Shown in pieces: positions 1-57,039 of a stretch of DNA of 57,039 nt; the stretch's first letter is position 1, and each line of letters begins with the position of its first letter. The notes beneath the pieces were generated by a model. It ran no database searches. It saw only the letters and a program-made list of their open reading frames with translations, and was not told the origin of the DNA. The position numbers and the translations under genes are program-made. Origin of the DNA: Campylobacteraceae bacterium (GTDB lineage Bacteria > Campylobacterota > Campylobacteria > Campylobacterales > Sulfurovaceae); assembly GCA_027068975.1 (NCBI GenBank), contig JALXFN010000073.1, positions 1-57,039 of the forward strand, in the 5' to 3' direction.

Positions 1-198
1 ATCATTAACAATATTAGCTTCAGAAATAGTTGGTTTTTTAATACTATTCTTAAAATGTGAAACTTTATCTATTTTAGCAAATCTACTTAAGTCAATAAAA
101 CATTTACCATCTTTACATGTCATTGCAGATGAAGCAGTAACATTAACTGTAAGCAATGCTAATGATAATAAAGTTGAGACCATCTTGTTGTTTTTCAT
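1..198 (-). CDS. Exported protein of unknown function, truncated by window edge
   Basis: An open frame of 66 codons runs from an ATG at 198 to the first base of the window without a stop, so only the N-terminus is visible. A good ribosome site (AAGGAG, 205-210) sits 7 bases upstream. Residues 1-25 form a basic start followed by a hydrophobic stretch ending near ASSA, a likely signal peptide; the mature part begins with a short Cys-containing segment (CKDGKC) and then a Lys/Ser-rich region. The upstream 300 bases are gene-free and AT-rich, so it probably has its own promoter. I do not recognise the family. Confidence 0.6.
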   Translation of the reverse strand, partial: MKNNKMVSTLLSLALLTVNVTASSAMTCKDGKCFIDLSRFAKIDKVSHFKNSIKKPTISEANIVND

Positions 199-386
199 AA
201 AATACTCCTTAAGATAAAACTCTTTATAGAATAATTATGACTAAATTTAAGAAAAAAAACAACAAATATTAAAATAAATCTTTAATTTTCAATAAAAATG
301 TTTTATTTATTTTCACTTTTGGCTTTTGTCTAAATATAAATTAATAGAGAAGAATATTTTTTATTTTTTTATTTTTTTGAGTGTTT

Positions 387-407
387 TTAATTGTTATTTA
401 CAATTAA
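387..407. other. Perfect 8-bp stem-loop
   Basis: TTAATTGT (387-394) pairs with ACAATTAA (400-407) around a 5-base loop. It is flanked by T-runs on the left. It could be a protein-binding site or structured leader of the minus-strand gene at 198; the sequence alone does not decide. Confidence 0.35.
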
Positions 408-461
408 GAGTAAAGTTAAAAAATAGCTATTTTTTTAAGATTTAAGAGATTATAAAGGTTT

Positions 462-487
462 ATATATGGGTAGAGAAACCCATATAT
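462..487 (-). terminator. Hairpin 14 bases after gyrA, no U-tract
   Basis: ATATATGGGT (462-471) and ACCCATATAT (478-487) form a perfect 10-bp stem with a 6-base loop just beyond the gyrA stop. In the direction of gyrA transcription the following bases are not a U-run, so it is a hairpin of terminator position but not a canonical intrinsic terminator. Confidence 0.45.
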
Positions 488-501
488 GAGGATGAGGCAA
501 T

Positions 502-3030
502 CTACTCTTGACTCTCATTTATAGTCGTATCACTACTCTTTTCAGAAGCTATATCCAAACCATCTTCACCAATCACATCTGGCTCTTCTGCTTCCTCTTT
601 AGGACATTTTGCCATACTGACTACAATATCTTTTTTCTCAACGTTAACCACTTTTACACCCGAGGTATTACGCCCTGCTTTTCTAATGGTCTCCATGTCT
701 ACACGTATCATTTTACCTATACTTGTTAAACACATCATGTCTTTATCTGATTCAACAAGAACCACACCAACAACATCACCTGTCTTAGCAGAGAGCTTCA
801 TAGAGATAACACCTTTACCTGCTCGACTCTGCTCTCTATACTCCGAAGCTGTTGTTCGCTTACCTATACCTTTTTCACTTAACATTAGAAGTTCTGACTC
901 TTCATCTGCTATGGTTGTTGCACCACAAACAAAATCATCTTCTATTTTAAATTTAATAGCTGTTACACCACGTGAAACTCTACCTATCTCTCGTGCATCT
1001 TCTACTTTAAATCGAATACATTGACCTTTTTTGGTGGTCAAGAAGAGCCATTTGGTCTCAGGCATAACAATTTTTGCTGTAACAATAGCATCATCCTCAT
1101 CAAGGTTGATTGCTCTTACACCATTGGTTCTTATATTTGAGTACTCTTTAAGGTTTGTTCTTTTAACAATACCATTTTTAGTAAAGAAGACCAATCCTTT
1201 ATCTTCATGGAAATCAGTCGTAGGAATAATAGACATAATTTTCTCATCAGCTTTAAGATTAATAAGATTTAAAACAGCTCTACCTTTTGCGGTTCTACTT
1301 CCCTCTGGAATTTTGTAAACCTTTAACCAATAGAGTTGCCCCATATCGGTTACAAACATCAAGGTATCATGGGTATGAGAAATAAAGAACTGCTCTATAA
1401 AGTCATCATCATGAGTGGTAACAGCTATTTTACCTTTACCACCACGTTTTTGCTTTTCATACTGTTTAACAGGAACTCTCTTGATGTATCCTCTATGAGT
1501 AATAGTAACAACCATCGGCTCGTTAGGAATAAGGTCTTCTATATCAATATCATCATAATCATCAACTATCGCTGTACGACGCTCTGATTTAAAGTTTTGG
1601 GCTATCTCTTTAATCTCATCGGCAATGATTCCATTTAAAACCTCTTCGCTTTTCAAAATAGACTCTAAGTATTCAATCAATGCATAAAGCTCTTTTAACT
1701 CATTCTCAATTTTCTCAACTTCAAGACCAGTTAATCTTCTTAGTTTCATCTCAAGAATGGCATGTGATTGAATCTCTGAAAGAGAGAAACTCTGCATCAA
1801 GGCAGTTTTAGCGCTCTCTGTATCTTCACTCTCTCGTATAATTCTAATCACTGCATCAATGTTGTCAACAGCAATTTTAAGACCTTCTAATATATGAGCT
1901 CTTGCTTTTGCTTTTTCAAGTTCAAAGATGGTTCTTCTAATAATGACTGTTTTTCTATGACGTAAAAAGAGGTCAAGAAGCTCACGAAGTTTAAATACTT
2001 TTGGCTCCTTATTAGCAATAGCTAACATAATAATACCAAAGGTCACTTGCATCTGTGTCTGCTTAAAGAGGTTGTTTAAGATAATATCAGACATAGCATC
2101 ACGCTTAAGCTCAATAACAACCCTCATACCTTCACGGTCTGACTCATCACGAATTTCAGAGATTCCCTCTATCTGCTTGTCACGTACAAGCTGTGCAATA
2201 TTCTCTATAAGACGAGATTTATTGACTTGGTAAGGAAGCTCATCTATAACAACCACTTCTTTACTTTTCTTCTCTTCTATATGTGTTTTAGCTCGAACTT
2301 TAATTCTTCCACGCCCAGTGGTATAAGCGTCAGTAATACCTTTTTTACCAAAAATAATACCACCTGTTGGAAAGTCTGGACCTTTAACAATAGCAAGTAA
2401 CTCTTCATCTGCACAAGAAGGATTATTAAGAATATGTAGCAGTGCTTCCATAAGCTCATCAAGTCGATGAGGAGGAATATTAGTTGCCATACCAACGGCA
2501 ATACCAGAAGAACCATTTAAAAGCAAGTTAGGCACACGTGAAGGAAAAACATCAGGCTCTTCTATAGAGTCATCATAGTTTGGAATAAAATCTACCGTAT
2601 CTTTATCTATATCACGCAAAAGCTCTTCAGATATTTTTGTCATACGTGCTTCAGTATATCTCATTGCAGCAGCGTTATCTCCATCAACAGAACCAAAGTT
2701 TCCTTGACCATCAATAAGTGGAGTTCTAAGTGAAAAATCTTGAGCCATACGAACCAAGGCATCATAAACAGAGTTGTCACCATGTGGGTGGTACTTACCG
2801 ATAACATCACCGACAATTCTTGCTGATTTTTTATAGGGAGCTCGATGAGTGAGATTAAGCTCATTCATAGCATAAAGTATTCTTCTGTGTACAGGTTTTA
2901 GACCGTCACGTGCATCAGGTAAGGCCCGACCTACGATAACAGACATAGAGTAATCTAAGTATGAAGACTTCATACTCTCTTCTATTTTTATCTCTTGTAT
3001 GTCTTGATTTTGTTCAAACAAATCGCTCAT
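502..3030 (-). CDS. gyrA: DNA gyrase subunit A
   Basis: Breakage-reunion subunit of gyrase (A2B2), which introduces negative supercoils. At 842 residues it has full length. The catalytic Tyr is Y125 in the RYTEARM motif. The quinolone-determining region reads [10 protein letters not shown], giving Asn86 and Asp90; Asn at the first site is the natural state in H. pylori and is not by itself a resistance change. The C-terminal beta-pinwheel carries a GyrA-box, QKRGGKG, close to the consensus QRRGGKG and expected for true gyrase rather than topoisomerase IV. It ends in an acidic Ser/Glu-rich tail. An AAAGGT ribosome site precedes the ATG; a hairpin follows the stop. Confidence 0.98.
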
Positions 3031-3108
3031 AAAGTACCTTTAAATAGTAATATTAAAATTGTATACATTATATCTAAATGGACTTAAAATTATTATTTTT
3101 TATTATAA

Positions 3109-3426
3109 TTAGTCCAGCATCAGTCCATAAGGTCGTTGAAGTTTTTCACTAAGCTGATGAAGGCTCACAGAGCGTCCCTCTCTTGCAAACTCATGACCAT
3201 CTAAAAAGACTATCATTGTAGGCACAGAAAAGACTTGAAAATGGGCAGAAATCTCTGGATTTTCATGCGCATCAAGATATATCTGTTTCAATGCTGAAAA
3301 TTCTGTATCAAAAAGCTCTTTAAATTTTGGTCTAAGTGCATGACAGACGTTACAGTTTTCACCTGAAAAGTATAAGAGGACTCCAACTTCTGTTTTTATG
3401 GTTTCTTGTAGTTCTTCAAGTCTCAT
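3109..3426 (-). CDS. Thioredoxin-like protein (CNVC)
   Basis: A 105-residue cytoplasmic thioredoxin-fold protein with no signal peptide. The redox pair is C25-N-V-C28 and the cis-proline loop is seen as SVPT about 45 residues later; the usual Trp-Cys-Gly-Pro-Cys is replaced by Asn-Cys-Asn-Val-Cys. It therefore belongs to the broad thioredoxin family, and its partner is unknown. Its AGGAG ribosome site directly follows the stop of the upstream Mur-like gene (8-base gap), so metG, the Mur-like gene and this gene look co-transcribed, probably ahead of gyrA. Confidence 0.85.
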   Translation of the reverse strand: MRLEELQETIKTEVGVLLYFSGENCNVCHALRPKFKELFDTEFSALKQIYLDAHENPEISAHFQVFSVPTMIVFLDGHEFAREGRSVSLHQLSEKLQRPYGLMLD

Positions 3427-3434
3427 TTTATCTC

Positions 3435-4421
3435 CTAATAATCAAATAAAGAGTACTCCTCTTTAATTTTTGGCAATATCGCTCTATCTAAGGCATAAAC
3501 AAAGGCATAGTTGTAATAAGCATTCTTTAAAATATCACGAGCTTCATCAATATCTAAATACCAATTTGGTCTATCTACTCCATCTACCTTTGTTTTAGGA
3601 GGAGTAAGAACAATGGTCTTCACCCATGCACCATTGTAACGTACATATTCACGAGCTTTATAGACATCTTGTAGGTTATCTGTAAAAATCGCTACTCTAT
3701 CGCTTTTACTAGGGCTTATAGCATTTAAAAACCCATCTATAAAGACAGGAACAAAGTGCTTCGTGTACTTAACCCTATCTAAATCATAAGGAAAGTGATG
3801 AAGGTCACAGAACTCAACCACACGTTGTAAAATATCTACATGAAATGGTGTTATATCTTTCTCTTGATAGATATATCCATTAATTTTAAAAGTTGTCTTA
3901 AAAAGCGTATCTGTAATAATCTCACAACTCGCCTCTTTATTTAAGAGGGAAACATCTGGTTTTATCATCTTCATGAGTATATCATTAGTACCTATGAACA
4001 TTTTAGCATCAGAATTTAAAATCTTCTCAAACATTTTTCGCCAATCATTTGGTAAAATATCCACATTTGATTTTTGAGTAACTATCATCTTCATAAAGGA
4101 GAGTTCATGTTCAGTAAAGAGATAAAAACTTGCCTCACGTGAAATTAAAACATAGCGTATAAGTCTAAATGCAGCATTTTGAATATCTTTAACTTGTATC
4201 CATGCTATCTCATCATCAGTTATTTTAATCTCTGAGTCAGAATAGATAATTCCATACGCACCATTTTCTAAAGCTGTTGCTATCTCATTTTTATCATTAG
4301 AGATAAAGAGGTCACCATCATCTATTTTTGAGGGATAAACAGTCACTGAATTGATGGCTGAAATTGTTGGTTCAGTAACCAGTGTTCCTGTTGTAAGGTT
4401 GAGTAAATCTTCTATTGTCAT
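3435..4421 (-). CDS. Mur-ligase N-domain-like protein without ATPase domain
   Basis: A 328-residue protein whose first ~100 residues resemble the UDP-binding N-terminal domain of MurE/MurF ligases (LLNLTTGTL, a SINSV-like segment, then DGDLFIS, and GAYGII). The GKTTT-type P-loop of the central Mur ligase domain is absent, so ligase activity is unlikely. The rest has no motif I recognise. I chose the ATG at 4421 because AAGGAG lies 5 bases upstream; a longer GTG start at 4427 would overlap that ribosome site. The ribosome site itself abuts the metG stop, suggesting translational coupling. Function unknown; a nucleotide-sugar-binding or cell-wall role is an inference from the fold alone. Confidence 0.6.
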   Translation of the reverse strand: MTIEDLLNLTTGTLVTEPTISAINSVTVYPSKIDDGDLFISNDKNEIATALENGAYGIIYSDSEIKITDDEIAWIQVKDIQNAAFRLIRYVLISREASFYLFTEHELSFMKMIVTQKSNVDILPNDWRKMFEKILNSDAKMFIGTNDILMKMIKPDVSLLNKEASCEIITDTLFKTTFKINGYIYQEKDITPFHVDILQRVVEFCDLHHFPYDLDRVKYTKHFVPVFIDGFLNAISPSKSDRVAIFTDNLQDVYKAREYVRYNGAWVKTIVLTPPKTKVDGVDRPNWYLDIDEARDILKNAYYNYAFVYALDRAILPKIKEEYSLFDY

Positions 4422-4430
4422 TAGCACTCC

Positions 4431-6401
4431 TTAGCTTATTGGCGTACCAATTGTTTTTGGTTTTTCTGGACGAATCAAACATAAGCCATCTTTATCTTTA
4501 GCGGCAAGTAACATACCTTCAGATTTCATCCCCATGAGTTTAGCAGGTTTTAAATTAGCAACCACACACACTTGTGTATTTAAAAGTTCTTCAGCAGAAT
4601 AAAACTCTTTAATCCCTGCTATTACTTGTCTTGGCTCATCTTCACCAATGTCTACTTGAAGTAAAAGAAGTTTTTTACTCTTTGGAACTTCCTCTGCTTC
4701 TACTACTTCTCCAATTTTTAAAGAGGTCTCAAAAAATTGGTCTATCCCAATAAGGGCTACACCTTCAGCTGGTTTAGAGTTTTTGTTTTTCTCTTTTTGA
4801 GCTGCTTTTTTAGCCTCTTTTTCCTCTTTCTCTTTTTTAAGTGCTTCTTGTCTCTCATCGACCAAAAGCTCTTCTTCTATTCGAGGGAAAAGAGGCTCTC
4901 TCTTTTGAGTAGTAAAGGGAGCTAAAACTTCACCATTTCTAATAATCTGTTTAAAACTCTCAGGTGTTATTTCAAAACCTAACGCTTCACAGATGGTACT
5001 TGTCGTCTTAGGCATAACTGCATGAAGCATCAGTGAGACTTTTGCTAAAATAGTAGCAATAAGTCCATTGAGTGCCATGGTTTCTTCTGTTTTACCCTCT
5101 TTTATCATCGTCCAAGGCTGATACATATCAATGGCTTTGTTTGCTACTGTTAACGGTCTCCATAGCTCTTCTAAGTATCTATGCAGTTGCATCTCAAAGA
5201 GTAGAGGTTCAAGCTTAGCCAAAGAGGCATCTACTTCATCAAGTTCTGCTTGGTAGTACTTAGAGACCAAATCAGACTCAACTCTACCCTCAAAATATTT
5301 TCCACTCATTCCAATTAATCTATTTAGTAAGTTTCCAAGGTCATTCCCAAGGTCAGAGTTAATTCTGTCTATTAAAGCACGTTGAGAAAAATCACCATCT
5401 CCACCAAAAGGAACTTCACGAAGCATAAAGTAACGGAAATTCTCTAAACCATACGCATCAGCAATCTCTTTTGGGTTAACCACATTGCCTTTTGACTTAG
5501 ACATTTTCTCACCATTACGTGTCCACCAACCATGAGCTCCAATATGCTTTGGTAACGGCATATCCAAACTCATTAAAAATGCTGGCCAGTAGATGGCATG
5601 AAAACGTAAAATATCTTTACCAATCAAATGCACTCGTGCTGGCCAAAAATCCATATTTTTCTCATCAGTTCCATACCCAAGAGCCGTTAAGTAGTTCATA
5701 AGGGCATCGAGCCAAACATACATAACGTGTTTTGGGTCATTAAAATCTTCAGGAAGTTTTACACCCCAGTCAAACGAAGTACGTGTAATAGAGAGGTCAT
5801 TTAATCCTCCTTCAACAAAACGAATTACTTCATTTCTTTTACTTTTTGGCAAAATACAATCAGGGTTCGCATCATACCAAGCCAGTAGTTTATCTTCATA
5901 AGCAGAGAGTTTAAAGAAATAGCTCTCCTCTTCTACTACAGAAGTCGCTTTACCACAATCTGGACAAAATTCTCCATCTACCAATTGAAGTTCAGGAAAA
6001 AAGGTCTCACAAGAGATACAGTAGTGCCCCTGATAACTGTCTTTATAGATGTCACCTTTTTTGTACATAGTAGAAAAAGCTTTTTGCACACCTTTTTTAT
6101 GGTCTGCATCGGTAGTTCTTATGAACTTATCGTAAGAGATGTCAAAGTCATCCCAAAGGTCTTTAAAGGTTTTAGAAATTTCATCAGCATAGGCTTGTGT
6201 CTCTTTGCCTTTTGACTTTGCTGCCTCCTCTATCTTCTGACCATGTTCATCAGTTCCTGTTAGAAAGAAGGTATCTTGCCCAATAAGACGAGCATAACGA
6301 GCCAAAGTATCGGCGATAATAGTAGTATAAGCGTGTCCGATATGTGCAACATCGTTAACGTAGTAGATAGGTGTAGTAATATATGATTTATGACAAGACA
6401 T
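4431..6401 (-). CDS. metG: Methionyl-tRNA synthetase
   Basis: Charges tRNA-Met with methionine using ATP. The class I signature HIGH lies at residues 20-23 and KMSKS is present near residue 300. A zinc-binding insertion has paired CISC and CPDC motifs. After a Lys/Glu-rich linker, the C-terminal ~100 residues form the EMAP/Trbp111-type tRNA-binding OB fold (from the DQFFETSLKIGEV region), so this is the dimeric long form. A seven-residue longer frame begins at a TTG at 6422, but AAGGGA sits appropriately only for the ATG at 6401, giving 656 residues. First gene of a likely operon with the Mur-like and thioredoxin-like genes. Confidence 0.97.
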   Translation of the reverse strand: MSCHKSYITTPIYYVNDVAHIGHAYTTIIADTLARYARLIGQDTFFLTGTDEHGQKIEEAAKSKGKETQAYADEISKTFKDLWDDFDISYDKFIRTTDADHKKGVQKAFSTMYKKGDIYKDSYQGHYCISCETFFPELQLVDGEFCPDCGKATSVVEEESYFFKLSAYEDKLLAWYDANPDCILPKSKRNEVIRFVEGGLNDLSITRTSFDWGVKLPEDFNDPKHVMYVWLDALMNYLTALGYGTDEKNMDFWPARVHLIGKDILRFHAIYWPAFLMSLDMPLPKHIGAHGWWTRNGEKMSKSKGNVVNPKEIADAYGLENFRYFMLREVPFGGDGDFSQRALIDRINSDLGNDLGNLLNRLIGMSGKYFEGRVESDLVSKYYQAELDEVDASLAKLEPLLFEMQLHRYLEELWRPLTVANKAIDMYQPWTMIKEGKTEETMALNGLIATILAKVSLMLHAVMPKTTSTICEALGFEITPESFKQIIRNGEVLAPFTTQKREPLFPRIEEELLVDERQEALKKEKEEKEAKKAAQKEKNKNSKPAEGVALIGIDQFFETSLKIGEVVEAEEVPKSKKLLLLQVDIGEDEPRQVIAGIKEFYSAEELLNTQVCVVANLKPAKLMGMKSEGMLLAAKDKDGLCLIRPEKPKTIGTPIS

Positions 6402-6479
6402 TATGTAGTTTCCCTTAAACAAATGAGTTTAGTTCTATTTATAGAAATATTTTTGAGAGATTTTATCTAAATATTGCTG

Positions 6480-6851
6480 TCATTTTAGTTTATTACGTAC
6501 ATTATACAAATCCCAATAGATATTAATGGCTTCATCTAACTGTTTGTCGTTTAATAACGTTTTATCTTTTACAGAAAAACGGTCAATAAAAAGGTCAGAC
6601 ATCACAGATGTTTGCTCCAAAGGTTCTTTTAAAAATGCTTTTAGTGCAGCTTTCAAAGTTATTTCTCCAGAGAATGTTTTTAGGTATCGCATATACATAT
6701 CACCTAACGATGAAGGAAGATAGCGATGACAAGGGATACAGTTATGTTCATATATATTTTCTTTTTTATTCTCTTGTATATTTTCACTCTTCGTTTCTGC
6801 ATAAAGCAGAACATTTAAAATTAAACTTATAATAATAATTCTTTTAATCAT
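6480..6851 (-). CDS. Small periplasmic monohaem cytochrome c-like protein
   Basis: A 123-residue protein with a signal peptide (residues 1-18, ending LLYAE) and one haem-binding motif, C38-I-P-C41-H42. A distal Met ligand may come from the DMYMRY segment or later Met residues. The start is the ATG at 6851: GGAG lies 6 bases upstream, inside the last codons of the histidine kinase gene, so the two are translationally coupled. It is the last gene of the trx - regulator - kinase - cytochrome unit, which suggests it is either a target or a partner of redox sensing. The exact electron-transfer partner cannot be read from sequence. Confidence 0.75.
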   Translation of the reverse strand: MIKRIIIISLILNVLLYAETKSENIQENKKENIYEHNCIPCHRYLPSSLGDMYMRYLKTFSGEITLKAALKAFLKEPLEQTSVMSDLFIDRFSVKDKTLLNDKQLDEAINIYWDLYNVRNKLK

Positions 6852-6852
6852 T

Positions 6853-8067
6853 TTAATCTCCATTACCTAGACTTGCTTTTAAAAATTCTACACGGATATC
6901 TGTTCCTTCTCCTAAAACAGACTCAACACTAATTTTAAGACCATACTCATCTATAATACTTTTAACAATATTCAACCCAATACCAAAACCACCTTCTGAG
7001 TTATTAAAGCGTGAATATCGCTCAAAGATAGCAGAGACTTTTGAAGCCTCTATTCCTATTCCACTATCTCTAATTATAAAATATTCTTTTCGTAAAATAA
7101 TGGTAATGGCACCTAAACGCTTATTATACTTAATAGCATTTGAAATTAAATTATCTATAACCCTTGTCATTTTTACAATGTCCATATAGATGGCTGAGTA
7201 ATTTAAATCTAAATAAAAGGTCACTTTTTTAGAACCTGCTAAAATAGTAAAATACTCTACTCTATCTTCAAACAGTTTCTTTAAATCAATCCATTCATCT
7301 TTTGATTGTTGATTGTGATTCAGTGTCAAAAAAGTTAAATCTTGATAAAGATGTGAGACTGTCTTAGCTGCTATATTAATACGATGCAACTTTTTCTTAT
7401 TTTTCTCTACCATTACATCGGTATCCATCATCTCTACATTTGCTAAAATTGCTGAAATAGGAGTATTGAGTTCATGGGTTGTATCTTTAATAAAATTATC
7501 AAGTAACATAATAGAGTTTTTCATAGGACGTAGAAGAATATGAACAAAAAAGAGACCAAATATAGCCATAATAATTAAAGTTAAAATACCAAGGATTATA
7601 ATATTTGTTATCGTTTTAGCATACCAGTCATTATCTTCATCTACTTCTAAAAAAAGATATTTTGCACCCAAATAGTAATCATCTAAATACTTTACAAAAT
7701 GAATCTTATCACCACTTCTATAAATCTCTTTATCAAAATTGACCTCACTGTTTTTTAATGTTGAGAAAATTTTTACTCGTTCTATATCATAGATAGCAGA
7801 ATCGAAATTATAACTTCTTGGATATTCGGTACGTGAAGGAAAATAGTGATGCAGAAGTTTTAGCTCTTTTACTTGTTCATTTGCATAGTTCGAAAGCTTT
7901 ATCCTCTCATTTGAGAACATCAACTCCTCTTGACTTTTATAATAAAAAATTCCCAACAGTAGAAGAATCATTGTTGCAAGAACAGTATAAAGAGCAAGAA
8001 ATCTTAAGAGTGAACTTTTTTCACTACTCCGAAGTAAATTTATATCCTTGTTTTTTAATGCTAACAA
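6853..8067 (-). CDS. Membrane sensor histidine kinase
   Basis: 404 residues. TM1 at about 22-43 and TM2 at about 152-178 flank a ~105-residue periplasmic sensor with no obvious Cys or ligand motif. The H-box (DTTHELNTP) gives phospho-accepting His198, followed by the N-box (NLISNAIKYN), G1 (DSGIGI) and G2 (GFGIGLNIV). No clear HAMP is seen. The start is a TTG at 8067 with AAGGA upstream, lying inside the response-regulator gene: the frames overlap by 44 bases, a usual arrangement for a cognate pair. The signal is unknown; neighbours (thioredoxin, cytochrome c) hint at redox or envelope stress. Confidence 0.92.
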   Translation of the reverse strand: MLALKNKDINLLRSSEKSSLLRFLALYTVLATMILLLLGIFYYKSQEELMFSNERIKLSNYANEQVKELKLLHHYFPSRTEYPRSYNFDSAIYDIERVKIFSTLKNSEVNFDKEIYRSGDKIHFVKYLDDYYLGAKYLFLEVDEDNDWYAKTITNIIILGILTLIIMAIFGLFFVHILLRPMKNSIMLLDNFIKDTTHELNTPISAILANVEMMDTDVMVEKNKKKLHRINIAAKTVSHLYQDLTFLTLNHNQQSKDEWIDLKKLFEDRVEYFTILAGSKKVTFYLDLNYSAIYMDIVKMTRVIDNLISNAIKYNKRLGAITIILRKEYFIIRDSGIGIEASKVSAIFERYSRFNNSEGGFGIGLNIVKSIIDEYGLKISVESVLGEGTDIRVEFLKASLGNGD

Positions 8068-8698
8068 TTCTTTCCTTACCTATTATTTTACGAATATTTT
8101 TAATGTAGGTTCTTAGAGCAGTATCACTTGGCTCTTCATCATAATCCCATAACTCTTTATAAATTCTATCATGAGACAAAACCTCATTTGGTTGTTTCAT
8201 AAACAGTTTAAAAAGTGCCGACTCTTTATTTCCTAATGTTTCAGCTACACCATTTACCAACAACTCATTTGATTTTGTGTTGTATTCAATATTGTCACCA
8301 AGAGGAATAAGCTCAACTGATTTATGAAAAAAACCTCGCTTCAAGAGTGTCTCTACCCGAATAAGTAGCTCTTTGAGGACAAAAGGTTTACGAATATAGT
8401 CATCACAACCACTATCAAACCCTTTTTCTAAGTCCTCAACACCATCTAAAGAGGTTATAAAGATAGAGGGGGCAACCACATCATTCTCTCTCGCCTCTTT
8501 AAGTAAAGAAAAACCATCTATACCAGGTGTATTAACATCTAAAAGCAGTAAATCATACTTACTTTCATAAAGCCTATCTTGTGCTTCATACCCATCATAA
8601 GTACTCTCTATACTGTAGCCCTCTTCTTCTAAAAACTCTGTAATGGTTTCGTTCAAGTTTGCATCATCTTCTAGCAGTAATATTTTTGCTTTAGACAT
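8024..8698 (-). CDS. OmpR-family response regulator
   Basis: 224 residues: receiver domain (1-120) with acidic pocket E10-D11-D12, phospho-acceptor Asp54 (LLLLDVNTPG) and conserved Lys104 (YIRKPF), then a winged-helix DNA-binding domain typical of OmpR/PhoB (NEVLSHDRI, DTALRTYIKNIRKIIG). Start taken at the ATG at 8698, 7 bases after AAGGGAAA; longer frames lack a ribosome site and would run into the thioredoxin gene. Partner of the downstream overlapping histidine kinase. It may control its own unit, but I see no obvious repeated operator upstream. Confidence 0.93.
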   Translation of the reverse strand: MSKAKILLLEDDANLNETITEFLEEEGYSIESTYDGYEAQDRLYESKYDLLLLDVNTPGIDGFSLLKEARENDVVAPSIFITSLDGVEDLEKGFDSGCDDYIRKPFVLKELLIRVETLLKRGFFHKSVELIPLGDNIEYNTKSNELLVNGVAETLGNKESALFKLFMKQPNEVLSHDRIYKELWDYDEEPSDTALRTYIKNIRKIIGKERIVSIKKQGYKFTSE

Positions 8699-8708
8699 TA
8701 TATTTCCC

Positions 8709-9137
8709 TTATACGTATTGTTTAGTCCAATTAATAAGACGTGTAGCACTCATGGCACCAGAAAGACGGTCTACCTCTTTTGTTCCTTTAAAAATGATAA
8801 GTGTCGGAATACTCTGTATCCCATAAATGGCTCCTAGCTCCTGATGCTCTTCAGTATTTACCTTTAAAAACTGAACTTGCAAGGGAAGAGCCAAAGCAGC
8901 CTCTTCAAATGCTGGAGCCATTTGAACACAGGGACCACACCATGGAGCCCAAAAATCAACAACAACGGGGATATCACTATTTACCAGAATATGTAATAAA
9001 TCCTCTTTATCGACGGATAAAGGTTTTTGTCCCAACATAGACGCTTTACAGTGCCCACAGTTGGCTTTAGCATAGCTCTCTTTTTTAGGTATTTTATTTA
9101 CTTTCCCACAGTGGGTACAAACAACTTTTACACTCAT
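8709..9137 (-). CDS. trxC: Thioredoxin 2 (TrxC-type, zinc-binding)
   Basis: 142 residues with the TrxC hallmark: an N-terminal zinc ribbon with CTHC (7-10) and CGHC (27-30) ahead of a thioredoxin domain carrying WCGPC (66-70) and the cis-Pro loop SIPT. It reduces protein disulfides in the cytoplasm; TrxC-type proteins are often tied to oxidative stress. It is the first gene of a four-gene unit with the response regulator, kinase and cytochrome. Only about 10 bases separate its stop from the regulator start, so the regulator's ribosome site lies right after its stop. Confidence 0.92.
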   Translation of the reverse strand: MSVKVVCTHCGKVNKIPKKESYAKANCGHCKASMLGQKPLSVDKEDLLHILVNSDIPVVVDFWAPWCGPCVQMAPAFEEAALALPLQVQFLKVNTEEHQELGAIYGIQSIPTLIIFKGTKEVDRLSGAMSATRLINWTKQYV

Positions 9138-9261
9138 TATATGTTTCCTTTTATTGCTAATAGTGAGTATTATATCCCATTTAGATTAATGAATTGTCAA
9201 AATATCAAGATAGTTTCAAAAAATTATATTATTATAATAAATAAGAAGGAGGATAAGTGAT

Positions 9262-9909
9262 ATGATTTTTTTAAGATTTACAAAAATACTCTTTAGTATT
9301 TTACTAATAATTTTAACACCTATCATTCTTTATCTATCTACTGCTTTTTTGTTATCTTTTTTTCCAAAAAAAAATAGTTTTCAAATAAAAAAAGAGAAAA
9401 AAGTATATATTATTTATGATGATGTACATAGTGACATTGCCTTTAATCTCCAAGATATATCAGATAACTGGATAAAAAACTTACCTATTTTAAAAAATAA
9501 GAAAAAAGGTTATATAGCCTTTGGTTGGGGTGATAAAGAGACCTATCTTAACACACCTACTTGGAATGATATAAAAATATCTACTTCTCTTAAGGCACTT
9601 TTTATCAATACCCCCTCTCTTATGCACATAACATATTATCCATCTATCAACTATTTTAGAGGAGTAAAACCCATCAAAATAAGTAGTAATCAAAATAAAA
9701 AAATAAAAAAATCTATATTTAAAAGTTTTAATTTTCAAAAAAATATCTATAATGGCTATGGCTATAATGACCTCTTTTATGACTCTCCTTATAAATATAA
9801 CTTTATATATACCTGTAATACATGGATAGGAGATGTACTAAGAGAAGCCAATATTTCAATAAGCTACTGGACACCTTTGACTACAAATATTATAAACTCT
9901 TTAAAATAA
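9262..9909 (+). CDS. DUF2459 (TIGR02117-like) membrane-anchored protein
   Basis: 215 residues. An N-terminal membrane anchor (about 8-34) is followed by a domain with H56-S-D58, a GWGD motif (88-91), NTPTW and a C-terminal C185-N-T-W motif, the pattern I know from the DUF2459 family of unknown function. A His early and a Cys late, each in a conserved motif, would fit a circularly permuted NlpC/P60-like thiol hydrolase, but that is inference. AGGAGG lies 9 bases upstream of the ATG. The gene is strongly AT-rich, with many AAA/TTT codons, and begins an accessory patch; the ~100 bases after it are almost pure A/T. Confidence 0.75.
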   Translation: MIFLRFTKILFSILLIILTPIILYLSTAFLLSFFPKKNSFQIKKEKKVYIIYDDVHSDIAFNLQDISDNWIKNLPILKNKKKGYIAFGWGDKETYLNTPTWNDIKISTSLKALFINTPSLMHITYYPSINYFRGVKPIKISSNQNKKIKKSIFKSFNFQKNIYNGYGYNDLFYDSPYKYNFIYTCNTWIGDVLREANISISYWTPLTTNIINSLK

Positions 9910-10013
9910 TTAACATTATTAACATTAATATAATAAAAAATATTATAAAATAATAAAAATTATTATATAATGGTATAAAATATTATAAATACTTTATATA
10001 AAAAAGGTTATAA

Positions 10014-11363
10014 ATGTATTTAAAGAATTTATACATGATACTCTCTATATTCCTATCTTTTGCTCAGGCAACAACCTATGAAAACGGAGAAAACAATACA
10101 ACATCAAACTGGACAGTTTATGATAAAGAGAGTATTCATGATAAAAACATCTCAACAGAACTTATAGAAAATATATTTGACAAGAGTAAAGATTCACGTG
10201 TTATTAGATTAAAAGGAAAAGCTCTATCCTATACCTATCTTATTGGTGATATCAATGGGTCCAAAGCATGGGATAATCAAAATGAATCTATTTTTACATG
10301 GGAGATGAGTATGAACGACCCCTATCAACTTATTCTCTTTGCAAAAACAAAAGAGGGACTTAGATATATCTATTTTTCTCATGATAAAAATTCAAATAAA
10401 CTCAATAGTGGTCAATATATCCATGTTGCACTTGACTCAAACATAACACATAATGCATGGAAAAAGTTTAGCTTTGACATTGCCCCAATTATTAAAAATA
10501 GTCAGCCAACTAATAAATTAATCTCTATTAATGGTTTTAGTTTACAAGGTTTAGGAAGTATAGATAATATTGAATTGACATCCAACCATAATGATTTTAT
10601 AAGTAGAATAAAAGTCAATAAGGATAGAAACTTAACCATTAGTACAAATGAAATATTTAAATATGATTTTAATATCAATTGGGGCGATGGAACAACAGAC
10701 ACTCATGTTAAAAAGAGTATTACTCATCACTATAATAGAGAAGGTACTTACACCATCAATATTAATGGTGAATTTCCTCATATTTATGAGTTATGTTCCA
10801 ATACACAGAGTCTACTCTCCGTCGAGCAATGGGGTACACAGAAGTGGAAAAGTATGAAAGAGTCTTTTAAAGATTGTAAAGATTTCACCTCAATTAATAC
10901 AGAAAAATCCCCTAATTTATCTGAGGTTAAAAGTATGTATAGAACATTTTATAATGCCTATAACTTTAATGCGAACATCTCTTCATGGGATGTCTCTCAT
11001 GTTACAGATATGAGTGCCATGTTTTATCATGCTGAAAAGTTTAACCAAGATATTAGTGCTTGGGATTTGTCTTCTGTAAAAGACACCTCGTTTATGTTTA
11101 ACTTTGCTCTGCTCTTTAACCAAGACATTGGTTTATGGGACGTCTCTTCTGTTGAAGATATGCAACTGATGTTTCGCTCTGCCAAGATGTTTAATCAAGA
11201 TATAAGTAAATGGGATGTCTCTTCTGTTAAAACAACATATAATATGTTTAAAGGTGCTGTACACTTTAATCAAAATTTAGAAAATTGGAATACCTCTTCT
11301 CTTAGAGACAATTCTCACTTAAATGGAAGCAGAAATATCATACCCAAAAATCATTCTAATTAG
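10014..11363 (+). CDS. BspA/DUF285-type repeat surface protein with PKD-like domain
   Basis: 449 residues. A signal peptide (1-19) precedes a ~180-residue beta-rich N-terminal domain that I cannot name, then a PKD-like segment around 215-245 (NINWGDGTTD, YNREGTYTI), then five 25-residue repeats of the form FNQDISxWDVSSVxxMxxMF starting at nucleotide 10965 with an exact 75-base period. Such repeats define the DUF285/BspA leucine-rich-like family found in secreted or surface proteins of Bacteroidetes, Mycoplasma, lactobacilli and marine bacteria; binding or adhesion is the usual proposal. The gene is AT-rich and sits in an accessory patch, consistent with horizontal spread. It ends convergently on the lipoprotein hydrolase gene. 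Confidence 0.85.
   Translation: MYLKNLYMILSIFLSFAQATTYENGENNTTSNWTVYDKESIHDKNISTELIENIFDKSKDSRVIRLKGKALSYTYLIGDINGSKAWDNQNESIFTWEMSMNDPYQLILFAKTKEGLRYIYFSHDKNSNKLNSGQYIHVALDSNITHNAWKKFSFDIAPIIKNSQPTNKLISINGFSLQGLGSIDNIELTSNHNDFISRIKVNKDRNLTISTNEIFKYDFNINWGDGTTDTHVKKSITHHYNREGTYTININGEFPHIYELCSNTQSLLSVEQWGTQKWKSMKESFKDCKDFTSINTEKSPNLSEVKSMYRTFYNAYNFNANISSWDVSHVTDMSAMFYHAEKFNQDISAWDLSSVKDTSFMFNFALLFNQDIGLWDVSSVEDMQLMFRSAKMFNQDISKWDVSSVKTTYNMFKGAVHFNQNLENWNTSSLRDNSHLNGSRNIIPKNHSN
10965..11339 (+). repeat. Five tandem 75-bp coding repeats
   Basis: The repeat units begin at 10965, 11040, 11115, 11190 and 11265, each with TTT-AAT/AAC-CAA or GCG and a downstream TGG-GAT/GAC core. The period is exactly 75 bases with no indels. 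Units differ at many third positions, so this is an old, protein-level repeat rather than a recent expansion; the last unit is degenerate. Confidence 0.9.
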
Positions 11364-11366
11364 AAT
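11353..11366. other. 14-bp palindrome carrying both convergent stop codons
   Basis: ATTCTAATTAGAAT is a perfect palindrome. Its TAG at 11361-11363 ends the BspA-like gene on the plus strand and its TAG on the minus strand (11358-11356) ends the hydrolase gene, so the two convergent genes overlap by 8 bases and use the same palindrome for termination of translation. Confidence 0.95.
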
Positions 11367-12285
11367 TCATAAATTTTAAAATTTCATCACTAACAGCATT
11401 AGGATTCTCCTCTTGTGGCATATGTCCCACTTTAGGAAAAATTTTAAGGCGACTATTTTTTAATGCTCGTCTTAATCTATAGGCTTTATTAACCGATATA
11501 GAGATATCTTCTTTTCCCCAAAGTATAAGTGTTGGCAAGGTTATCTCTTTATATCTTTTCTCTAAAGTTAAAATATCATCAGGTACCAACTGATGTACTG
11601 TTTCCAAATAGGTATACTTGGCCCGAGGAAAAGTAAGATATGCTGCTGTGGCTTGTACACTCTCTTCAGGAATCAAACTATCATTATAAAATGCAAACCG
11701 ATACCCCTCTCTTGCAATTTTTTCATTATCTAAAAAATGAATACCCAAATAACCTATAAATGGCGTATTTAATGTCTCCATCATTGAAGGTAGTTTTTGA
11801 GAATATGACATAGAATCAATAAGTATCAATTTTTCAATATTTTTATCTATCAATTTATTCTCTTGAAGAAGTGCCATAATAAGAGCAACACCACCACCAA
11901 ATGAACGCCCTACCAAAGTAATGTTTTTCAATTTCTCTTTTTCTAAAAACTGACTGACCAACAGAGCTTGGTCATAGACAGAATAGGCTTTATTTTTGGG
12001 TTTAGGTGAATCTCCAAACCCTTTTAAGTCTAGCATTATCAAATGATATTTTGTTGCCAATTTAGGTACTAAGAAACGCCAAGTATGATGATTTTCACCA
12101 AAACCATGTAAAAACACTATGGTCTTCTTTGACTTATCTCCATATTCATCATAATATAAAGATATGGGTTTTATATTAGAGTCTAAAATACGTTTTTCCC
12201 AAGTAATAGGTGTTTTTTGAGAACAACCAATAAATAAGAGGAGAGAGGCTAATAAAAATAAATTTCTTCTATAATTTTTTTTCAT
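11356..12285 (-). CDS. Lipoprotein alpha/beta hydrolase
   Basis: 309 residues. A lipoprotein signal peptide ends in LFIGC, so Cys21 is the probable lipidated residue. The body is an alpha/beta hydrolase: oxyanion region HGFG (60-63), nucleophile elbow GRSFGG with Ser128, Asp260 in WGKED and His288 in VGHMP give a complete catalytic triad. The substrate is unknown; esterase/lipase-type proteins of this shape are common. It is presumably held on the periplasmic side of a membrane. It is transcribed divergently from the DUF1835 gene, with an inverted repeat between them. Confidence 0.88.
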   Translation of the reverse strand: MKKNYRRNLFLLASLLLFIGCSQKTPITWEKRILDSNIKPISLYYDEYGDKSKKTIVFLHGFGENHHTWRFLVPKLATKYHLIMLDLKGFGDSPKPKNKAYSVYDQALLVSQFLEKEKLKNITLVGRSFGGGVALIMALLQENKLIDKNIEKLILIDSMSYSQKLPSMMETLNTPFIGYLGIHFLDNEKIAREGYRFAFYNDSLIPEESVQATAAYLTFPRAKYTYLETVHQLVPDDILTLEKRYKEITLPTLILWGKEDISISVNKAYRLRRALKNSRLKIFPKVGHMPQEENPNAVSDEILKFMNSN

Positions 12286-12374
12286 GCTTTATTATAACAG
12301 TAAAATCTATAAAAAATAAATTTTCTGAATCTACTCTTAAATATTTTTTTAGTATACTAAATAGAAAATAACAA

Positions 12375-12435
12375 TAGACCTCTTGCATACCCCTATATTT
12401 TGAAGATATTTTTTAGTGTTATGCAAGAAGTCTAC
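12375..12435. repeat. Inverted repeat, MITE- or IS-end-like
   Basis: TAGACCTCTTGCATA (12375-12389) and TATGCAAGAAGTCTA (12420-12434) are inverted copies with one mismatch, separated by 30 bases. The termini resemble the GACCTTTGCA-like ends I associate with some IS5-group elements, and on the minus strand the outer end also reads GTAG. It lies between divergent genes. It could be a tiny non-autonomous element, an IS remnant, or a regulatory hairpin. Confidence 0.5.
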
Positions 12436-12459
12436 TAAAGAGAAGGTTAATCTTAAATA

Positions 12460-13440
12460 ATGAATAAAACCCTCCATATCGTTAGTGGTACTACTGTTAC
12501 TAATGTTATGAAACAAGCAAAACTCTCTGGAGATTTTTTGGAATGGAAAGATTTCTTACATGTAGGTCCTACTCCTAAAAACTTTTCACTTCAACAACTC
12601 TCTAAAATACGAGCACACTTTTTAAATGAGTATAAATATACATCTTTAGAAGAAGCTCTTAAAATGTTTTCACATAGAGACAATATATTAGAACATCATC
12701 AAAAATATAAAAAAATTATACTATGGTTTGAAAAAGACCTCTATGACCAACTACAACTATTGCAAATTTTAGACTGGTTTGATACCCATCTTTCAAAAAG
12801 TATAGAAGTTACTTTGGTTTTAACAAATAGACACTTTGCAGAATACTCTTTTCAAGAATTTCAAAGAGCCATACTCTATGAAGAGAGTATCACAACACAA
12901 CATCTTCAACTCTCCCAAAAAGCATGGTCTGCATTTACCGATACAACCCCTTTAACATGGTTTAAACTCTTAACAGAATCTACTATAGAATTACTCTCTT
13001 TAAAAAAGAGTATTCTAAGATTACTAGAAGAGTATCCAAATACTATAAATGGTCTCTCGAGAACAGAACATCAAGCACTACTCACTATTTCAAATGCTCA
13101 ACATAGACACAAACAAGACATTTTTATAGCTTCTCAAAAACATGAACAGAAACCATTTATTGCAGATGTTATTTTTTGGAAAATTTTAGATAACTTTATG
13201 GAGTATAAATTAATTATAGAACAAGATAATCATCTATATATTACAGATTTAGGGAAAGATGTTCTTAATGGTAAAAAAAACTGGATTACCATTAAAAAAA
13301 TAGACCATTGGATAGGAGGAGTCCATCTAAACAATGATAATTTATGGTGCTGGGACATTAAAGAAAAAACCATAAAAAAGTACTACTACTCCACGGCTCT
13401 TTCTAGCTTAATACCCATAAGAAACTCTATTAAAAAGTAA
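12460..13440 (+). CDS. DUF1835-domain protein
   Basis: 326 residues, cytoplasmic. The N-terminus (LHIVSGTTVTNVMKQA, then FLEWKDFLHVGPTP) matches the DUF1835 pattern, in which a HIVxGDS-like strand is followed by a WxDxLxxGPxP motif; here Asp-Ser of the first motif is replaced by Thr-Thr. The C-terminal half contains an RTEHQAL segment and ends with helices typical of DUF1835 partners. Function unknown. AAGGTT is 12 bases upstream of the ATG, a weak ribosome site. The 3' end overlaps the convergent DUF58 gene by 11 bases. Confidence 0.75.
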   Translation: MNKTLHIVSGTTVTNVMKQAKLSGDFLEWKDFLHVGPTPKNFSLQQLSKIRAHFLNEYKYTSLEEALKMFSHRDNILEHHQKYKKIILWFEKDLYDQLQLLQILDWFDTHLSKSIEVTLVLTNRHFAEYSFQEFQRAILYEESITTQHLQLSQKAWSAFTDTTPLTWFKLLTESTIELLSLKKSILRLLEEYPNTINGLSRTEHQALLTISNAQHRHKQDIFIASQKHEQKPFIADVIFWKILDNFMEYKLIIEQDNHLYITDLGKDVLNGKKNWITIKKIDHWIGGVHLNNDNLWCWDIKEKTIKKYYYSTALSSLIPIRNSIKK

Positions 13441-14242
13441 ATAGTCCTTCAAGTTTTCTTATAAGCTCATCACTTTTATAAACTTTAACATAGCGAATAT
13501 TATGCTGATAAAAATGTTCCATTAAAAAGCTATCATGCTCTAAAAGCTTGGCTCTGTAATGCTCTAAAGATTTTCTGCTGAGTGTCTTATCTATAAGCTC
13601 ATTTGTTTGAGGATTTACAAGCTGTGTATCTACTGATACTAGTGGCTTCTCTTCTAATTTATCACGAATTATTATAGCCACAACTTCATGCTTTTGGGCG
13701 AAAACTGACAAATCAACAGGGTCTAAAAAGTCACCAATGATAAACAGTAAATGCTTGGACTCCAAGCCAATATCTAAAACCTTACTATAGTCTATTTTTC
13801 GACCTAAAAGTTCTGATTTAGCTATATCTTCTACTACGCTCTCTATAGCATATAAGTTCTTTGTAGCTTCATAACGTTTAAGCTCTTCCCCCACAAAAGT
13901 AAAGGCAGAAAAAAGCTCATTAGCTTCATAAGCAGAGTAACCCAAAACAGCTACCACATACTCTAAAAGCTCTAGTTTTCCCCCCAACAAAAAACGCCCA
14001 TCTATCAAAGAACAAACAGCCACATTAAGTTCTCGTTCTTCATGCATCTTCTTCACATAAGGCTGACCAAGTTTAGCAGAGTTTATCCAAGAGATATGCC
14101 GAACATCATCAGAAGTATCGTACTCCCTAAGCTCTGCAAAGTCATAACCATACCCTAAAATACGAGACATATTTCCACCACTTAAATGGCTATATACATC
14201 CTCTTTGGCTTTTAAAAGTATGGTTTGCAGTTTACCATTCAC
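13430..14242 (-). CDS. DUF58 protein of the Bat/MoxR operon
   Basis: 270 residues. It carries the DUF58 signature REYDTSDDVRHISW at about 38-51, within a VWA-like fold. DUF58 proteins are standard partners of MoxR AAA+ ATPases. The GTG start (14242) overlaps the moxR stop as GTGA, so the two are translationally coupled. No membrane segment is visible, which is shorter than many DUF58 proteins that carry N-terminal TM helices. It is the last gene of the BatD - small membrane protein - MoxR - DUF58 unit. Confidence 0.9.
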   Translation of the reverse strand: MNGKLQTILLKAKEDVYSHLSGGNMSRILGYGYDFAELREYDTSDDVRHISWINSAKLGQPYVKKMHEERELNVAVCSLIDGRFLLGGKLELLEYVVAVLGYSAYEANELFSAFTFVGEELKRYEATKNLYAIESVVEDIAKSELLGRKIDYSKVLDIGLESKHLLFIIGDFLDPVDLSVFAQKHEVVAIIIRDKLEEKPLVSVDTQLVNPQTNELIDKTLSRKSLEHYRAKLLEHDSFLMEHFYQHNIRYVKVYKSDELIRKLEGLFTF

Positions 14243-15162
14243 GGCATATCCACCATTTCAATAGTCTCTTTTAAAACCTCATCAACCTCAAGAGCCTTTG
14301 CCCTCGCCTCATACGACAGTCCTATCCTATGACGTAACACAGCGTAAGCCATGCTTAACACATCTACAGGGGTTACAAAGTCTTTTCCAGCCAAATAAGC
14401 ATGAGCTTTAGAAGCTTTGTACAAATCTATAGAAGCTCTTGGTGAAGCCCCATAGCGTATGTTTTTGTTTTCTGCTCGTGTGGCTCTGATTAATGCAACT
14501 ATATATTTTTCTACCTCTTCATCTATATGAAGCTTCTCTATCTCTTTACTTATAGTCTCTAACTCATCAAGTGAAACCATAGCCGTCACAGCTTTTGAAC
14601 TTTTTGTGGCGATTTGTCGCATTATCGTTAACTCATCCTCTTCTGAATTATGCTCTATAAGTAGTTTCATCATAAATCTATCAAGTTGAGCCTCAGGAAG
14701 TCGGTAAACCCCCTCTTGCTCTAGTGGGTTTTGTGTCGCCATAACCATAAAAGGGTAAGGCAGTTCAAATGTTTCATCACCTATGGTTACTTGTCTCTCC
14801 TGCATCGCTTCAAGCAGTGCCGATTGTACTTTAGAGGGTGAACGGTTTATCTCATCTGCTAAAAGCAACTGTGTAAATATGGGGCCTTTTTTAATTTTAA
14901 AGGCATTATTTTGTGGGTCATATATCTCAGCTCCTATAATGTCAGAAGGTAACAAATCAGGGGTAAACTGTATACGTTTAAACTCCAGTTCAAGAGCAGA
15001 AGACAAAGCCTTAACAGTTGTGGTCTTCGCCAAACCAGGAACACCCTCAACCAAAATATGCCCTTCACAAAAAAGCCCTATAAGTAGACCATCTATCATA
15101 GCCTCTTGACCTATGACTGCTTTGCTTATCTCTTTTTTTATAGCTTTTATTTTTTCTACCAT
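14239..15162 (-). CDS. MoxR-family AAA+ ATPase
   Basis: 307 residues. Walker A is GVPGLAKTT near residue 40, Walker B is LLADEINRSP, and the sensor region follows (ATQNPLEQEG), the standard MoxR/AAA_3 layout. MoxR ATPases act as chaperones or assembly factors, often with VWA-domain partners, for metalloprotein or envelope complexes; the substrate here is unknown. AAGGA precedes the ATG; the start overlaps the upstream small membrane gene by 7 bases and its end overlaps the DUF58 gene. Confidence 0.95.
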   Translation of the reverse strand: MVEKIKAIKKEISKAVIGQEAMIDGLLIGLFCEGHILVEGVPGLAKTTTVKALSSALELEFKRIQFTPDLLPSDIIGAEIYDPQNNAFKIKKGPIFTQLLLADEINRSPSKVQSALLEAMQERQVTIGDETFELPYPFMVMATQNPLEQEGVYRLPEAQLDRFMMKLLIEHNSEEDELTIMRQIATKSSKAVTAMVSLDELETISKEIEKLHIDEEVEKYIVALIRATRAENKNIRYGASPRASIDLYKASKAHAYLAGKDFVTPVDVLSMAYAVLRHRIGLSYEARAKALEVDEVLKETIEMVDMP

Positions 15163-15548
15163 CTTTTTCCTTTCATAATCGCTCTGTTTCTTAATCGTTC
15201 ACGTTCTATATTTACTTTCCAGCACTCTATTTCAAACAGAGGTACAACAAAAATAAGAAGAAACTCTATTATAAAGTATATTAATATAGCAAGAAGCAAA
15301 GAGAGTCCTAAAATAACCCATTCATTACTAAAAAAACTTTTAAGTAGTTCAAAATAATATATAGAAAAAGTAAGTAGAATAATAAAATATATAACCAATT
15401 CACCATACCACATATGAAAGAGTGCCGAGAACCACTTTTCTATTCGATAACACTTATTGTCTGTTTTACATTTCAAAATCTCACCTACTTTAAGAGAAAA
15501 AATATCAGAAAATTTATGAATAAGTTTTAATCGATTTTTACAATTCAC
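15156..15548 (-). CDS. Small two-helix membrane protein in Bat operon
   Basis: 130 residues with two strong TM segments at about 50-70 and 78-103, flanked by soluble ends; Cys residues at 3, 27, 33 and in FEIECW. I do not recognise the family. The GTG start at 15548 overlaps the batD stop (GTGA) with AAAGGG upstream, and its end overlaps moxR, so it is locked into the operon. In typical Bat operons a small protein also lies between the enzymes and the VWA proteins, and this one probably anchors or scaffolds the soluble partners. Confidence 0.8.
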   Translation of the reverse strand: MNCKNRLKLIHKFSDIFSLKVGEILKCKTDNKCYRIEKWFSALFHMWYGELVIYFIILLTFSIYYFELLKSFFSNEWVILGLSLLLAILIYFIIEFLLIFVVPLFEIECWKVNIERERLRNRAIMKGKRW

Positions 15549-16651
15549 AGCATACCCTTTACTTTCATTAACGAAACTTTTTTCCCTCTATAAAGGCTAT
15601 CTTCTAAAAGTCTAATAGCCTCTTTATCATTTACATTATGACGAGCCAAAAGAACTTTTAAAAGCTCTTTATGCGTCTTAGCGTCTGCTACTTCATCTGT
15701 TACAACAACTGAATTATTTTTAGACCATCTTCTTTTGACTATCTCTCTAGGGGTCAAAAACCCTGCAACAAAAACAGCCAAATAAGAGAACAACCACCCA
15801 AGCCATGACCAATCAGTACCCTTAGCCCGAGGAGGAGCATCTTCAGCATCAACCAAAGACTCTACAGCCACAGGCTTAACCTCTATAGCTTGGCTAGGAA
15901 TAATAAGATTATAACTCTTTTTGCTCAAAGGGTTAAAAGCTTTTAAGGTCACTTTTGGTAAAACAAAACTCTCTTTAGCTGAGATGGCATAGTCCCACTC
16001 GACCTTAGCAGAGGTTCCTTTGGAGTGGTGCAACTGTTTTACTTTTGGCTCTTGTGTAAACAGATGATAAAGCTCACTCTTTGGTAAAAGGGAAAATGTT
16101 GGTATATCACCTTTACCTTCTAAAAGCACTTTCAAATGTATAGGGTCATAGGCATTGGTAGAATTTTTATCTAACTCATAGCTTAATTTAAAATCACCTA
16201 CCAACTCTGTACCTTTAGGCAAAGGTTTCACCGAAAGTTTTAACGGCTCTATGGCAACAGCCATATCTTTTTTTACCAAACCTTTAACGTTGTCTCTGTC
16301 TCCAGAGATGGCATAGGCTACCTTTTCATCATCGGTTAAAGACTTTATAAGCTCAAACTCTAAAGATAGCTCTCCTGATTTTTTTGGATAAATTAAATAC
16401 TTATACTGATGTTTCAAATTGTGATACTCATCACTCTCTTTAAAGTCTACCTGATAAAAACGATAATTCTTAGATTTTTTCAGATTAAATTTAAAAAGCA
16501 TAACCACAGTATGATCTTCTTGAGAAATGTTCACATCTAATAATACTGCTTCATCTTGATAAGGGGTTTTATTATTTACATCAACATTGTAACTTATATC
16601 ATTAGCAAAAGAGAAGGTCATAAAAAACAACATACCTATTATAAACTTCAA
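15545..16651 (-). CDS. batD: BatD-like exported protein
   Basis: 368 residues: signal peptide (1-16), repeated beta-sandwich periplasmic region (DEAVLLDVNI, DPIHLKVLLEGKGDIPTF), one TM near residue 280, then a cytoplasmic tail. This is the BatD/oxygen-tolerance architecture. Bat proteins were named for aerotolerance in Bacteroides, though their biochemical role is open. The start is TTG (16651) with AAGGAG 7 bases upstream. It heads the BatD - membrane - MoxR - DUF58 unit and has its own promoter region, shared divergently with a TlpA-like gene; it is physically separated from BatA/BatB. Confidence 0.82.
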   Translation of the reverse strand: MKFIIGMLFFMTFSFANDISYNVDVNNKTPYQDEAVLLDVNISQEDHTVVMLFKFNLKKSKNYRFYQVDFKESDEYHNLKHQYKYLIYPKKSGELSLEFELIKSLTDDEKVAYAISGDRDNVKGLVKKDMAVAIEPLKLSVKPLPKGTELVGDFKLSYELDKNSTNAYDPIHLKVLLEGKGDIPTFSLLPKSELYHLFTQEPKVKQLHHSKGTSAKVEWDYAISAKESFVLPKVTLKAFNPLSKKSYNLIIPSQAIEVKPVAVESLVDAEDAPPRAKGTDWSWLGWLFSYLAVFVAGFLTPREIVKRRWSKNNSVVVTDEVADAKTHKELLKVLLARHNVNDKEAIRLLEDSLYRGKKVSLMKVKGML

Positions 16652-16671
16652 TATAAAACTCCTTTTATAAA

Positions 16672-16680
16672 ATTATAGCC
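16672..16680 (-). promoter_or_regulatory. Probable -10 box for batD
   Basis: On the minus strand GGC-TATAAT, ending 20 bases upstream of the TTG start, is a perfect -10 hexamer with the ribosome site correctly placed downstream. No clear -35. The GC-TATAAT form recurs upstream of several genes in this window. Confidence 0.5.
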
Positions 16681-16778
16681 AATCTTTAACCCATCACTAT
16701 AATAATTAACTAAAAATTATAAACAAACAACAAAAACTACATGATTATTATATATACTTCAAGAAAAAAAGGATTATT

Positions 16779-17426
16779 ATGAAAAAAACAATTTATTCGC
16801 TCATAACACTTTTAGCAATTGGTTCTTCCTTATATGCAGAAAACATAGAGAATTCAACAATAGAAACAACGAATTCTACTCTTCCCATAGCCCAAACTAT
16901 ACCTATTGACGACACTGTAGTTCAAACAGAAAATACAGAAGTAATATATGAAACAAACGATGTACAAAAAAAATCTAACATTAAAAATATGAGTATGACA
17001 GATACAGATGGAAAATCTTACTCCATTAAGGCATCAGGAAACGATATTAAAATAGAAGGCATGGAAGGTAAAGTTGTATTTATTGAATTTTTTGGTCTTA
17101 ACTGCCCTGCTTGTAAAGATTATACTCCTCATCTTATTAACCTTCAAGAGAAATATAGAGATAAATTTCAAGTTATGGCAATAGAGGTACAAAAACATGA
17201 TGTAGACCCTATTAATGCTTATAAAAAATCTCACAACATTAACTACATTACCCTTTCAAATTATGATGTAGGTTCAATGGTTAGATATGTAGCCGACAAA
17301 AGTGGCTGGACTGGAGCTATTCCTTTTACTGTAGCCATAAACTCAAAAGGAGAAGTCCAATTTGCTCAAGAAGGTGTTCTATCTGAAGAGAAGTTAGCAA
17401 AATATATCAACCTCTATTCAAAATAA
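16779..17426 (+). CDS. Secreted TlpA-like thioredoxin-family protein
   Basis: 215 residues: signal peptide (1-20, ending LYA), a ~50-residue Thr/Asn/Glu-rich linker, then a TlpA/AhpC-type thioredoxin domain with C109-P-A-C112 (FFGLNCPACKDY) and a cis-Pro loop AIPFT. It probably acts on periplasmic disulfides, for instance in cytochrome c maturation or protein repair. The gene lies on the plus strand between the two halves of the Bat system, divergent from batD and convergent with the BatB/C gene. A hairpin follows its stop. Confidence 0.88.
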   Translation: MKKTIYSLITLLAIGSSLYAENIENSTIETTNSTLPIAQTIPIDDTVVQTENTEVIYETNDVQKKSNIKNMSMTDTDGKSYSIKASGNDIKIEGMEGKVVFIEFFGLNCPACKDYTPHLINLQEKYRDKFQVMAIEVQKHDVDPINAYKKSHNINYITLSNYDVGSMVRYVADKSGWTGAIPFTVAINSKGEVQFAQEGVLSEEKLAKYINLYSK

Positions 17427-17454
17427 ACAGTAGGTCAGAACTCTCCTCCTATCA

Positions 17455-17475
17455 GAAATACCCTTTGGGTATTTC
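17455..17475. terminator. Hairpin between convergent genes, no U-tract
   Basis: GAAATACCC (17455-17463) pairs perfectly with GGGTATTTC (17467-17475) around TTT. It lies between the convergent TlpA-like and BatB/C stops, so it can serve both strands. No U-run follows on either strand. Confidence 0.5.
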
Positions 17476-17506
17476 CCGACATTCATGTACATACTAAAGA
17501 GATAAA

Positions 17507-19018
17507 TTACCACGGTTTCTGCTCCCGTATGTACCCCTCATTTATCAAATCATACGCCTTTGAACTCATCTCTCTTTTAGACGTTGAAGCCTCTGTTGAC
17601 TTCACTACTTTGACCGTAGAGTTTTTGTTTTTTTTAGAACCACCTCCCCCTGAGCTTCCTGATTTTTCCTCTTTGCTAGAGCTTGGTTTCTCTTCTTCAG
17701 TCTCTTCTAGCTCTGTCGTATTGTTAGAGGCTTGGGCAGAGTTAGGGTTGGTAAAGCCTACTTTTGAGCTGTCTCTGTTTTTAAAAAATATCACCAGTTC
17801 TAAGTTATGCAATGTGTCGTTATCTTCTCCCAACTGTAGGGCTTTAACGTAGTAGTTTTTTGCTTTTTCATAGTATGCCATTTTAGCTTCGCAGTTTCCT
17901 AAAGCGTAGAGAAGTTGCTGTTTTATTTTAGGGTTGGTACTTTTTAGAGTCTTGAAAACGCTTTTTGCTTTTTTATACTTTTTGAGTTTATAGTAGGTGT
18001 TTCCTAAAGCCAGTTGAGACTCTAAAGTTTTAGGTTCTATGGAACGAAGCTCCTCTAAGGTAGCGTTATACTCTTCGTTTTCGTAATGCTCATACGCAGA
18101 ATGCAAGTCACCTGCGTGAAGAGGTATGTTCAGCAGAGCCAACAACGCTAGAACCTTTAAAGAAAATCGTGTAGCCGATAAAAAGAGAAAAAGCAAAGCT
18201 AAAAATGCAGGAACAAAAAAGAGTTCAAAGTAGCTACGGCTCTCTCGTGTTACACCATCATCTAAACTTTTTTGCTCCTCTATCCAGTTTTGTATCTTGC
18301 TAACCGTTGACTCTACACCCTCAAAAGGCACTACTTTTCCCAAAACCCCCACAGAACTGTTGAACTTAGAGACCACTATATGCCCTGCTTTGTCTTTTAA
18401 TACTTCTCCATTTTTATCGCTAATGGTTGAGCCACTCTGTGTTGCCATAGCGACCACTAAAACCTCAATGTTTGACTCTTTGGCAAACTCTACCAGCTCT
18501 TCATCTACAGGCTCATCACCCCCATCAGAAAAGAGCAATAGCATCTTCTCTTTGTCAGGAAACTCTGCCACCTTTTCCAAAAGCTTTTTTAGGTCAGTTC
18601 CTTTGGTTAAAAGATACTCACTTCTCATCGCATCAAGTGCTACGCCTACCAACTTATGGTCAGTCGTCGAAGGAGAGAGAAGCAGAGGATTAATGGTAAA
18701 ACCTATAAGTGATATTTGGTCATACAAGTTCGCTTCTAAAAATGCTTTTATGGTCGCCCTACTTGCCTTAGCACGTGAGGGTTGAATGTCCTTAGCATTC
18801 ATAGAGACCGACAAATCAAGAGCTACTATGATGGAGTGAGCAGGTAGCGTCTCTTTGCTTTTGTGCTGAACCAATACAGGTCTAGCCATGGCAAGAACCA
18901 GAAAAAACAACGCAATCCAACGCAGATACTGTTGCAGACTCTCTCTCTTTTTTCCACGAAAAAGGTAAACAGCTAAAGGGAGTAAAATCCATAAAAAGTA
19001 GGCATTTACAAAACTCAT
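17507..19018 (-). CDS. batB: BatB-BatC fusion: VWA domain plus TPR repeats
   Basis: 503 residues. Two TM segments flank a von Willebrand A domain whose MIDAS motif is DLSVSM (DxSxS, about 68-72); a second TM lies near 265-285. After it come tetratricopeptide repeats (LALGNTYYKLKKYKKAK, LLYALGNCEAKMAYYEKAK), as in BatC, then a Ser/Lys/Gly-rich low-complexity tail. VWA and TPR proteins are separate genes in classic Bat operons, so this is a fusion. The ATG overlaps the BatA stop as ATGA. The C-terminal tail ends convergently near the TlpA-like gene. Confidence 0.9.
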   Translation of the reverse strand: MSFVNAYFLWILLPLAVYLFRGKKRESLQQYLRWIALFFLVLAMARPVLVQHKSKETLPAHSIIVALDLSVSMNAKDIQPSRAKASRATIKAFLEANLYDQISLIGFTINPLLLSPSTTDHKLVGVALDAMRSEYLLTKGTDLKKLLEKVAEFPDKEKMLLLFSDGGDEPVDEELVEFAKESNIEVLVVAMATQSGSTISDKNGEVLKDKAGHIVVSKFNSSVGVLGKVVPFEGVESTVSKIQNWIEEQKSLDDGVTRESRSYFELFFVPAFLALLFLFLSATRFSLKVLALLALLNIPLHAGDLHSAYEHYENEEYNATLEELRSIEPKTLESQLALGNTYYKLKKYKKAKSVFKTLKSTNPKIKQQLLYALGNCEAKMAYYEKAKNYYVKALQLGEDNDTLHNLELVIFFKNRDSSKVGFTNPNSAQASNNTTELEETEEEKPSSSKEEKSGSSGGGGSKKNKNSTVKVVKSTEASTSKREMSSKAYDLINEGYIREQKPW

Positions 19019-19926
19019 TCTCTCTCCTCATATCGCCATATAAGAAAAAACAACCCAAGCATGGCTAAAAAAAGTGGGTAGCTAAAGTACTCCTCTTTAT
19101 TTAAGTACTGCGCAGAAGCAATCTTACTTGGTTCTAGCTCTTCTATCTCTTGGTAGACATCTTTAAGTTCATCAGCAGTCGAAGCAAAAAAGCTCTTAGC
19201 CCCTGACTTTTTAGCAATGGTAGAGAGCAACTCCTCATCATAGTCGCCCTTTTTTCCGATGCCTATGGTATAGACCTTTACCCCTCGTTGTTTTGCCAAG
19301 GTAACGGCTTGGTGTGGTGAGCTTTTTCCTGCATTGTGCTGACCATCGGTTAAGAGTATCAACACCTTTGACTTCGCCTCCCCTGCTTCTAAGGTCTGTA
19401 ACCCTTGCATAAGAGCATCCCCTATGGCTGTGCTTGTTCCTGCTATGCCGACATCGCTCATAAGGTCAAACATTTCACTCAAGCCTTTTAGGTCGTAAGT
19501 CAAAGGAGAAGCCGAAAAAGCATAGCTTCCAAAGACCACCAACCCTATGTTGTCGTCATATCTGTTTTTTATAAACGCCTTAGCAAGACTCACTGAGATG
19601 TCATATTTGTTTTGATTTTTATCTTTTTTATTAAACCCACGCTCTGCCATAGACCCACTGGTGTCCAACACCAACACCAAGTCACGCCCCTTTTTCTCCG
19701 AAGCCAAAGAGGAGCTGTAAGAAAATGGAGAAGCCAAAGCCAAAACCAAAAGCGTGTAAATAAGCATGGTCAAAAGCAGTAAACTGTTCCAAGAAAAGCT
19801 CTGTTTAGGCAACCACTCGGGCTTAGAGAAGTAGAGTGTTTTAGCCTTTATTTTACAAAGTACAAAACAGGGTAGAAGTAACAGTAGTACTAGTGCTTGT
19901 GGGTATAAAAATGAAAATTGGGTCAT
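19015..19926 (-). CDS. batA: BatA-like VWA membrane protein
   Basis: 303 residues: N-terminal TM segments (about 9-25 and 48-68), a VWA domain with a full MIDAS (DTSGSM near 88-93, Thr and Asp further on at LLTDGQHN) and a C-terminal TM (about 281-298). Typical BatA. It is the first gene of the BatA - BatB/C pair. There is no recognisable ribosome site: the ATG lies 8 bases after a perfect TATAAT on the minus strand, so the transcript may begin at or next to the start codon. Confidence 0.92.
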   Translation of the reverse strand: MTQFSFLYPQALVLLLLLPCFVLCKIKAKTLYFSKPEWLPKQSFSWNSLLLLTMLIYTLLVLALASPFSYSSSLASEKKGRDLVLVLDTSGSMAERGFNKKDKNQNKYDISVSLAKAFIKNRYDDNIGLVVFGSYAFSASPLTYDLKGLSEMFDLMSDVGIAGTSTAIGDALMQGLQTLEAGEAKSKVLILLTDGQHNAGKSSPHQAVTLAKQRGVKVYTIGIGKKGDYDEELLSTIAKKSGAKSFFASTADELKDVYQEIEELEPSKIASAQYLNKEEYFSYPLFLAMLGLFFLIWRYEERE

Positions 19927-19934
19927 GATGAAAG

Positions 19935-19940
19935 ATTATA
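19935..19940 (-). promoter_or_regulatory. -10 box 8 bases from the batA start
   Basis: TATAAT on the minus strand ends 8 bases before the batA ATG and no ribosome site lies between. A transcript starting at normal distance would be leaderless or have 1-2 leader bases. Confidence 0.4.
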
Positions 19941-20026
19941 CTCTATTATGGGTAAAGGTTGGTTTTTGAAAATATAGCATAAAATCATGTTTTCGTTTTG
20001 ATGAGCTTTCATTTTATTATAGTGAA

Positions 20027-20051
20027 GGTGCATTGGAAAATGGCACCCTTG
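20027..20051 (-). repeat. Single REP-like hairpin (family A)
   Basis: On the minus strand CAAG then GGTGCC-ATT-TTCC-AAT-GCACC. It matches the element at 47087-47111 except that a G-C stem pair has become A-T and the GTAG foot has become CAAG. Loop TTCC and the bulged C are identical. Lies between batA and the flavin oxidoreductase. Confidence 0.7.
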
Positions 20052-20092
20052 ATTTTAAATTGCTAACAAAATTTTTTCTGCTAAAAAAAATC

Positions 20093-21046
20093 TTACATCT
20101 TCCCCAAAATATGAGTAACAATCCTATACCCATGATTTAAGGCGATAGCGATACTCCCACCACTTGCAAAAGCTATATCTCCAGCTACATAGAGTCCTTT
20201 GGTTTCACTCTCGTAGTTTTCGTCAAAAATTGGTTCACCCTTTTCATCAAGAGTAAATCCACAAGCCTTTAAAAAGTCTTTTGGTGTCGTCCCACCAATG
20301 GCAAAGACAGCTCTATCATAAAGTTCATGTGTTCCATCATTATAATTAACACGTAATTTACCGTGTTCACTCTCGACTCCCTCTATGTCTATGCCCAGTT
20401 TTAAAGCGACTTTTCCATCTTTGGCATACTTGGCTATCATCTCTTGGTTGGTTGGGTTTGGTCGCCCCAAAGTGTCTCTTCGGTAGGTTAAAGTTACTTC
20501 ATTGCTCTCGCTCAAGTCACAAGCGTACTCTACGGCAGAGTCACCACCCCCTACTACCAAAACCTTTTCATCGTTTCCACATTTGTCTAAGTTATATCCA
20601 ACTTTAGAACGTAAAGATGCAGGAATTTTATAGCTTGGTTTGTTTGGTTTACCCATACGCCCTATGGCAACGATGATGTTTTTAGCCTGAAAGTTTCCAT
20701 CGCTGGTCTCAACGGTAAAAACATCATCTACTTTAGTCACCTTTTGAACTTCACAATTAAACTTACTGTCTATGAGTTCATCGTCTAAGAGTTTATCAAA
20801 ATAGTCCAGCGTACTCTCTTTTGTACCATCTACAAAGTCAACATTTCCTTCAAGCTCTACAGCCTGACCTTGCCAATCTTTGTCAACACGTTTTTTGTCT
20901 TTGTAAAACTTACGAATGGTATGAGAGTGATTATCTGTTTTTTCTATGAGCAACACTTTCGCAAGTCCTAACTCTTTTGCCTCAACCACAGCACCAATGC
21001 CCCCTGGTCCCCCACCAATAATGACCAAATCATAAATATTACTCAT
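20093..21046 (-). CDS. FAD/NAD(P)-dependent oxidoreductase, YpdA/thioredoxin-reductase-like
   Basis: 317 residues with two Rossmann dinucleotide sites: FAD site GGGPGGIG (11-18) and NAD(P) site VVGGGDSAVEYA near 163-174, plus a terminal FAD motif GLYVAGDIA. The CxxC pair of true thioredoxin reductase is missing, so it belongs with YpdA-like or ferredoxin/flavodoxin-NADP reductase-like enzymes; an Arg pair in YRRDTLGRP fits NADPH preference. Its electron acceptor is unknown. AAGGGGA lies just upstream of the ATG. It stands alone. Confidence 0.85.
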   Translation of the reverse strand: MSNIYDLVIIGGGPGGIGAVVEAKELGLAKVLLIEKTDNHSHTIRKFYKDKKRVDKDWQGQAVELEGNVDFVDGTKESTLDYFDKLLDDELIDSKFNCEVQKVTKVDDVFTVETSDGNFQAKNIIVAIGRMGKPNKPSYKIPASLRSKVGYNLDKCGNDEKVLVVGGGDSAVEYACDLSESNEVTLTYRRDTLGRPNPTNQEMIAKYAKDGKVALKLGIDIEGVESEHGKLRVNYNDGTHELYDRAVFAIGGTTPKDFLKACGFTLDEKGEPIFDENYESETKGLYVAGDIAFASGGSIAIALNHGYRIVTHILGKM

Positions 21047-21175
21047 AATTTCCCCTTTTTTATTTTAGTTATAATTTTAAATTGTATCGGTTTCCTTCTT
21101 TTATTAAATACATTATTACTCATTAAATGGAAGAAAAATAAAATATGTTTCTTAACACTCATTTAACACTACAAA

Positions 21176-21183
21176 GCTATAAT
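21176..21183 (+). promoter_or_regulatory. Probable -10 box for the double-NosL gene
   Basis: GCTATAAT ends 30 bases upstream of the ATG, leaving room for a short leader with an AAGGA ribosome site (21201-21207 region). -35 not obvious. Confidence 0.45.
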
Positions 21184-21213
21184 TGACTATGATTTCAAAT
21201 ATAAGGATTCTTA

Positions 21214-22359
21214 ATGTTTAGTAAAAAAATAGTTTTAGCCTTTATGCTTCTAGTTGGATTATATTCTGCCTCTTACGCAGAGAATACATTTAGCAAAATG
21301 GCTTCGGGTAAACCAACACTTATCCAAGAGGGGCAAAAGAAAAAGTGGTGTTCTGTTTGTGGAATGAACCTTAAAATGTTTTACAAAACATCACACACAG
21401 TAAAACTAAAAGATGGTAAAAAGCGACAATACTGCTCTATGCGTTGTTTAGCTGTTGACAGTCATGAACATAACATCTCTTTAGATGCTGTTCAAGTGGT
21501 AGACGTAAACTCTGAAAAACTTATAAATGCCAACAAAGCCTTTTATGTTCTAAACTCTAAAATAAAAGGAACCATGAGCAAGGTTTCTAAACTTGCTTTT
21601 GCTAGTGAAGATGAAGCTAATGCCTTTGCAAAAGAGTATGGTGGTGAAGTTACTGATTTTAAAACTGCCTTTGCAAAAGCCAATACCTCTTTAGAAAAAG
21701 ATATTGCCATGGTTCAGATGAAAAAAGAGAAAAAAATGTACCCTATGGGGAAAAAGATTTTTGAGAAGAAGTGTCAAGAGAGCATTGACCCAATGGCATA
21801 CAAAGAGATTAATCAACTAAAATCAGCCATAGCTTCTGATGATAAACTCTGTAAACCACTAAAAGAGAAACAACTTCAAGCTGTGGCACTCTACCTTTGG
21901 GATATAAAACGTGTAGATAAGTCAAAAGAAGATATTGGCAACATAGAAATAGGAAAAGATGAAAAATGCCCAGTATGTGGCATGTTTACTCACATGTTCC
22001 CTAAATGGGCTGCACAAATTTTTTACAAAAATGGAAATATTGAACAGCATCAATCATTTGATGGAGTGAAAGACCTTATGAAGTTCTACTTCAATGCAAC
22101 GGCATGGGGTAGTTATGAGTATTTTAAAAAAGAGAACATTACAAAGATTTTAGTAAATGATTACTACAATCAAAAAGCCATTGATGGACAAAAAGCCTTT
22201 TATGTAGTAGGGTCTGATGTATCAGGACCAATGGGAAATGAGCTAATACCATTTGAAAAAGAGGCTGATGCTAAAACGTTTTTACATGACCATCATGGTA
22301 AATCTATAGTTACTTTTGATAAAATAACAAAAGACGAAGTGTCTAAGTTAGACAAATAA
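21214..22359 (+). CDS. Double-NosL-domain exported protein with cytochrome-like linker
   Basis: 381 residues with signal peptide (1-22). Domain 1 (about 35-150) and domain 2 (about 245-375) each look like NosL: CSVCGM at 46-51 with a second Cys pair CSMRC at 74-78, and CPVCGM at 252-257; both end in an AFYVxxSxxxGxM motif. NosL proteins bind Cu(I) and help mature nitrous oxide reductase. Between them, residues 178-235 (MGKKIFEKKC... then LQAVALYLWDIKR) resemble a class I cytochrome c domain but lack CxxCH: only Cys187 remains. Domain 1 keeps the extra Cys pair that domain 2 lacks. Heads a metal-handling cluster. Confidence 0.85.
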   Translation: MFSKKIVLAFMLLVGLYSASYAENTFSKMASGKPTLIQEGQKKKWCSVCGMNLKMFYKTSHTVKLKDGKKRQYCSMRCLAVDSHEHNISLDAVQVVDVNSEKLINANKAFYVLNSKIKGTMSKVSKLAFASEDEANAFAKEYGGEVTDFKTAFAKANTSLEKDIAMVQMKKEKKMYPMGKKIFEKKCQESIDPMAYKEINQLKSAIASDDKLCKPLKEKQLQAVALYLWDIKRVDKSKEDIGNIEIGKDEKCPVCGMFTHMFPKWAAQIFYKNGNIEQHQSFDGVKDLMKFYFNATAWGSYEYFKKENITKILVNDYYNQKAIDGQKAFYVVGSDVSGPMGNELIPFEKEADAKTFLHDHHGKSIVTFDKITKDEVSKLDK

Positions 22360-22362
22360 ACC

Positions 22363-22470
22363 GTAGGTGTGACCATGTCACACGTCAAATTTTAATCGGC
22401 ATCAATGATTAGGTGAAATAAACATAACCTATTGAACTGAGATTTGACGTTTGGCATGGCACAAACCTAC
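22363..22470. repeat. Paired REP elements (BIME), family B
   Basis: Left unit: GTAG (22363-22366) then GTGTGAC-CAT-GTCACAC, a perfect 7-bp hairpin. Right unit, inverted: GTAG (22470-22467) then GTTTG-T-GC-CAT-GCCAAAC, the same hairpin with a bulged T and the same CAT loop. Both are followed inward by GTCAAAT. About 65 bases separate the hairpins. The pair starts 3 bases after the double-NosL stop codon. Confidence 0.8.
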
Positions 22471-22500
22471 GAGTAAATAAATCAAAAAAAAGAAGATAAA

Positions 22501-22812
22501 ATGCATAAAAAAAGTTACATTCTCTTCTACCTACTCATTGGACTAACTGCCTTATTAATAATGCAACTTCTTTATATACAAAGTACAAAATCTATAAGTA
22601 AAACCCAAAAAGAGAAAAAAGAACAGTTTATTCAAATAGCTGGTCTTCCTGACCTTGCCATAGTAACTGAAACCACAGCCATTCGCCACAGAAGTCTGGC
22701 TGACCTTTTTTCTATTTACAGAGATGACCCAGACCTTAGAGAGTATTTCCCTTCTACTTTTACCTACTCTCACTCACACATTATCAACAAGGAATCAACC
22801 ATTGAGCCGTAA
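22501..22812 (+). CDS. Small membrane-anchored protein upstream of FtsX-type permease
   Basis: 103 residues: one N-terminal TM (about 7-27), then a Lys/Glu linker and a conserved-looking periplasmic segment (AGLPDLAIVTETTAIRH, then LADLFSIYRDDPDLREYFPS). I do not recognise the family. Its stop overlaps the permease start region: the permease begins at a TTG 8 bases inside its end, so the two are translationally coupled and probably act together. Confidence 0.75.
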   Translation: MHKKSYILFYLLIGLTALLIMQLLYIQSTKSISKTQKEKKEQFIQIAGLPDLAIVTETTAIRHRSLADLFSIYRDDPDLREYFPSTFTYSHSHIINKESTIEP

Positions 22813-23989
22813 AATAAACCTCTATCTTGTCGAATATGCCATTAATGCTCTCTTTCGAAACAGGAGTAAAAATATTTTTATCATGGTGGTTTTTACCCTC
22901 TTAACTGCCCTACTTAGCTCCATCTTTTTTATAACAGGCTCCATTAAACATGAACTACAAAGTACGGTAGATGCTCTGCCTCAAATAGTTGTACAGAAAA
23001 TCAAAGCAGGACGACACTATGATATAGATACCTCTGTTGCCGATGAGATACTAAACATAACAGGAGTGAGTGAAGCTCTCCCTAGAGTATGGGGTTACTA
23101 CTACTTTGAAAATGCTGGTGTAAACTTCTCGGTTATGGGCATAGAGCAGTATGCACAGCAATACAAGAAGAGTTTTGATACCGTGGTTAACAAGTTTGAT
23201 TTTGATGAACTTGACAGCAATAAGCAGATGGTTGTAGGAGAGGGAGTAAAAAAAGTAATGGAGAAAAACTACTACAACAAATACTTCAACTTCATAAAGC
23301 CTGATGGTACATTTAAACAGATAAGCATAGCAGGTACGTTTAAAGGTGATACTAAACTAGAGTCAAACGATATGATACTTATGTCAACACAAAATGTAAG
23401 AGAGATTTTTGACATAGCCCAAGATAAAGCCACTGACATAGTAGTAAAAGTCCCAAATCCTGAAGAGGTTACAACCATTGCCTCTAAAATAAAACTCCTC
23501 TACCCTGATAGCAGGGTCATCACTTCAAACGATTTACAAGTGAGTTACCAAAATATTTTTGACTACAAATCAGGTGTTTTTTTAGCCCTTTTTATAGTAG
23601 CTCTCTTTACATTTTTTATGATTATTTACGACAAAGCATCAGGACTAAGCTCAGAAGAGAAACGTGAAATAGGCATACTAAAAGCCATAGGTTGGAGGGT
23701 TGACGATGTTCTAAAAGAGAAGTTTTATGAGTCATTTATCATCTCATTTTTAGCTTTTTTAGTAGGCACACTTTTAGCTTTTGCTTTTGTCTACCTTTTT
23801 CAAGCTCCACTACTACGTGAAATTTTTGTAGGGTATTCTCAACTAAAAACATCATTTGAGTTGCCATTTGTTTTTGACATTCAAACGCTATTTTTAGTCT
23901 TCTTTTTATCGGTTCCTATCTATATAGCGGCAACCATTATACCATCATGGAGAGCTGCAACTTTAGAGGTAGATGAGGTTATTCGCTAA
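22802..23989 (+). CDS. FtsX/MacB-type ABC transporter permease
   Basis: 395 residues: one N-terminal TM (about 22-45), a ~200-residue periplasmic domain, then three TMs clustered in the last 150 residues, the FtsX/MacB/LolC topology. The cytoplasmic coupling segment (EKREIGILKAIGWR) is typical. The start is a TTG at 22802 with AAGGA 8 bases upstream; longer frames have no ribosome site and would overlap the upstream gene further. The likely ATPase partner is at 25566, separated by three minus-strand genes. Substrate unknown; NosL proteins at both ends suggest copper or a cofactor of a copper enzyme. Confidence 0.88.
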   Translation: MSRKINLYLVEYAINALFRNRSKNIFIMVVFTLLTALLSSIFFITGSIKHELQSTVDALPQIVVQKIKAGRHYDIDTSVADEILNITGVSEALPRVWGYYYFENAGVNFSVMGIEQYAQQYKKSFDTVVNKFDFDELDSNKQMVVGEGVKKVMEKNYYNKYFNFIKPDGTFKQISIAGTFKGDTKLESNDMILMSTQNVREIFDIAQDKATDIVVKVPNPEEVTTIASKIKLLYPDSRVITSNDLQVSYQNIFDYKSGVFLALFIVALFTFFMIIYDKASGLSSEEKREIGILKAIGWRVDDVLKEKFYESFIISFLAFLVGTLLAFAFVYLFQAPLLREIFVGYSQLKTSFELPFVFDIQTLFLVFFLSVPIYIAATIIPSWRAATLEVDEVIR

Positions 23990-24407
23990 CATTTTTTTCT
24001 TTTTCAAGCTTCTCTCTATCTGCTCCTAAGAGAGGAGTTTCCTTTTGATGTCTACCATCATCTCCTAGTATTTCATTAAGTAGTTCTTCTTGTTTATTTA
24101 TAACTTCTGCATAACTCTCCTCATCAAGAACCTCTTCCGTTGAATTATCTTCTTCTGCAACCACTTCTTCTGGCTCTTCTTCTTGTAAAGCTTTCTCTTC
24201 AGGAACTTCTTCTGTTGATGCTTTTTCTATCACCTTTACAGAAGTTTCCTCTTTTGGCAATGAATTAATAGCCATACTCTTCTCTACTTTTTTAAAACTG
24301 TTTAAATATTTTTTCTCCTCTTGAGCTACTTTTTCTACTAAGAAACTACTATAATAGGCTATCAACCCTATTAATAATAGTATTATAGAGACTACTATTT
24401 TATTCAT
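23979..24407 (-). CDS. Acidic membrane-anchored protein, paralogue 1
   Basis: 142 residues: one N-terminal TM (about 3-20) then a highly Glu-rich, probably disordered or coiled tail. A conserved block near the end (KQEELLNEILGDD, then EKLEKEKNVSE) is also in the next gene, so these are tandem paralogues. No enzyme motif. The 3' end overlaps the convergent permease gene by 11 bases. Function unknown. Confidence 0.75.
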   Translation of the reverse strand: MNKIVVSIILLLIGLIAYYSSFLVEKVAQEEKKYLNSFKKVEKSMAINSLPKEETSVKVIEKASTEEVPEEKALQEEEPEEVVAEEDNSTEEVLDEESYAEVINKQEELLNEILGDDGRHQKETPLLGADREKLEKEKNVSE

Positions 24408-24447
24408 CTTATTCCTTATACGTTATTTTTTATTATTGATGTTATTT

Positions 24448-25050
24448 TTATTCACTAATGTTATCTTCATTTATCGCTGCTTGAGTCATCGCCTCTTCTT
24501 CTCTTATAATCTTCTCTTCCTCTGTCTCGGTCTCTAACGGAGGTAATAAATCTTGCTCTACTTTCATCTCATCTTTTTTGGTTGAAGAGAAAGACTTTAT
24601 ATGTTTATTTTTTTCAAATTCCTCTTTATCGATTTTTTCAAGACCATGTTCATCTTCGATTACTTCGTCCATTAAAGCCTCTTGCTCTTCTACTATTTTA
24701 TCTATATCTTCAGGAACATTACCATCTTGACTATCTTCATTTTCAATAATATCGTCTTCCCCCTCAGGAGCTTGGTCCTCTTCGGAAAGTTCTTCTTCCT
24801 CTGCAACATTTTCCATCTCTTCAGAAGGAATCTCCTCTACAATAGAGGATTTAACAGCGATATCTGCTTCTATTCTCTCCTCATTAGGCTCTTCTACTAC
24901 TTCAGTCTGTACACTTTTGATTTTTTGTACTACCACCTCATTATCCTGCTCCATTGATACTTCGGTACTTTTTTGTGTGCCATAACTGTAACCAAAATAT
25001 GCCATAGCCCCTAAAAGTAATAGTCCAAAAATCATTACTACTGTTTTCAT
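24448..25050 (-). CDS. Acidic membrane-anchored protein, paralogue 2
   Basis: 200 residues: one N-terminal TM (about 4-22) and a long Glu/Asp-rich tail with repeated EE and ED runs. It shares the block EQEALMDEVIEDE ... EEFEKNK with its downstream neighbour and ends in the same N-I/V-S-E tail, supporting duplication. The acidic extracytoplasmic tail could bind cations, but nothing shows this directly. Located inside the metal-handling cluster on the opposite strand. Confidence 0.75.
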   Translation of the reverse strand: MKTVVMIFGLLLLGAMAYFGYSYGTQKSTEVSMEQDNEVVVQKIKSVQTEVVEEPNEERIEADIAVKSSIVEEIPSEEMENVAEEEELSEEDQAPEGEDDIIENEDSQDGNVPEDIDKIVEEQEALMDEVIEDEHGLEKIDKEEFEKNKHIKSFSSTKKDEMKVEQDLLPPLETETEEEKIIREEEAMTQAAINEDNISE

Positions 25051-25120
25051 TTTATTCCTTTTTAAATTAAAAGATATAACATTATATATTATTATTTTTT
25101 GTTCTTAATTAATTATTTGA

Positions 25121-25531
25121 CTAATTTATTATTTTTATACTTCCACTCTCATAAAACCATTTTCCATTTACCTTTAAAAATCGGCTCTTTTCCTCCATAT
25201 CACCAGAAGATAATTTTGCTTTAAAGGTTACAAATGCCTCCTCTTCTCCATCTATAAACTCTACTATCTCTAAGCCTAAAAACTCTGTCTCTTTAGAAAA
25301 AAGTTCTATACTTGATTTCCAAGCTTTTGTATCTTCGCTATAGTCAGGGTTATTGGGGTGAGTAGTTTTTATGATATAAGAGGCATCACCCACAGCATAT
25401 GCCACATAACGTGACTTCATAAGTTCTAAAGCCGTTTTGGGTAAAGCACCTTTATGGTAGATGGCACAACATTTTTTATATTTTACACGGCTACCACAAG
25501 GACATGGAGTGTTTGGAGTTGTTTTTTTCAT
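25121..25531 (-). CDS. YchJ-family SEC-C protein
   Basis: 136 residues. The N-terminal SEC-C zinc motif is CPCGSRVKYKKCC at about 10-22, and the body is the NTF2-like YchJ/UPF0225 domain (ALELMKSRYVAYAVGD, THP). Function unknown; zinc binding is expected from the motif. A TATAAT box ends only 5 bases before the ATG on the minus strand and no ribosome site is present, so the mRNA may be leaderless. Divergent from the ABC ATPase gene, with only 34 bases between the two starts. Confidence 0.88.
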   Translation of the reverse strand: MKKTTPNTPCPCGSRVKYKKCCAIYHKGALPKTALELMKSRYVAYAVGDASYIIKTTHPNNPDYSEDTKAWKSSIELFSKETEFLGLEIVEFIDGEEEAFVTFKAKLSSGDMEEKSRFLKVNGKWFYESGSIKIIN

Positions 25532-25536
25532 GGGAA

Positions 25537-25542
25537 ATTATA
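25537..25542 (-). promoter_or_regulatory. -10 box 5 bases from the YchJ start
   Basis: Minus-strand TATAAT, then TTCCC, then ATG. No ribosome site fits in 5 bases. Back-to-back with the box at 25555. Confidence 0.5.
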
Positions 25543-25554
25543 CCTCTATTTGGA

Positions 25555-25560
25555 TATAAT
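25555..25560 (+). promoter_or_regulatory. -10 box 5 bases from the ABC ATPase start
   Basis: TATAAT, then TAAAC, then ATG at 25566. No ribosome site. Mirrors the box at 25537-25542; any -35 element for each promoter would lie inside or beyond the other gene's start. Confidence 0.5.
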
Positions 25561-25565
25561 TAAAC

Positions 25566-26234
25566 ATGATAACTCTTAAAAATGTAAGCAAAATATATGA
25601 ACTTAACAAAAACCATAATGTAAAAGCCTTAGATAATATAAACCTTCACATAAAAGAGGGTGAACTTGTGGTTTTAAAAGGGGTTAGTGGAAGTGGGAAA
25701 AGTACTATTCTTTCACTTATAGCTGCACTGACTAAGCCTACAGAGGGTGAAGTTCTAGTCAATGAAAAACGTATCTCTAAACTACCTGACAATTTTGCTT
25801 CTGATTATCGTCAACAAGATATAGGATTTATATTTCAAAAGTACAACCTCATCCCTACCCTTTCGGTAAAAGAGAACATTTTACTTCCCCTTGTACCCAC
25901 CAACCCTAAAGAGAGTGAAGCCCAAGAGAAATTAAACAGAGTCTTAGAGCAGTTTCAAATAGCTCATAAAAAAGATGAAAGAGTTCGTAACCTCTCAGGT
26001 GGTGAACAACAGCGTGTAGCCATAGCTAGAGCTCATGTCAACAATCCCAAAATTATAATAGCCGACGAACCCACAGCTAACCTAGATGAACAGCTATCTT
26101 TAGATTTTATAGAGATTTTAAAACAGCTAAAAAATGAGGGTAAAACTATTGTCATAGCCACTCATGACCCTCTCTTTTTTGACCTAGAGATAGTTGACAA
26201 AATTATAGAAGTTAAAGCTGGAAAGATTTTATGA
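25566..26234 (+). CDS. LolD/MacB-type ABC transporter ATPase
   Basis: 222 residues: Walker A GVSGSGKST (39-47), Q-loop (FIFQKYNL), signature LSGGEQQRVAIARA, Walker B IIIADEPTANLD and switch His (ATHDP). This is the LolD/MacB/FtsE ATPase class that pairs with FtsX-type permeases such as the one at 22802. The stop overlaps the next membrane gene as ATGA. No ribosome site upstream; a -10 box ends 5 bases from the ATG. Confidence 0.95.
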   Translation: MITLKNVSKIYELNKNHNVKALDNINLHIKEGELVVLKGVSGSGKSTILSLIAALTKPTEGEVLVNEKRISKLPDNFASDYRQQDIGFIFQKYNLIPTLSVKENILLPLVPTNPKESEAQEKLNRVLEQFQIAHKKDERVRNLSGGEQQRVAIARAHVNNPKIIIADEPTANLDEQLSLDFIEILKQLKNEGKTIVIATHDPLFFDLEIVDKIIEVKAGKIL

Positions 26235-27190
26235 TTTTAACGCCAGAGGTCTTAACCCTACTCATACTAAATGGTATATTTTTACTACTGGCTACTGTGG
26301 CGTTTATACTCTCGGTTAAAATCTTCCTAAAATGGGACATAGACTCCACCACCAAAGCCCAATACACGTTAGAGAAACAGAGCTTTTTAGCTGCTACGAT
26401 TATAAAATATATATTTGCCATAAAGCTTCCTCTTTTTCTCTTTTTTGTTTTCACTTTAGACAAAATCTCCACTCTCCTCACAGGGGCCATGTGTGCTGCT
26501 GGTGTGGTCGATGCTACAGAGTATGGAACCTATCTACTCATACTAAAACTGCTCAACCTCTACCTTTTTGGTTTTTGGCTCACCCTGCACTACTTAGACA
26601 TGAAAAACCCCCACCTACCCTACACCAAGATAAAGTTTGAGTTTTTTATTATAGCTTTTCTCTTTTTGGTGGTTGAGATAGTTTTAGAGGGCATTATGTT
26701 TTCAGCCATCGACATAGACAAAATGGTAAGTTGTTGTGGAACCTTATACTCCTCTGCTTCCACCTCTGCCATAGGTGACATACTCAATATAAACACTACC
26801 CTACTTTTAGGGCTTTTTTATGTAAACTTTATACTTATGGTTCTATTCTATAAACTAAAAATAAAATACCTTTTTGCAGTAGCCAATATAACTTTTATAG
26901 TTATCGCACTCATAAGTCTCATCTCATGGTTTGGAACCTACATCTACGAACTACCAACCCACCACTGCCCGTTTTGTTTTTTGCAGTCCGACTACTACTA
27001 TGTAGGCTACGCCATCTACACAGCTCTTTTTATAGGAACTTTTTATGGTATTCGTTCAGGGGTTATGGAGATATTAGAAGAAGAGAGAAACAGGAGTTAT
27101 AATGTTTCTATGATTTTTAATACGCTGTATCTACTGATTGTTACAGCGTATCCTTTGGTCTATTTTTTTAGGAATGAGGTTTGGTTGTAA
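26231..27190 (+). CDS. Polytopic membrane protein with cysteine motifs
   Basis: 319 residues with about eight TM segments. Cys residues occur in AMCAAGV (about 91), VSCCGTLYS (about 165) and HHCPFCFLQ (about 239), the last a CxxC next to two His on the non-cytoplasmic or interfacial side. I do not recognise the family; the His-His-Cys-x-x-Cys pattern could bind a metal or do thiol chemistry. Coupled to the ABC ATPase by a 4-base overlap, so it likely belongs to the same transporter. Ends 1 base before the convergent transporter gene. Confidence 0.75.
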   Translation: MILTPEVLTLLILNGIFLLLATVAFILSVKIFLKWDIDSTTKAQYTLEKQSFLAATIIKYIFAIKLPLFLFFVFTLDKISTLLTGAMCAAGVVDATEYGTYLLILKLLNLYLFGFWLTLHYLDMKNPHLPYTKIKFEFFIIAFLFLVVEIVLEGIMFSAIDIDKMVSCCGTLYSSASTSAIGDILNINTTLLLGLFYVNFILMVLFYKLKIKYLFAVANITFIVIALISLISWFGTYIYELPTHHCPFCFLQSDYYYVGYAIYTALFIGTFYGIRSGVMEILEEERNRSYNVSMIFNTLYLLIVTAYPLVYFFRNEVWL

Positions 27191-27898
27191 TTAATGACAC
27201 TGCAAAATGGTTCGTTCAGGCTCAACCAAATAACGATACCCGTTATAGATAGTAAACGCACCATAAAGCAACACAGAAATAGCAGCCAAACGTATCATAA
27301 TATTTCTAAATGAAGCATCTTTAAAAAAGCCTACAAAAAAGCCCAACGAAAAGAGTGCAGGAACGGTACTAATACCAAATATAAACATAACAAATGCTCC
27401 ATAAAAAGGGTTTGCTGTACTAGCAGCAATAATAGCAAATGAGTAGACTAAACCACAAGGAAGCAAACCATTAAGCATTCCTAAAAGAAAAAAGCTTAAA
27501 AGTGATTGGTTACGTAAGAGTGATTTAAAGCTCTCTTGATACCATGATGACTTTAAAAATGAATGCTCTATAAGTGTTAAAAACTTCACCTTTCCAAGCA
27601 GTGATAGCCCTGCTAAAATCATAGCAATACCTGTAACTATCCATAAAATCCCATTGGTGGTGTTGTTAAAAGTCACTACCCCACCAAGGTAACCAAACAT
27701 TGCACCCAGTGTCATATAAGTAAGTATCCGTCCAAAAGAGTAGAAAAGATGAGCCATTGCCTGTTTGGTTCTGCCCCACTTTTGGTCTACTTTTGTACCA
27801 GTGTAGGCAATGACTATTCCCCCACACATACCGATACAATGACCAAAACTTCCAAAAAATGCAATGGTCATAATAGAGAGAATATTAATGGTTTCCAA
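27191..27898 (-). CDS. TauE/UreH/DsbD-like membrane transporter
   Basis: 235 residues, six TM. Two conserved half-motifs, GSFGHCIGMCGGI (about 16-28) and NGLLPCGLVYSF, mark the UreH/SafE/DsbD_2 (LysE-like) family often annotated as sulfite exporter TauE/SafE and found beside cbb3 oxidase or nos genes; copper or thiol transport is the usual inference. The Cys residues in both half-motifs are kept. The start overlaps the NosL-like gene upstream by 14 bases. Confidence 0.88.
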   Translation of the reverse strand: METINILSIMTIAFFGSFGHCIGMCGGIVIAYTGTKVDQKWGRTKQAMAHLFYSFGRILTYMTLGAMFGYLGGVVTFNNTTNGILWIVTGIAMILAGLSLLGKVKFLTLIEHSFLKSSWYQESFKSLLRNQSLLSFFLLGMLNGLLPCGLVYSFAIIAASTANPFYGAFVMFIFGISTVPALFSLGFFVGFFKDASFRNIMIRLAAISVLLYGAFTIYNGYRYLVEPERTILQCH

Positions 27899-28412
27899 GT
27901 CTGTCCTTTTTCTTTTCTAAAAGTTGCTTTCTAATTTTAGGGTTCACCATGGTTTCACCACGAAGTGTATACTCTTGCATCTGTTTGAATGTTATTCTAT
28001 CTTCACTTGGCTTAGCATAAGCACCAAACCCATAATGCATTGGAGTCTCTTCATCTCTAGTATAAAAAGCTTTTTTTCCATCTATCCATCTTTTTGTATC
28101 AAGAGCATAGACCCAGACAACAGCTTCATCTTTAAAAGTTCGCTCTTCCAACCACTTTACCATACCCCCATGATCATGAAAAAACCAAGTTTTTCCATCA
28201 GGTGCTATCACTTGTGAAGCGTAGTTTAACTCATCTATAACCATGCCACACTCTGCATCTTGATAGTGATTTAACTTCATGGGTATAGGCTCTTTAGCGA
28301 TATTTCCTTCAAATACAGTAACCATATTTTGTTTCTCTGCAAGTGTTAAAAATAGCGTAACTATTAATCCTAGAATAGCTAAAACAATAAGTAGTGGGCG
28401 TAAAGATTTCAT
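27885..28412 (-). CDS. NosL-family protein, single domain
   Basis: 175 residues. A single N-terminal TM (about 6-24) anchors a periplasmic NosL-type domain: AECGMVI with its single Cys and Met, HDHGGMVKWLEE, AFYTRDEETPMHYGFGAYAK. NosL binds Cu(I) through a Cys-Met type site. Unlike the double-NosL protein upstream it has only CGM, not CxxCGM. Operon with the TauE/UreH-like transporter, which fits copper delivery. Confidence 0.85.
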   Translation of the reverse strand: MKSLRPLLIVLAILGLIVTLFLTLAEKQNMVTVFEGNIAKEPIPMKLNHYQDAECGMVIDELNYASQVIAPDGKTWFFHDHGGMVKWLEERTFKDEAVVWVYALDTKRWIDGKKAFYTRDEETPMHYGFGAYAKPSEDRITFKQMQEYTLRGETMVNPKIRKQLLEKKKDRLGNH

Positions 28413-28579
28413 GTTTTCCTAAATAATAAAGTTTTATTAATAATATCGATTCTTGATTAAATTAGTGTTAAATCAAGAATTTTGAATTATATCAAACATT
28501 ATTAATTTCACATTCATAACACTTTTATAACATTTTTATGTTAAAATTATTAAATAAAATTAAAATCAAAGGATTCAAG

Positions 28580-29158
28580 ATGAAAAAATTACTAACTTAT
28601 GTATCTATAGCGACTATGCTATTAAGCACTAATGTTATGGCTGATGATATTAGCGATACACTTGAAGAGGCATTGGTTTCTTACAAAAAAGGTGACGTTT
28701 CTGGAGCAAAAGAAGATGTAATTTATGCTTTAGAATTACTCAAACAACAAAGTGGAAACACCCTAAAAGACCAACTTCCTGATGCTTTAGAGGGATGGAA
28801 AGCAGAAGAAGCTAAGTCTGAAACTGCTGGTGCTGGTATGTTAGGTGGTGGTACAGTTCTAAGCCGTACCTACACAAAAGAGAAATCAAAAGTAATTATA
28901 GAAATCATCACAGACTCTCCTTTGGTTCAAGGGTTAGGCTCTATGTTTGCAAATCCTATGTTTAACTCTGGTGGTGAGATAAAACGTATTAACAGAGAAA
29001 AAGCAACTATAAAATATAACAAAAAAAATGAATCAGGTGAAATCACCCTCATGGTAGACAAACGTTTTGTAGTCAATGTAAAAGGTACAAAAGTCTCTAA
29101 AGATGAGTTAATAGAATACACTAAGGCTATTGACTTTAAGGCTCTTAAGAAGCTGTAA
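28580..29158 (+). CDS. Exported periplasmic protein of unknown function
   Basis: 192 residues from the ATG at 28580, which has AAAGGA 7 bases upstream; an earlier ATG at 28538 would prepend 14 basic residues and lacks a site. Signal peptide (1-21, ending VMA). The mature part starts with a helical repeat-like region (EEALVSYKKGDVSGAKEDVIYALELLKQ), then a Gly-rich hinge (GAGMLGGGTV) and a beta-rich domain with repeated MF motifs. No catalytic motif. It stands alone upstream of the gene-free stretch before the malate dehydrogenases. Confidence 0.8.
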   Translation: MKKLLTYVSIATMLLSTNVMADDISDTLEEALVSYKKGDVSGAKEDVIYALELLKQQSGNTLKDQLPDALEGWKAEEAKSETAGAGMLGGGTVLSRTYTKEKSKVIIEIITDSPLVQGLGSMFANPMFNSGGEIKRINREKATIKYNKKNESGEITLMVDKRFVVNVKGTKVSKDELIEYTKAIDFKALKKL

Positions 29159-29240
29159 AACATATGTTGGGGATATTATCATTTTAATATAGCTGACTAA
29201 TGCATAAATCTCAAATAACATGCTCTTTACTAGGTACTAT

Positions 29241-29265
29241 AGAACTCTCATCCTCATAGAGTTCT
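29241..29265. other. Perfect 8-bp stem-loop
   Basis: AGAACTCT (29241-29248) pairs with AGAGTTCT (29258-29265), 9-base loop, 83 bases after the exported-protein gene. No U-tract follows. Terminator, small-RNA element or operator. Confidence 0.4.
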
Positions 29266-29565
29266 AAATATTTAGGAACTGTTCTTACATATAACATCTA
29301 AAATCTCTTTTTTTACTTTTAGAGACATCATATACTAAGTTAAAACACCGATTTATAAAAACTTATGCATCTGAAGGTTACATATTTAAGGTATAAATTA
29401 TTTGATTTTGTTATAAATCATATTAATTTCTTCAAAAGAGTGTTTCTCCTATTCGCAAACTCCTATAAAGTAACAATTTATCAACTTATTGTTGTGCTTT
29501 TGTTGCTGACTCACGATATAATCAATGTAGCTTATTGAAACTTGTGTTCTTAGTACATGTTTGAT

Positions 29566-29593
29566 TTGGGAATGTATAAACCTAAGTTATAAT
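29566..29593 (+). promoter_or_regulatory. Probable sigma-70 promoter of first malate dehydrogenase
   Basis: TTGGGA (29566-29571) and TATAAT (29588-29593) are separated by 16 bases, the best two-box match in the window. Start codon at 29663, so the leader would be about 60 bases, with an AAGGA ribosome site near its end. Confidence 0.55.
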
Positions 29594-29662
29594 ATAAATA
29601 TATATTCTCAAGCTAGAGTTTGAGGGCAAAAGTTATAGGCAATTTTACTCATAAGGATTTAT

Positions 29663-30613
29663 ATGGCAAAAGGTAAAAAGGTAACAGTTATTGGAACAGG
29701 AAATTTTGGTTCAACCGTAGCATTTATTATGGCCATGAATGGAACTTGTCATCAAGTTGTTTTACGGGGAAGGAATTATGATGTTGCAAAAGGAAAAGCC
29801 TTAGATATGTCACAAGCTGCCAATGCTGCACGTCAACATACTATTGTAAGAGCAGCAAAAGGTCCGGAAGATATGGCAAACTCTGATGTTATTGTTATCA
29901 CAGCTGGAGCACCAAGAACTCCTGGTATGAGTCGTGATGATTTGTTGACTAAAAATGCAGAAATTGTTAAGATGTACTCAAGAGAGATAAAAGAACATGC
30001 TCCAGATGCTATTGTAGTTGTTGTCTCTAACCCTCTTGATGTTATGACTTATGTGGCACTAAAAGAGACAGGTTTTCCAAGAGAAAGAGTTCTGGGAATG
30101 GCTGGTATACTCGATGCAGCTCGAATGGCTCACTTTATTTTTGAAAAACTAAACTATGGTGCAGGTCAGATTAGAGCAACTGTAATGGGTGGTCATGGTG
30201 ACACTATGGTTCCTCTTCCTAAATTTACAACTGTTGCTGGTGTACCAATAGATGATTTACTTGACTCTGAAGAGATAGGAGAAATAGTCAAAAAAACAAG
30301 AAATGGTGGGGCTGAAATAGTTAATTTACTTGGAGATGGTTCTGCTTATTATGCTCCTGCAAAATCTACAACCGTAATGGTTGAGGCCATCTTGAAAGAT
30401 ACCAACCAAATTCACTCTTGTGCAGTTATGCTTCAAGATGACTATGGATATTCAGATATAGTCTCTGGTGTACCTGTTATGATAGGTGCGGGCGGTGCTG
30501 AAAAAGTCATTAATATGTCATTAAAGCCATTACAAGTAGAGCGTTTTAAAAAATCTGTTGCCTCGGTACAAGAGATGATAAACAAACTTTATGAATTAAA
30601 CTTCTTTAAATAA
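29663..30613 (+). CDS. mdh: Malate dehydrogenase with NADP-type cofactor signature
   Basis: 316 residues, LDH-like (tetrameric) MDH group. NAD(P) Gly motif GTGNFG; substrate loop APRTPGMSRDDLL with the Arg pair that selects malate/oxaloacetate over lactate; LDAARMA and catalytic His in GGHGDTMVP. After strand 2 the sequence is VVLRGRNYD: the Asp that binds the NAD adenine ribose is replaced by Gly36 with Arg35 and Arg37 on either side, the classic change toward NADPH. That is inference. In an autotroph with a reductive TCA cycle an NADPH-linked oxaloacetate reductase would make sense. Own promoter; a hairpin follows. Confidence 0.92.
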   Translation: MAKGKKVTVIGTGNFGSTVAFIMAMNGTCHQVVLRGRNYDVAKGKALDMSQAANAARQHTIVRAAKGPEDMANSDVIVITAGAPRTPGMSRDDLLTKNAEIVKMYSREIKEHAPDAIVVVVSNPLDVMTYVALKETGFPRERVLGMAGILDAARMAHFIFEKLNYGAGQIRATVMGGHGDTMVPLPKFTTVAGVPIDDLLDSEEIGEIVKKTRNGGAEIVNLLGDGSAYYAPAKSTTVMVEAILKDTNQIHSCAVMLQDDYGYSDIVSGVPVMIGAGGAEKVINMSLKPLQVERFKKSVASVQEMINKLYELNFFK

Positions 30614-30619
30614 TCAATA

Positions 30620-30652
30620 GATAAAGTAGGAGTAACCTTTCCCTACTTTATC
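30620..30652 (+). terminator. Perfect 11-bp hairpin after first mdh, no U-tract
   Basis: GATAAAGTAGG (30620-30630) pairs with CCTACTTTATC (30642-30652), 11-base loop, 6 bases after the stop. Followed by AAAAATG, not a U-run. Confidence 0.55.
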
Positions 30653-30744
30653 AAAAATGTCTATATAATCCTCTCTTTTCTATAAAATTTTAATTTTTTA
30701 TTATTATATTTTATTAAAAAAACATATTCTCTAATAGTGATTTA

Positions 30745-30752
30745 GCTATAAT
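30745..30752 (+). promoter_or_regulatory. Probable -10 box of second malate dehydrogenase
   Basis: GCTATAAT ends 41 bases upstream of the ATG, after a hairpin that closes the first mdh unit, so the second gene appears to have its own promoter. No clear -35. Confidence 0.45.
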
Positions 30753-30793
30753 TTGGGTCCAAAAATTAAAATAGAGTTTACATAAGGATAAAT

Positions 30794-31741
30794 ATGACAG
30801 GTAGAAAAGTAGCCATCGTAGGAGCAGGAGCAGTAGGAGCTAGTGCAGCATATGCCTTAGCATTAAGTGGGTCATGTCATGAGATATTACTTTATGATAT
30901 CTTCCCTGAAGTAGCCATAGGTAAAGCCATAGATATTGCACAAGCAACCAGCTATTCTCCACGAGGTACAATTGTTAAAGCAGCAATAAAACCAGAAGAT
31001 TTAAAAGATTGTGATGTAGTCGTAATAACAGCAGGTGTTCCGAGAAAAGCTGAAATGACCAGAGCAGACTTACTAAATATCAATGCTGGTATTGTTAAAG
31101 AGGTTTCGGAACATGTTAAGAACTACTCTCCAAATGCCATTATTCTTTGTGTCTCTAACCCTTTAGATGTCATGACCTATGTTATTCATCAAGTAACTGG
31201 TTGGGATAGAAGAAGAATCATCGGTATGGGTGGAGCTTTAGACAGCTCACGAATGGCATATCAAATTCATCAAAAAGCAGGATTTGCTGCGGCACAAACT
31301 AAATCTATGGTTATAGGTGACCATGGAGAACATATGATTCCTTATCCAGAAGTAACCAGTGTTGGGGGTATCCCATTAACTCAAGTTCTATCTAAAGAGG
31401 ACATTGACGAGGTTATCCACAAAACTAAAAATGGTGGTGCAGAGATTGTAAAACATCTGAAAACATCTGCATTTTATGCCCCAGGTCGGGCTATCTCTAT
31501 GATGGTTGAAGCTATTTTAGGTGATGAAAGAAAAGTTATCCCATCTTCTGCCCTACTTGATGGAGAGTATGGATACAGTGATGTCACAGTTGGTGTACCT
31601 TGTATCATTGGAGCAAAAGGTGTTGAAAAAATTATTGAGCTTGAATTTGATGATGAGATGAAAAAGAAATTTGCAAAATCAGTTGACTCTATCAACGAAA
31701 GCATTGCTATTTTGCGTGATGGTGGTTTTTTTGATAAGTAG
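30794..31741 (+). CDS. Malate dehydrogenase, NAD-type, tandem paralogue
   Basis: 315 residues, same LDH-like MDH fold as the gene before it. Gly motif GAGAVG; substrate loop VPRKAEMTRADLL with both Arg; LDSSRMA; catalytic His in IGDHGEHMIP, where the usual HGD is HGE. The ribose-binding acid is kept: LLYDIFPE gives Asp35, so NAD is the expected cofactor, in contrast to its neighbour. The two proteins are clearly paralogous but far diverged. AAGGA precedes the ATG. The stop codon lies inside the stem of the following hairpin. Confidence 0.9.
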   Translation: MTGRKVAIVGAGAVGASAAYALALSGSCHEILLYDIFPEVAIGKAIDIAQATSYSPRGTIVKAAIKPEDLKDCDVVVITAGVPRKAEMTRADLLNINAGIVKEVSEHVKNYSPNAIILCVSNPLDVMTYVIHQVTGWDRRRIIGMGGALDSSRMAYQIHQKAGFAAAQTKSMVIGDHGEHMIPYPEVTSVGGIPLTQVLSKEDIDEVIHKTKNGGAEIVKHLKTSAFYAPGRAISMMVEAILGDERKVIPSSALLDGEYGYSDVTVGVPCIIGAKGVEKIIELEFDDEMKKKFAKSVDSINESIAILRDGGFFDK

Positions 31742-31758
31742 TCTTTTGACTACTTATC
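31733..31758 (+). terminator. Perfect 11-bp hairpin at second mdh stop, no U-tract
   Basis: GATAAGTAGTC (31733-31743) pairs with GACTACTTATC (31748-31758) around TTTT. The mdh stop TAG is inside the left arm. The stem resembles that after the first mdh (GATAAAGTAGG). Confidence 0.55.
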
Positions 31759-31860
31759 CATATCTAAGTATAAAACGTTCACTTTTATTAATAGTTATAC
31801 TTTTAAATGCGTATATATAAATGATAGAAGACTATAATTGTATATCAACCTCGTTAGATT

Positions 31861-32520
31861 TTAAAAGTGGTAGTTAGCACCTATTTCAACACCATTCATA
31901 GCTGCAATCACTGAATCATCACTATTATCCGTACTAATTCCTACAGCTCTTCGGTATATACCTGCTGATACATCTATTTTTGGAGCAACTTGGTAATGTA
32001 CACCCAATCCTATATCAAAATCTACAGCATTTAAATCATTTGCAACCCAATCAGCATCACCTGAACCAAATCCTATTCCTACACGTATATAGGGTAACAT
32101 TTCGTTTGTTGAGAGAGAAGAGAGTCCCCACTGATAATTAATTCCAAAAGTAGAGGTATCAAATGGTTTATCTACATTTGAAGCATTAGTAGTCTCAATA
32201 GAATCTTTTTTATAATATAACTCAACTCTATTTTCACTCTTTGTTACGTAACCTACTTTCAACATCATAGGCTTATCTTCTGTATCCTTATCAATTGTTT
32301 GAGTAGAATATCCATCATCAACAGCAACAGAACCACCCCAATTGACAAGACCCACACCAACACCAGCATACCAACCACTAGCTTTAGTACTGCTATTTGA
32401 TACAACAGGTACAATTCCACTAGCACTTACTTTAGTAGAATTGGTCTCTACGTTTACAGCTTCATTGGCATTAGCCACATTACCTACTAAAATAGCAGCC
32501 CATAATAATTTTTTTACCAT
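31861..32520 (-). CDS. Outer-membrane beta-barrel protein
   Basis: 219 residues from the ATG at 32520 (AAGGAAGA just upstream; a longer frame lacks a site). Signal peptide (1-18, ending ANA), a short Ser/Thr linker, then alternating hydrophobic strands (GWYAGVGVGLVNWGG, NRVELYYKK, MLPYIRVGIGFGSGD) and a C-terminal Phe (NYHF), the signature recognised by the BAM machinery. About eight strands, size of OmpW/OmpX-like small barrels. Transported solute, if any, unknown. Confidence 0.85.
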   Translation of the reverse strand: MVKKLLWAAILVGNVANANEAVNVETNSTKVSASGIVPVVSNSSTKASGWYAGVGVGLVNWGGSVAVDDGYSTQTIDKDTEDKPMMLKVGYVTKSENRVELYYKKDSIETTNASNVDKPFDTSTFGINYQWGLSSLSTNEMLPYIRVGIGFGSGDADWVANDLNAVDFDIGLGVHYQVAPKIDVSAGIYRRAVGISTDNSDDSVIAAMNGVEIGANYHF

Positions 32521-32685
32521 ATTCTTCCTTTGTATGTTTATATATAAAGTATACATTATTTACTTAAGGAATTTATATGTTTTTAAAGATAAATATCAAT
32601 TTTAATTATTATTATGTACTATTTTTGCAATAATTTAAAAAAATTTAACTATATAAAATAAAGTAAAATATTATAAAACTAATTC

Positions 32686-33087
32686 TTACTCTACAGGTAA
32701 CTTTTCAGAACGCCATTTCATCATACCACCACTCATATTGATAACAATAAAACCATTATTTTCTAAAATACGAGCAGCAGAAGTCGAACGGTTACCACTA
32801 CGACAGTAAACCAAGACCTTTTTTGACTTCTCTAGCATATCTAAGTTTTTAGGTAATGCCCCAAGAGGGATAAGCTTTGCCCCTGCTATTTTTCCATCTT
32901 TTTTATACTCTTCAGGGCTTCGTACATCTAAAAGTGTAAGGTTGTCATCATTTTGAATCATCTCATAAGCGACCTTTGGAGAAACCGACTCAAAGTTAGC
33001 CCCTATGATTCCTTTTTGATAGAGAAAATAGAGTCCCATCAACACCAACGCTACCCAAAAGAGTTTATCTGATAAATTCTTTGTCAT
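32686..33087 (-). CDS. Membrane-anchored rhodanese
   Basis: 133 residues: N-terminal TM (about 8-23) then a single rhodanese domain with active-site loop C95-R-S-G-N-R-S, DVRSPEEY and a C-terminal GGMMKW. Rhodanese domains carry sulfane sulfur on the active Cys; the anchor puts the domain on the membrane, probably the periplasmic side. Follows xseA by one base, so likely the last gene of the ubiE - small membrane - xseA unit. Confidence 0.9.
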   Translation of the reverse strand: MTKNLSDKLFWVALVLMGLYFLYQKGIIGANFESVSPKVAYEMIQNDDNLTLLDVRSPEEYKKDGKIAGAKLIPLGALPKNLDMLEKSKKVLVYCRSGNRSTSAARILENNGFIVINMSGGMMKWRSEKLPVE

Positions 33088-33088
33088 T

Positions 33089-34342
33089 TTATATTTTTTC
33101 CTTAATTATACATTTTACTTCTAATTTTACTTTTGTATCCATTATTACAAAGTTATCATCTTTTTTTATTTTACTTAACTCAACACGTTTTCCATCAAGA
33201 ATAACCTCTGCCCAGCCCTCTTTTTGTTTGAGTTTTGGGTCATAGAGTTTCATTTTTTGCTCTAGTGAATTTAAACTTTGAGTTTTAACCTGCAAAGCAT
33301 ACTCAAAATTTTCTCTTAGAAGCTGAGGGAGAGGGGTAACTTTGGCTTCAAGCTGTGTAAGTTTATAATCCATTACTCTTTGAAACTCATCTTCTAAGTT
33401 TGTAAACTCTTTTTCAACCATGGCTATTTTACGTGAGACCGACTGACGCTGAAACTCTTGCGTTAACGATGTTAGGCTCTGCTCTTTATTTGCTAAAATC
33501 TGTCCCATGGTACGAGCATAACGATTTTGCATTTCAGACAGTGTATAGAGTATCTCATTTTGGTCAGGAAGTATCATCTCCATAGCAGCCGATGGTGTTG
33601 GAGCTCTTAAGTCTGCGACAAAGTCACTTATCTGTACGTCTACTTCATGTCCTACAGCACTGACTACAAAGGTGTTTAGGTTGTAAATAGCATCTGCCAC
33701 CACCTCTTCGTTAAACGCCCACAAATCCTCTTTGCTTCCACCACCACGACCAACTACTATCGCATCACAACCCAAGGTATCTGCATAGGCTAATGCCTCT
33801 GCTATCTGTGGAGCTGACTTATCACCTTGAACCAAGGTATCTATTACCACCACCTCAAGCAGTCGCCACCGTTTCTCTATGATTTTAAGCATGTCTTGCA
33901 AAGCTGCACTTTTAGAAGCTGTTACCAAGGCTAGTTTTTTAATATATTTAGGCTGTGGTTTTTTTCGCTCTTGTGCAAAATACCCCTTAGCCTGTAACTT
34001 CTCTTTGAGCTGTTCATAAGCCAATGCCAAAGCCCCCTGCCCAAAAGGCTCAACCGAAACCGTCATGAGCTGATACTCCCCACGAGGGGTATAGACACTT
34101 ATAGACCCATTCACCACCACATGTTGCCCACGCTCTAAACGAAACTTCATACGCGAAGCATTGGAACGAAACATCACACACTTTATGCTCGATTCTTTGT
34201 CTTTTATGGAGAAGTAGACGTGACCTGAATTGTGGTAGGTTACAGATGAGACTTCGCCCTCTACTAGGATGTGCATGAAGGTAGTCTCTAGTAGGGATTT
34301 TATTTTGGTGTTTAGGGAGGTTACGGTCATGGCTTGTGACAT
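33089..34342 (-). CDS. xseA: Exodeoxyribonuclease VII large subunit
   Basis: 417 residues. N-terminal OB-fold (EGEVSSVTYHNSGHVYFSIKD), catalytic domain with the GRGGGSKEDLWAFNEE and AVGHEVD motifs, then a coiled-coil C-terminus rich in Gln/Glu. It degrades single-stranded DNA together with XseB, which I do not see nearby. The ATG overlaps the stop of the upstream small membrane gene (TAATG). Confidence 0.97.
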   Translation of the reverse strand: MSQAMTVTSLNTKIKSLLETTFMHILVEGEVSSVTYHNSGHVYFSIKDKESSIKCVMFRSNASRMKFRLERGQHVVVNGSISVYTPRGEYQLMTVSVEPFGQGALALAYEQLKEKLQAKGYFAQERKKPQPKYIKKLALVTASKSAALQDMLKIIEKRWRLLEVVVIDTLVQGDKSAPQIAEALAYADTLGCDAIVVGRGGGSKEDLWAFNEEVVADAIYNLNTFVVSAVGHEVDVQISDFVADLRAPTPSAAMEMILPDQNEILYTLSEMQNRYARTMGQILANKEQSLTSLTQEFQRQSVSRKIAMVEKEFTNLEDEFQRVMDYKLTQLEAKVTPLPQLLRENFEYALQVKTQSLNSLEQKMKLYDPKLKQKEGWAEVILDGKRVELSKIKKDDNFVIMDTKVKLEVKCIIKEKI

Positions 34343-34677
34343 TATTTTTTTCTCTCTTTCATACCTTTTATATCATCCCAAAATATCCAAACCAAAAAGG
34401 CAATACCAAGTCCAATATTAAAGAAAGAGACCTCTCCTGTAAACAGTTGTCCCGTCGCCCACTCTAAAAGCCCACTCATTGGGGTAACGGGTGCAGATTT
34501 AATTAACTCTGTAATCCATGCTGTTATCTCTACATGCCACAGTACATTAACAACTTCGGGTACAAAGAAAAAGAGTACCACACCTAAAATACCCCAAATG
34601 TTTCTTTTAGGTTTCATCTCTTGCAGTTTCGCTTGAAACTCTGGATTGTTTTTTAGGTTGTTTAGTTTTTCTTTCAT
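34342..34677 (-). CDS. Small membrane protein between ubiE and xseA
   Basis: 111 residues with a basic N-terminus, two TM segments (about 29-49 and 84-100) and a Lys-rich C-terminus. I do not recognise the family. It starts 3 bases after the ubiE stop and its stop overlaps xseA, so it sits in a compact operon. Confidence 0.75.
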   Translation of the reverse strand: MKEKLNNLKNNPEFQAKLQEMKPKRNIWGILGVVLFFFVPEVVNVLWHVEITAWITELIKSAPVTPMSGLLEWATGQLFTGEVSFFNIGLGIAFLVWIFWDDIKGMKERKK

Positions 34678-34680
34678 TTA

Positions 34681-35415
34681 CTATAGTGGTTTCTGTGCTA
34701 TTAACAACGTAGAAATTCCCATAGAGAAACTCTTGGTGTACTTCATCTCTAAACCTACTGACTCTAACTCTTTCTCTAACATCTCTGTAGTCAAAAACTC
34801 TTCTATAGAGTCTGGTAAATACTTATACGCAGCGTAGTTTTTAGAAATTAGCCCACCTACTCTAGGCAATACTTTTTTCATTCCAAAGTCTACAATTTTA
34901 GAGATGACTCCAGATTTTTCTTGTTTAGTAAACTCTAAAATAACTACCAAACCACCTGGTTTTAAGGCTCTGTAGAACTCTTGTAGGGCTTCAACACGGT
35001 CTACAACATTACGGATTCCATAAGAGATAGAGATAATATCGGTTCCCTCATCATCTACAGGTAGCTCTTGGGCTTTTCCCTCTAAAAACTCTGCAAAGTC
35101 AACTTTGGTTCGTGCAACGTCTAGCATACCTACCGATGGGTCGATTCCTACGTATTTGTTAACGACAATGCTTTTTTTCTTTGCGTACTCTTCCCAAAAA
35201 AGTAACAAGTCACCTGTACCACAAGCTACATCGGTTATTTGCGTTATCTCTTTTTTGTCCAGTATCTCATAAGCTTTTTCACAACCTTTACGTCGCCACT
35301 GCTTATCGATACCCATACTTAGCACTCTGTTTGCTAAATCGTACGTTGAGGCGATGTCGTCAAACATTCCTACTATTTTGTCTTGTTTCTCTTTTTTATC
35401 TATTTGATTTTCCAA
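34681..35415 (-). CDS. ubiE: Ubiquinone/menaquinone C-methyltransferase
   Basis: 244 residues, class I SAM methyltransferase with UbiE/MenG signature: MFDDIASTYDLANRVLSMG at the start, SAM loop DVACGTGD, YGIRNV and the LEF segment. Last methylation in menaquinone synthesis, fitting the menaquinone-based respiration of Campylobacterota. Start is TTG (35415), with GGAG about 9 bases upstream; promoter box at 35446. Confidence 0.95.
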   Translation of the reverse strand: MENQIDKKEKQDKIVGMFDDIASTYDLANRVLSMGIDKQWRRKGCEKAYEILDKKEITQITDVACGTGDLLLFWEEYAKKKSIVVNKYVGIDPSVGMLDVARTKVDFAEFLEGKAQELPVDDEGTDIISISYGIRNVVDRVEALQEFYRALKPGGLVVILEFTKQEKSGVISKIVDFGMKKVLPRVGGLISKNYAAYKYLPDSIEEFLTTEMLEKELESVGLEMKYTKSFSMGISTLLIAQKPL

Positions 35416-35445
35416 AGGTTACAGCTCCATTTTTATATTAGGGGT

Positions 35446-35454
35446 ATTATAGCA
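35446..35454 (-). promoter_or_regulatory. Extended -10 promoter of ubiE unit
   Basis: Minus-strand TGC-TATAAT is a perfect extended -10 (TGnTATAAT), 30 bases upstream of the TTG start. Extended -10 boxes compensate for weak -35 regions, as described for Campylobacter and Helicobacter housekeeping promoters. Confidence 0.6.
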
Positions 35455-35467
35455 AAGCATCTTTATA

Positions 35468-36511
35468 CTATATGTTTAAGTACTGCTCACAAAGAACCCA
35501 AAACGGGTCAAACTCTACTTTTGAGCATACGCTACAGGTCTCATACTCATTCTCTAAAAGCTTTAAGGCACTCTCTATGCTCTCTTTTTTGTCGGCATAG
35601 TAGTAGAGGTGACGTTGTCTGTTATAGGTCTCGGTTACGACAAAATGACCTTTGTTTGCTTTGAAAATCTCTTGGTAGACCACATCTTCTATCTCATAAA
35701 TCTCATCGGTATTTCCTTGAGGTAGACCATTTTCTCCTGCATTTTTTAACTCTAATGTCATCGTCAATAGGTAAGGGAACTTTTGAGTAAACTCATAATG
35801 CTGTAAGGCTTGATTAACAACCAAAAGCTGTGGTAAGCCCTCTATTTTCCCCTCTAAGAGTTTTATATTTTCAGTTGGGAACTCCTGCCCAGCATTGGGT
35901 CGTTGTCCTTTTTTGTAGGCTACGTACTCTTTTAGTTCCGAAAATGCAAAAGTCTGCTCTTTTGGGTGAGGCATGTCATCAAAGTCAATGTAGTCAAAAT
36001 CTAAAGCCGTTGCTACTTCTCCTAAATACATGTTTAAGGCTGCATAGAGTCCGACAATGACGGCATTGCGTGTTGCACCCTCCTCTTGAGTATAGTCCTT
36101 ATGGTAGAGTCGTACAGCAATGTCATTAGGGTACTCCTCTGCTTCTAAAGGCATAAAGAGTAAATCATCAGGGTTTATGGTCACCTCTCCCATTTGAAAG
36201 TTAAAGTTCAGTCCTATGGCTGGTTTAAGGGCTATAAACTCCCAAGAACCAATGCTAGGAGCATCTTCAACCAAAGCTATCGCATCAGAAAAAAACTCTT
36301 TGTTTCCTTGAGCTGTAATGATGAGTTCTTGTTTCTCATCGTCGTTTGAAAGCTCAACAAAAAGCCCCTTAGAGTACTTATGTAAAGCATCTGTTAACGA
36401 TGCTAGTAACTCTTCTGCCTCTTTAGGATTTAAAGTATATTTTTCATTAAAACCATTGTAACTCTCGTGGTTTTTCTCAAACCACTCCCAAAATATTTTA
36501 CTTCTTTCCAC
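35468..36511 (-). CDS. DUF695-like protein of unknown function
   Basis: 347 residues, cytoplasmic. Two related regions: an N-terminal part (FWEWFEKNHESYNG..., LHKYSKGLFVELSND, ELIITAQGN) and a C-terminal part (FPYLLTMTLELKNAGENGLP..., GHFVVTETYNRQRHLYYYA) of DUF695 type. A Cys pair CSVCSK lies near the end. GTG start (36511) shares the last base region with the helicase stop; ribosome site GAGGAAGA. Function unknown. Confidence 0.75.
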   Translation of the reverse strand: MERSKIFWEWFEKNHESYNGFNEKYTLNPKEAEELLASLTDALHKYSKGLFVELSNDDEKQELIITAQGNKEFFSDAIALVEDAPSIGSWEFIALKPAIGLNFNFQMGEVTINPDDLLFMPLEAEEYPNDIAVRLYHKDYTQEEGATRNAVIVGLYAALNMYLGEVATALDFDYIDFDDMPHPKEQTFAFSELKEYVAYKKGQRPNAGQEFPTENIKLLEGKIEGLPQLLVVNQALQHYEFTQKFPYLLTMTLELKNAGENGLPQGNTDEIYEIEDVVYQEIFKANKGHFVVTETYNRQRHLYYYADKKESIESALKLLENEYETCSVCSKVEFDPFWVLCEQYLNI

Positions 36512-37848
36512 TATCTTCTTCCTCTTTTACTGTTTTTACTGCTCTTATCTTTTTTATTTTTGGGCTTTGCCTCATCAAAAGTTTTATACATATCACGCTT
36601 GGTGACTTTACGTTTTTTCTTTGTAGGAGCCGTTGAACTCTTTTTCTTTCCAAAGGCTCCATCGGTTTTTTTCTTAACCTCTTTAGTTTTTCTAGCCCCT
36701 CGTTGTACTTTCTCTACCTTTGGGGTGTAGCCGTCTATCTCCACACGCTCTATGGCTTTTCCCATGAGTCGCTCTACATCTTTTAGGGCTACCTCTTCTT
36801 TAGGAGAGAGCAGTGTTATGGCTAGACCTTGCTTTCCTGCTCGACCTGTTCGCCCTATTCGGTGTATGAAGTCACCTGTTACGTGGGGTATGTCGTAGTT
36901 TATAACCACTTCCAAACTTGGTATGTCTATCCCTCGTGCAGCAATGTCTGTGGCAACCAGCACTCTGGTTTTCCCCTCTTTAAACGCCTCTAAGGCTCTG
37001 GCACGTACGCCTGAACTTTTGTCTCCATGTATGACAAAGGTTTTCAGTCCACTAAGGTTTAGCTCTTTTGCTACCTCATCAGCCTCTTGTTTTTTACGTA
37101 CAAATACCAAGACCTGTTGATAATTTTTAGAACCTATTAAAAAAGATAAAAGCTCCATTTTAAGCTCACGACTTACAGGGTGAATAACCTGCTTTACATT
37201 TTTAGCAGAGGTTCCCATGCTGTCAACCTCTATGAGTTTTGGTCGCTGGAGTATCTGCTCTGCTAGTCTTTTGACCGAACCTGAAAGGGTTGCAGATATC
37301 AAAACATTTTGTCGTTTAGCAGGAAGCTGAGCAATAACCTGTGTCACCTCATGCACAAAACCCATGTCTAAAATGGTATCGGCTTCATCTAGCACCAAGT
37401 AGTTTACTCGCTCTAAGTTTACGTTCTTTTTGCCTATGTGTTCTAAGAGTCTACCCGAAGTAGAGACAACAATGTCAACCCCTTGCTTTAATCTGTTGGC
37501 TTGAGAGGTCATGTTTGAGCCTCCATACAGCACGGTACTTTTTAAAGGTAGGTACTTAGAGTAGGCTTCTACATTTTCATGAACCTGTCGTGCCAACTCA
37601 CGTGTAGGAACGATAATAATGGCTCTAGGAGCATGGCTTCCCTCTTTAAACTCTTTCATAAGTTCTTGAAGTATAGGGAGTACAAAACCTGCTGTTTTTC
37701 CTGTTCCTGTTTGGGCTCCAGCCATAATGTCTCGACCAGAAAACATAGAGGGAATCAGCTCTTTTTGTATGGGCGTGGCGTTCTCGTAACCTTTCTCTTT
37801 TAAGGCTTTTAAAATTTCAGGAGACAAACCTAAGGTGGCTAATGACAT
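36511..37848 (-). CDS. DEAD-box ATP-dependent RNA helicase (RhlE-like)
   Basis: 445 residues with all helicase motifs: AQTGTGKT (I), PTRELA (Ia), DEAD (II), SAT (III) and HRIGRTGRAG (VI). Ends in a ~70-residue Lys/Arg-rich tail typical of RhlE-type helicases that helps bind RNA. Likely role in ribosome assembly or mRNA turnover. Upstream of the ATG no ribosome site is obvious; a CGCTATAAT box lies 25 bases upstream. Confidence 0.93.
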   Translation of the reverse strand: MSLATLGLSPEILKALKEKGYENATPIQKELIPSMFSGRDIMAGAQTGTGKTAGFVLPILQELMKEFKEGSHAPRAIIIVPTRELARQVHENVEAYSKYLPLKSTVLYGGSNMTSQANRLKQGVDIVVSTSGRLLEHIGKKNVNLERVNYLVLDEADTILDMGFVHEVTQVIAQLPAKRQNVLISATLSGSVKRLAEQILQRPKLIEVDSMGTSAKNVKQVIHPVSRELKMELLSFLIGSKNYQQVLVFVRKKQEADEVAKELNLSGLKTFVIHGDKSSGVRARALEAFKEGKTRVLVATDIAARGIDIPSLEVVINYDIPHVTGDFIHRIGRTGRAGKQGLAITLLSPKEEVALKDVERLMGKAIERVEIDGYTPKVEKVQRGARKTKEVKKKTDGAFGKKKSSTAPTKKKRKVTKRDMYKTFDEAKPKNKKDKSSKNSKRGRR

Positions 37849-37873
37849 CTAATAAACTCTCTATTTTTTTCGT

Positions 37874-37882
37874 ATTATAGCG
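37874..37882 (-). promoter_or_regulatory. -10 box of the DEAD-box helicase gene
   Basis: Minus-strand CGC-TATAAT, divergent from the plus-strand box at 37894. The same CGCTATAAT lies upstream of ilvC. Confidence 0.5.
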
Positions 37883-37893
37883 TAAGTGCATTA

Positions 37894-37902
37894 TGCTATA
37901 AT
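37894..37902 (+). promoter_or_regulatory. Extended -10 promoter of the EEP-family gene
   Basis: TGC-TATAAT, a perfect extended -10, 24 bases upstream of the ATG and just before AAGGAAAA. Back-to-back with the helicase promoter. Confidence 0.55.
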
Positions 37903-37926
37903 ATTTTTAACTTTTTAAGGAAAATC

Positions 37927-38904
37927 ATGAATACAAAACGACCTATTTTTATCTTCTTTTACATCATATTGTTTGGAATAGCAACACCACTTATCTTAGG
38001 TTTTTTAAACTTTTTACACCCTCTTTTTGACTCGTTTTCTCATTTTAGAATTCATCTACTATGGATGGTACTACCTATACTTTTGGTACTTTCATTACTA
38101 CATGAAAAAGTATATAGAGCCATATATTTAACTCTTTTAGTAGGTTTTTCTATCTATCTATATTTTATAAGCCAACCTTTTCAGCCAAATTCAGCATATA
38201 GCAAAACAAAAACTTTTAAGCATATGCAGTTCAATTTAAACTTTAGAAACCAAAAAATGGATAAGTTTATAAACTTTATCAAAAAGAATCCTATGGATAT
38301 TATAACGCTTCAAGAGGTGACTGATGAGCATAAAGAAAAATTAGAAAAACTAAAAGTAGATGGTCTAGCATTGGAGTTGTCAAAAGATTTCCCATTTATA
38401 GCTCAAAAAAAAGGGGCATACCCATACCAAGCATACTGTAATTTTAGAGCTGTTGGAGCTGTGGCTATTTTGTCAAAACATCCATTTGAAACAGAGGCTG
38501 TCTGTTTAGATGGTGCTATTTGGGCAAAAGTTATTGTAGATAAAAAACCCATAAATGTTCTATCTACCCACCTCTACTGGCCCTACCCACACCAACAATC
38601 ACAACAAGTTGAGCAACTATTACCTATCTTAGAGGGTATTCCCTCTCCTCTTCTAATATCTGGAGATTTTAATGCTGTGGCATGGAGCCATGCAGTAAAG
38701 CAAATAGCACATGCTTCACGCACCCATATAGTAGATGGATTACGCTGGTCAATAGAGCTTAAAACCCAACTTCCACTACTGCCTTTTATGAAGCTACCTA
38801 TCGACCATCTTTTACTTTCAGATGAGTTTGAAGTAAAATCTATAAAGGTTGAAGAGGGGCTAGGTTCTGACCATCTTCCTATTGTAAGTGAGATTGGATA
38901 TTAG
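37927..38904 (+). CDS. Membrane-anchored endonuclease/exonuclease/phosphatase-family protein
   Basis: 325 residues. Three TM segments in the first ~85 residues, then an EEP domain on the outer side: LQEVTDEH supplies the metal-binding Glu, SGDFNAVAW the Asp-x-Asn, and SDHLPI the terminal Asp-His. The fold covers nucleases, phosphoesterases and lipid phosphatases, so substrate is open. Overlaps the convergent sbcC stop by 4 bases. Confidence 0.88.
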   Translation: MNTKRPIFIFFYIILFGIATPLILGFLNFLHPLFDSFSHFRIHLLWMVLPILLVLSLLHEKVYRAIYLTLLVGFSIYLYFISQPFQPNSAYSKTKTFKHMQFNLNFRNQKMDKFINFIKKNPMDIITLQEVTDEHKEKLEKLKVDGLALELSKDFPFIAQKKGAYPYQAYCNFRAVGAVAILSKHPFETEAVCLDGAIWAKVIVDKKPINVLSTHLYWPYPHQQSQQVEQLLPILEGIPSPLLISGDFNAVAWSHAVKQIAHASRTHIVDGLRWSIELKTQLPLLPFMKLPIDHLLLSDEFEVKSIKVEEGLGSDHLPIVSEIGY

Positions 38905-41900
38905 GAGACTACACAAAGCTCACTCTCTCCATTATCCCGTCTTTCTATCTTAATTTGGGTCTTAATCTTCTCTTTTAAGAGAGGAATATGAGAGACTATA
39001 CCGATGATTTTACCCTCACTCTCTAACGTAGAGAGTGCCTCTATAACCTGCTGAAGACTCTCTTCATCTAGGGTTTCAAAACCTTCATCTAAAAAGAGTG
39101 TATTTATCTCTATTTGCTCTGAATTCATCTCTAAAAGCCCTAGAGAGAGTGCCAAACTCACGATAAAACTTTCACCACCTGAAAGGGTGTTTACCCCTCT
39201 TCTACTCTCGTTTTGCTCTAGGTCTATGACCTCTAACTCTAAAGAGTTCATATCTTTAATAGCCAACAGATAACGTCTATTTAGTTTTTTAAGATGTTCA
39301 TTTGCTAAATTAACAAGCGATGAAAGGGTTTGACCCTGCACATATATTTGATATTTTTCACCATTTTCAGAACCTATTAACTCATTTAATTTCTGCCACT
39401 CTTTTGCTATTTTTTCTTGCTCTTCTAATGAACTTTGTTCCTTCTCTCGTTTTTTTACATTCTCTTTATCTTGTTCTATTTGACTCTTTAACGCCCCAAG
39501 TTCTTGGTTGATAAGAGAGAGTTTTTGCTCTACAGAATCTTTCTCTTTTTTAAGTTTTTCCAAACTAACCAATTTAAGTTTCTGCTTATTTTCTAACTCT
39601 TCCATACTGGAAAAGTAGAGATTTTTTTGATGATGAAAAAGATTTTTTAACTTTTTAAAATCTTCATAACGCTTTTGTTGCTCTCTATTTTTCTGCTCTA
39701 GTTCTTCACTATACTCTGTTATGCTTTTCTCACCCAATAAAGCTGCTCGATTTTGCTTCATAAGTAGCATATCACACTCTTGTATGGAAGCTCGTTTTTT
39801 AAGGGAACGTAAAGTCTCTTCTATGTAGAGTTTTCTAGTGTTATTCTGCATTTTTTGACCCTCTATAGGTGTCACTTGTTGAATAAGGGTCTTTAACTCT
39901 GAAGACAATTTTTCATACTGTGCTCTTTTAGCATCAAGAAGCATTAATGAGTTAGAATCTAACTCAATATTGTAAGTTTGTAAAGTTTTTATAAGGTAGT
40001 AATTCAACTCTTTAATCTTAGTTTCAAGGTTCTCCTCTACCTCTCTACGGTTTTTATTTTTCTGAATTTTAACACGTAGCAAAGAGAGTTCTTCTCGTTT
40101 ACTACTAAGCTTATTTTTTAACATGTCCAATTCATCTTGTTGCTGTTTAAAAACATTTAACTTTTTTTGCACTTCTTTATATTGCTCTTTAAGCATATGC
40201 AAATCTCCATTTACATCACGCAGTGACATCAGGCTTTTTTTCTCATTTAAAATTTTTTCATCAACATGCTTTACTTCTGACTCTATCTCAACTATCTTCT
40301 TCTCATTTTCGACATAGGATAAAAAGAGTTTCTCCAAATGCTCTTTCTTCTCCTTCAATAAACTTTCAGTTCTATTTGGCTCAACTTTTTCAGAAAAAAG
40401 AGGATGTTCTAAAGAGCCACATAGAGGACAAGGCTCATTCTCTTTTAACGCTGCTCTATCTTTTTCATAATCAATAATTTTCTTTTCTAAAAGCATTTTC
40501 TCTTCAAGCTGAGTTATCATTTCTGTCATATCACTCTTCTCTTTTTCGAGTTTAGTGTTTTCTGTCATCATGCTATGAAGCCTAAGCTCTAACTCCTCTT
40601 TTAAAGCAGCATGTGAACGCTGACTCTTCTCTAAATGCTCTTTTTCAGTTAACTTTTTAATCTTATTTTCTAAAATAAAATTTTGCTGTTTCTCTTTTTC
40701 TATGTTTTGACTCTTAATCTTTCTATCCAGTTCAGAAAAACTTTTTTCTAAAACCATTACTTTTTCACTAAGTTCCGTGTCATTTAACTCTTCATAAGCT
40801 GTAGATTGAAACTTTTTTAACTCCTCTTTATACCTATTCTTCTCATCAAATTTACTTGCAATAAGGGTATGATTCTGCTGAAGGTGTTTCATGTTCACAA
40901 ACGAACTCAACTCTTTTTCAAGCAGTGTCTTACGTACATTATAGGATGAAAGTTCTTCATCATTTTGTTTAATATTTTGCTCTATAAAGTGAAGCTCTTT
41001 TTCTGTTTTTAAAATCTCATTTTTGAGATTTAATAAATTTTTATTGGAAAATTCTAACTCATGGTCAAAAAGTTTTGCCTCTTCTATTTTCTTTTTTTCT
41101 ACTACTAAAAACTGCATAAAGTTTTCGTACTGCTTCTCTTCTGTCTGTCGACTTACTAAAATCTTTTGTAGACGTTCAAGTTCAGCCTTATACTCTTTGG
41201 ACTCTAAGGTTAGTTTATCAAAAGCAACTTTTTCATTATAGTTATGCAGTAGTTTATCGAGGTTGTAACTATTTTTCTCCTTTTCCAAGACAACTACTCT
41301 CTCCTCTAAGCGTTTACGCTCTTCAGGCTCCAAATAGACTAAGTTTTTAAGTAGAGCTTCCATTCGTTCAAAGGTTTGATTTTCTTTTGTAGCACGTTGA
41401 AAAACATTTTTAGAAATTTCAGCATAAACTTCGGTAGAAAGTACTTTTTCTAAAAAAATTAAACGCTCTTTTGCCTCTGACTTTAAAAAACCATCAAAGA
41501 GACCTTGGGAAAGAATCATAGACTTTGTAAAGTGTTGGAAATCAACCCCTATAAGTTCCTCTATTTTTTCACAAACTGTAGCTATACCTTCACAAAGTAG
41601 AGAGTCACTCGCATATAAATACATATTGCAGGTCAACTCTGTTCCTTGTTTCTGTTGTTCAAACCTACTTCTGTACTCGTTACCATTAACTTCAAATATC
41701 ACTTCACAAAAAGAGTCTAAACACTCTTTACTTATAGCCTCTGATACACTCTTCTCTTTAAGCCGTGTTGTTTGAGCATAAAGAGCCAAGGTTATAGCAT
41801 CAAGAAGAGTACTTTTACCTGCACCTGTCACACCTGTTATAGCAAAAATCTTATCTTGAAAACAAGCTTCTCTGAAGTCTATCTCATTTTCACCCTTTAA

Positions 41901-41939
41901 GGAGTTAATGTTTTTAATTTTTAGTTTTAAAATCTTCAT
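38901..41939 (-). CDS. sbcC: SbcC, ATPase subunit of SbcCD nuclease
   Basis: 1012 residues, SMC/Rad50-like. Walker A GVTGAGKST (36-44), two long coiled coils around a zinc-hook CPLCG near residue 505, ABC signature TLSGGESFIVSLALS and Walker B TLFLDEGFETLDE near the C-terminus. SbcC tethers DNA ends for SbcD, which cleaves hairpins and protein-blocked ends. No sbcD gene is adjacent; the upstream neighbour is a 50-codon frame whose stop overlaps the sbcC ATG. Confidence 0.96.
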   Translation of the reverse strand: MKILKLKIKNINSLKGENEIDFREACFQDKIFAITGVTGAGKSTLLDAITLALYAQTTRLKEKSVSEAISKECLDSFCEVIFEVNGNEYRSRFEQQKQGTELTCNMYLYASDSLLCEGIATVCEKIEELIGVDFQHFTKSMILSQGLFDGFLKSEAKERLIFLEKVLSTEVYAEISKNVFQRATKENQTFERMEALLKNLVYLEPEERKRLEERVVVLEKEKNSYNLDKLLHNYNEKVAFDKLTLESKEYKAELERLQKILVSRQTEEKQYENFMQFLVVEKKKIEEAKLFDHELEFSNKNLLNLKNEILKTEKELHFIEQNIKQNDEELSSYNVRKTLLEKELSSFVNMKHLQQNHTLIASKFDEKNRYKEELKKFQSTAYEELNDTELSEKVMVLEKSFSELDRKIKSQNIEKEKQQNFILENKIKKLTEKEHLEKSQRSHAALKEELELRLHSMMTENTKLEKEKSDMTEMITQLEEKMLLEKKIIDYEKDRAALKENEPCPLCGSLEHPLFSEKVEPNRTESLLKEKKEHLEKLFLSYVENEKKIVEIESEVKHVDEKILNEKKSLMSLRDVNGDLHMLKEQYKEVQKKLNVFKQQQDELDMLKNKLSSKREELSLLRVKIQKNKNRREVEENLETKIKELNYYLIKTLQTYNIELDSNSLMLLDAKRAQYEKLSSELKTLIQQVTPIEGQKMQNNTRKLYIEETLRSLKKRASIQECDMLLMKQNRAALLGEKSITEYSEELEQKNREQQKRYEDFKKLKNLFHHQKNLYFSSMEELENKQKLKLVSLEKLKKEKDSVEQKLSLINQELGALKSQIEQDKENVKKREKEQSSLEEQEKIAKEWQKLNELIGSENGEKYQIYVQGQTLSSLVNLANEHLKKLNRRYLLAIKDMNSLELEVIDLEQNESRRGVNTLSGGESFIVSLALSLGLLEMNSEQIEINTLFLDEGFETLDEESLQQVIEALSTLESEGKIIGIVSHIPLLKEKIKTQIKIERRDNGESELCVVS

Positions 41940-42091
41940 TATTTCATATCTTCTATAATTTTGACATAAAGTTTAAGTAGCGACTCTTGTTCTTTAGCAT
42001 CAAGCTCTTTAATTTTTTCCAAAAACATCTTTTTTGTTTGTTCTTTTTTATCGATTTTTTTCATTGTTTTATTAGCTTTAGAATCATTCAT
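41939..42091 (-). CDS. Small Lys-rich protein coupled to sbcC
   Basis: 50 codons (MNDSKANKTM start, IIEDMK end) whose TAA overlaps the sbcC ATG as TAATG. It is helical, with a Lys/Glu heptad-like pattern. No ribosome site is evident before the ATG, but the coupling to sbcC and the composition suggest it is real. It occupies the space where sbcD would normally sit. Confidence 0.5.
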   Translation of the reverse strand: MNDSKANKTMKKIDKKEQTKKMFLEKIKELDAKEQESLLKLYVKIIEDMK

Positions 42092-42163
42092 ATCGGGATT
42101 TTATCTTATTTTTATTAAATAGAATAGATGATTAGAGAGTAAGCATTCTATTTTAAGGCTATT

Positions 42164-42967
42164 TTATGTTAAAACTCTCTTTGCTCTTGCTATATCTTCC
42201 TCTATTTCTCTTTTTAATGCCTCTAAGCCATTAAACTTTCTATTGTCACGAATAAAATCAACAAACTCTATCCCTATATCTCCTACTACCTCACCAATAT
42301 CTCTATCTAAAATATGTGTCTCTATGGCAAAAGAGCCATCAGTAGTGACACGATGACCTACAAAGCTGACAGATTTTAACCACTCATTAGCTATTTTAGT
42401 TCGTGTGGCATAAACACCCTCTTTAGGTAATTTATAATCATACACCTTCAAGTTTAGCGTAGGTACCAACTCTTTTTTACCCAAGCCTTGCCCTGAAACA
42501 ATCTTTCCATAAATCCTATATGAACGGTCAAGAAGTTGGTTTACCATTTTAATATTACCCTCTGCAATGTACCTCTTTATGGTACGAGAATGCACAGAAA
42601 CATTAGCAGACTTCACCTCATCTACCACCACAACCTCTCCCTCAAAAAGCCCTTTTAACAAAGTGGTGTTGCCCTCTTTTTTATAAGCAAATTCAAAATC
42701 ATACCCCACTACTATGGTTTTAAGTTTTGGAAAGTCCTCTTTTAATTTTTCGACAAACGCTTTCGCACTTAAAGATTTTATATGCTCAAAATGATAAAAA
42801 AAACAAGGCTGCTCTATAAAAAAAGAGCGTCTATACCCTGGGGTCAAATATCCACCATTTCTCTCTATAACTACCACTGCTTCTACTTGCTCGATTAAGG
42901 CTCTATGTCCTAAATGAATACCATCAAATGAACCGATGGCTATTGATTTTATACTGTTTTTATACAA
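42164..42967 (-). CDS. ribF: Riboflavin kinase / FAD synthetase
   Basis: 267 residues. N-terminal FMN adenylyltransferase with GSFDGIHLGH (12-21), then the RibF kinase domain (GQGLGKKELVPTLNL, GVYATRT). Converts riboflavin to FMN and FAD. Somewhat short (E. coli about 313), usual for epsilon-type RibF. Its start lies 8 bases inside tlyA, so the two are coupled. Confidence 0.94.
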   Translation of the reverse strand: MYKNSIKSIAIGSFDGIHLGHRALIEQVEAVVVIERNGGYLTPGYRRSFFIEQPCFFYHFEHIKSLSAKAFVEKLKEDFPKLKTIVVGYDFEFAYKKEGNTTLLKGLFEGEVVVVDEVKSANVSVHSRTIKRYIAEGNIKMVNQLLDRSYRIYGKIVSGQGLGKKELVPTLNLKVYDYKLPKEGVYATRTKIANEWLKSVSFVGHRVTTDGSFAIETHILDRDIGEVVGDIGIEFVDFIRDNRKFNGLEALKREIEEDIARAKRVLT

Positions 42968-43700
42968 CTATTTTCCTAAAATGATAAACATACTCTACAT
43001 TCCCTGACTTACCTGTCAGTTTTGAAGGAGTACTATAACAGAGTTCCCACCCCAACTCATGAGCTTTTAGTTCAAACTTCTCTTTAGCTTCTGCGATGGC
43101 TTCTAAGTTAACCACTACACCTCGACTGTCACGTTTTACTGCTCTTCCTACCTCAAACTGTGGTTTAAAAAGTAAAATCATGTCACCACAACTTAAAGCA
43201 TCAATAGCATCTACAATTTGTAAAATAGAGATAAACGACACATCACAAGTGACCAGCTCAAAAGGCTCTGATTTAAAGTTACGAATATCGGTCTCTTCAA
43301 AAACATGCACCTTTTTATTTTCCCTTAAAGAGTGATGTAACTGGTTTGAGCCTACATCAACGCAAGATACAGAAGCTACCTCATTCTCTAATAGAATCTG
43401 TACAAAACCACCTGTACTTGAACCAATATCTAAAGCTTTTTTCCCTCTGAGTTCCATGGGGTACTCTTCTAAAAAAAGCTCCAACTTCTTGGCTGCACGG
43501 CTTACATAGAACTTCTCTTTATCTATATCTACATTTGTCTTCGCATTACACTTATGTGAGGCTTTTGCTACCTGACCATCTACAAAAACCTTCCCTCTTT
43601 TTATGGCATCTAAGGCACGATTTCGACTCTCAAAGTAACCTTGCTCTACCAAATATTTATCTAATCTTATTCCACTACGCACACTTACCATCCAAAACAT
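42960..43700 (-). CDS. tlyA: TlyA-family rRNA methyltransferase (S4 + FtsJ)
   Basis: 246 residues: N-terminal S4 RNA-binding domain (SGIRLDKYLVEQGYFESRNRA), then a SAM methyltransferase with DIGSSTGGF. TlyA 2'-O-methylates 16S/23S rRNA and affects capreomycin sensitivity where studied. Start is uncertain: ATG 43700, ATG 43691 and GTG 43682 all lie inside the end of the Fic gene and none has a strong ribosome site. Confidence 0.92.
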   Translation of the reverse strand: MFWMVSVRSGIRLDKYLVEQGYFESRNRALDAIKRGKVFVDGQVAKASHKCNAKTNVDIDKEKFYVSRAAKKLELFLEEYPMELRGKKALDIGSSTGGFVQILLENEVASVSCVDVGSNQLHHSLRENKKVHVFEETDIRNFKSEPFELVTCDVSFISILQIVDAIDALSCGDMILLFKPQFEVGRAVKRDSRGVVVNLEAIAEAKEKFELKAHELGWELCYSTPSKLTGKSGNVEYVYHFRKIVV

Positions 43701-45030
43701 CTTTTATATCTGCTAAGGCAATATACTTCACGGTTCTACCCTCTTTCATAGGTGCTAAAACTTTATAGTTTGTTAGCTCTTTAAGGTACTTTCTTGCTGT
43801 ATTTTCTGACACTTCATAGTGGTTGGCTATCTCTTTTACTGTAAAGGTACGCCCTGGATTTTTCATGGCTTTTTTTACAATATTTTTCTGAATAAAGTTC
43901 AAACAGTCAGCCATTTTAGAGTTTTCTAACAACTCAACCACCTCGTCAAACTCACGGCTTCGCTCATCTAAATAGTTAAACAACTCATCCATAGAGCGTA
44001 AAATAATATCTACCTGATAGTAGATAAAATAGGTCAAGTCGCTCTCATCTATTTCGGTATACAAATATGCCATACCATACTTTACAGGAGCCTCTTTAAG
44101 CAGTTTAGAAATAGACAAATACTCAAAAAACTCAAAACCATTTTTTAGCATAAACCAGTAAAAAATAGCTCGTGCTGTTCGTCCATTACCATCGGCAAAG
44201 GGATGCTCATAACCTATCATAAAGTGTAAAATAATCGCTTTAACAATGGGGTCTATAAAGTCATCACCACCCTCACCAGAATGTATGGTATTGGCAAAGG
44301 TACAAAGTCTCTCTAAACGTTTTTCTATCTCTTCAAAATGAGGTGGCTGATGTAACACTTCTCCATCAATTCCATCGGAAATCACTATCTCATTGTCTTC
44401 TCTAAACTCCCCTGGAACCACAGCATTTTGTGATGTTCCTTTGGTTGCTATTTGATGAAAATACTTTATCATATCTATACTAAGTGGAGCGTCTATAAGC
44501 TCTTTAACCTCATTCATAAGCAAATAATTATTTAAAATCATTAGCTCATCTTCCGAGCGTGGCTTTCGTGCTTCTACCAGCATTTTTTTAGCCACACGAC
44601 GTGTGGTAGAAGCTCCTTCGAGTTGTGCAGAGCTAATTGCCTCCTCCATCACCAATGATGAGATAAGAAACTTTTGTTTCACAGCAGAGTTTGAAGTCAT
44701 GGCTTCCCCTGAAAGCTTAGCTATTTTATAAAGCTTCGCTTGTAAAGAATCTGGTTTACAGTAGTGAAAGTGTTCTTCATTTACATCTAACAAATCAATG
44801 GGTTTACGTTTGGTAAAACGACACCATTTTGTCACCAGCCATGCTTTTTTTACATCATGCTCTTTAGGTACATGCCACTTAAACTTATCCCAATAGAGGT
44901 AACGACCTTTATCATCAGTTTCACGAAAATACTCCATAAGGTAGCTCTCTGAATTCATCATATTTAAAACAACAGCTAAATTATCAGAAGTGAAGGTTAT
45001 GGGTGATTTTTCAATACGTGATTTTGCCAT
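43675..45030 (-). CDS. Fic-domain protein with inhibitory motif and winged helix
   Basis: 451 residues. The Fic core motif is HPFADGNGRTAR with catalytic His276, the hallmark of AMP-transferases. An N-terminal inhibitory helix (class II, motif [S/T]xxxE[G/N]) is seen as S134-AQL-E138-G139, so it should be self-inhibited. The C-terminal ~80 residues form a winged-helix DNA-binding domain (EIANHYEVSENTARKYLKEL). Target protein unknown; it could also regulate its own promoter. No antitoxin gene is adjacent, fitting class II. Overlaps tlyA by 26 bases. Confidence 0.93.
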   Translation of the reverse strand: MAKSRIEKSPITFTSDNLAVVLNMMNSESYLMEYFRETDDKGRYLYWDKFKWHVPKEHDVKKAWLVTKWCRFTKRKPIDLLDVNEEHFHYCKPDSLQAKLYKIAKLSGEAMTSNSAVKQKFLISSLVMEEAISSAQLEGASTTRRVAKKMLVEARKPRSEDELMILNNYLLMNEVKELIDAPLSIDMIKYFHQIATKGTSQNAVVPGEFREDNEIVISDGIDGEVLHQPPHFEEIEKRLERLCTFANTIHSGEGGDDFIDPIVKAIILHFMIGYEHPFADGNGRTARAIFYWFMLKNGFEFFEYLSISKLLKEAPVKYGMAYLYTEIDESDLTYFIYYQVDIILRSMDELFNYLDERSREFDEVVELLENSKMADCLNFIQKNIVKKAMKNPGRTFTVKEIANHYEVSENTARKYLKELTNYKVLAPMKEGRTVKYIALADIKDVLDGKCA

Positions 45031-45040
45031 ATTTTCTCTT

Positions 45041-45077
45041 TAGCACAATTTTTTATTTTTGCACTATTGTAGCACAT
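45041..45077 (-). promoter_or_regulatory. fic promoter with direct TGTGCTA repeats
   Basis: An extended -10 TGC-TACAAT (45074-45066, minus strand) lies 35 bases upstream of the ATG. TGTGCTA occurs twice in direct repeat, at 45076-45070 overlapping the -10 and at 45047-45041 in the leader, 29 bases apart; a weaker GTGCAAA lies between. They could be operator half-sites for the winged-helix domain of the Fic protein; this is conjecture. Confidence 0.4.
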
Positions 45078-45243
45078 AATGTAATAGAAAAGAGTAAAAA
45101 AAAAGATATAAAAGCATTATTAATTTAAATTAACCTTATTTTTATTATTTATAAAATAAAATATATAACTTTTATAGATTTATTAAACAATTGTTATCTA
45201 TTATTTAGTTAGAATCTGAAAAATATAATATAAGGTAAATAAT

Positions 45244-45894
45244 ATGTCATACCCTCTTATTCTAGCACTAAGTGCTACTATTCTATTCTCTGGTTGTACC
45301 CTTATCTCTCAAATAATGGAAACTTCTACAGGAGAATCTCAAAAGAAACCTATGATAGAGAAAGATACGACACAAAAACACAAAGAGATAAAAAATCAAA
45401 ATTTAAGTAAAGACTCCCATAGTAGCAATATTATAAAAGATGAATTTAACGATTATGAATTAACCATAACTCAAGATGCAAATAACCTAGAAGGTAAATA
45501 TGCTTTAGAGAGAGGTCAAGTCAGTTTTGCTGGGGCAAGAAAAGAGATAGTAGATTCTAAATTGGTCATAGAGAAACTTGGTGTTAATGATTTTGGATAC
45601 TACTATACCATTAAACTTAAGGGGTATCCTGCTAATGAATATTTTGGTATTTTCTCTAAAAAAGATGGGAAATATGTCAAAAAAATAATATCTGATAATG
45701 GAGAAATATCCTATTATGACAACATTGAACTTATACACGAAGATACAAGAGTTAAGCTAACAGAAAATACTAATAATGGTAAACGTATTATTATTTGGAA
45801 AAAAACCAATTTTGAAGACAATGATGAAAGACTCAATGGAGCAAAAGAGATTTACAATCAGGTATGTAAAGCTAACTATTGTGAAGGATTATAA
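45244..45894 (+). CDS. Lipoprotein of unknown function
   Basis: 216 residues. Lipoprotein signal peptide ends LFSGC, Cys18. Residues 19-60 are a Lys/Thr/Ser-rich linker and the rest is beta-rich (YELTITQDANNLEGKYAL, YYYTIKLKGYP). AAGGT precedes the ATG. Two Cys near the end (VCKANYC). No recognisable catalytic motif. The gene is AT-rich and stands alone, convergent with ilvC, with a shared hairpin. Confidence 0.72.
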   Translation: MSYPLILALSATILFSGCTLISQIMETSTGESQKKPMIEKDTTQKHKEIKNQNLSKDSHSSNIIKDEFNDYELTITQDANNLEGKYALERGQVSFAGARKEIVDSKLVIEKLGVNDFGYYYTIKLKGYPANEYFGIFSKKDGKYVKKIISDNGEISYYDNIELIHEDTRVKLTENTNNGKRIIIWKKTNFEDNDERLNGAKEIYNQVCKANYCEGL

Positions 45895-45900
45895 TACTTA

Positions 45901-45926
45901 GTGAGCTAAATTAATATTTAACTCAC
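45901..45926. terminator. Hairpin between convergent lipoprotein and ilvC genes
   Basis: GTGAGCTAAAT (45901-45911) pairs with ATTTAACTCAC (45916-45926), one mismatch that is G-U on the minus strand, TAAT loop. Can serve both genes; no clean U-tract. Confidence 0.45.
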
Positions 45927-45950
45927 CTATAAAATTTGAAGTGTAAAAAC

Positions 45951-47042
<1,092 letters not shown>

Positions 47043-47086
47043 TCAGCCCTACTCTTTGTTTTTAAGAAGAGAATTTTATGCTTTCC

Positions 47087-47224
47087 GTAGGGTGCCGTTT
47101 TCCAACGCACCTTAAATACATCATAAAGGAAAAACCCCATCAAAACAAAAACGGTTTGAGCTTTATAAAAATCAAAAGCATTTTTATATGCCAATATTTG
47201 GTGCGTTAGAAAACGGCACCCTAC
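47087..47224. repeat. Paired REP elements (BIME), family A
   Basis: Left unit: GTAG (47087-47090) then GGTGCC-GTT-TTCC-AAC-GCACC (47091-47111). Right unit, inverted: GTAG (47224-47221) then GGTGCC-GTT-TTCT-AAC-GCACC. Stem of 8 bp with one bulged C. 88 bases separate the hairpins. The GTAG of the right unit supplies the TAG stop of the minus-strand gene that ends at 47221. Confidence 0.8.
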
Positions 47225-48171
47225 CAATATTCCACAATATTTTTTAATTTCTCACGCTCATAATACTCACAATTTCCCCAACGGTAAAAAATAACCTCTT
47301 TAGGCTTTTTCATAACAACTTTTAAAGCATCTATAGCCTCTTGAAGCATCTCAACAGTTACCTCATCTACTCGAACTTTGTCACCTTTATAGAAGAGTCG
47401 TTCTTTAAAATAGTGTGTTTTCTCTACTACATAAAGGTGTTCTTTTAACTTTTTAAAATGGCTATCTAACTCTTCTTCTCTTACGCCATCCATCAGTCCT
47501 ACTACTTTTGAAAAACGTATAATGGTCGCTTGAGAGTAGAGAGGTAAAGCAAGGTTTAAAGCCAAGGGGTAGCTCTCAAAATTATAATGGTACTGCTTGG
47601 CTACTGCTAAATCTAAAATATAATTCTTAGTCTCTATATCTTTAAAGTCACTCATGTTGTAGTACATAAGAACCCCGTAGTCTACAGGTGGTACGCCAGT
47701 TTTTTTATGGTATTTTACTTGATGTAGTCGAATGGTGGCTGATATTTTTTTAGCACTCTGCTCTTTTAAGCGTTTTAAAAACTCAAAATAACTCTTTTTG
47801 CTACGCTCTGTCCAGTCACAATCTACTTGGATTTCACTGTAGTTTTTTAAGGGCATCTTATTTAAAGCGTCTAAAACTTTTCTGACCATGGTAGAGGCTT
47901 TCATTTTTTTCCATACAGAGTTGTCCATGTAAATAACAGGTACTGTCTCATGAAGAGGCAATGTTTGAAAAGAGGTTTTTTTAAATGCGAAACTACTATT
48001 ATAAGCAATATCTAAAACCTTTACGTAACGTGGAGGGTGACTCTCATTGACATCTACTTTGTAATTTGATGTCCAGTGATAAAAGGTATAGGTTGTTTTT
48101 GGGGATGGTCTGTTATAGATGTACCCAAAAAGAAAAACAACTATAACAAAAAGAGCTAATATTTTTTTCAT
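47221..48171 (-). CDS. Membrane-anchored DUF3142-like protein
   Basis: 316 residues: N-terminal TM (about 5-20), then a TIM-barrel-like domain with FYHWTSNYKVD, IQVDCDWTERSKKSYFEFLKRL, SATIRLHQVKY and VLMYYNMSDF. This order fits DUF3142, which I place near glycoside-hydrolase-like folds; no catalytic pair is certain. It follows a large lipoprotein gene with a 4-base overlap (ATGA-type), so the two form a unit. Its stop codon TAG is the GTAG foot of a REP element, so the last residues may be element-derived. Confidence 0.72.
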   Translation of the reverse strand: MKKILALFVIVVFLFGYIYNRPSPKTTYTFYHWTSNYKVDVNESHPPRYVKVLDIAYNSSFAFKKTSFQTLPLHETVPVIYMDNSVWKKMKASTMVRKVLDALNKMPLKNYSEIQVDCDWTERSKKSYFEFLKRLKEQSAKKISATIRLHQVKYHKKTGVPPVDYGVLMYYNMSDFKDIETKNYILDLAVAKQYHYNFESYPLALNLALPLYSQATIIRFSKVVGLMDGVREEELDSHFKKLKEHLYVVEKTHYFKERLFYKGDKVRVDEVTVEMLQEAIDALKVVMKKPKEVIFYRWGNCEYYEREKLKNIVEYW

Positions 48172-50336
48172 TTAAAATATCTAAACGTTGCACATTTTTT
48201 AATAATCTCTTTTCCATATTTTGTCTTACTGTACTGCTCTTTATAGTTATAAATAGCCTCTGTAAATTTTGGAGATTTTTTTAACTCTTTTGTATCAAAA
48301 TACGCAACATAGATACCATATTCATCGGCTTCATTTTTTATCAAAGCACGGTTATACTCTATTTTAAGTAGTTGGTAGGCTATTTTGGCTTTAAACTCTG
48401 GATTCTTTGCATACTTTTCTGCTAACCTATACTCTTTTTCTATCTTGTCAAAATTTTTCAAAATATGCTCTGCCTCTGCATTTGAAAAAGAGGTTACACT
48501 TCTGTCAATTGACCCTGCCATAGGAAAGTTACCAAACCAAGAGCTGTTATAGAGTCCATTGGCATAGAGGTAGTGATCCATAGCAGAAGTTGGGTTCTTT
48601 TTTAGGGTTTGTTCTATTTTTAACATGGTCTCTACAAACTTTCTTTGCCCATACCCTTTGCCTTTTATCTTTCTGTTATTTCCAGAGAGTGAAACATTAA
48701 AAGGGTTAAACTTTGTTTTTATGTTGAGTTTTGGTACCTGTTTCATGTAGTGATTTGCTTTTTCAAAGTTTCCATCTTTGGTATAGAGTATGGTTAAAAA
48801 CTTTGCCACATCATTTTTTGCCAGTGACTTCATAACAAATCTAAAAACTTTCTGCTCGTAAATACTTCTATCTCTCTTCTCCACATAACGCTCAAAATCA
48901 TCTGCTTTTATGGCATCCATATACATTCCTACATAGGAGTAACCCGTAGAAGGCATAACTGAACAGTGTTTAGAAAAAAGCTTTTCAGGAGAATTTTTAG
49001 GATACAACTTTGCCATAAAGTAAGCCGTATAGGCAAAGATGTCATCTCTTTTTTCAGGAGGAGCCTCTTTTAAGAGTTTGGTCAAGTGTAAAAAGAGTGC
49101 TTTGTTGGCTCCTTTTTGTGTTGAGGTAATGGCTCTTACTCCATTGACATACTTCAACATATCTACAACTATTTTCTGTTTAGGAGTGGCTAAAGCATTA
49201 AGCTCTTTAAACTTTTTGTCCAACTCATTTAGATGCTCTTGCTCTTTTACATTCATATAAACTTTGGCATATAAAGAGAAAAACTTTGGTTTTTTAAGTT
49301 GCGACAATGTCTCTAAAAAATATGCTTTTTTCTCTAAGTAGCTTTGGTAATTGGTTCTCTCATATTTATCGTTTTTATCTACGCTATCTTCGTCTATATA
49401 TTTGGCTTGAAAATCTTGTAAAATCATATAGGTTAAACGCTCAAACCAAACAGAATCTGGAGCCAATTTAGCCAGTTCTCTATGCTCCATAAGGGGTACA
49501 CCCTCCCACTTTAACGCTCGAAGAAAGTAAAAGAGTGCTTTTTGGTCAGATGTTTTAGTCTGAGCTAAAAGGTTACTCCATTGCTGGTCATTTTTTATTT
49601 TAAAGTCATAGTAGCCTAAATAGGGGTTGGTTTTGTTGTTTTTTAAAATCTCTCCATAGAGTAAGTTTGACGCTACATCTTTTCCTAAGTGCTGTAATGC
49701 TCCTGCTCTTAGGGCATCTATCCACTCAAATACAATTGAGTCTACATCTTTAACCTCATCGTAATACTTTTTATAGAGAGCCAATGTCTCTTTATAGTGT
49801 TCACTGTAGTGGTTGAGTCTCATTACTAAAAAAAGATAACGTAGCTTTAGAAACTTGTCATCTTCTGCTTCTAATGCTTCTAGACCTCTTTTTATTAGAA
49901 CGTTTGAACTGGTTTTGACTTCATCATAGCCTTGTGCATTTTTTTGTTGGTCAGCAATATAGTTAAAATATTTTTCAAAACTTTTATTATCTAGTTTAGT
50001 TTTATACTTCTGAAGCCGAGGCAATATCTCCTTATCACCATAAAAAAGTTCATCAAGCTCTTTAATAGTCAAACGGTTTTTAAAATATTTTTGCCACTCT
50101 TTAAGATTTAACTCATGAGATTTTTTCTTAAAATAGGCTACTCTTTCACCATAACCATAGGCACCTGAACTTGCCAAATTATAAAGTGGATTCTCCTCTT
50201 CTAGGTTAATAAGTGAGGGGTCTAAAAAGTCATAGCTATTATCTTTAACAAAAGAGTTAAAGTATCCTCCCCCTCCACAAGCTGTTAGTTTTGTAAAACT
50301 TAATAGAGCGATTAATAGTGTTGTCCATATTTTCAT
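48168..50336 (-). CDS. Large lipoprotein with helical repeats
   Basis: 722 residues from the ATG at 50336, which has AAGGGGAG upstream; a longer frame adds nine residues. Lipobox LTAC, Cys20 followed by four Gly. The rest is largely helical, with repeated aromatic/Lys motifs suggesting degenerate TPR/SEL1-type repeats. I recognise no enzyme domain. It is co-transcribed with the DUF3142-like gene, and a partnership in the envelope is likely. Divergent from mutY. Confidence 0.7.
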   Translation of the reverse strand: MKIWTTLLIALLSFTKLTACGGGGYFNSFVKDNSYDFLDPSLINLEEENPLYNLASSGAYGYGERVAYFKKKSHELNLKEWQKYFKNRLTIKELDELFYGDKEILPRLQKYKTKLDNKSFEKYFNYIADQQKNAQGYDEVKTSSNVLIKRGLEALEAEDDKFLKLRYLFLVMRLNHYSEHYKETLALYKKYYDEVKDVDSIVFEWIDALRAGALQHLGKDVASNLLYGEILKNNKTNPYLGYYDFKIKNDQQWSNLLAQTKTSDQKALFYFLRALKWEGVPLMEHRELAKLAPDSVWFERLTYMILQDFQAKYIDEDSVDKNDKYERTNYQSYLEKKAYFLETLSQLKKPKFFSLYAKVYMNVKEQEHLNELDKKFKELNALATPKQKIVVDMLKYVNGVRAITSTQKGANKALFLHLTKLLKEAPPEKRDDIFAYTAYFMAKLYPKNSPEKLFSKHCSVMPSTGYSYVGMYMDAIKADDFERYVEKRDRSIYEQKVFRFVMKSLAKNDVAKFLTILYTKDGNFEKANHYMKQVPKLNIKTKFNPFNVSLSGNNRKIKGKGYGQRKFVETMLKIEQTLKKNPTSAMDHYLYANGLYNSSWFGNFPMAGSIDRSVTSFSNAEAEHILKNFDKIEKEYRLAEKYAKNPEFKAKIAYQLLKIEYNRALIKNEADEYGIYVAYFDTKELKKSPKFTEAIYNYKEQYSKTKYGKEIIKKCATFRYFK

Positions 50337-50386
50337 TGTTCTCCCCTTAAAGTCATAAGACATTCTAACAGTTTTATTTTAAAATT

Positions 50387-50395
50387 TGCTACAAT
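50387..50395 (+). promoter_or_regulatory. Extended -10 box 5 bases from the mutY start
   Basis: TGC-TACAAT, then GGCAA, then ATG at 50401. No ribosome site; a leaderless mutY transcript is possible. Confidence 0.5.
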
Positions 50396-50400
50396 GGCAA

Positions 50401-51375
50401 ATGCAAAAAACAACCTACACTGAAATACACAGCAACATTTTATCATGGTATAAAGAGCATGGAAGAGTTACACTTCCGTGGCGAAACAGTAGCTCTGCTT
50501 ATGAGATTTATCTTTCAGAAATCATGCTACAACAGACCCAAGTCAAAACCGTACTTGAACGTTTCTACTTTCAATTTTTAGAAAAATTTCCTACTCTAAA
50601 AGATGTGGCTAATGCTCCTGTAGATGATATACTCAAAGCATGGGAGGGTTTGGGTTACTACACTCGTGCTAGAAATTTACATAAAACAGCCCAAGCAACA
50701 AAAGGAAAACTCCCCTCAACTGCTTTAGAGTTAGAAAAGCTTTCAGGCATAGGCAAATCAACAGCTCATGCTGTGGCATGTTTTGCTTTTGGTGAGTCCC
50801 TACCCATTTTAGATGCCAATGTTAAACGTATTTTACACCGTTTTTTTGCCCTAAAAGAGCGTAACGACAAAACTTTATGGGAACTTGCTTATAGACTCTT
50901 TGACCAAAATAATGCCTATATTTACAATCAAAGTATGATGGACATAGGTTCACTCATCTGTAAACACAAAAAACCCAACTGTTCTGTTTGCCCCTTTGAG
51001 TCAGGCTGTCAAGGAAAAGCTAATCCTCTACTCTACCCTGAAAAAAAGGTGAAAAAGAGCAAACCTGTGCGTAAACGTTTTATGGTTATTTACCACCATA
51101 ATGACCTCTACGCTTTAAGCCAAAATGAGACCAAGCTACTGGGTGGGCTTTGGGCTTTTGAACAAGTAGAAAGTTTTAATACCAAAGAGAAAAATGTAAC
51201 ACAACTGGGTGATTTTGTCCACCACTACACCCACTTTAGGCTCGATGCCACCGTACTACTGGTGAATGAAAACAATAAAAAGAGAGAATACTTCTCATTT
51301 GAACAGATAGAGAACTTAGCATTAAGTGGAGCCGATAGAAAAGCCTTAGCTTTGCTTAAGGGGTATATCTCGTGA
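50401..51375 (+). CDS. mutY: Adenine DNA glycosylase
   Basis: 324 residues from ATG 50401. Helix-hairpin-helix LSGIGKSTAHAVACFAFGE, catalytic Asp in ILDANVKRIL and the 4Fe-4S cluster C-x6-C-x2-C-x5-C (CKHKKPNCSVCPFESGC). The C-terminal ~100 residues form a NUDIX-like MutT domain that recognises 8-oxoG. Removes A mispaired with 8-oxoG. No ribosome site precedes the ATG. Confidence 0.95.
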   Translation: MQKTTYTEIHSNILSWYKEHGRVTLPWRNSSSAYEIYLSEIMLQQTQVKTVLERFYFQFLEKFPTLKDVANAPVDDILKAWEGLGYYTRARNLHKTAQATKGKLPSTALELEKLSGIGKSTAHAVACFAFGESLPILDANVKRILHRFFALKERNDKTLWELAYRLFDQNNAYIYNQSMMDIGSLICKHKKPNCSVCPFESGCQGKANPLLYPEKKVKKSKPVRKRFMVIYHHNDLYALSQNETKLLGGLWAFEQVESFNTKEKNVTQLGDFVHHYTHFRLDATVLLVNENNKKREYFSFEQIENLALSGADRKALALLKGYIS

Positions 51376-51473
51376 TACAATTTGTAGGTTGACTTAGAAA
51401 AAATAGACATCTTTCCAAATAGGTAACATTTCTACACATTTATATTGTAAAATATAAACCAAAAAGGCAAGAT

Positions 51474-52619
51474 ATGAAAAAATATAATAAACCAATACAA
51501 CTAATCTTTACTAATCTTTTACTCTTCTCTACTCTAGCCATAGCAGAATCTCAATTTAATTTAGAACAAGAGAGAAGCGAACTTTCAAACAAAATCTTTA
51601 ATCATTATGACCTTAATAGAGACAAGACATTATCTTTCGATGAGTTCAATACATTTTCTACAAATATGAAACAAAAAGAGGAAGAAAAACTTATAGAGAA
51701 CATCATCAACTCATGTGACAAAAACAACAATGGTAAAATCGAATTTTCTGAAGTTCCAACAGAAAAAGAGATGGAGGAAGCGTTTAAAAAAAATTATCAA
51801 AATATAGAAAATATGTGTTATATGGATAAAATAGAGTTCAATCGTATCAATAAAGATGACAATGAATTTATTACTAAAGAGGAGATAGCTCTCTCCTTTA
51901 CTTCTCCCTACTTTGAAATGTGGGAGGATACTCCTTCTGAAATACCAAACAGAGATGAACTCAAAGAGTTTAAAGAACGGCTAGAAAACTGTGATACAAA
52001 CAGAGATAGAGAGATAACACTAATAGAAGCCACTTCAAACATCTGCTATATGAGTTCAGAGGAGTTTTTAGCCTACAGTGGAGACCCTGAAAAAAGTTTT
52101 AGCATAGATGAAATTACAAAAGCTCCTAATGAAAGAAAAATAGAACTTGAAGAGAGATTTAAACGTTGTGATAGTGATAATGACGATAAGCTAAGCCTTG
52201 TAGAAGCTACCTCTATGTTTTGCAATATGCAATCTAATGAGTTTATAAGAATGGATACCAACAACAATAAATATTTAACGAAGAGTGAGATAAAAAAGAT
52301 GTACGAAGAGGAGATGAATGGAGCTGATAGGGTTCCAGTTAAAATCTCAAAAGAGATGCCTCCTATCATTCAAGTAAGTATTGCTCTTAATCAATGTGAT
52401 GAGAACAAAGATAGAAAATTAACCAAAGATGAAGCCGAAACTTGTGAACTACCAATAAAAACTTTTGAAAAATTTGACTACGATGAGAGTAACACTATTG
52501 AAGAAAATGACATGAAAATGATACAAACAGTAGAAGAGTTTAATATACTTGATAGAAACAAAAATAAAAAACTAGAAGCAAAAGAGTTTCAAGAACATAT
52601 GGACAAAAGAGAGTTCTAG
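51474..52619 (+). CDS. Exported multi-EF-hand protein with paired cysteines
   Basis: 381 residues with signal peptide (1-24). EF-hand-type loops begin near residues 46 (DLNRDKTLSFDE), 82, 126, 174, 233, 261, 309, 335 and 360. Cysteines fall in regular pairs at 81/115, 173/191, 232/250 and 308/324; in each pair the first precedes an EF-loop Asp (CDxNxD) and the second follows in a [IF]CxM or TCEL context. This suggests four disulfide-closed double-EF modules. Calcium binding outside the cytoplasm is likely; no other domain. AAGGC lies upstream of the ATG. Its partner is unknown. Confidence 0.85.
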   Translation: MKKYNKPIQLIFTNLLLFSTLAIAESQFNLEQERSELSNKIFNHYDLNRDKTLSFDEFNTFSTNMKQKEEEKLIENIINSCDKNNNGKIEFSEVPTEKEMEEAFKKNYQNIENMCYMDKIEFNRINKDDNEFITKEEIALSFTSPYFEMWEDTPSEIPNRDELKEFKERLENCDTNRDREITLIEATSNICYMSSEEFLAYSGDPEKSFSIDEITKAPNERKIELEERFKRCDSDNDDKLSLVEATSMFCNMQSNEFIRMDTNNNKYLTKSEIKKMYEEEMNGADRVPVKISKEMPPIIQVSIALNQCDENKDRKLTKDEAETCELPIKTFEKFDYDESNTIEENDMKMIQTVEEFNILDRNKNKKLEAKEFQEHMDKREF

Positions 52620-52674
52620 CATAAGATTATTGGTGTATAATAGAGTTTAATTTTTTTAAACAAGGAGTAATATC

Positions 52675-53127
52675 ATGCTCGAATATTTAACAAATGACCT
52701 ACTCTGGTGGCACTGGGTAGTTTTTGGACTTATTCTCATTACTACTGAGATGTTTCTAGGCACCTTTCTGATGCTTGGACTGGGTGTTGCTGCCATGATA
52801 GTGGGTGCTGCCGATAAGCTATTCTCTTTAAGTTTAGAGATGGAACTGGCTTTATGGATACTGCTCTCTCTTATCTCCATCGTTCTATGGTTTAAGTACT
52901 TAAAAGATACGACTGTAGAGTACTCTGGTCAATCTAATTATTCACTTACAACCCAAGGAGTAGTTGAAGAGACCATAGAAGCAAATGGAAGAGGGAAAGT
53001 AAAATTTGATACTCCTGTTTTGGGTAATACTGTCTGGAATGCCACTTCAAAAGAAGATATTTCAGCAGGTAACCGTATAAAAATCGTAGAGATAAAGGGT
53101 CAACTAATCGTAGTTGAAGCCGTATAA
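52675..53127 (+). CDS. NfeD-like membrane protein
   Basis: 150 residues: three TM segments (about 12-31, 35-45 and 57-74), then a C-terminal OB-fold of NfeD type (TTQGVVEETIEANGRGKVKF). NfeD proteins accompany stomatin/SPFH proteins; here the stomatin gene follows after 14 bases. AAGGAGT ribosome site. Confidence 0.9.
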   Translation: MLEYLTNDLLWWHWVVFGLILITTEMFLGTFLMLGLGVAAMIVGAADKLFSLSLEMELALWILLSLISIVLWFKYLKDTTVEYSGQSNYSLTTQGVVEETIEANGRGKVKFDTPVLGNTVWNATSKEDISAGNRIKIVEIKGQLIVVEAV

Positions 53128-53141
53128 ACAAAGGATAAAAA

Positions 53142-53996
53142 ATGGAATTAAATATATTAATAGTCTTAGCTATAGCTGTAATTGTTACACTCTATAAAGG
53201 TATAAAGATTGTCCCTCAAGGTGAAGAGTGGATTATAGAAAAGCTTGGTAAATTTTCAAGAACTTTAGAACCAGGGTTAAACTTTATTGTTCCCTATGTA
53301 GATGATGTTCGTCAACGTATCTCAACCCGTGATATTATTATGGATATCCCTCAACAAGAAGTTATTACAAAAGATAATGCAGTCATTAGAACTAATGCTG
53401 TTGCCTTTGTACGTGTAACCAATCCAAAAGATGCCCTCTATGGAGTTGAAAATTTCAAACTTGCAATCACTAATCTTATTATGACAACTCTGCGTTCAAT
53501 TATTGGTGAGATGAAGCTTGATGAAGCTCTCTCTAATCGTGAGATGATTAAAGCAAGACTAAAAGAGGCTATTATTGATGATGTATCTGACTGGGGTGTT
53601 ACTGTTAAATCTGTAGAGATTCAAGACATTAACCCAAGTGGTTCCATGCAAGACTCAATGGAGCGTCAAGCAGCTGCAGAGCGTGAAAGAAGAGCCATAG
53701 AGACCACAGCAGAGGGTAACAAAAATGCTGCCATCTTAGAAGCCCAAGGTAAACTAGAAGCTGCCAAACTAGAAGCCGAAGCACAAGTCGCACTGGCGAC
53801 TGCTTCTTCTGAAGCAATGGAGATGATAGCTAAAGCCACCGATGGAAAAGAGCTACCTGCCATGTTCTTACTTGGTGACCGTTACATCAATACTTTAGAG
53901 AAAATGACACAATCACCTAACGCTAAATTTGTAGTTTACCCTGCTGATATTCAAGGAGCTATCAAAGGTATGTTGGGGTCAGTATTTACGAAGTAA
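53142..53996 (+). CDS. SPFH/stomatin-family membrane protein (QmcA-like)
   Basis: 284 residues: N-terminal TM (about 3-16), an SPFH/Band 7 domain (VPQGEEWIIEKLGKFSRTLEPGLNF, RISTRDIIMDIPQQEVITKDN), then an Ala/Glu-rich coiled coil (AAERERRAIETTAEGNKNAA) and a C-terminal oligomerisation part. Forms membrane rings that organise proteases or quality control; pair with NfeD. AAGGA ribosome site. A hairpin follows. Confidence 0.95.
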   Translation: MELNILIVLAIAVIVTLYKGIKIVPQGEEWIIEKLGKFSRTLEPGLNFIVPYVDDVRQRISTRDIIMDIPQQEVITKDNAVIRTNAVAFVRVTNPKDALYGVENFKLAITNLIMTTLRSIIGEMKLDEALSNREMIKARLKEAIIDDVSDWGVTVKSVEIQDINPSGSMQDSMERQAAAERERRAIETTAEGNKNAAILEAQGKLEAAKLEAEAQVALATASSEAMEMIAKATDGKELPAMFLLGDRYINTLEKMTQSPNAKFVVYPADIQGAIKGMLGSVFTK

Positions 53997-54002
53997 AAAC
54001 TT

Positions 54003-54026
54003 AGGCTACTCTAAACTGAGTAGCCT
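54003..54026 (+). terminator. Perfect 9-bp hairpin after the stomatin gene, no U-tract
   Basis: AGGCTACTC (54003-54011) pairs with GAGTAGCCT (54018-54026), 6-base loop, just after the stop. Followed by TAACCC, no U-run. Confidence 0.55.
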
Positions 54027-54080
54027 TAACCCAAAATTTGATACAATACTTCTATTATATAGATACCAAGCTAAAATCCT

Positions 54081-54148
54081 GTAGGTTCGATTTCATCGAA
54101 CAAAAAACCAAAACCCATAAATAATCCGTTCGATAAAATCGAACCTAC
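54081..54148. repeat. Paired REP elements (BIME), family C
   Basis: Left unit: GTAG (54081-54084) then GTTCGAT-TTC-ATCGAAC (54085-54101). Right unit, inverted: GTAG (54148-54145) then GTTCGAT-TTT-ATCGAAC. Both are perfect 7-bp hairpins with 3-base loops. 26 bases separate them. Lies between the stomatin and rnr genes. Confidence 0.82.
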
Positions 54149-54199
54149 AGATTCAAAATATTAAACTCTTATATAGTTACTTCAATAGACAGGAAAATC

Positions 54200-56164
54200 A
54201 TGTCACCATTTGCCATACAACTTATTAACGGTTTTAAAGAGACCGACTTAGAACTAGAAGATAGAAACTCATTTCAAAAACTGCAACAACTCGGAGCCAT
54301 AGAAGAGGTCGAAGGACTTTGGAAGCTCAAATCACTCTACCGTGTGGGGCAACTCTATGTCAACAAAGAGGGTCGTGGTTTTGTAGAGGCTCAAACACCT
54401 GAACAGAAAGACCTACTTGTAGAGGCACAAGATATGGGTGAAGCCAACCCTCATGACGATGTGGTGGTAAAACGAATTATTGCACGACGTGGACGTGCTT
54501 CTGCTAAAGTGCAACTGGTTATTCGTAAAGCTCATATATTTCAACTCGTTTACACCAATACCAATGAATCGGGTATTTTTGAGATACTCGACCTAAAGAC
54601 AGGACTTCCTACCCACGCTGTCATGAAAAATATGGATTTAAAAGCTTTTAAAATGGGAACTGTTTTAAAGGTAGACTCTGAAACCGATGAAGTATTAGAA
54701 GTATTTGGACACTTGGCTGACCCAAAAGTCGATGAAAAAATCTCACTGGCACTTTATAACCGAGCTGATGATGTTTTTGAAGAGGATTGTGTCGCACAAG
54801 CTGTTGAGGTTGAGTCTGAAGTAACTGTTAGTGAACATAGTAACCGTGTAGATTTAACCCATTTGGACTTCTGTACCATTGACCCTGTGACGGCTAAAGA
54901 CTTTGATGATGCCATCTACTTTGATATGAAAGAGCATACACTTTATGTGGCTATTGCCGATGTAAGTCACTATGTGGACTACTTTAGCCCCATAGACACC
55001 GAAGCAAAAAGACGTGGGTTTACAACTTATTTCCCTCATAAATCATTTCCTATGTTACCACGTGAACTGAGTGAAAATATCTGTTCGCTTAAGCCTCATG
55101 TTCCAAGACTGGCATTTGTAGCTAAAATAAAACTCAATGAAAATACTCTATTGCCTGAAAAAGAGGAGTTTTTTGAAGCAATTATTCATTCAAAAAGACG
55201 CTTTAACTATGATGAGATAGATAGGATAATTGAGAGCAATGGAAAGTACGTCGAAGCTGAAAATGAAAAACGTATTTTAGAGTACCTATTGCCTCTACAA
55301 AAAATCACTCAAAGATTAAGAAAAGCCCGTTTAGGTCACGGTTTTGACTTTAGATCTGAAGAGATAAAACTAAGTATCGACGCTAATCATGAGCTAAAAA
55401 GCACACAAATAGAGACAGGAACCCCTTCTCACTCACTCATCGAGGAGTGTATGCTCTTAGCCAATCAAGCAAGTGCTAAACGTTTTGAGTATGGTATCTT
55501 TAGGATTCACCTTCCACCACAACTTTCTAAACTTGAAGAGTTACTAGAGGAGTTAAGTGCCATTAGTCTCTTTGTGACTGACTATGATGATGCCCCATCA
55601 CTCATAAGAGCCATTCAAAAAGAGGCTGAAAGTATGGGAATAGCCTCAGAGGTTGATGGTATGATTATCAAATCACTTAAACAGGCTACTTATGCAGCCA
55701 ATAATGAGGGGCACTTTGGACTTGGCTTTAGCCACTATAGCCACTTTACTTCCCCTATTCGTCGTTACTCTGACCTTATTTTACACCGACTCATAAAGTC
55801 ACAACTAAAAGAGGACAAAGAGCAGAATGAATACTTACTACGAAACATAGAGCCTCTCTGTCAACGAGTTTCAGAACTAGAGCGTGAGTCTACCAAAGCC
55901 GAGTGGGATTTCCGTGACCGTAAGTTGGCACGTTGGGCAGAGAAACGTATTGGTCAAGAGTTTAAAGCTCATGTGGTAGAGGTAGGAGAGAATGCAAAAG
56001 CTGTTCTTGAGTGTGAAGTTGAAGGTGTAACGGTGAACATTCATGGTGACAATGTCATGCTCTTTGATAACATTATCTTACGTATAGAGAGTGTTAGCCT
56101 TGCTATGGCTAAGATTCAAGGTGAGTTCATAGCCAAACGTGAAAAAGAAGTGATGGAGTTATAG
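54200..56164 (+). CDS. rnr: Ribonuclease R
   Basis: 654 residues, a 3'-5' exoribonuclease. N-terminal cold-shock-like domains (GRGFVEAQTPEQKD), RNB domain with catalytic Asp cluster (DPVTAKDFDDAIYF) and FTSPIRRYSDL. The C-terminal S1 part is reduced. Length matches the short RNase R of Campylobacterota (~640-650) rather than E. coli's 813. AGGAAA ribosome site. Confidence 0.95.
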   Translation: MSPFAIQLINGFKETDLELEDRNSFQKLQQLGAIEEVEGLWKLKSLYRVGQLYVNKEGRGFVEAQTPEQKDLLVEAQDMGEANPHDDVVVKRIIARRGRASAKVQLVIRKAHIFQLVYTNTNESGIFEILDLKTGLPTHAVMKNMDLKAFKMGTVLKVDSETDEVLEVFGHLADPKVDEKISLALYNRADDVFEEDCVAQAVEVESEVTVSEHSNRVDLTHLDFCTIDPVTAKDFDDAIYFDMKEHTLYVAIADVSHYVDYFSPIDTEAKRRGFTTYFPHKSFPMLPRELSENICSLKPHVPRLAFVAKIKLNENTLLPEKEEFFEAIIHSKRRFNYDEIDRIIESNGKYVEAENEKRILEYLLPLQKITQRLRKARLGHGFDFRSEEIKLSIDANHELKSTQIETGTPSHSLIEECMLLANQASAKRFEYGIFRIHLPPQLSKLEELLEELSAISLFVTDYDDAPSLIRAIQKEAESMGIASEVDGMIIKSLKQATYAANNEGHFGLGFSHYSHFTSPIRRYSDLILHRLIKSQLKEDKEQNEYLLRNIEPLCQRVSELERESTKAEWDFRDRKLARWAEKRIGQEFKAHVVEVGENAKAVLECEVEGVTVNIHGDNVMLFDNIILRIESVSLAMAKIQGEFIAKREKEVMEL

Positions 56165-56296
56165 CTTCATCATTTCGATTATTAACTTAACGTTTCTTTT
56201 AATTTTCTATATTTAACTCATATTAAAAAAATATCAAATATTAAAAACATCCCTTTATTTTTTCACATTTACTGTTACTTTATATTATTTTTTGTA

Positions 56297-56302
56297 TATA
56301 AT
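56297..56302 (+). promoter_or_regulatory. Possible -10 box of polysaccharide gene
   Basis: TATAAT within TGTATATAAT, 90 bases upstream of the start. The 228-base region is otherwise AT-rich and gene-free. Confidence 0.35.
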
Positions 56303-56392
56303 TGCATTTTAAATATTATTAGATATTTTTTAAAATAGGCTTATATAAAAAGTCTAATATATAGAAGAGAACAACCACCATAGGAAACAAAA

Positions 56393-57039
56393 ATGATATA
56401 CAATAACAGTAGTAAAGATTTTGATATTCACTCACTCTTTAAAATATTTTCTCATTATAAATGGCTCATTATTAGTACAATGTTAATATTTTTAGCTTCA
56501 ATGATGAGCTATCTTTTTTTCAAACCTTCGCTCTACATTTCAGAGGCTATTATGGAAGTTAAAATCCCTCAAGAGAAACAAAGAAGTAGTGATGACCCTC
56601 TTAAAGATATTTTTCATCACAGTTTACTAAAAGTTGAAAAAGAGATAGAAATATTAAAAACGTACAAAATTAATAAAAATGTTATTCAATTTACAAATCT
56701 TCAAACACAATTTTTTATTAAAAAAAGATACAAATACCAAGAGCTTTATAAAAAAGATATTCCTTTAAAGCTAACATATACGAATGTTAATGGGGCATTA
56801 ATCAATAAAATGATTAAGCTTACTCCAAATGGAGAAACTTTCCAACTAGAGATACAATATTCACTACAAGAGAGATTAAAAAGTAAACTAAATAATAGAG
56901 TGCTTTTTCAATTTGACAATAAAACCTTATTTCATTTTGGAGAGCATATTAAAACCAATTTAATAGAAGTAATGATTGAGAAAAATAAAGAAATATCTGA
57001 ACCTATTTACCTTAAATTTACAGGCAGTATGCATGATAT
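56393..57039 (+). CDS. Wzz-type polysaccharide chain-length/export protein, truncated by window edge
   Basis: 215 codons are open from the ATG at 56393 (AGGAAAC upstream) to the end of the window with no stop. Basic start, a TM near residues 26-45 (WLIISTMLIFLASMMSYLFF), then KPSLYISEAIMEV, a Wzz-domain pattern, and a helical Lys/Glu region. This matches chain-length determinants and the N-terminal part of BY-kinase/exopolysaccharide export proteins. Probably opens a polysaccharide locus. A TATAAT box lies about 90 bases upstream. Confidence 0.7.
   Translation, partial: MIYNNSSKDFDIHSLFKIFSHYKWLIISTMLIFLASMMSYLFFKPSLYISEAIMEVKIPQEKQRSSDDPLKDIFHHSLLKVEKEIEILKTYKINKNVIQFTNLQTQFFIKKRYKYQELYKKDIPLKLTYTNVNGALINKMIKLTPNGETFQLEIQYSLQERLKSKLNNRVLFQFDNKTLFHFGEHIKTNLIEVMIEKNKEISEPIYLKFTGSMHD

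Follow-up and report, generated by a model that had tools for sequence, protein, structure and literature searches.

Repeats of the GTAG REP superfamily have been reported in epsilonproteobacteria, Sulfurovum NBC37-1 included (Di Nocera 2013, PMC3733652), and display a GTAG terminus, a 6-13 bp stem, a short loop and head-to-head dimers 20-100 bp apart. In Pseudomonas fluorescens SBW25, two inverted REPs constitute a dispersed, non-autonomous unit, the REPIN, and a distinct REPIN type is found beside each REP-associated tyrosine transposase (RAYT; Bertels and Rainey 2011, PMC3116915). The locus described here resembles both systems in these respects. The presence of a cognate RAYT in the same genome is usual and not strictly required, its loss by deletion being documented in E. 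coli strains (PMC3733652). By analogy with the TnpA-REP proteins studied in E. coli and elsewhere (PMC3116915, PMC8266576, PMC6006769), each REP would fold as a hairpin in single-stranded DNA and would be recognized through its GTAG, stem and loop by the RAYT, a HUH/Y1 transposase. The tyrosine of the latter would cut near the foot, and the REPIN, the pair acting as one unit, would then reach a different extragenic site, either by copying or by relocation.

The window analyzed is the whole stretch of 57,039 nucleotides of contig JALXFN010000073.1. It belongs to a genome of 2.78 Mb (146 contigs, 96% complete; G000 below, where G, C and L numbers denote genomes, contigs and loci) whose host is Sulfurovum or a close relative within the Campylobacterota, a placement that follows from the named RAYT loci. 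The focal element is an intergenic hairpin pair of 108 bp (Table 1), which is very probably one copy of a REPIN dispersed by a RAYT acting in trans. The initial annotation had described two inverted units, each composed of GTAG, a hairpin with a CAT loop and GTCAAAT, and both are present as stated, one on each strand; only a bulged T in the right unit had escaped mention. The left unit (28 nt) has a perfect stem of 7 bp and the right unit (29 nt) a 7-bp stem interrupted by this single T. Written as single-stranded DNA, the focal REP unit is GTAGGTGTGACCATGTCACAC. The 112-nt element folded in the same form yields -26.4 kcal/mol (z -6.6), a value equaled by none of 200 shuffles. The foot motif GTAGGTNTG taken by itself is not significantly enriched in the window, with 5 occurrences versus 1.34 expected and 2 of 100 shuffles reaching 5. 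The pair is held in the 141-bp gap separating a NosL-domain gene from a small reading frame, which probably forms one operon with the FtsX/MacB-type permease gene following it on the same strand. No gene is carried by the REPIN itself.

Table 1. Coordinates of the annotated features in the window.
Feature	Position	Strand	Description
Left REP unit	22363..22390	+	GTAG foot, stem GTGTGAC/GTCACAC, CAT loop, GTCAAAT tail
Right REP unit, inverted	22442..22470	-	GTAG, stem GTTTG(t)GC/GCCAAAC, CAT loop, GTCAAAT tail
Whole REPIN, putative mobile unit, 108 bp	22363..22470	.	Spacer likeness, fold, orthologous-site comparison
Upstream gene, NosL-domain protein (PF05573)	21214..22359	+	Stop 3 bp 5' of the REPIN
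Downstream small ORF, 103 aa	22501..22812	+	No Pfam match; FtsX/MacB-type permease gene next
Second REPIN family, GTAGGGTGCCGTTTTCCAACGCACC	47087..47224	.	9 unit copies in G000; cognate RAYT in G032 (L108, L109)
Third REPIN family, GTAGGTTCGATTTCATCGAAC	54081..54148	.	19 unit copies in G000; cognate RAYT in G030:C39 (L112)

Copies were counted genome-wide by pattern searches allowing mismatches, with the reversed pattern as a control. The 22-mer GTAGGTGTGACCATGTCACACG gives 31 matches in G000 at up to 3 mismatches and none when reversed, and the exact focal 22-mer is present in 11 copies; the further genomic copies that had been proposed as a check are thus found, mostly as inverted pairs. Most of these pairs are arranged head-to-head over 105-108 bp (about 107 bp) and have an AT-rich spacer consensus in common, the spacer of the window copy being among the more diverged. 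Among the scorable units, 24 of 28 are external to ORFs of 120 aa or more; in the window itself, the sequence not covered by ORFs of 100 aa or more amounts to about 10%. When units were gathered by foot and tail only, hairpin pairing reached 6.64 out of 7 versus 5.38 for shuffled sequences, with 0 of 5000 shuffles as high. Stem positions 7 and 19 covary (G-C 55, T-A 13, G-T 1); kinship among the sequences inflates such counts, yet the two main subtypes recur across several genomes. Both units therefore carry what defines a GTAG REP, namely GTAG at the 5' foot of a short palindrome that is repeated and mainly extragenic. As expected of a REPIN, the inverted REPs are conserved together at constant spacing and display insertion polymorphism between relatives. 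Membership of IS200/IS605 was not found, the score being 39.2 bits for an IS200 transposase cut-off of 55. On C11 and on C63, focal REP copies separated by about 2 kb were considered as REPtrons and rejected, as they bracket ordinary genes (UvrB-like on C11).

Of 399 Campylobacterales genomes, 5 contain the exact focal unit, all in the family of Sulfurovum; with at most one mismatch the unit is found in 21 of 80 relatives, the highest copy numbers among the latter being those of G032 (87) and G030 (43). At the site orthologous to the focal one, G000 and G032 carry the REPIN and G030, G024, G020, G028 and G031 lack it, the FtsX gene at the site being 95% identical in G030. A GTAG-less palindrome occupies the gap in G033 and a different REPIN in G023. 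Other sites show the same diversity: the focal REPIN found at L023 in G032 is missing in G033, the L031 site is empty in G030 and G020, and L015 harbors different REP families in different species. Since orthologous sites of close relatives are occupied, empty or filled by another family, the elements appear to have moved between sites. No clean target-site rule emerged across the empty sites compared. The G033 site of the second family, the only junction with a native GTAG, suggested insertion behind such a tetranucleotide, a general rule that failed at the other empty sites.

The two further families announced in the same window are real (Table 1), and the 2.8 Mb genome harbors no fewer than five GTAG families side by side. 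The GTAG foot of the second REPIN supplies the TAG stop codon of a minus-strand gene (47221-48171). Other repeats were recorded in the window: a MITE-like inverted repeat of 60 bp (12375-12434), whose ends (TGCAAGAAGTCTA) resemble the sequence 3' of a transposase-like reading frame in L109, and a repeat present five times at 75-bp spacing (10965-11304) inside the ORF 10014-11363. Outside the window, L033 and L038 contain palindromes with a double foot, for example GTAGGTGTGACCGTGTCACACCTACG, which seem to be REPINs after deletion of the spacer.

All six Y1_Tnp genes of G000 were inspected as candidate owners of the focal family, the RAYT criterion being NCBIfam NF047646 (REP_Tyr_transpos) with a cut-off of 80 bits. 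L007 and L008 are bona fide RAYTs (154.5 and 153 bits), so that the proposal of a REP/RAYT system in this genome is upheld by two such genes together with the inverted pairs. They were rejected as cognate owners because each is flanked by its own GTAG family, GTAGGGTGCGATTGCYATCGCACC and GTAGGGTGTAGNCCCCGNCTACACCG respectively. L003 lies beside a GTAGGTTCGG pair, not between its members, and is below the RAYT cut-off; L004 and L005 have longer frames (269 and 259 aa), with weak repeats of the GTAGGTGA type at their flanks; and L006, also below the cut-off, is flanked by GTAG-less palindromes. The latter gene (1333-2189 of L006, G000:C101) and its counterpart in G033:C205 (L126, 1284-2073) encode a diverged Y1 transposase of 174 aa. 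Clusters of GGCATGGACTTYAGTCCATG-type palindromes are found on both sides, the type that also fills the focal gap in G033, and the ensemble may represent a REP-like system that uses a different foot. A RAYT remnant of 30 aa on G000:C59 adjoins yet another repeat. No intact focal-family RAYT is present in the G000 assembly, the best matches being 55% and 47% identical, and the same absence is noted in G032 and G030, the genomes richest in copies.

Such a RAYT is found in two congeners, where it is flanked by the focal REP family: G001, an uncultured Sulfurovum MAG from Snake Pit (locus L114, 5 units), and G010 (3 units). The expectation of a RAYT gene accompanied by REPs of this family therefore holds in sister species and fails in the G000 assembly. 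The two proteins are 89% identical and score 146.2 and 143.8 bits against NF047646. In L114 (1276-2193), the RAYT-REP unit starts a tandem repeat, the contig breaking off within the opening portion of a second gene copy, and the protein owes part of its C-terminal tail to REP sequence. A third RAYT (L170, Sulfurovum ERR1163086_bin.4), 72% identical, bears the GTTTGAC/GTCAAAC subtype. The association is general among the named RAYT loci: in 65 of 80, a single GTAG family is represented two or more times within 600 bp, on both sides in 54 of them. None of 80 shuffled loci showed this, and the 3 positive slices out of 109 taken from the window all correspond to the real third family. REP sequence tracks RAYT sequence: REP similarity correlates with RAYT identity (Mantel r 0.45, 69 loci, 0 of 2000 permutations), a correlation to which shared ancestry contributes.

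The strong fold and the position between two same-strand genes would also suit a transcribed RNA element, such as a riboregulator, a terminator or an mRNA-stabilizing hairpin, functionally conserved between the nosL-like and permease genes. An Rfam scan gave nothing near the gathering score at the focal pair and a terminator scan no terminator-like site there. Moreover, the focal unit is present at some 20 unrelated loci, and the gap is empty in five of the relatives listed above and holds other repeats in G033 and G023, so that an RNA element is very unlikely. A MITE originating from a DDE insertion sequence, with the hairpins as parts of its terminal inverted repeats, would likewise be short and non-autonomous with inverted ends. 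However, each end carries a separate GTAG-footed hairpin, no insertion sequence with these ends was met, and in G001 and G010 the gene enclosed by such units is that of a RAYT and not of a DDE transposase; this origin is scarcely credible.

A minor alternative accepts the REPIN and assigns its movement in G000 to the resident L007 or L008, acting across families. These are the only RAYTs above the cut-off found in this genome, and the 11 exact copies of the focal 22-mer agree with such activity. Against this stand the different REP family at the flanks of each gene, the identity of only 47-55% with the focal-family RAYT and the covariation of REP and RAYT sequences, and we consider cross-family mobilization improbable. 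Dispersal of the REPIN in trans by a RAYT of its own family is preferred. The focal population looks orphaned because its own RAYT is absent from the assembly while sister species keep a RAYT between REPs of the same family. It is most likely an orphan, or else its RAYT was missed by the assembly; we infer loss from the strain rather than the latter.

A more tentative reading, which we hold to be possible but doubtful, is that Sulfurovum REPIN families outlive their transposase. The RAYT would be lost by recombination between REPINs, leaving a lone REPIN in the manner of a solo LTR, and the orphan would later be re-mobilized by a RAYT acquired from a sister species or by a related one already in the genome. 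Three matching states are observed at the site of the second REPIN, which is empty in G033, occupied by a lone REPIN in G000 and by a REPIN-RAYT-REPIN arrangement in G032, with flanks 91-92% identical. These states are compatible with gain of the RAYT in G032 as well as with its loss in G000.

These results firmly establish that Sulfurovum and its relatives harbor REPIN/RAYT systems. The RAYTs of the three families of the window reside in different sister species. With coexisting GTAG families, RAYTs in sister species and both occupied and empty sites, the lineage is therefore a useful natural series for the persistence of REPIN families without a transposase and for the coevolution of REP and RAYT sequences. 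Recognition could readily be tested on RAYT/REP pairs with stems that differ by a single position (GTGTGAC, GTTTGAC).

As for the known systems, the initial annotation had called REP/RAYT systems little described in Campylobacterota. This wording is right and 'undescribed' would be wrong, because GTAG REPs had been reported in Sulfurovum NBC37-1 (PMC3733652). Unlike the situation in SBW25 (PMC3116915), the G000 assembly lacks the RAYT of the focal family and contains 31 copies of the unit at up to 3 mismatches. Subclass 2.4, or group 4 of Bertels, comprises RAYT genes that contain REPs and are associated with double-foot REPs (Quentin 2018, PMC6006769). The Sulfurovum RAYT genes appear to resemble this subclass by motifs and REP arrangement: WQ and YIHNNP are present, a REP lies half inside L007 and a double foot is found in L033. 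The HUH motif reads DHIH, EHFH or NHIH here, versus strictly NH[IFV]H in subclass 2.4. The G001 RAYT matches E. coli TnpA-REP (PDB 4ER8) with an E value of 1.3e-19 and keeps WQ..R..EH..R and the catalytic Y...NP, that is W94, Q95, E100, H101, R104, Y115 and N119 of the E. coli protein, whose residue roles, including the GTAG contacts and N119, are described in PMC6006769. REPs of E. coli exceed the focal ones in length and have a bulged stem, whereas the latter are short, mostly perfect hairpins. The focal stem and loop were compared with the GTAG superfamily by its general description. Given the GTAG REPs of Sulfurovum NBC37-1 (PMC3733652) and the RAYTs of subclass 2.4 (PMC6006769), the focal family is therefore, at the level of that description, a new family of the known GTAG REP kind.
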